Shown: piece by piece, positions 1 through 24,038 of the stretch
Numbering within the stretch: position 1 is the first letter of the stretch
How the letters are laid out: every line of letters starts with the position of its first letter
Source of the DNA: a virus
Reading direction: 5' to 3' (one strand)
DNA: 24,038 nt
IMG/VR virus record: IMGVR_UViG_3300046007_013113
Coordinates: 1 to 24,038 of that record
The notes under the pieces: model-generated
What the model saw: only the letters and a program-made list of their open reading frames with translations
The model's database searches: none
What the model was told of the DNA's origin: nothing
Made by a program: the position numbers and the translations under genes

Positions 1-1
1 T

Positions 2-1120
2 TATCCTGGTTCTAGCTCATTTTTCCCTGGAGATACTCCATTTGGGTTTTATGATAACGACTATCAATTTCAAGTCGACGCAGATAAAGTAACAACTTTT
101 TGTGCTCGAAGACTAGGATATCCTATAATGGAAGTTGAATTACAAGACATCAACTTCTATGCTGCTTTTGAAGAAGCAATCACAACATACGGAAACGAAT
201 TATATGCTTTTCAAGTAAGAGATAATTTATTAAATGTAATTGGTGCTCCAACTTCATCAAACATGAATCATGCAAATATCACTCCAAGTTTAGCTAATGT
301 AATTAGATTATCTCAACAATATGGAGTAGAAGCAGGAGCAGGAGGAAATGTAAATTGGTATAGTGGTTCATTCGTAACAACAGCAAGTCTTCAAGATTAT
401 GATTTCAATCAATGGGCTCTTGAAAATAATGTTACTGGTGGGATGGAAATTAAAAGAATATTCTGGCAACCACTCCCTGCAGTTAATCAAGTATATAACT
501 TAAATATATTTTCAGGTTTAGGTGGTGTACCTTCAGTTGGTAGCTATGGTTTATTTGGCGCTACAGGATTCTTAATGTATCCTACAAGTCTACTAATTCA
601 ATCTGCTCAAGCAGTTGAAATGCAAAATCAAGTTGCTTTATCTGATTACACATTTGAACTTATAAACAATAAATTAAGAATTTTCCCTATACCTACAGAA
701 AACGGAAATAGAATCTGGTTCCAATATTTAAACATGGAAGAAAGATTAAATAGTGTAATTGTACAAGCTCCTAGTTCTGTTACAAATGCTTCAAATACTA
801 ATTTTGCTAATCCAAATTATACTCAAATTAATTCAATTGGTAGACAATGGATATTTGAATATACTTTATCTATATGTAAAGAAATATTAGGATATGTTCG
901 TGGAAAATACACTCAAGTTCCTATTCCTGGTGCAGAAGTTACTTTAAATCAATCAGATTTAATTGCAGCTGCTACATCAGAAAAAAATTCTTTAATTGAA
1001 AGATTAAGAACATATTTTAATGAAACTTCAACTCAAGCATTACTTGAAAGAAAAGCAGCAGAATCAGTAGCACGTCAAAGTGAATTAGGACAGTCTCCAA
1101 TGACAATTTATATAGGATAA
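2..1120 (+). CDS. Neck protein, gp13-like (5' end outside window)
   Basis: The reading frame is open from base 2, so the ATG at 128 is an internal methionine and the true start lies upstream of the window. The codons before 128 encode protein-like sequence (FYDNDYQFQVDADKV, then CARRLGYPIMEVELQD), which continues smoothly into the rest. The visible part is about 372 residues. It is followed after one base by a gp14-like gene, then a gp15-like gene, sheath and tube, which is the T4 order 13-14-15-18-19. On that synteny and its general character I infer a neck/head-completion protein at the head-tail junction. No catalytic motif is visible, as expected for a structural protein. The coding call is certain; the gp13 assignment is moderate and could be another connector protein. 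Confidence 0.8.
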   Translation, partial: YPGSSSFFPGDTPFGFYDNDYQFQVDADKVTTFCARRLGYPIMEVELQDINFYAAFEEAITTYGNELYAFQVRDNLLNVIGAPTSSNMNHANITPSLANVIRLSQQYGVEAGAGGNVNWYSGSFVTTASLQDYDFNQWALENNVTGGMEIKRIFWQPLPAVNQVYNLNIFSGLGGVPSVGSYGLFGATGFLMYPTSLLIQSAQAVEMQNQVALSDYTFELINNKLRIFPIPTENGNRIWFQYLNMEERLNSVIVQAPSSVTNASNTNFANPNYTQINSIGRQWIFEYTLSICKEILGYVRGKYTQVPIPGAEVTLNQSDLIAAATSEKNSLIERLRTYFNETSTQALLERKAAESVARQSELGQSPMTIYIG

Positions 1121-1121
1121 C

Positions 1122-1631
1122 ATGGCATTATTTGGATCAAGTAGAGATGTTTCTGTAATTAGAAAAGTTAACAGAGAATTGTTAGGCAACGTTATGTCTC
1201 AACAATGTACTCTTTATAAAGTTAACCTAGAAAAAACAGTATCAAATATGTACGGTGAATCAACTGGGTATAGATACTTCACAGAACCTACTTTATTATA
1301 TTGTAGAATAACAAGAACAGATCCTAGTTTTGAAATAACAGATATAGGTCCTAATTACAATAGAACTGTAACATTTTCATTTTTAAGAGATGATTTAGTT
1401 GATGCTAAAGCTTATCCTGAAGTAGGAGATATACTTATGTACTATGAAGGATATTTCGAATTAGAACAAGTATACGATAACCAATTATTTGTAGGTAAAG
1501 ATCCTGATTATCCATATGCTATAAATCCACTAAATCCAGGATTAGAAAATTTTGGCTACTCAGTATCTATAAATTGTATAGGTCATTATATTCCTGCGGA
1601 TAAAGTTAACTTAACTAAAGAAAGACCATAA
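1122..1631 (+). CDS. Neck protein, gp14-like
   Basis: A 169-residue protein starting one base after the preceding stop. Visible landmarks are NMYGES (about residues 43-48), FLRDDLV (about 88-94), PEVGDIL (about 100-106) and FVGKDPDYP (about 123-131). These are hallmarks I associate with the neck/structural protein following gp13 in marine T4-like phages. It is shorter than T4 gp14 (256 aa). The predicted role is joining the head-tail connector to the tail; it has no membrane segment or enzymatic motif. Its stop overlaps the next start by one base (TAATG at 1629-1633), implying translational coupling. The family call rests on remembered sequence character plus gene order, so it is moderate. 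Confidence 0.75.
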   Translation: MALFGSSRDVSVIRKVNRELLGNVMSQQCTLYKVNLEKTVSNMYGESTGYRYFTEPTLLYCRITRTDPSFEITDIGPNYNRTVTFSFLRDDLVDAKAYPEVGDILMYYEGYFELEQVYDNQLFVGKDPDYPYAINPLNPGLENFGYSVSINCIGHYIPADKVNLTKERP

Positions 1632-2527
1632 TGGCAAATAGAAAACCAACCCCTAAATCACAACGAGAAATTAGTATTTCTCAACAAGAACCTTACAATC
1701 AAGGCGGTCCTGGTTTTCAACCTGTAGGAAATCCTAATGATTTAGGTCCTGATTATTCAAATAGAGGTAATAAACTTAGTTTTAAAGGAGATACTACAAA
1801 ACCATTTACATTAGGTATTCAAGATATTGATGAAGCTATTTATTATTATTTTAATGAAGTAATAAAACCATATGTAATCCAAAACGGACAAAGAATAGCT
1901 GTTCCTATTGTTTATGGTAATCCTGAAAAGTGGAAATCAATTCAAAAAGACGGATATTATAGAGATAAAAATGGAGCAATTATGTCTCCATTATTAGTAT
2001 TTAAAAGAGATAATTTAACAAAAAATAGAAGTATAGGAAATAAATTAGATGCAAATCAACCTCATTTATATAGTTCTTTAATTAAACCCTACTCTAAAAG
2101 AAATTTCTACACTCCATTTGATGTATTAAATAATATTAAACCAGAAACAGAACAATATGCTGTTGTAATACCAGACTATGTTACGATAACTTACAGCTGT
2201 GTTATATATACTTACTATGTAGAACAAATGAATAAAATTGTAGAAGCAATTAATTATGCTTCTGATTCATATTGGGGTGATCCTTCTAGATTTAAATTCA
2301 ACGCTAGAATCGATTCATTTAATACAGTAGTAGAAGTGGTGGATGGAAGAGATAGAGCAGTTAAAAGTACCTTTGACATTAAATTAAACGGTTATTTAAT
2401 CCCAGACACAATACAAAAAGATGTAAGTGCAATTAAAAAAATACCTGTTGTTACTAAAACAGTATTTGGAATTGAAACTACAAGTAATATTAATCAAGTT
2501 CCTCCTCCTCCAAAAAATACAAATTAA
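1631..2527 (+). CDS. Tail-completion protein, gp15-like (putative)
   Basis: A 298-residue protein whose ATG overlaps the previous stop (TAATG). The first 60 residues are polar, rich in Gln, Asn, Pro and Gly, and likely disordered. The core (about 65-270) is mixed alpha/beta, with a conserved-looking block around YAVVIPDYVTITYSCVIYTYY followed by an amphipathic helix and LNGYLIPD. The C-terminus ends in a short PPPPKN tail. Position between gp14-like and sheath genes matches T4 gene 15, whose product caps the tail tube and stabilises the sheath. T4 gp15 is 272 aa, similar in size. I recognise no decisive motif, so the function is inferred from synteny and size; another tail terminator or connector is possible. 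Confidence 0.6.
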   Translation: MANRKPTPKSQREISISQQEPYNQGGPGFQPVGNPNDLGPDYSNRGNKLSFKGDTTKPFTLGIQDIDEAIYYYFNEVIKPYVIQNGQRIAVPIVYGNPEKWKSIQKDGYYRDKNGAIMSPLLVFKRDNLTKNRSIGNKLDANQPHLYSSLIKPYSKRNFYTPFDVLNNIKPETEQYAVVIPDYVTITYSCVIYTYYVEQMNKIVEAINYASDSYWGDPSRFKFNARIDSFNTVVEVVDGRDRAVKSTFDIKLNGYLIPDTIQKDVSAIKKIPVVTKTVFGIETTSNINQVPPPPKNTN

Positions 2528-2552
2528 ATTTGGATAAGTAAATATCTTTAAT

Positions 2553-2566
2553 ATATTTATAATAAA
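2553..2566 (+). promoter_or_regulatory. Late-promoter-like box before the 104-aa gene
   Basis: ATATTTATAATAAA lies 8 nt upstream of the ATG at 2575. The identical 14-mer occurs at 9213-9226, and close variants precede the sheath, the tape measure and other genes. The core TATAATAAA resembles the T4 late promoter TATAAATA. AT-rich background raises the chance of coincidence, but the intergenic placement repeats. Confidence 0.45.
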
Positions 2567-2574
2567 TAAAGATT

Positions 2575-2889
2575 ATGTTTATACCTAAAGAACAATCAAC
2601 CGAAAACACTCAATTTCAACAACAACCGTTTGCTGAAACAAATTCTAAATTCTTAACTCAAGAAGAAATAGAAGAATTAAAACAATTAAATGTTTTTTCT
2701 CAAGAATTAATTATTAAATTTGGTCAAAATGAATATCAAGTTCAAATATTAAAAGACCAAAAAAGTGAATTAGTTAAAGAATTAGCAAACCTAAAACTTA
2801 AAGAAACCGAATTTAGTCAATCTTTACAAAATAAATACGGTAGTATAAGTATTAATTTAGAAACAGGAGAAATTACACCAACTAGTTAA
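2575..2889 (+). CDS. Small coiled-coil protein of the tail cluster
   Basis: A 104-residue protein. The N-terminal 25 residues are Gln/Thr-rich and probably disordered. Residues about 28-85 are a long heptad-like helix (LTQEEIEELKQLN through LVKELANLKLKETEF), predicted to form a coiled coil. The end contains KYGSISINLETGEI, a short beta-like tail. It has its own leader with a late-promoter-like box, while the preceding structural genes are coupled without gaps. Lying directly before the sheath gene, it may be a structural or assembly factor of the tail. I do not recognise a characterised family, and the function is unknown. Confidence 0.8.
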   Translation: MFIPKEQSTENTQFQQQPFAETNSKFLTQEEIEELKQLNVFSQELIIKFGQNEYQVQILKDQKSELVKELANLKLKETEFSQSLQNKYGSISINLETGEITPTS

Positions 2890-2907
2890 TTTTTGAGCTA
2901 TTTTTAG

Positions 2908-2921
2908 ATATTTATAAGTAA
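2908..2921 (+). promoter_or_regulatory. Late-promoter-like box before the sheath gene
   Basis: ATATTTATAAGTAA occurs 26 nt before the sheath ATG (2948), in a 58-nt intergenic gap. It matches the box at 2553 and 9213 in its first ten bases. It suggests that the abundantly needed sheath protein has its own transcript. Confidence 0.45.
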
Positions 2922-2947
2922 CAATAAACAATTAAATATTTTAAAAA

Positions 2948-4657
2948 ATGGCAGAAACTTTAATATCCCCTGGTGTATTAGCTAGAGAGATTGATCGCTC
3001 TCAAATAGCAGCTCAACCAGTAGTTGTAGGCGCAGCAATAATTGGCCCTACAGTAAAAGGTCCTGTAGAATTACCTACTGTGGTAAGTTCTTATGGTGAT
3101 TACGTAAATAAATTTGGTGATGTATTAGTAAGTGGTAGTGATACTTATTCTTACTTTACTTCAATCGCAGCTTATAATTATTTTAATGAAGGTGGAGATT
3201 CTTTATTAGTAGCAAGAGTAGTATCTGGTTCTTATACCTCAGCAACAAGTACAGCAATCAGCGCTAGTACAAATGCTTCTTCTCAACCTGCACTTGTATT
3301 AAAAACAATATCTAAAGGTATTATAATGAACAACTCAGGTGCATTAGATACTGCTGGTGCTTTAGTAAGTGGTTCAGCTGATAATATCCGTTGGGAAATT
3401 ATTAATCCAAACACTTCTTCTGGAACATTTGATTTATTAGTTAGACAAGGTAATGATATTACAAACAGTAAAATTGTATTAGAATCATTTACTGGTTTAT
3501 CTTTAGATCCTAAATCTCCAAATTTTGTAGCTAAACAAATTGGTGATTATGTTTATAATTACAATCCATCAACTCAACAAATTGAACTATCAGGAAGCTA
3601 TAGAAACAATTCAAACTATATTTATGTATCTTCAGTTAATTTATTAACTCCTGACTATTTAGATAATAATGGTGTTGCTAAAAATCAATATACATCTTCC
3701 ATCCCAGTAGCTGCTAGTGGTTCATTTACAGGCGCTACAGGTGATATAAAAGGTGGAGCTGCATTTTATAATAGCATTACTACAGCAACTAATACTCAAG
3801 GTTTAGAAACAGCTAACTATACAAACATGATCAATTTATTAGCAAATAAAGATGATTATCAATTTAATGTATTAGTTACTCCAGGCTTATTTGATTCGTT
3901 AAACACAAGTGCTATAAGTACAATTATTACAAATACTCAACAACGTGGTGATAATATTTTTGTATTAGATCCAGTAGTTTATGGTCAAGCTGCTTCAGGT
4001 GTAATTACTCAAGCATCTAGCCGTGATACTTCATACGCTGCAGAATACTGGCCTTGGTGCCAAATTCAAGATCCAGCAACTGGTAAAAACGTTTGGGTTC
4101 CTGCTTCAACAATGATTATAGGTGTTTATGCTTATAATGATACAGTAGCAGAACCTTGGTTCGCACCTGCAGGTATTAATCGTGGTGGTTTAGGAACAGT
4201 ATTACGTGTTGAACAAAAATTAAATCAAACAACTCGTGATTCTCTTTACACTGGTAAAGTAAATCCAATTGCTACTTTCCCTGGTCAAGGTATTGTAGTA
4301 TACGGACAAAAAACATTACAAACAAAACCATCAGCTCTTGATCGTGTGAATGTAAGACGTTTGTTAATTTCTCTTAAATCTTATATCTCTCAAGTAGCAA
4401 ATAACTTAGTATTTGAACAAAATACAGCTGCTACAAGAAATATATTCTTAAGTCAAGTAAATCCATATTTATCTTCTGTTCAACAAAGACAAGGTTTATA
4501 TGCATTTAAAGTAATAATGGATGAAACAAACAATACAGCTGATGTAATAGATAGAAATCAGTTAATTGGTCAGATTTATGTTCAACCTACTAAAACGGCT
4601 GAATTTATCTACTTAGATTTTATCATTACTCCAACTGGAGCTACATTCCCAGCTTAA
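2948..4657 (+). CDS. gp18: Tail sheath protein (gp18 family)
   Basis: A 569-residue contractile tail sheath subunit, somewhat shorter than T4 gp18 (659 aa). The N-terminus carries the typical SPGVLAREIDRS start that forms the strand-swapping arm, followed by GPTVKGPVELPTVVSSYGDY and FGDV (about residues 33-59). A Ser/Thr/Ala-rich, variable insertion follows (about 90-280). The conserved C-terminal domain (about 385-569) includes WVPASTMI, NVRRLLISLKSYI and a final sheath core ending in a beta arm (AEFIYLDFIITPTG). Six-subunit rings of this protein surround the tube and contract during injection. It is preceded by a late-promoter-like box and followed by a strong intrinsic terminator, so it appears to be a separate transcription unit. 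The family call is secure. Confidence 0.95.
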   Translation: MAETLISPGVLAREIDRSQIAAQPVVVGAAIIGPTVKGPVELPTVVSSYGDYVNKFGDVLVSGSDTYSYFTSIAAYNYFNEGGDSLLVARVVSGSYTSATSTAISASTNASSQPALVLKTISKGIIMNNSGALDTAGALVSGSADNIRWEIINPNTSSGTFDLLVRQGNDITNSKIVLESFTGLSLDPKSPNFVAKQIGDYVYNYNPSTQQIELSGSYRNNSNYIYVSSVNLLTPDYLDNNGVAKNQYTSSIPVAASGSFTGATGDIKGGAAFYNSITTATNTQGLETANYTNMINLLANKDDYQFNVLVTPGLFDSLNTSAISTIITNTQQRGDNIFVLDPVVYGQAASGVITQASSRDTSYAAEYWPWCQIQDPATGKNVWVPASTMIIGVYAYNDTVAEPWFAPAGINRGGLGTVLRVEQKLNQTTRDSLYTGKVNPIATFPGQGIVVYGQKTLQTKPSALDRVNVRRLLISLKSYISQVANNLVFEQNTAATRNIFLSQVNPYLSSVQQRQGLYAFKVIMDETNNTADVIDRNQLIGQIYVQPTKTAEFIYLDFIITPTGATFPA

Positions 4658-4669
4658 TAAAAAATAATT

Positions 4670-4702
4670 ATCTTCCCTCTGAAAAATGGGGGAAGATTTT
4701 TT
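4670..4702 (+). terminator. Intrinsic terminator after the sheath gene
   Basis: A 10-bp stem (4670-4679 pairing with 4688-4697, one G-U pair) closes an 8-nt loop. It is G/C-rich for this genome and is followed by TTTTTT through 4702. It lies 12 bases after the sheath stop. Confidence 0.85.
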
Positions 4703-4706
4703 AAAA

Positions 4707-4730
4707 TACAATACGTATAATAAACAATAA
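4707..4730 (+). promoter_or_regulatory. Promoter-like box of the tail tube gene
   Basis: The 24-nt block reads TACAATACG then TATAATAAACAATAA. It is 23/24 identical to the block at 5293-5316. It begins 4 nt after a terminator T-run and ends 21 nt before the tube ATG. Repetition in the same layout makes a promoter the simplest reading; the TATAATAAA core resembles T4 late promoters. Confidence 0.65.
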
Positions 4731-4751
4731 CAAAACTAAACAAAATATAAA

Positions 4752-5240
4752 ATGGCAGTATTATCACCAAACGAAATATTTTTTACAGCATTTGAACCAA
4801 AGGTAGCCAACAGGTTTATTATGTATGTAGATGGAATCCCTTCATACACTATTAAGCAAATTGCTGCTGTATCTGTAGATATGGGAGAAATTGTATTAAA
4901 CCACATTAATGTTTACCGTAAAATTAAAGGTAAAGCTAAATGGGGAGATATGCAAATGACATTATTTGATCCAATCACTCCATCTGGTGCTCAAGCAGTA
5001 ATGGAATGGGTGCGTTTACATCATGAATCTGTAACTGGTCGTGATGGTTATTCTGATTTTTATAAGAAAGATATAACTGTTAACGTGTTAGGTCCTGTTG
5101 GTGATGTTGTTTCTGAATGGATTATCAAAGGTGCATTTATTAAATCTGCAAACTTTGGTGAATACAATTGGGATACTGAAGCAGCAGCTATAAACCTTCA
5201 AGTTACTTTAGGAATGGATTACTGTATCTTAAATTACTAA
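4752..5240 (+). CDS. gp19: Tail tube protein (gp19 family)
   Basis: A 162-residue protein, practically the length of T4 gp19 (163 aa). The sequence follows the family pattern: ANRFIMYVDGIPSYTIK near residues 19-35, a beta strand with NVYRKIKGKAKWGDMQMTLFDPI (about 53-75), then a helix (AQAVMEWVRLHHES) and terminal strands ending in NLQVTLGMDYCILNY. Hexamers of it stack into the inner tube through which DNA passes. The start is supported by the upstream A-rich leader (AAATATAAAATGGC). The gene has no close neighbour: a terminator plus promoter-like box lies on each side, giving a single-gene unit suited to high expression. Family identity is secure. Confidence 0.95.
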   Translation: MAVLSPNEIFFTAFEPKVANRFIMYVDGIPSYTIKQIAAVSVDMGEIVLNHINVYRKIKGKAKWGDMQMTLFDPITPSGAQAVMEWVRLHHESVTGRDGYSDFYKKDITVNVLGPVGDVVSEWIIKGAFIKSANFGEYNWDTEAAAINLQVTLGMDYCILNY

Positions 5241-5261
5241 GATTTTAATAAAAATAAAATT

Positions 5262-5288
5262 AAGCTTGCCATTTGGTGAGCTTTTTTT
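5262..5288 (+). terminator. Intrinsic terminator after the tail tube gene
   Basis: A 9-bp stem (AAGCTTGCC with GGTGAGCTT, two G-U/U-G pairs) closes an ATTT loop. It is followed by a seven-T run ending at 5288. It lies 21 bases after the tube stop and has a different stem sequence from the terminator at 4670. Confidence 0.8.
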
Positions 5289-5292
5289 ATCT

Positions 5293-5316
5293 TACAATAT
5301 GTATAATAAACAATAA
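5293..5316 (+). promoter_or_regulatory. Promoter-like box before the gp26-like gene
   Basis: The box reads TACAATATG then TATAATAAACAATAA, differing at one position from the box at 4707-4730. It has the same 4-nt spacing from the preceding terminator T-run and ends 19 nt before the ATG at 5336. Confidence 0.65.
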
Positions 5317-5335
5317 AGTTATTTAAATAAGAATT

Positions 5336-6097
5336 ATGGAACAAGTTACAAACACAACTCAAGAAACACCCAAATTTAATTTCCTAACAGAAACAATTGA
5401 ATTACCTTCAAAAGGTTTACTTTATCCTAAAGATAATCTTCTTTCAAAAGGAATAATTGAAATAAGATACATGACAGCAGCTCATGAAGATATTTTAACT
5501 AACCAAACATATATTCAAAAAGGAAATGTACTTGATAAATTAATGCAAGCGTTAATTGTAACTCCTATTAATTATGATGATTTAATTGTTGGTGATAAGA
5601 ATGCAATTATGATTGCTTCTCGTATTTTAGGTTATGGTAAAAATTACAGTTTTACTTACAATGGACAAGAAGAAACAATTGATTTAAGTAATATTGATAA
5701 TAAACCATTTGATACTTCATTAATTACTCCAAACACAAATGAATTTTCATTCACATTACCTAATACAAAAGCAGTTGTTACTTTTAAAATATTAACTCAT
5801 TCAGATGAGAAAAAAATAGATGCTGAATTAGAAGGTCTTAAAAAAATTAAAAAAGACTCATCTCCTGAATTATCAACTCGTTTAAAATATATTATCACTT
5901 CAGTAAATGGAGATTCAACAGTCAAAACAATTCGAGATTTTGTTGATAATCAACTCTTAGCTATGGATTCTCGAGCATTAAGAGAATATATTAAAAAAGT
6001 TCAACCAGATGTTGACCTAACTTTTTTTCCCGATGGGAATGAAAAAGCCGTCAACATTCCAATTGGACTTAACTTTTTTTGGCCTGACGCAGGGTAA
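5336..6097 (+). CDS. gp26-like baseplate/tail-assembly protein (upstream frame)
   Basis: A 253-residue product. The block ELPSKGLLYP (about residues 22-31), the stretch RYMTAAHEDILTNQ (about 44-57) and YDDLIVGDKNAIMIASRILGYG (about 80-101) are characteristic of the T4 gp26 baseplate family as I know it. It ends with the sequence LNFFWPDAG. In T4, gp26 is a baseplate-hub assembly factor; here the gene sits between tail tube and tape measure, the usual place of tail-assembly chaperones. The next gene overlaps it by 65 nt in another frame and looks like its natural C-terminal continuation. The short protein may therefore be the unshifted form of a pair made by recoding. A T7 run at 6074-6080 near its end is the candidate shift site. 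A homopolymer assembly error is the alternative. Confidence 0.8.
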   Translation: MEQVTNTTQETPKFNFLTETIELPSKGLLYPKDNLLSKGIIEIRYMTAAHEDILTNQTYIQKGNVLDKLMQALIVTPINYDDLIVGDKNAIMIASRILGYGKNYSFTYNGQEETIDLSNIDNKPFDTSLITPNTNEFSFTLPNTKAVVTFKILTHSDEKKIDAELEGLKKIKKDSSPELSTRLKYIITSVNGDSTVKTIRDFVDNQLLAMDSRALREYIKKVQPDVDLTFFPDGNEKAVNIPIGLNFFWPDAG

Positions 6098-6413
6098 TGC
6101 TCCTGAATATAGACTTTATTTATTTAATCAAATTCATCAAATAGTATTTCATGGTAGGGGTGGATATGACTGGAATACAGTCTATAACATGCCTATTTGG
6201 TTAAGAAAATATACTTTCTCAGAAATTAAAAAGCATTATGATGAAGAAAAACAAGCACATGAAAATACTAATAGTGGTAAAAATGTAGCTATTGGTACAG
6301 ACGGATTAGTTAAAGATCGTAGTTTATTTCAAAATCAACAACAAACTCCACAAAAACAACCTGTTATTTCTAAACCTGGTATATCACCTAGAAAATCAGT
6401 TAGCTACAAGTAA
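6033..6413 (+). CDS. C-terminal extension of the gp26-like protein (shifted frame)
   Basis: The open frame runs from 6021 (after TAA at 6018) to the stop at 6411. The first ATG is at 6033, giving 126 residues, but its first 20 residues merely mirror the overlapping gene in another frame. Protein-like sequence begins after the overlap: PEYRLYLFNQIHQIVFHG, then NTVYNMPIWLRKYTFSEIK, and a polar Gln/Lys-rich tail. The MP..LR.(F/Y) helix reminds me of the C-terminal part of gp26/gp51-type proteins. A +1 shift at TTT TTT TGG (6074-6082) would join both frames into a product of about 358 aa. Independent initiation at 6033 is possible but less attractive. Function is tail or baseplate assembly, by context. 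Confidence 0.65.
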   Translation: MGMKKPSTFQLDLTFFGLTQGNAPEYRLYLFNQIHQIVFHGRGGYDWNTVYNMPIWLRKYTFSEIKKHYDEEKQAHENTNSGKNVAIGTDGLVKDRSLFQNQQQTPQKQPVISKPGISPRKSVSYK

Positions 6414-6424
6414 TTCTTGTAGCT
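6402..6424 (+). terminator. Hairpin overlapping the stop codon, possible weak terminator
   Basis: A perfect 9-bp stem (AGCTACAAG with CTTGTAGCT) closes the loop TAATT, which contains the stop codon of the preceding frame. Only three T residues follow, so termination may be partial; an mRNA 3'-end stabiliser is an alternative. Confidence 0.45.
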
Positions 6425-6428
6425 TTCA

Positions 6429-6442
6429 ATATTTATAACAAA
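6429..6442 (+). promoter_or_regulatory. Late-promoter-like box before the tape measure gene
   Basis: ATATTTATAACAAA lies 11 nt upstream of the tape measure ATG and just after the hairpin at 6402-6424. It differs by one base from the boxes at 2553 and 9213, repeating the hairpin-then-box arrangement seen around the tail tube gene. Confidence 0.45.
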
Positions 6443-6453
6443 ATATTTTTATA

Positions 6454-9213
6454 ATGGCTAGTAAAGAAGAGTTAGAAAATTTAAAAGAAATAGAGAAAAT
6501 AAAAGATCTTATTTTAAAATTAAATGCTAAAGATCAACAATATTATACTAATATTTTAAATAGTTTAGGTGCTTCTGTAAATTCATTAAATGATTTTAAA
6601 AAACTAACTCAGCAAATTGGAGATGATCTAGATGAAGTAAGAAATGATTTAGATTATATATATAAGTCGTTTAAGGATAGTGTTAATGAATTAAGTAAAC
6701 AAGATGTTTATTTAAACCTCCAAAAATCATCATTAAATAAATTAGGTAATATTGCTCGAGATACCCTAGATATAAGAAGAGGAGAAACATTATTTGAAGA
6801 AAAAAAATTTAAAAAACTTCAAGATCAAGCTAGAATAAATTTAGAAAACTTAGAACTTGTTAGAACTCATGGTAATCTTCAAGGTAAAGCTCAAAAAGCT
6901 CTTGAAGATCAAATTAAAACAGCTAAAGAACTTTTTAAAGCATTTAATGAAGTTTCAAAAGTTAATAAAGATACTATTGATAAATTAGGACTAACTCCTC
7001 AAATATTAGGAGGAATAGGGAAAACCTTATCTAAACTTGGACTCCCAGATTTAGGTTTTGAAGATGCACTAAATAAAACTAAAATGCTTGGTCAAGAAGC
7101 AGCATCTTTAGGAAAATCTTTTAACCCTCTAGCTACATATACTAAATTAGTAGCCCAAAATATTTCAGATCAATTTACCAAAGCAAATTTACTTCAATTT
7201 ACTCTACTCCAAATAGTAAACACATTTAAAGCTTTAGATACAGGTATAGGTGAGTTTGCTAAAGGTATGAATATATCATACCAAGATGCTGCTAAGCTTA
7301 ATAATGAATTTAATAACATTGCTAACTCATCTATGGATGTAGCTGTTACTACTAAAGGCATTAGAGAAACAATGTTAGCTATGGGGCAGGCAATGGGTAC
7401 TAATGCTACATTAAATGCTAAAGATGCTGTTACGATGACTAAACTTCGAGAACAAGCAGGATTTACTAATGATGAATTAGCAAAAATGCAAGAACTTACT
7501 TTAGCAACTGGTGGTAATTTAGAAGATAATACTAAAAATTTACTAGGAGCAGCAAGTATAACCGCTATGAATAATGGTGTGTTATTAAATGAAAAAGAAA
7601 TAATGCGTGATGTAGCTAAAGCTTCTGATGCTACTAAGTTATCTTTAGGTGGAAGTACTGAAGCATTAGGTAAAGCTGCTGCTCAATCTAAAGCATTAGG
7701 TATGTCTTTAGAACAGGTTAATAACATAGCAGATTCATTACTTCAAATTGAATCTTCAATTTCAAATGAATTAGAAGCAGAATTATTAACTGGTAAAAAT
7801 TTAAATTTAGAACAAGCCCGTCTATATGCATTAAATAATGATATGGAAGGGTTATCTAAAGAAATAGCTAAAAATTACGGAACTGCAGCTGAATTTTCTA
7901 AAATGAATAGACTTCAGCAAGAAGCTGCTGCTAAAGCAGTAGGTATGACTCGTGAAGAATTAGCAGGTACTTTAGTTAGAGCTGAAGCTTTAAAATCTAT
8001 GAGTGGTGAGCAAGCTGAAAAAGCAAAACAAGCTTTTGATACTAGGGTTAAAGAAGTTGGTTTAGAACAAGCTCAAAAAGAATTAAAAGAAGGTCAACTC
8101 CAAAAAATGATGGAGCAACAATCAATACAAGAAAGATTTAATCAATCTATTGAAAAACTAAAAGAAGTATTTGTTTCGTTATTAGCACCATTAATGCCAG
8201 TTTTAGATATTTTTGCAATGATTCTAAAACCAATTGGAGCAATAGCCGGAGTTATAGGACAAATAGTAAAATTTACAATAGATTGGGGTAAGTATTTATT
8301 AATAGCTATTGGAGCTTATAAAACTCTTCAATTCTTTGGAGATATTGAATATAGAAGAACTATTTTAACTAATGCAGCTAAAAAAGTAGGATTAATAACT
8401 GATAAACAAGCTGCTGTTCAAGCTAAAATTACAGATATGCTTGGTAAAGATTATATTTCTAATGAAACTAAAAAGAACTTAATTAAAGAAAAAGGACTTT
8501 TTACTACTATCTCAGAAAATATACAAAAAAGATTAGGTTTAACTTTAGATAAAGAATCTTTATTAGGAAAAATAAAAAGCAGTGCTATTGCTGCTAAAGA
8601 CTTTGTACTTGAAAAAAGCTCATTAGCTTTTAAATATACTAGAAATATATTAGAAGCAGGATATAATGCTATAAAAAAAATAGGTTCGGCAATAGCTAAA
8701 AGTGAATTAATGTTAAATATAGGTAAAGCAGCTATGGGTGCTATTTCTTCTTTATCTTCAATCCCTATAGTGGGTTGGGCACTAGGTTTAGCAGCAGCAG
8801 GTACTATAGCAGCTTTAGGATATAAATATATGAAAGGTGATGACATGATCTCCCCAGGCTATGGTAAACGTACATTAATGGGTCCTGAAGGAGCAATAGC
8901 ATTAAACAATAAAGATACAGTAATAGCAGGTACAAATTTATTTGATAAAAAAGGAGATGATGTAGTATCTGAACCTGAAAAAATTACTGAATTTAAATCT
9001 GAAGGAGCAATTAGTGCTACTAGTGGTGGGATACAAATCGATTATAATGCTTTAGCATCAGCTGTAGTAAGTGCTCTTAAAAATGCTCCTATGACAGTAA
9101 ATAGCACACTTATGTTAGATAAAGATGTATTAGCAAAACAAACAGTACAAGCAGTAAGTGATAATGCTACTAAAGTAGGTACAGCAGCTGCTGTAGGTAC
9201 TTCTAAAATATAA
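6454..9213 (+). CDS. Tail tape measure protein
   Basis: At 919 residues this is the second largest protein of the tail block. The long helical N-terminal two thirds are rich in Lys, Glu, Leu and Ala (for example residues 1-100 and 105-190, coiled-coil-like). Two hydrophobic regions follow, about 571-628 (LLAPLMPVLDIFAMILKPIG and beyond) and about 760-792 (SSIPIVGWALGLAAAG). A Gly/Ser-rich C-terminus ends the protein. This architecture and the position after tube and chaperone-like genes are diagnostic of tape measure proteins, which fix tail length and leave the tube first on injection, where hydrophobic parts may contact the host inner membrane. T4 gp29 is 590 aa, so a longer tail is plausible. 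No peptidase or lysozyme motif is seen inside it. Confidence 0.88.
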   Translation: MASKEELENLKEIEKIKDLILKLNAKDQQYYTNILNSLGASVNSLNDFKKLTQQIGDDLDEVRNDLDYIYKSFKDSVNELSKQDVYLNLQKSSLNKLGNIARDTLDIRRGETLFEEKKFKKLQDQARINLENLELVRTHGNLQGKAQKALEDQIKTAKELFKAFNEVSKVNKDTIDKLGLTPQILGGIGKTLSKLGLPDLGFEDALNKTKMLGQEAASLGKSFNPLATYTKLVAQNISDQFTKANLLQFTLLQIVNTFKALDTGIGEFAKGMNISYQDAAKLNNEFNNIANSSMDVAVTTKGIRETMLAMGQAMGTNATLNAKDAVTMTKLREQAGFTNDELAKMQELTLATGGNLEDNTKNLLGAASITAMNNGVLLNEKEIMRDVAKASDATKLSLGGSTEALGKAAAQSKALGMSLEQVNNIADSLLQIESSISNELEAELLTGKNLNLEQARLYALNNDMEGLSKEIAKNYGTAAEFSKMNRLQQEAAAKAVGMTREELAGTLVRAEALKSMSGEQAEKAKQAFDTRVKEVGLEQAQKELKEGQLQKMMEQQSIQERFNQSIEKLKEVFVSLLAPLMPVLDIFAMILKPIGAIAGVIGQIVKFTIDWGKYLLIAIGAYKTLQFFGDIEYRRTILTNAAKKVGLITDKQAAVQAKITDMLGKDYISNETKKNLIKEKGLFTTISENIQKRLGLTLDKESLLGKIKSSAIAAKDFVLEKSSLAFKYTRNILEAGYNAIKKIGSAIAKSELMLNIGKAAMGAISSLSSIPIVGWALGLAAAGTIAALGYKYMKGDDMISPGYGKRTLMGPEGAIALNNKDTVIAGTNLFDKKGDDVVSEPEKITEFKSEGAISATSGGIQIDYNALASAVVSALKNAPMTVNSTLMLDKDVLAKQTVQAVSDNATKVGTAAAVGTSKI

Positions 9214-9226
9214 TATTTATAATAAA
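9213..9226 (+). promoter_or_regulatory. Late-promoter-like box before the baseplate operon
   Basis: ATATTTATAATAAA, identical to 2553-2566, starts on the last base of the tape measure stop codon and ends 20 nt before the ATG at 9247. The genes from 9247 to 15744 are coupled with no later gap over 3 nt, so this box could drive all of them. Confidence 0.45.
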
Positions 9227-9246
9227 TTAATTTAAATTAAAATACC

Positions 9247-9519
9247 ATGGGATTATTAAATAAACTAACACTTCAAGGTTCTCCATATTCTATTGCAAAT
9301 GGTGGCCCAGTAGCAACAAATATATTAGCTACACAACAATCTAAATTACATGCTGATGGTAGCGCTCCTGGATATTCACTTAATGGAGCAAATTTCTCTA
9401 TTGTGAATGGTCAATATCAACAATATGTTGATGGTGTTGCAAACGTATTACCTCAACCTTCACAATTAGATACAAACGGAATAACTCCATCTCAGTACAT
9501 CAATAACTTACCTGGATAA
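9247..9519 (+). CDS. Small protein of the baseplate cluster (unknown)
   Basis: A 90-residue protein without Cys or charged clusters, rich in Gly, Asn, Gln, Ser and Pro (SPYSIANGGPVATN, LHADGSAPGYSLNG, NVLPQPSQL, ending in NNLPG). It looks like an extended or beta-rich structural peptide and has no enzymatic motif or membrane segment. It starts the baseplate operon and overlaps the next gene by one base (TAATG at 9517-9521), so equal-stoichiometry expression with that protein is plausible. Position between tape measure and hub genes suggests a minor tail or baseplate component. I cannot assign it to a characterised family. Confidence 0.75.
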   Translation: MGLLNKLTLQGSPYSIANGGPVATNILATQQSKLHADGSAPGYSLNGANFSIVNGQYQQYVDGVANVLPQPSQLDTNGITPSQYINNLPG

Positions 9520-11735
9520 TGTCATTAGTAAATCTTAGAACAAATTTCAAAGATTTAAAATATGGTCATGATAGAGAAGGAGGAGGATCAAGTAATCAAC
9601 CTTACATTAAGACACCAATTAATGTAAATTTACCACCTGCTTTTAACTTTCTTGGCAGTGATTTTATATTGCGTGGAGGACCAATAGGTGCTCCATTGGC
9701 TACTGTTAATGATGTAGTTAGATTAACTAAGTATTTTGCAGACATAAAAACCCCATCAGGGTTATTATTCATTGCAAAACAAAATTTACTTTCTAGAACA
9801 GCAGTACGCACTCAAGCTAGTGGTAAATTAGTTAATGAAGACGTTTATACACCGCTGTCTACTCTAGCTCAGGCAGGAGTATCAGCTTTTGGTCTTCATT
9901 TAAATAAACAGGGATTAAACCCAATTCCTGGTGGGTTACGCTCACTACGTACCTATTCAGATGTAGTAACTGGTAATTCATCTGCTATAGCAGGAGCAAT
10001 TAGTAATTTGTCTGCAGGAGCAGCTTCATTAACAGGAATTGCTGGAAATTTACTTGGAGGAGCTGCAAATCCATTAAGCTCACTCTCAAACAATAGATTA
10101 GTTGCGTTGTATGGAGTTAAAATAGATAATTCTAAAGCTTCATATTTAACTAATGGTCTTATAAGTGTTAGAGGAGATAATGTTAACTTAATAAGTTATC
10201 AAGGTGGTCCTGGTTCTTTTTTAGGTATAGGATTAACAAACATCCAGTTTGCAGATCAAAGAACAGGAGCAAATAATCCAAATTATGGAAAAAATTCTAA
10301 CTATTTAGATGGATTAAATAATTCTTTAACTAATAGAGAAGATGAAGCATATATTTCTCAAATTCAAAATCCTATTGGTGTATCTGCTATTTATAAAAAT
10401 TTAATACCTAGTTCTTTTACAAATCTAGAAACCAAAATAACTTCTCTTAAAACATCTCCTTTTTCTGGTTCTTCAATTAATCAATATGCTGCGGGGCTTG
10501 GGCCTCAAAACGTATATAGTTTTGCAAATAATAAATTTGGAACAGCTACTACTCTTGAAAGTATTGGTGGCGCGTATGTGTTTACTCAAAATGAATTAAT
10601 TAATGAAAAGCCATACCAAAATAATATAATAACTAAACTTAAAGATTTTAGAGCTACAATAAGAAACAGAATAAAAGAAGATACTATTGCAGAAGGTGCG
10701 GCATCAATCATTTTATCTAACTCCCCCGATTACTCCAAATATAATATTGAAAACAGAATTAACCTAGGAGATCCAGGAAATAAATTTTCAAAAAATATAG
10801 CATCATATACTTTAGGATGGAATGGTGGGGGAAATGCTTCTCCTGATTCATATGATAAAATAGCATTAGTTCCATTATATACAAGTGAAAATGCTGATAC
10901 TACTATAAAAGATTTAGTAAATTTTAGAATAGCAGCAATTAGTAATGATGATCCAACTCAAAAAACATATATACATTTTAGAGCATTTTTAGGTAGTATT
11001 AGTGACTCATATACTGGAAAATGGAATTCTTCAAGATATGTTGGAAGAGGTGAAGATTTTTATACTTACGATGGCTTTAGCAGAAAAATTTCATTATCGT
11101 TTACTATAGCAGCTCAATCAAAAATAGAATTAATTCCATTATATGAAAAATTAAATTATTTAATTTCTAATATGGCCCCAGATTACAGTAAAGTTGGTTA
11201 TATGAGAGGACCTTTAGTAACATTAACTATTGGAGGATATATTTTAGAAATGCCTGGGTTTATAGAAGGAATGTCAATAGAAATAGGTGAAGAAACATCT
11301 TGGGAAATAGGAATTGATGATGCTGGAGAACCAGATACATCAGTAAAACAATTAGCTCATGTTATAAAAGTAAGTGGATTTAGCTTTACTCCAATTCATA
11401 GATTTGCTCCTAGAAAAGCAAATGTTAATAATTTATCTGCTACTAAATATATTTTAAATGAACTTCCACCTGATCCACCACCACCGTCACCCACACCAGA
11501 ACCTGTTATTCCTGATCCGCCACCACTTCCAGATCCTAAACCAAAACCAAAACCAGTGCTACCACCACCACTTCAAGCTGTAACTACTTATCAAAGTGAT
11601 AAAGCAACTCCTCCTCCTAATATGGGTAAATCAACATCTACCCCAGGTTCTGGAAATAATATCACTGGAAATACTGCTGGTCAAGGACCACAACTAGTAT
11701 TAGATCCTAAAACTGGAAAATTAGTAATAAAATAA
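9519..11735 (+). CDS. Baseplate/tail-tube-end structural protein with proline-rich tail
   Basis: A 738-residue protein. The first 70 residues are extended and Pro/Gly-rich. The middle part contains small-residue stretches such as SAIAGAISNLSAGAASL (about 156-172). A well-ordered C-terminal domain (about 440-640) has LVTLTIGGYILEMPGFIEGM and a WEIGIDD strand, followed by HVIKVSGFSFTPIHRFAP. Residues about 648-692 are a proline-rich linker (PPDPPPPSP, PKPKPKPVLPPP), and the end is Gly/Asn-rich. Location between tape measure and the LysM-type protein is where tail-tube initiator or baseplate proteins such as T4 gp48/gp54 occur, and the C-terminal domain could be tube-like. That function is inferred. 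It is coupled to the small gene before it and to the gp53-like gene 2 nt later. Confidence 0.7.
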   Translation: MSLVNLRTNFKDLKYGHDREGGGSSNQPYIKTPINVNLPPAFNFLGSDFILRGGPIGAPLATVNDVVRLTKYFADIKTPSGLLFIAKQNLLSRTAVRTQASGKLVNEDVYTPLSTLAQAGVSAFGLHLNKQGLNPIPGGLRSLRTYSDVVTGNSSAIAGAISNLSAGAASLTGIAGNLLGGAANPLSSLSNNRLVALYGVKIDNSKASYLTNGLISVRGDNVNLISYQGGPGSFLGIGLTNIQFADQRTGANNPNYGKNSNYLDGLNNSLTNREDEAYISQIQNPIGVSAIYKNLIPSSFTNLETKITSLKTSPFSGSSINQYAAGLGPQNVYSFANNKFGTATTLESIGGAYVFTQNELINEKPYQNNIITKLKDFRATIRNRIKEDTIAEGAASIILSNSPDYSKYNIENRINLGDPGNKFSKNIASYTLGWNGGGNASPDSYDKIALVPLYTSENADTTIKDLVNFRIAAISNDDPTQKTYIHFRAFLGSISDSYTGKWNSSRYVGRGEDFYTYDGFSRKISLSFTIAAQSKIELIPLYEKLNYLISNMAPDYSKVGYMRGPLVTLTIGGYILEMPGFIEGMSIEIGEETSWEIGIDDAGEPDTSVKQLAHVIKVSGFSFTPIHRFAPRKANVNNLSATKYILNELPPDPPPPSPTPEPVIPDPPPLPDPKPKPKPVLPPPLQAVTTYQSDKATPPPNMGKSTSTPGSGNNITGNTAGQGPQLVLDPKTGKLVIK

Positions 11736-11737
11736 TA

Positions 11738-12034
11738 ATGAATCGCTATTCAAATATACCAACAATAAAAATAAATAAGAAATCTGTTTATAGAACAGTT
11801 AAGTATCCTGAAATCCCTTTAAATGAAAGTGATATTTATGTTACTACTGTTCAAGGAGATAGATTTGATGCCTTAGCCTTACAATATTATCAAGATGAAT
11901 CATTGTGGTGGATAATATCTATAGCAAATGATGCTTTACCACAAAATTCATTAATAATACCTGAAGGCATCCAGTTAAGAATACCAGCTAATGTAGTTGG
12001 AACAATTCAAAGTTATAATAAATTAAATTCATAA
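11738..12034 (+). CDS. LysM-type baseplate protein, gp53-like
   Basis: A 98-residue protein. Residues about 36-88 form one LysM-like module: VTTVQGDRFDALALQYYQD, then SLWWIISIAND, and LIIPEGIQLRIP. The pattern (short strand, helix, helix after a double Trp, Pro-containing strand) is shared by T4 gp53 and P2 gpX, small baseplate proteins. The first 30 residues are a basic, extended arm. It lies 2 nt after the large baseplate gene and 3 nt before the hub gene, exactly where such adaptors occur in contractile tails. The likely role is clamping the hub to the inner baseplate or wedge rather than binding peptidoglycan as an enzyme. Family call is good; the exact T4 equivalent is inferred. Confidence 0.82.
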   Translation: MNRYSNIPTIKINKKSVYRTVKYPEIPLNESDIYVTTVQGDRFDALALQYYQDESLWWIISIANDALPQNSLIIPEGIQLRIPANVVGTIQSYNKLNS

Positions 12035-12037
12035 GTT

Positions 12038-15000
12038 ATGAAAAGCATAGTAGGAGAACCATTTGATGAATTTGTAACAAAACAAATCATAAATAGACAA
12101 AACATTCATGGACAAGGTTTTGATGTCTATAGAGATAATAACACTCTTGCATATTTAAATTCTAGAACTAGTTGGATAAAATTATCTTCAGGAGTAGCTA
12201 TTAATAAAGTAGAAAGACTAGACAGAATAGGTCTTCAAGGACACCCTTCATTTATAGGACCAAATGGTACTAGTACTGGTCTATCTAACTTTTTTGTTCT
12301 ATTCAATGGTACTTCTGACAATGCTGGAACTCCATATGGTGGAATAGATATTATTAGTAATCAACCCAATCAAGATATGGGGCAAAGTATTTTGAATAAA
12401 GTAGCATACGGAATTGGAGGAACAGAATTTGGTTTAAGACCAATGCCTGGTATTACTTCTTGTGACACTAAATTTAGAAATAGAGGTTCAATTAGAGAAG
12501 GTACTGTTACTATAAAAGCATACAACCGTTCTCAACTAGAAATTATTAGTTTACTTTATTTACGCTTAGGATTTCCAGTATTATTAGAATGGGGACACTC
12601 AATAATTGTTGATAAAGAAGGAAAAGTAGATACAAAACCAGATTTTAGTATATCTAAAAATTTTTTAGGATTAGAGTATAAAACTGATAATGATGTTTTA
12701 AAAGCATTAGAAACCCAAAGAGAATCATCAGCCGGAAATTATGATGGAATGTATGGTCGTGTTCAAAATTTTGATTGGACATTTAATAAAGATGGCTCTT
12801 ATGACATTACATTAAAATTAATTAGTATAGGAGCGTTAGTTGAATCTTTTAAAGTAAATTCATATTTAGAAGATTTAAACAAAAAAGATGACTCTAAAAA
12901 CGATGACTCTACCCCAGAATCTGATGATGATTGGATTATGAAATATAAATATGCTCATACTATAGGTAATATTTTTTTCTTAGCTAAAAGTAAATTAAAA
13001 GGAGGAAATTTAGCTTCATTAAATAGAACACAAATTGAAGAGTTAAATTTTATGCAACAAATATTAAATGATACTTCAACATACAACTTGGCAGTAGCTA
13101 CTCTAGGTATATCTTTAATAGCCGAATCAATAAATAATTTTTTTAATCCTAGTAAAGCTCCAGAAGGAACAGATAAAGATTATATAAAAATAGCAAGTGA
13201 AGGCCCAGATTTATATTATATTAGATTTGGAGAATTATTAAATTTACTTCAAGGTATTCTACCATATAATGTAACTGATCCAAATAAATATGCTTCATTG
13301 TTGACTATAAAAATTCTTGATGAAAATAAAAAGGAAATTCCTATTCCTATGTATACTGAAAAGTATCAACTTTCTGGGGATTTAAGAGTTTCATTTGTTG
13401 GTGGTTATGACATAGGGATGTTACATCTTATTAAAGAATTAGACAGTAATCCTTATAGAAAAACACAAAATGGAGTTTTAATAGGAAATTTAAATAATGT
13501 TTATGTTAATATGGCTTTTATTCTTTCTAAATTAGTAGATTTAAAAGACGAAGATGGTAAAGTAACACTTATTGATCTTTTAAAAAGCATATTAGAAGGA
13601 ATAAATACATCTTTGGGTAGCATTAATAAACTAGATGTTATGATAGATGAAACCAATAACACAGTTAGATTTTATGATGAAACTCCAATTCCAGAAATAG
13701 AAAAAATTACTAACTTAGAAAATATAGAATCTCCAAAATTTGATTTATACGGATACAGCAACAATAAAACATCAGCAGGATTTATTAAAGATTTTTCTTT
13801 AAAAACAGAAATAACTAACAATTTAGCAGCTATGGTAACTATAGGTGCAACGGCTAAGGGTCAAGTAGTTGGTGAAGATGCTACTGCATTTTCTAGATGG
13901 AATGATGGATTAAGCCCTATAATTAATGAAGCTATAGATTACGTTAGTAGTAAGAAAGAACCTAATCCAACTTTGCAAAAACAAAGGGAAGATTTAGTAA
14001 TTGCAAATGTTCAATTAAAAAAACAATTTGTTGAATATATTATTTTAAGATATAATGATTATGATGTTGATGTGGAAGAAGCTGATACTACTCTTCAAGT
14101 AGTTACTAATTATTTAGCATTTGAAAACCAATATAAAATTCTTCGTCAAAAATATATAGCAGAAGTAGCTGGTCAAATTAACCCTACTTTTGTATCTGCT
14201 ACTAGTAGCAGAGGATTTCTTCCTATTAATTTATCTTTAACAATGGATGGACTTTCAGGTATAAAAATTTATCAACAAATAAAAGTTGATACTGCTTATT
14301 TACCAACTGAATATCCAACTGCTTTAAAATTTATTATAAAGGGAGTATCTAATAAAATAGATTCTTCTGGATGGACTACATCTATAGAAACAGTTTCAAT
14401 GCCTGTAATTGATTTTGTAAATGGAGGAGAAAATTCTCCAACAGGTAGTGGAACTGGTAATTCTAATACTATAAATTTACCTCCTTCTCCAGCAAATAGA
14501 GAAGAATCTAGAAATATTGTTGTTGGGCAAAATCCCCCACCTCTTACTCATGTTAATGATCCAAATCTTTCTCAAATAAGAAATGCTATAGTAAGAATAG
14601 CTAAAGGATATGTAGGTCAATCTGAAATTCCTGAAAGAATTGTAAATGGGAAAAATATTAATGATAATTTAGGATTTAATGATAAATCATTTGAAGCAAA
14701 AATGAAAGGTGTAGGTTGGTATAGTTCTAATAATGCTTTATGGTGTAATTGGTTTGCAGATTTAGTATGGAAAGAAGCATATACTCAAGTAGGAGCTACT
14801 GATAAAAATATTCAAAATATTTTTGCAACTAAACTTAACTCTAAAGTTTTACCTCCATTAAGTGCTGGAGTATTTAATACCCTAAACTCAGCTATAAAAG
14901 CAGGATTTGGAAAAAACTCCCCACAACTTTCAGATATTAAACCTGGAGATATGATTATATATAATTATGGCCACGTAAATATATGTGTTGCCGTTAACCA

Positions 15001-15139
15001 GCAAGATGGAAGTATTTCTACAGTAGGAGGAAATGAAGGTGGAGGAGCTAAATCTAGAAATGGTGGAAGAGTAGTATACACAGCTAAAAGAAATTTTAAA
15101 TCAGCAGATATAAAAGGAATTGTTAAAGTAATAGAATAA
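12038..15139 (+). CDS. Baseplate hub protein with C-terminal CHAP peptidoglycan hydrolase
   Basis: The 1033-residue protein is the largest in the window. Residues 1-790 are a structural region, with an acidic low-complexity insertion at about 282-296 (KKDDSKNDDSTPESDDD). A Gly/Ser/Asn/Pro linker spans about 795-838. Residues about 845-1033 form a CHAP (NlpC/P60-like) domain: catalytic Cys903 in LWCNWFADLVW, His979 in YGHVNICV, and Asn999 in TVGGNEGG as probable third residue. CHAP enzymes are peptidoglycan amidases or endopeptidases. Attached to the hub, it would locally open the cell wall during injection, the job done by the lysozyme domain of T4 gp5. There is no signal peptide. It overlaps the next gene by one base (TAATG). 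The CHAP call is strong; the hub role follows from gene order and size. Confidence 0.87.
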   Translation: MKSIVGEPFDEFVTKQIINRQNIHGQGFDVYRDNNTLAYLNSRTSWIKLSSGVAINKVERLDRIGLQGHPSFIGPNGTSTGLSNFFVLFNGTSDNAGTPYGGIDIISNQPNQDMGQSILNKVAYGIGGTEFGLRPMPGITSCDTKFRNRGSIREGTVTIKAYNRSQLEIISLLYLRLGFPVLLEWGHSIIVDKEGKVDTKPDFSISKNFLGLEYKTDNDVLKALETQRESSAGNYDGMYGRVQNFDWTFNKDGSYDITLKLISIGALVESFKVNSYLEDLNKKDDSKNDDSTPESDDDWIMKYKYAHTIGNIFFLAKSKLKGGNLASLNRTQIEELNFMQQILNDTSTYNLAVATLGISLIAESINNFFNPSKAPEGTDKDYIKIASEGPDLYYIRFGELLNLLQGILPYNVTDPNKYASLLTIKILDENKKEIPIPMYTEKYQLSGDLRVSFVGGYDIGMLHLIKELDSNPYRKTQNGVLIGNLNNVYVNMAFILSKLVDLKDEDGKVTLIDLLKSILEGINTSLGSINKLDVMIDETNNTVRFYDETPIPEIEKITNLENIESPKFDLYGYSNNKTSAGFIKDFSLKTEITNNLAAMVTIGATAKGQVVGEDATAFSRWNDGLSPIINEAIDYVSSKKEPNPTLQKQREDLVIANVQLKKQFVEYIILRYNDYDVDVEEADTTLQVVTNYLAFENQYKILRQKYIAEVAGQINPTFVSATSSRGFLPINLSLTMDGLSGIKIYQQIKVDTAYLPTEYPTALKFIIKGVSNKIDSSGWTTSIETVSMPVIDFVNGGENSPTGSGTGNSNTINLPPSPANREESRNIVVGQNPPPLTHVNDPNLSQIRNAIVRIAKGYVGQSEIPERIVNGKNINDNLGFNDKSFEAKMKGVGWYSSNNALWCNWFADLVWKEAYTQVGATDKNIQNIFATKLNSKVLPPLSAGVFNTLNSAIKAGFGKNSPQLSDIKPGDMIIYNYGHVNICVAVNQQDGSISTVGGNEGGGAKSRNGGRVVYTAKRNFKSADIKGIVKVIE

Positions 15140-15744
15140 TGTATTATCCAAAATCTCAAATAGTAACCAATTTATACACTAATGGACAAGAATATATTAT
15201 TAAGTCCACTAATGAAAATTACATAGGAAATTATTGGAAAACTTCTGATGGGAAATTCTTTACTGGAAAAACACCTGAAGATAAAAACATACAGGAATTA
15301 ATTTTATTATCATTAACTTCTAATGTAACTCCAAATATAAATCCAATTTTAAATTCTCCTAATTGGTTACCAAATGATTTTCCCTCAAAAGAATATCCTA
15401 AATATCGTTATGAAGATAAATTAACTCCCGTTTCTTTTAACCCACAACCTACTCAAGACGATTATGCTTTGGGAGAATTTACAAGATATTTTTGTAAAAA
15501 AACAAATGAATTAAGATACATAGAAATAAACAAAGATACCTACGAAAAACTAACAGGACAAGACTCAACATATCTTTGGCAACTATATACTCCATTTAAA
15601 TATCAATGGATAATTTCAGGTGATAAAGAAACTGTTTATAAAACAAATGAACAGGTTACTAGATATATGACAACTAAATTCAAATTTCCTGCTTTCAATA
15701 AATTCTTAAAAGAAAATTACCTTAAATTTTGGAATCCAGAATAA
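15139..15744 (+). CDS. Baseplate-cluster protein of unknown function
   Basis: A 201-residue protein coupled to the hub gene (TAATG at 15137-15141). The N-terminus has a compact beta-type motif: LYTNGQEYII, then YIGNYWKTSDGKFFTGKTP (about residues 12-45). The remainder is rich in aromatic residues, including ALGEFTRYFCKKTNELRYIEI and YLWQLYTPFKYQWIISG, ending in a basic helix. The YTxG...YxGxYW...GxxxTG pattern looks like a small structural domain of phage tail proteins, but I cannot name a characterised family. It is the last gene of the structural operon; the following 67 bases hold a promoter-like box. The likely role is a baseplate component. Confidence 0.75.
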   Translation: MYYPKSQIVTNLYTNGQEYIIKSTNENYIGNYWKTSDGKFFTGKTPEDKNIQELILLSLTSNVTPNINPILNSPNWLPNDFPSKEYPKYRYEDKLTPVSFNPQPTQDDYALGEFTRYFCKKTNELRYIEINKDTYEKLTGQDSTYLWQLYTPFKYQWIISGDKETVYKTNEQVTRYMTTKFKFPAFNKFLKENYLKFWNPE

Positions 15745-15797
15745 TTTACATATATTAAGTATGTTAATTAAAAGGTTATGTTTTACATTTTTATTAC

Positions 15798-15811
15798 ATA
15801 TTTATATGTAT
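15798..15811 (+). promoter_or_regulatory. Promoter-like box directly before the HNH gene
   Basis: ATATTTATATGTAT abuts the chosen HNH ATG at 15812 and shares its first ten-base pattern (ATATTTATA) with the other boxes. Initiation from here would give a nearly leaderless transcript or an internal start, so a functional role is uncertain. Confidence 0.25.
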
Positions 15812-16372
15812 ATGAAAACATGTAACCAATGTGATATAAAAAAATACTTAGACGCTTTTAACAAAAGTAAATCAACTAAAGATAAATTACAATATAAATG
15901 TAAAGATTGTGAAAAAATAAATAACAAAATTGCAAGACAAAAAAATCCTACTTCAAAATATTATAATCAAAATAAACAATATTATAAAGATTATAGTAAA
16001 GAATGGATTGAAAATAATGAAAGTAGATGGAAAGAATATTATAAAGTATGGCAAAAATCTTATCAACAAAATAAGTACAATACCGATCCTATTTATAAAT
16101 TAAGAATGTGTGTTGGGACAAGAATAAGAATGGCATTAAAATCACAAGGTAAAAATAAATTAGGAAAAACAATAGAATATTTAGGTTGTGATTATGATTA
16201 CCTTAAACAACATCTTGAAAATCAATTTATTGAAGGTATGACTTGGGATAATTATGGAGAGTGGGAAATAGATCATATTATTCCCATATCTAAAAATGGA
16301 AGTTTTCATTATACTAATCTACAACCATTATGGTGGAAAGATAATTTAAAAAAATCCAATAGTGTTTTGTAA
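15812..16372 (+). CDS. HNH homing-type endonuclease
   Basis: A free-standing endonuclease of 186 residues when started at 15812. The frame extends to an ATG at 15761, but those 17 residues (MLIKRLCFTFLLHIYMY) are unlike the family, which usually begins with the zinc-binding Met-Lys-x-Cys segment. Residues 4, 7, 30 and 33 form a C-x2-C...C-x2-C zinc ribbon. A Lys/Tyr/Asn-rich helical linker follows. The HNH core is EIDHIIPIS (Asp154, His155), His166, NLQPLWW (from Asn169) and Asn178. It cuts dsDNA and probably spreads its own gene. It sits alone between the baseplate operon and the DNA polymerase gene, which fits later insertion at a module border. Its cutting site is unknown. Confidence 0.88.
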   Translation: MKTCNQCDIKKYLDAFNKSKSTKDKLQYKCKDCEKINNKIARQKNPTSKYYNQNKQYYKDYSKEWIENNESRWKEYYKVWQKSYQQNKYNTDPIYKLRMCVGTRIRMALKSQGKNKLGKTIEYLGCDYDYLKQHLENQFIEGMTWDNYGEWEIDHIIPISKNGSFHYTNLQPLWWKDNLKKSNSVL

Positions 16373-16405
16373 AAAACAACAATAAAGTATTAAAATAAAG
16401 GTTAT

Positions 16406-17689
16406 ATGGCATTTTATATTATTGAAAATGATGAGCAACTAAATGAATTATTTAAAACAGGTTATGATAAAGTATTTATTGAACCTGTATACTACAATGA
16501 TAATGTTCATTCTGCTTTAAATCGCATATCTTTATTGTATATCAAACCATTAAACGGCGATAAAGGCTATATTATATGTGTTAATCACAATGAAGCGCTT
16601 TCGTTGAATAAAACCGTTATAAACGGTTTATTTGCATCTTTTAACGAAATATATGTTAGGGATAGGAAATCATTTATATATCATTTTCCATTAAAAAATA
16701 CTATAGATATTTCATTCAATACACCTGAATGTGTAGAACCATCTACTTCAACACATGATTTTTTCTATCAAAAACACAATGATAAATTAAATATAAACAC
16801 TATCATTCCATTAGTTAAGCACTATGAAAAATGCGAAATGATATTTAATAAAATAAGAGACAACTGTATTAAATTTGATAATGTAAAATTCTATAATAAA
16901 TTAATCAATGTGTTTTTTGCTATTGAAAGAAATGGAATTAAATTAAACGAAAAAACATTCAATAAATACTATGAATTACCTAACGATAAATTTTCTATAC
17001 AAGATGGTACAATATATACTAAATATAACTTATACACAACAACAGGAAGACCATCCAATAGTTTTAATGGGATTAATTTCGCTGCTTTAGCAAAAGATAA
17101 TGGTTGTAGATCATCATTTATACCTGAAAATGATTGTTTCATTGAAATAGATATTAGTGCTTATCATCCAACACTAGCTGCTCAATTAATTGATTATGAT
17201 TTTGGAGATGAAACACCTTATCAATACTTTGCTCGTGAAGCAGGAATTGATATAAATGAAGCTAAAATATTAATGTTTAAACAATTATATGGTGGAGTTT
17301 ATAAAGAATATCAATATATAGAATATCTACAATTAATACAAGAATATGTAAAAGATTTATGGAATACATATACTTCTATAGGATTCGTAAAATGCCCAAT
17401 CTCAGGACATATATTTAAAGATTTAAAGGATATAAATCCTCAAAAGCTTTTTAATTATACTCTTCAAAACTTGGAAACCTCAAATAATGTTCTTATATTA
17501 TGGGATATTATAAAACTATTAAAAGGAAAATCAACAAAAATTGTACTTTATACTTACGATTCTATCCTATTAGATTATAAAAAAGAAGACAATGTATTAG
17601 AAGACATAAAAGATACATTTAAGAAACATAAATTAAAAATAAAAATAACAACAGGTAAAAACTACGGTGATATGGCACCTTTGCACTAA
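16406..17689 (+). CDS. Compact family A DNA polymerase
   Basis: The 427-residue protein carries the family A palm and fingers motifs. YTTTGRPS (Thr212 to Ser217) is the template-contact motif. FIEIDISAYHPTLAAQL is motif A with Asp249. KILMFKQLYGG (Lys287, Tyr295, Gly296) is the O-helix, motif B. LYTYDSILLD (Asp385) is motif C, with Tyr-Asp-Ser in place of the usual His-Asp-Glu. The first 150 residues look like a reduced exonuclease-like domain (VFIEPVYYNDNVHSALNRI), but I see no clean DxE exonuclease motif, so proofreading may be lost. It is much shorter than E. coli Pol I (928 aa) or T7 polymerase (704 aa). T4 itself uses a family B enzyme. The 155-aa gene follows after 2 nt. Polymerase identity is firm. 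Confidence 0.88.
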   Translation: MAFYIIENDEQLNELFKTGYDKVFIEPVYYNDNVHSALNRISLLYIKPLNGDKGYIICVNHNEALSLNKTVINGLFASFNEIYVRDRKSFIYHFPLKNTIDISFNTPECVEPSTSTHDFFYQKHNDKLNINTIIPLVKHYEKCEMIFNKIRDNCIKFDNVKFYNKLINVFFAIERNGIKLNEKTFNKYYELPNDKFSIQDGTIYTKYNLYTTTGRPSNSFNGINFAALAKDNGCRSSFIPENDCFIEIDISAYHPTLAAQLIDYDFGDETPYQYFAREAGIDINEAKILMFKQLYGGVYKEYQYIEYLQLIQEYVKDLWNTYTSIGFVKCPISGHIFKDLKDINPQKLFNYTLQNLETSNNVLILWDIIKLLKGKSTKIVLYTYDSILLDYKKEDNVLEDIKDTFKKHKLKIKITTGKNYGDMAPLH

Positions 17690-17691
17690 TT

Positions 17692-18159
17692 ATGGAAACT
17701 AACATTTTTGAATCACCCCTACATATTTATAATCGGTACGATTTTATAACTGACAGGACTTTTACTGATTTTATGAACAACAGGTTATTTGCTACATTTA
17801 CTCAGCAAAATGAAATAGATGAATTGATTAACAATTTGTCAACTACATACAATATAATGTATAAAAAAATGTTTATACTTTTTGTTAAGAGTACTAATGA
17901 ATACGTTATCACCTACAACATAGAACAAGGTAATGTAGACAATATTCCTTCAAACACAATATTAGTTCATCGTAAAAAAGAATCAAATACTTTATATACA
18001 ATAAACGCATTAAACGATTTAATTAAAAAATTAAATGGTGGCGTAGTTGATCTAACATATCGAATCGATTGGCAACATTACAAAAATTGTATATTATTAA
18101 CTCAACACGGAGACATAAAACAACTCAATACCAAGATTTTTAAGATCGTAGATCTTTAA
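17692..18159 (+). CDS. Protein of unknown function coupled to the DNA polymerase
   Basis: A 155-residue protein starting 2 nt after the polymerase stop, so co-translated with it. It is mixed alpha/beta, with the visible elements LHIYNRYDFITDRTFTDFM at the start, YKKMFILFVKSTNEYVITYN in the middle, and a C-terminal TLYTINALNDLIKKLNGGV followed by RIDWQHYKNCILLTQHGDIK. No nuclease, ATPase or zinc motif is seen, and the single Cys is in the C-terminal strand. Lying between polymerase and ssDNA-binding protein, it could be a replication accessory factor, but that is only guilt by association. Confidence 0.75.
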   Translation: METNIFESPLHIYNRYDFITDRTFTDFMNNRLFATFTQQNEIDELINNLSTTYNIMYKKMFILFVKSTNEYVITYNIEQGNVDNIPSNTILVHRKKESNTLYTINALNDLIKKLNGGVVDLTYRIDWQHYKNCILLTQHGDIKQLNTKIFKIVDL

Positions 18160-18173
18160 ATATTTATAGCATA
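18160..18173 (+). promoter_or_regulatory. Promoter-like box at the start of the gp32 leader
   Basis: ATATTTATAGCATA directly follows the stop codon at 18157-18159 and opens the 127-nt gap before the ssDNA-binding protein gene. It keeps the ATATTTATA part of the recurring box but diverges after it. Confidence 0.35.
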
Positions 18174-18187
18174 TACTAAAATACAAC

Positions 18188-18251
18188 ACTACAAATAAAA
18201 AGGCATTCGAGAGCTTTAATAGCTAAATTTGGCCTATAAAAAATAAGTAGT
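18188..18251 (+). promoter_or_regulatory. Nested stem structure in the gp32 leader, candidate autoregulatory operator
   Basis: Three nested helices can form: ACTAC 18188-18192 with GTAGT 18247-18251; AGGC 18201-18204 with GCCT 18232-18235; and AGCT 18212-18215 with AGCT 18221-18224 around loop TTAAT. The inner two helices are separated by symmetric 7-nt internal loops. The 35 bases up to the ATG at 18287 are almost pure A/T and unstructured. In T4, gp32 represses its own translation by binding a folded leader element plus adjacent A/U-rich RNA; the layout here is reminiscent. Helices are short, so this is a hypothesis. Confidence 0.4.
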
Positions 18252-18286
18252 ATATTTAAATAGTAACCAATAAAATAAAATAAATC

Positions 18287-19141
18287 ATGGATTTAAAATC
18301 TATCAAATCAAAACTGAGTGCCTTACAGACATCCGGGCAAAAAAAAGAAAAGGTCGACTATTCAAAGTACCTGTGGAAACCAAAACAAGAAGGAAAATAC
18401 CAAATTAGAATTGTTCCGTCTAAACTAGACAAAAACAATCCATTCAAAGAAGTGTTTTTACACTATGGTATATCTAAATTTCCAATGTATGCTCTTACAA
18501 ATTGGGGTGAAAAAGATCCAATTGTAGAATTTACAAAACAATTACAACAAACCAATGACAAAGAAAATTGGAAATTGTCTAAAAAACTAGAACCAAAAAT
18601 GAGAATATTCGCTCCAGTAATAGTTAGGGGTGAAGAAGACAAAGGTGTTCGCCTTTGGGAATTTGGTAAAGAAATTTACATGCAATTATTAGGAATCGCT
18701 GATGATGAAGATTATGGTGATTATACTGATATGAGTGAAGGTCGTGACTTTACTGTTGAAACAGTAACGGGTGATATTGGTGGTCGTAAAGGTTTAAAAT
18801 CATCAATTCGTATTAAACCAAAAACATCTCCATTAAGTACAAGTAAATCTGATATTGAAAAATGGTTAGAAGAACAACCAAATATCTTAGAGATTCAAAA
18901 TACTTATAAAATGACTTTCGATAAAATGAAAGAAACACTACAAAACTTTCTAAATCCAGAAGAGTCTTCTGAAGATGAAGTAGAAGAAGTAGAAGTAGAA
19001 GAAACAACTTCAAAAAGTGATTTACCTTGGGAAGAAGATGCTCCTAAAAAAGAATCAAAATCAAATTATACCCTAAAAACAACGGGTAAAGTATCTAAAG
19101 CAGATAAATTTGATGCTTTATTTGAAGAAGACGAAGACTAA
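18287..19141 (+). CDS. gp32: Single-stranded DNA-binding protein, gp32-like
   Basis: A 284-residue protein, close to T4 gp32 (301 aa). The Lys-rich N-terminus (about residues 1-25) corresponds to the cooperativity region. The central fold has YSKYLWKPKQEGKYQIRIVPS (about 25-45) and FKEVFLHYGISKFPMYAL (about 54-71), the pattern of phage gp32 proteins. A very acidic segment (about 225-245) and a final acidic tail (DALFEEDED) would contact partner proteins and regulate DNA binding, as in gp32 and SSB. No cysteine occurs in the whole protein, so the zinc site of T4 gp32 is absent. It coats ssDNA at the fork and works with UvsX, the helicase and the polymerase, all encoded nearby. The UvsX gene follows after 17 nt. 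Confidence 0.88.
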   Translation: MDLKSIKSKLSALQTSGQKKEKVDYSKYLWKPKQEGKYQIRIVPSKLDKNNPFKEVFLHYGISKFPMYALTNWGEKDPIVEFTKQLQQTNDKENWKLSKKLEPKMRIFAPVIVRGEEDKGVRLWEFGKEIYMQLLGIADDEDYGDYTDMSEGRDFTVETVTGDIGGRKGLKSSIRIKPKTSPLSTSKSDIEKWLEEQPNILEIQNTYKMTFDKMKETLQNFLNPEESSEDEVEEVEVEETTSKSDLPWEEDAPKKESKSNYTLKTTGKVSKADKFDALFEEDED

Positions 19142-19158
19142 AATTAAACTAATTTAAA

Positions 19159-20247
19159 ATGGCTAAATCAAACGACAAAGATTCGTTAATGGAAGCAGTC
19201 TCTAAAGAACTTAAATCTAAATTTGATTTAAATAAGTTTAAAGAGAAGAAATCATTAGGCGGAAATGTAAAATTCAAAGAACAAAAATGGATTCCTTTTT
19301 CTCCAGCAATGCAAGAAGCGCTTTCAATTCCTGGAATAGCAGTAGGTCATATAAATATAGTACGTGGAGCTAGTAACACTGGTAAAACTACTACATCTAT
19401 AGAAGCCGCAGTATCAGCTCAAAAAATAGGTATACTACCAGTTCTTATCATTACTGAAATGAAACATAGTTGGGACCATTGGCAAACGATGGGTTTCGAA
19501 ATGAATGAAATAAAAGATAAAGACGGTAATGTAATTGATTATGATGGGTTTTTTATTTATAAAGATAGAGGTAAATTAGCATCAATTGAAGATGTGGCTG
19601 ATTTTATCATTGATCTTTTAAATGAACAAGACAAAGGTAATTTACCATACGATTTACTATTTTTATGGGATTCAGTAGGATCAATTGCTTGTAGAATGAG
19701 TATTGAACAAGGTAAAAACAACCCAATGTGGAATGCAGGAGCAATTGCAACCCAATTTGGTAATTTTATCAATCAAAGAATCATTTTATCTAGAAAGGAA
19801 GAAAGTAAATATACAAATACATTCTTAATCATTAATAAAACAGGAGTAGCACCAGCTGAAAATATCTTCTCACAACCGAGAATGACTAATAAAGGTGGAA
19901 ATACATTCTATTATGATTCTTCATTGTGTTTGACTTTTGGTAATGTTACTAATAGTGGAACATCAAAAATTAAAGCACAAAAAGATGGTAAAGATGTAGA
20001 ATTTGCTTTAAGAACAAAAGTAGCATGTGATAAAAATCACGTAAATGGAATTACTACTAAAAACACAGTTATCAGTACAGTACATGGTTTTATACCTGAT
20101 GATCCTAAAGAAGTTACTAAATATAAAAAAGAACATTCACATGAATGGGCTAGTATATTAGGAGAAGGAAATTATAAAACAATTGAGGATAACAGTGAAT
20201 GGAATGAAAAAGCAGATATCACTGACATTGTAGAATCTGAAGATTAA
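19159..20247 (+). CDS. uvsX: UvsX/RecA-like recombinase
   Basis: The 362-residue protein has a RecA-type ATPase core. Walker A is GASNTGKTT at residues 70-78, Walker B is LLFLWD at 166-171, and the following SVGS fits the RecA fold. VLIITEMKHSW (about 95-105) lies where the catalytic Glu is expected. The N-terminal 40 residues are charged and probably mediate filament assembly, and the C-terminus is acidic, ending in VESED. T4 UvsX has 391 residues. It forms filaments on ssDNA for strand exchange, recombination-dependent replication and repair, together with gp32. Spacing to the 5' exonuclease gene is 2 nt, so both are probably co-expressed. No separate UvsY mediator gene is seen in the window. 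Confidence 0.93.
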   Translation: MAKSNDKDSLMEAVSKELKSKFDLNKFKEKKSLGGNVKFKEQKWIPFSPAMQEALSIPGIAVGHINIVRGASNTGKTTTSIEAAVSAQKIGILPVLIITEMKHSWDHWQTMGFEMNEIKDKDGNVIDYDGFFIYKDRGKLASIEDVADFIIDLLNEQDKGNLPYDLLFLWDSVGSIACRMSIEQGKNNPMWNAGAIATQFGNFINQRIILSRKEESKYTNTFLIINKTGVAPAENIFSQPRMTNKGGNTFYYDSSLCLTFGNVTNSGTSKIKAQKDGKDVEFALRTKVACDKNHVNGITTKNTVISTVHGFIPDDPKEVTKYKKEHSHEWASILGEGNYKTIEDNSEWNEKADITDIVESED

Positions 20248-20249
20248 AA

Positions 20250-21302
20250 ATGAGCAATAAAAATTTACTTAAACTTCTTGATGGCATCAAAGAAGATATA
20301 AAGCCTACCCCAGAAGAAACTGGAGAAAGAATTATAATTGTAGATGGTTTAAATCTATTTTTACGAAACTTCGCAGTATTAAATTATATAAACACAGAGG
20401 GTACCCATATAGGAGGTTTAGGTGGATTTTTACGTTCATTAGGATCCTTGGTTAAACAATTAAAACCAACATCAATTTATGTTGTGTTCGATGGGGTAGG
20501 TTCTTCCATAAATAGGAAGAATTTACTCCCCGAATACAAATCAGGAAGAAATGTTAATCGAGTTAATAAAAATTCTTTTGATAATATAGAAAAGGAAAAT
20601 GAATCTAAAACAGACCAAATTATACATTTAATTCATTATCTACAATGTTTACCTATTAAACTTTTATCTATTGATGGAGTTGAAGCAGATGATATTATAG
20701 CTTTTTTGAGTAAAGAACTTACCCAAAATAAGAAAAATAAAGTATATTTAGTATCTGCCGATAACGATTTTCTTCAATTAGTAGATGAAAATATTTTAAT
20801 GTATAGATCTGTAGAGAAAGAATTTATTACACCAAAAGATGTAAAAATAAAATATAATGTTTATCCACATAACTTTCTTATTTATAAAACATTAATGGGA
20901 GATAAATCAGATAAAGTGGGTGGTGTTAAAGGTTTAGGTCAAAATAAATTCGAAAAATATTTCCCAGAAGTAACAGGTGAGAAAAAAATATCATTAGATG
21001 ATATACATGATATATGTGCCGAGAAATTCAAAGAACATGTTATATATTGTAGAGCGTTAGAAAATTTTAATAATTTAAGAAAAGCATACAAGATTATGAA
21101 CTTAAGTAATCCTATGTTGGATGAGCAAGAAAAAGAACATATATTAGAACAAATAAAAGAATCTCCATATGAACTAAATATAGAAACATTTTTAAGATTC
21201 TATCATAAAGATGGATTAGGAAATGTTTTAAAAAATGTAGATTTTTGGATTAGAGATAATTGGACAACAATTGATAGATATAATAAAGCAAAAAATAAAT
21301 AA
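20250..21302 (+). CDS. 5'-3' exonuclease / RNase H (FEN superfamily)
   Basis: A 350-residue metal-dependent 5' nuclease of the T4 RNase H/T5 exonuclease type. Acidic metal ligands stand in the classical blocks: IIIVDGLNLFLRNF (Asp32), VVFDG (Asp81), GVEADD (Glu145, Asp147, Asp148), SADNDFLQL (Asp171, Asp173) and GDKSDKVGGVKGLG (Asp218, Asp221, then the helix-hairpin-helix DNA-binding loop). LLPEYKSGR (about 92-100) forms the arch-side basic motif. It probably removes RNA primers from lagging-strand fragments and processes flaps. T4 RNase H has 305 residues, so this protein is slightly extended at the N-terminus (about 25 residues before the first motif). All key residues are present. Confidence 0.92.
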   Translation: MSNKNLLKLLDGIKEDIKPTPEETGERIIIVDGLNLFLRNFAVLNYINTEGTHIGGLGGFLRSLGSLVKQLKPTSIYVVFDGVGSSINRKNLLPEYKSGRNVNRVNKNSFDNIEKENESKTDQIIHLIHYLQCLPIKLLSIDGVEADDIIAFLSKELTQNKKNKVYLVSADNDFLQLVDENILMYRSVEKEFITPKDVKIKYNVYPHNFLIYKTLMGDKSDKVGGVKGLGQNKFEKYFPEVTGEKKISLDDIHDICAEKFKEHVIYCRALENFNNLRKAYKIMNLSNPMLDEQEKEHILEQIKESPYELNIETFLRFYHKDGLGNVLKNVDFWIRDNWTTIDRYNKAKNK

Positions 21303-21332
21303 TATATTAATAAATAAAAGTTATAAATTAAA

Positions 21333-22709
21333 ATGACATTATCTTCGATAGAATCATATGGAATTGGATTCCAAACAAAAGTTATATCAGCACTACTAAC
21401 TGATAAACCATTTTTACAAAATGTTAATGATATTTTAACAGAAGAATATTTCCCTAATGTTGCTCAAAAATGGATTGCAGGAGAAATACTTAAATATTAT
21501 AATAAATATAATTGTCCTCCAACAATGGATGTTCTTAAAGTAGAAATGAAAAAAGTTGAAAATGAAGTATTACAACTTTCTATTAAAGAACAATTAAAAG
21601 AAGCATATAGGTCATCTGATGGAAGTGATTTAACTTATATAAAACAAGAATTTGCTAATTTTTGTAAAAACCAACAACTAAAAAAAGCATTATTAAGTTC
21701 GGTTGATTTATTAAAAGCAGGAGACTATGATTCCATTAGACTATTAGTTGACAGCGCTTTACGTTCAGGACAAGACAAAAATATAGGTCATGAATACAAT
21801 AAAGATACTGAATTACGTTATAGAGAAGAAGATAGAAATCCTATTCCAACACCTTGGGAAAAATTTAATGAATACTTACAAGGAGGTTTGGGTGAAGGAG
21901 ATTTTGGTCTTATATTTGGTAATCCAGGAGGAGGTAAATCATGGAGTTTAGTAGCATTAGGAGCATGTGCCGTACAAATAGGATATAATGTTATTCATTA
22001 TACTTTAGAATTAGGTGAAGGATACGTAGGAAGGCGATATGATTCATATTTTACTAATATACCCGTAAATAAAATTACCTTAAATAAAGATAAAGTAGAA
22101 GCCGCAACATCTCAATTACCTGGTAAATTAATTATTAAAGAATACCCGATGGGTAAAGCATCTATTCATACAATAGAATCACACATTAAAAAATGTATTG
22201 ATTTAGATTTTAAACCAGATTTAATTATTATTGACTATGTTGATCTTTTATCATCAAAAAGAAGAAATGGTGAACGTAAAGAAGAAATCGATGATATTTA
22301 TACTAGCACCAAGGGATTAGCTCGTGAACTTAAATTACCAATATGGAGTGTATCACAAGTTAATCGTTCAGGTGCTAAAGATAATATAATAGAAGGCGAT
22401 AAAGCCGCTGGATCTTACGATAAAATGATGATTGCGGATTTTGCAATGTCTTTATCAAGACAAAAGAAAGATAAAGTAAATGGAACAGGAAGATTTCATA
22501 TTATGAAAAATAGATATGGCACAGACGGTATGACTTTTAATGTAGCAGTTGATACATCTACTGGACATATAGATATATTAAGTGAAATGGGTGAAGAGGA
22601 AGAAGACAATCTAAACAACGTTAGATCTAATCCATCCAAACCACTAAATAACCTTGATAATTTTGATAGAGACTATTTGTCTAAACAGTTTTTTGAATTG
22701 AATAAATAA
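21333..22709 (+). CDS. gp41: Replicative DNA helicase, gp41/DnaB-like
   Basis: A 458-residue hexameric helicase, similar to T4 gp41 (475 aa). The N-terminal domain (about 1-150) is helical and would bind the primase. The RecA-like C-terminal domain has Walker A GNPGGGKS at 196-203, a probable catalytic Glu in HYTLELGEG (about 222-230), Walker B LIIIDYVDLL (about 297-306), and the sensor-like SVSQVNRSG (about 338-346). It unwinds DNA at the fork 5'-3' on the lagging strand. Residues 419-445 are acidic then Asn/Pro-rich, a likely flexible tail. No gp59-type loader or gp61-type primase is found in the window. The start is supported by the A-rich leader; the gap to the previous gene is 30 nt and to nrdB 5 nt. 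Confidence 0.93.
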   Translation: MTLSSIESYGIGFQTKVISALLTDKPFLQNVNDILTEEYFPNVAQKWIAGEILKYYNKYNCPPTMDVLKVEMKKVENEVLQLSIKEQLKEAYRSSDGSDLTYIKQEFANFCKNQQLKKALLSSVDLLKAGDYDSIRLLVDSALRSGQDKNIGHEYNKDTELRYREEDRNPIPTPWEKFNEYLQGGLGEGDFGLIFGNPGGGKSWSLVALGACAVQIGYNVIHYTLELGEGYVGRRYDSYFTNIPVNKITLNKDKVEAATSQLPGKLIIKEYPMGKASIHTIESHIKKCIDLDFKPDLIIIDYVDLLSSKRRNGERKEEIDDIYTSTKGLARELKLPIWSVSQVNRSGAKDNIIEGDKAAGSYDKMMIADFAMSLSRQKKDKVNGTGRFHIMKNRYGTDGMTFNVAVDTSTGHIDILSEMGEEEEDNLNNVRSNPSKPLNNLDNFDRDYLSKQFFELNK

Positions 22710-22714
22710 TAATT

Positions 22715-23665
22715 ATGATAACAGAACCACGAATATTTTATAAACCATTTGAATACCAACAAGCATTTGATTTTTTTAAAGATCAACATCGTAGCCACTG
22801 GCTAGCTGATGAAGTGCCATTAGCATCTGATTTAAATGATTGGAAACTTAAATTAAACGAATCTGAAAAGAATTTAATAGGTAATATTTTAAAGTCATTT
22901 GCTCAAACAGAAGTACACGTAAATGATTATTGGTCAACTAAAGTATCACTTTGGTTCCCAAAACCTGAAGTACAAGCAATGGCTCGTGTGTTTGCTGATT
23001 TTGAATCTATACATGCTGAAGCATATGCTCGTTTAAATGAAGAATTAGGTTTGGATGATTTTCAAGCATTTATGGAAGATGAAACATCAAAAAATAAAAT
23101 TGATCGTTTAATTGAAGTACCAGGCGAAACATTAGAAGAAAAAGCAATTTCATTAGCTATATTTTCAGCATTTACTGAAGGAGTGAATTTATTTTCTTCA
23201 TTTGCTATATTAATGTCTTTTCAATTAAGAAACTTAATGAAAGGAACAGGACAAATTGTAGAGTGGAGTGTTAGAGATGAATCATTACATTCAAAAGCAG
23301 GATGTTGGTTATTTACAACTTTATTAAAAGAATGTCCTGAACTAAATACACCTAAATTAAGAAACCAAATCACTGAAGCATGTGAATTGTCAGTTAAATT
23401 AGAATATGATTTTATTGATAAAGCATTTGAAATGGGTGACATTGAAGGTTTAAATAAAGAACAACTAAAAGTATTCATTAAAGCAAGAGCAAATGAAAAA
23501 ATGATTGAATTAGGTTATTCAAATATCTATAATGATCTTGACCCCAATTTATTAAAACAGATGGAATGGTTTGGTCATTTAACAAGTGGTAAAACACATC
23601 AAGATTTCTTCGCAGGAAGAGTTACAAATTACGCTAAGTCAGTAGGTGACTGGAGCGATCTATAA
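22715..23665 (+). CDS. nrdB: Ribonucleotide reductase small subunit, class I (NrdB)
   Basis: The 316-residue ferritin-like beta subunit generates the oxidant for dNTP synthesis. Probable metal ligands are Glu66 (QTEVHVNDYW), Glu97 and His100 (FESIHAEAY), Glu155 (FTEGVNLF), and Glu189 with His192 (RDESLH). Tyr104, seven residues after Glu97, is in the radical-tyrosine position. The first ligand is Glu instead of the Asp of E. coli NrdB (Asp84, likewise 31 residues before the Glu). Glu at that site with Tyr retained recalls the dimanganese class Id enzyme of Flavobacterium johnsoniae. The C-terminal AGRVTNYAKS followed by a short tail would dock to NrdA. There is no ATP-cone domain. It is 5 nt after the helicase gene and 15 nt before nrdA. 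NrdB identity is firm; the subclass is inferred. Confidence 0.93.
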   Translation: MITEPRIFYKPFEYQQAFDFFKDQHRSHWLADEVPLASDLNDWKLKLNESEKNLIGNILKSFAQTEVHVNDYWSTKVSLWFPKPEVQAMARVFADFESIHAEAYARLNEELGLDDFQAFMEDETSKNKIDRLIEVPGETLEEKAISLAIFSAFTEGVNLFSSFAILMSFQLRNLMKGTGQIVEWSVRDESLHSKAGCWLFTTLLKECPELNTPKLRNQITEACELSVKLEYDFIDKAFEMGDIEGLNKEQLKVFIKARANEKMIELGYSNIYNDLDPNLLKQMEWFGHLTSGKTHQDFFAGRVTNYAKSVGDWSDL

Positions 23666-23680
23666 ATAAAAATAAAAAAT

Positions 23681-24038
23681 ATGAGTATACACGTAGACAC
23701 AAGTACATGGGTTAAAGGAAAAGATTACCCATTATGGTTTGATCAAATTGGAGTAGATATGGTATCTAAAGGATATCTCCTATCAGACGAAAATGTATTT
23801 GATGCATATAAAAGAATTAGTAAAGCAGCTGCTCGAAGATTAAAACGTAAAGATTTACAACCGTTTTTCTATGACGCAATAGTTAAAAATTGGTTATGTC
23901 CTGCATCTCCTGTTCTATCAAATATGGGAACAGAAAGAGGAATGCCTATTTCATGTTTTGGAATTGATGTAGGTGATTCAATTGAAGGAATTGCTGATGC
24001 AAACTCTGAATTAATGAGATTATCGTCTCAAGGCCTCT
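23681..24038 (+). CDS. nrdA: Ribonucleotide reductase large subunit, class I (NrdA), 3' end outside window
   Basis: The frame is open from ATG 23681 to the window end (119 codons). It encodes SKAAARRLKRKDL, NWLCPASPVLSNMGTERGM and PISCFGIDVGDSIEGI, the N-terminal part of the catalytic barrel. The Cys in PISCF corresponds to the first redox-active active-site cysteine (E. coli Cys225). The catalytic core begins almost at once: about 75 residues precede the CPASP block, leaving no room for the roughly 90-residue ATP-cone plus linker of E. coli NrdA. Overall-activity control by dATP may thus be missing, unless the start lies elsewhere. The start has a typical A-rich leader (AAATAAAAAATATG). NrdA would pair with the NrdB encoded upstream. 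Confidence 0.93.
   Translation, partial: MSIHVDTSTWVKGKDYPLWFDQIGVDMVSKGYLLSDENVFDAYKRISKAAARRLKRKDLQPFFYDAIVKNWLCPASPVLSNMGTERGMPISCFGIDVGDSIEGIADANSELMRLSSQGL

Follow-up and report, generated by a model that had tools for sequence, protein, structure and literature searches.

Does the gene that follows the tail tube gene of a phage specify one protein or, through a change of reading frame close to its end, two proteins that share a start? The question is raised by the virus record IMGVR_UViG_3300046007_013113, of which 24,038 bp were analysed (this whole stretch is called the window here). A first reading frame (ORF1) ends in the window at position 6097, and a second frame, which is +1 relative to ORF1, is open from 6021 to a stop codon at 6411-6413; the -1 frame closes only a few bases from where ORF1 stops. 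An earlier reading, made from the sequence alone, had placed the 253-aa frame up to 6097 and the second frame from 6021 to 6413, which is correct, and had proposed the pair as a split gp26-like gene that may be joined by a programmed frameshift. Here we report a comparative analysis of this locus, the features of which are listed in Table 1.

Table 1. Features of the chaperone locus and its neighbours in the window.
Feature	Position	Strand	Remarks
Tail tube protein (gp19-like), upstream neighbour	4752..5240	+	PF06841 E 1e-4, phrog_4542 E 3e-20
ORF1, short chaperone form (TAC-N, T4 gp26-like)	5336..6097	+	253 aa, C-terminal end NFFWPDAG, then stop
Upstream tract ACTTTTTTTCCC (T7CCC)	6022..6031	+	52 nt upstream of the slip site; +1 frame open from here into the C domain
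C before the Phe codons	6073	+	G or C in 97/99 representatives vs ~19 expected (codon usage)
Putative slip site TTT TTT TGG	6074..6082	+	tRNA-Phe on 6077-6079 can re-pair one base forward, on 6078-6080
C-terminal domain after +1 shift (TAC-C), GLTQGNAPEYRLYLFNQIHQ...VSYK	6081..6413	+	110 aa + stop; +1 in 165/169 loci
Dual-coded stretch CCT GAC GCA GGG TAA	6083..6097	+	0 frame PDAG and stop, +1 frame LTQGN
Probable tape measure protein, downstream neighbour	6454..9213	+	919 aa; position, length, helical sequence

Sequences and methods

The locus sample consisted of 80 viral contigs, about 70 sequences from a profile search and 10 genome-bin contigs; scoring used profiles of the two gene parts. 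Among the 171 sequences, 169 were scorable, with near-identical contigs and the window itself counted in. The 99 representatives used for counts of single positions share less than 85% identity over 120 nt. Structure models were made for the ORF1 part and the part in the second frame (ORF2) separately. The phylogenetic tree has long branches between the large groups, which meet there, and nested placements alone were used.

Identity of ORF1 and its neighbours

ORF1 of the window matches phrog_150 (E 3e-8), as do all 25 ORF1 homologues of alignment A1, 12 of which also match PF12322 (T4 baseplate; best 4e-15); the Pfam search with the window's own ORF1 and ORF2 recognised neither directly, including PF12322 for ORF1. 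In a comparison with hhalign, the ORF1 profile matched the profile of T4 gp26, gp51 and their relatives over the whole length (99.5%, E 4e-22), and the terminal Phe-Phe of ORF1 was aligned with that of gp26. With single T4 gp51 or gp26 sequences as targets, hhalign of the fused alignment A2 found nothing, so the family profile was needed for the ORF1 match. The AF2 model of ORF1 (pLDDT 91) had T4-like baseplate hub assembly proteins as its best matches in BFVD (E 7e-18 and 6e-17), and weak matches in the PDB to the chaperone YqbN (3klu; Z 5.5) and the HK97 chaperone (2ob9; Z 4.3 over 79 residues). Judged by its sequence profile, ORF1 is a homologue of T4 gp26 and a member of the gp26/TAC-N family (PF12322, phrog_150). 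Both gp26 and gp51 are termed hub assembly chaperones (PMC3004832).

The gene order in the window is sheath, tube, ORF1 and a long ORF, which was without a family match in the Pfam and phrog searches. An annotated tape measure gene occupies the equivalent place in Flavobacterium phage immuto (annotated order: tube, hub, tape measure), and the location of ORF1 between tail tube and tape measure also holds in phage isolates. The gp26 homology and the gene order in the window and in immuto bear out the earlier placement of a gp26-like gene between these two. Elsewhere in the window, a large hub-like protein (12038-15139) has a C-terminal CHAP domain slightly below the curated cut-off, and an HNH endonuclease gene (15761-16372), possibly encoding a homing endonuclease, lies between the structural and replication genes. 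The following 427-aa protein (16406-17689) looks by eye like a family A DNA polymerase, which is unusual for a T4-like phage, and is without a Pfam match.

The second reading frame

In 165 of the 169 scorable loci, the C-terminal domain is encoded by a +1 frame that overlaps the end of ORF1 and runs past its stop. It was found in the -1 frame or fused to ORF1 in none of the 169 (all scorable relatives in the clade have a closed -1 frame), and in the remaining four loci, which belong to one lineage, it stands apart, in the frame of ORF1 and with its own ATG. One and the same domain that occurs so regularly in the +1 frame and never in the -1 frame is not a chance open frame. The domain has the conserved motif FFGLT..QIHEIVFHG.GGYDW..VYNMP.WLR, and a median pairwise dN/dS of 0.41 (203 pairs) indicates purifying selection on the C-terminal region. 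The ORF2 profile matched the TAC-C regions of T4-like phages, the gp51 C-terminus among them, in a comparison with a small alignment assembled from translated frames (hhalign, 94%, E 1e-7); in this respect, ORF2 is similar to the C domain of gp51 and other T4-like chaperones. The ORF2 model is of medium confidence (pLDDT 74), and no fold match was found for it. Relatives of the locus were also present in contigs binned as Woesearchaeota, Alphaproteobacteria and Thaumarchaeota (L167, L168 and L169), which are probably misbinned phage contigs.

The C domain could also be a separate gene with its own start, reached by reinitiation or from a non-standard codon (CTG 6084-6086; ATG 6033 or 6039). 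The overlap of the window had been described as holding a single ATG (6033); it contains two (6033 and 6039) plus a TTG (6063), and another in-frame ATG, at 6189, lies within the conserved C domain. The two overlap ATGs favour a separate gene, as do the ATG directly after the overlap in cyanophage-type relatives and the two lineages with an own ATG that are described below, but the overlap ATGs are not conserved in the closest relatives. Most +1 relatives have no ATG, GTG or TTG in the +1 frame 5' of the ATG inside the conserved block YNMPxWLR, the window itself being an exception through its overlap ATGs; moreover, a +1-frame stop is found directly before the slip codons in some relatives and often 2-20 nt before them. 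The CTG is conserved, but this is forced by the two overlapping frames, and the codon is CTC in a split lineage. A separate start also leaves unexplained why all 99 representatives have TTT rather than TTC as their first Phe codon and why a G or C precedes it, and we consider it very unlikely.

The putative slip site

The T7 tract of the window (6074-6080) consists of two Phe codons, TTT 6074-6076 and TTT 6077-6079, and the T of TGG 6080-6082. A +1 slip on 6077-6079 would yield 248 + 110 = 358 aa, in agreement with the site at 6074-6082 and the product of about 358 aa that the sequence-only reading had proposed. The junction is near-invariant among the relatives and reads TTT YTT T(GG) CCT GAC. 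TTT YTT T is present in 147 of the 148 distinct non-split loci, in all of which the first Phe codon is TTT and the third codon begins with T. The second codon is mostly TTT, with CTT in 13 loci and CTA in one (LR756508, L083), which has TTT CTA TTC and a possible own ATG and breaks the slip-site rule. The third codon, that of the A site, is nearly always TGG, with TAC or TTC in a few loci. Conservation of the overlap and the T tract across relatives, or fused single ORFs in them, had been named as support for recoding; the former was found, the latter in none.

Selection acts on both frames at the junction. CCT was found in 98 of 99 representatives and GAC in 86 of 99 (compared with 16% of the Asp codons elsewhere in ORF1), and the third bases of these codons are fixed, since each doubles as the second base of a +1 codon (for Leu and Thr, respectively). 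The G or C before the Phe codons denies the site the -1 heptamer T_TTT_TTN.

The codon that slips can be assigned with the distant clade L181-L195, in which the site is TTC TTT TGG. A slip on the first Phe codon suits most members of the family but is ruled out by these relatives, since it would put the tRNA-Phe on TCT, and the slip is therefore assigned to the second codon. The one predicted rule that fits the members with TTT YTT T as well as those with TTC TTT TGG is a +1 slip in which the second codon moves from YTT_T to TTT. A -2 ribosomal slip in place of +1 would lead to the identical net frame with one extra residue at the junction; both re-pairings are possible in the T7 members, and in the CTT members tRNA-Leu(GAG) could re-pair on TTC. 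In the TTC TTT TGG members, however, it would put tRNA-Phe on TCT, with a mismatch at the middle position, and YTT_T agrees with the known +1 rule of RF2. The -2 slip is thus highly improbable, and the TTC TTT TGG relatives support the +1 shift, which the sequence-only reading had put before it.

The T-run itself suggests two further explanations. RNA polymerase could drop one U in the T7 run, so that some mRNAs encode the fusion in a single frame; such slippage, on long stretches of A or T, is an established way of recoding (PMC5009743), and T7 is present in most members. Alternatively, the homopolymer at the junction could reflect a sequencing or assembly error, or one gene could have been broken by a recent frame-breaking mutation. 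Neither transcript slippage nor sequencing error can explain the frame relation in members without a long T-run, and these include the 13 of 148 distinct loci with TTTCTTT and the clade L181-L195 with TTCTTTT, in which the frame relation is the same and 3-4 consecutive T do not suffice for slippage. The same arrangement recurs in considerably more than a hundred independent contigs and also in isolate genomes, whether or not the T-run is long; isolates with the equal +1 frame relation are Flavobacterium phage immuto, Microcystis phage Mel-JY01 and Rhodothermus phage RM378. The site of immuto reads AGC TTT CTT TGG CCT GAC. Transcriptional slippage is accordingly an extremely improbable source of the long form, and the probability of an error or a recent mutation is negligible. 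Assembly error, which had been raised as a refuting case, is ruled out by the isolates and by the TTTCTTT and TTCTTTT members.

Lineages with a separate C-terminal domain

Two lineages have split the gene. In L015-L018, the site reads TTC TTC TGG CCA GAT, and the C domain lies in the frame of ORF1, starting from its own ATG. In L191 and L196, the C domain also has its own ATG, in another frame than in L015-L018, and the sites are TTC TTG TAT and TTC CTT TGG CCA GAT. The slip site TTT_YTT_T is thus lost (TTC TTC TGG; TTC TTG TAT) or degraded (TTC CTT TGG) in the split lineages, and since both fall within the +1 clade at well-supported positions of the tree, they serve as natural controls. The C domain of L015-L018 still begins with FFGLT, the sequence that the shift would produce, and the retention of this sequence at the start of the domain marks the junction. 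The C domain of this lineage can be supplied as a separate protein, or perhaps by stop readthrough, which is conceivable because it lies in the ORF1 frame. The two lineages count against a chaperone pair made by frameshifting in that they show a C domain that can do without fusion to ORF1. Relatives with an own start had been named as grounds for refutation, and they do exist (L015-L018, L191 and L196); they are, however, nested in the +1 clade and have a lost or degraded slip site, and so do not refute the frameshift.

Sequence elements around the slip site

About half of the +1 representatives have a Shine-Dalgarno (SD)-like GGGGAGG or GAGGAGG between -36 and -22, counted from the first Phe codon, with 52% at or under -5 kcal/mol compared with 4.5% in the rest of ORF1. 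This element, which precedes the slip codon by about 28 nt, is weak in the window and recurs in the clade L181-L195. A weaker G-rich signal is found at -13 to -1 from the first Phe codon. Codons -11 to -9 are enriched in G at synonymous positions, even in loci whose +1 frame is closed upstream; the two strongest codons give p 2e-16 and 4e-21, values that are too small because the sequences are related. The upstream T7 tract occurs at equal spacing in 38 distinct loci of the window's clade, and the +1 frame is open between both tracts in 38 of 38 loci compared with 0.27 expected from codon resampling; it is possibly a second slip site specific to this clade. No strong downstream RNA structure that could act as a stimulator was found (mean z -0.1 to -1.3). 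The strongest signal, 45-105 nt downstream, is too far away for a classical stimulator, and upstream hairpins, which were inspected by eye, are not supported.

Direction of the predicted shift across the family

In cyanophage-type relatives, the C domain is in the -1 frame at T_TTT_TTC in 51 of 52 distinct loci. The inspected loci of this type (L205-L284) have an ATG at +5 in the -1 frame, and frameshift and own start may both serve there. The -1 frame likewise holds the domain in the jumbo-phage relatives LR756511 and L201-L203 and in Rhizobium phage IC12. In Rhodothermus phage RM378 the site is TTT TTT TGG and the frame +1; the frame is +1 too, with other sites, in Bacillus phage SP-15, Listeria phage LIS04 and Streptococcus phage GXN1. 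According to this family-wide survey, -1 is associated with a T before the Phe codons and +1 with a T after them.

These observations can be tentatively combined: the displacement of one flanking T may have reversed the direction (T_TTT_TTC for -1, [C/G]_TTT_YTT_T for +1), ribosomes may be held or queued by the synonymously selected SD-like element that precedes the slip codon by about 28 nt in roughly half of the +1 relatives, and the upstream T7 tract may be a second slip site. Taken as a whole, this combination is possible but rather doubtful.

Proposed mechanism

ORF1 and the +1 frame very probably constitute a tail assembly chaperone pair, made by a +1 frameshift at TTT 6077-6079. The direct basis of this assignment is the conservation of the frames and the slip site, the absence of start codons, the homology to gp26 and the naturally split controls; from these we infer that ribosomes shift at the site at some rate, that TGG acts as the pausing codon, and that the products have a role in tail assembly. 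The recoded chaperone pair that the sequence-only reading had suggested is supported in this form by the conserved +1 frame, the slip site, the gp26 homology and the split controls.

Most ribosomes would terminate at 6095-6097 and release the short form, TAC-N (253 aa). A fraction would slip forward by one base while the peptidyl-tRNA-Phe is on TTT 6077-6079 and the Trp codon TGG is in the A site; the tRNA would re-pair on TTT 6078-6080, the next codon would be GGC 6081-6083, and translation would continue to 6410 to give the 358-aa long form (TAC-NC). If they act like lambda gpG/gpGT, both forms would coat the tape measure protein and deliver tail tube subunits.

Comparison with known systems

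In T4, gp26 is homologous to ORF1, gp26 and gp51 both match PF12322, and the regions matched by the TAC-C profile include the C-terminus of gp51; unlike the arrangement in the window, genes 26 and 51 of T4 are separate, lie on opposite strands and involve no frameshift. Lambda gpG/gpGT is likewise a short and an extended chaperone made by recoding from one gene before the tape measure gene (PMC5009743), but lambda shifts by -1, and a sequence relation to the window protein is not detectable. The HK97 chaperone shows a weak fold resemblance to the ORF1 model (Z 4.3).

Among the +1 sites of RF2 (prfB), CUU_U is common and UUU_U minor (PMC5009743), and the slip rule CUU_U or UUU_U is the YTT_T of the present family. 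The A-site codon is a sense codon here (TGG, TAC or TTC) and a stop codon in RF2, and the SD sequence stands 3 nt before the slip codon in RF2, whereas the SD-like element is located about 28 nt upstream here, where present. Listeria phage PSA also uses +1 frameshifting in its structural module, but the shift occurs on CCC and concerns the tail shaft and capsid genes and not a chaperone (PMC5009743).

Chaperone pairs made by frameshift have already been proposed for T4-like phages, as -1 (Vladimirov, Gautam & Davidson 2022, Virology 566:9-15, as cited in PMC12846349 and PMC10885494), which makes the novelty of the locus smaller than the earlier reading implied; according to the same two sources, some T4-like phages have separate genes and others have poly-T -1 signals. 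As far as they describe the systems of Vladimirov et al. (2022), these and the present locus have in common the gp26/PF12322/phrog_150 family, the plan of TAC-N and TAC-NC, and a shift at Phe-Phe near the end of TAC-N with a poly-T slip site, and they differ in the +1 shift at TTT_YTT_T preceded by G or C that is found here. A literature search yielded no report of +1 in the T4-like gp26 chaperone family, which is weak evidence, since Vladimirov et al. (2022) may contain +1 cases. What is new here is the +1 direction, the switch of the flank between T_TTT_TTC (-1, cyanophages) and TTT_YTT_T (+1), and the SD-like element about 28 nt upstream.

The annotation of the locus is corrected by this analysis: in the isolate genomes examined, the C domain is absent, cut short or labelled hypothetical. 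Comparative evidence indicates that homologous tail chaperones reach one long form by -1 or +1 recoding at a shared Phe-Phe site, and because the bases that go with each direction are named, the evolution of frameshift direction is testable by few point changes.
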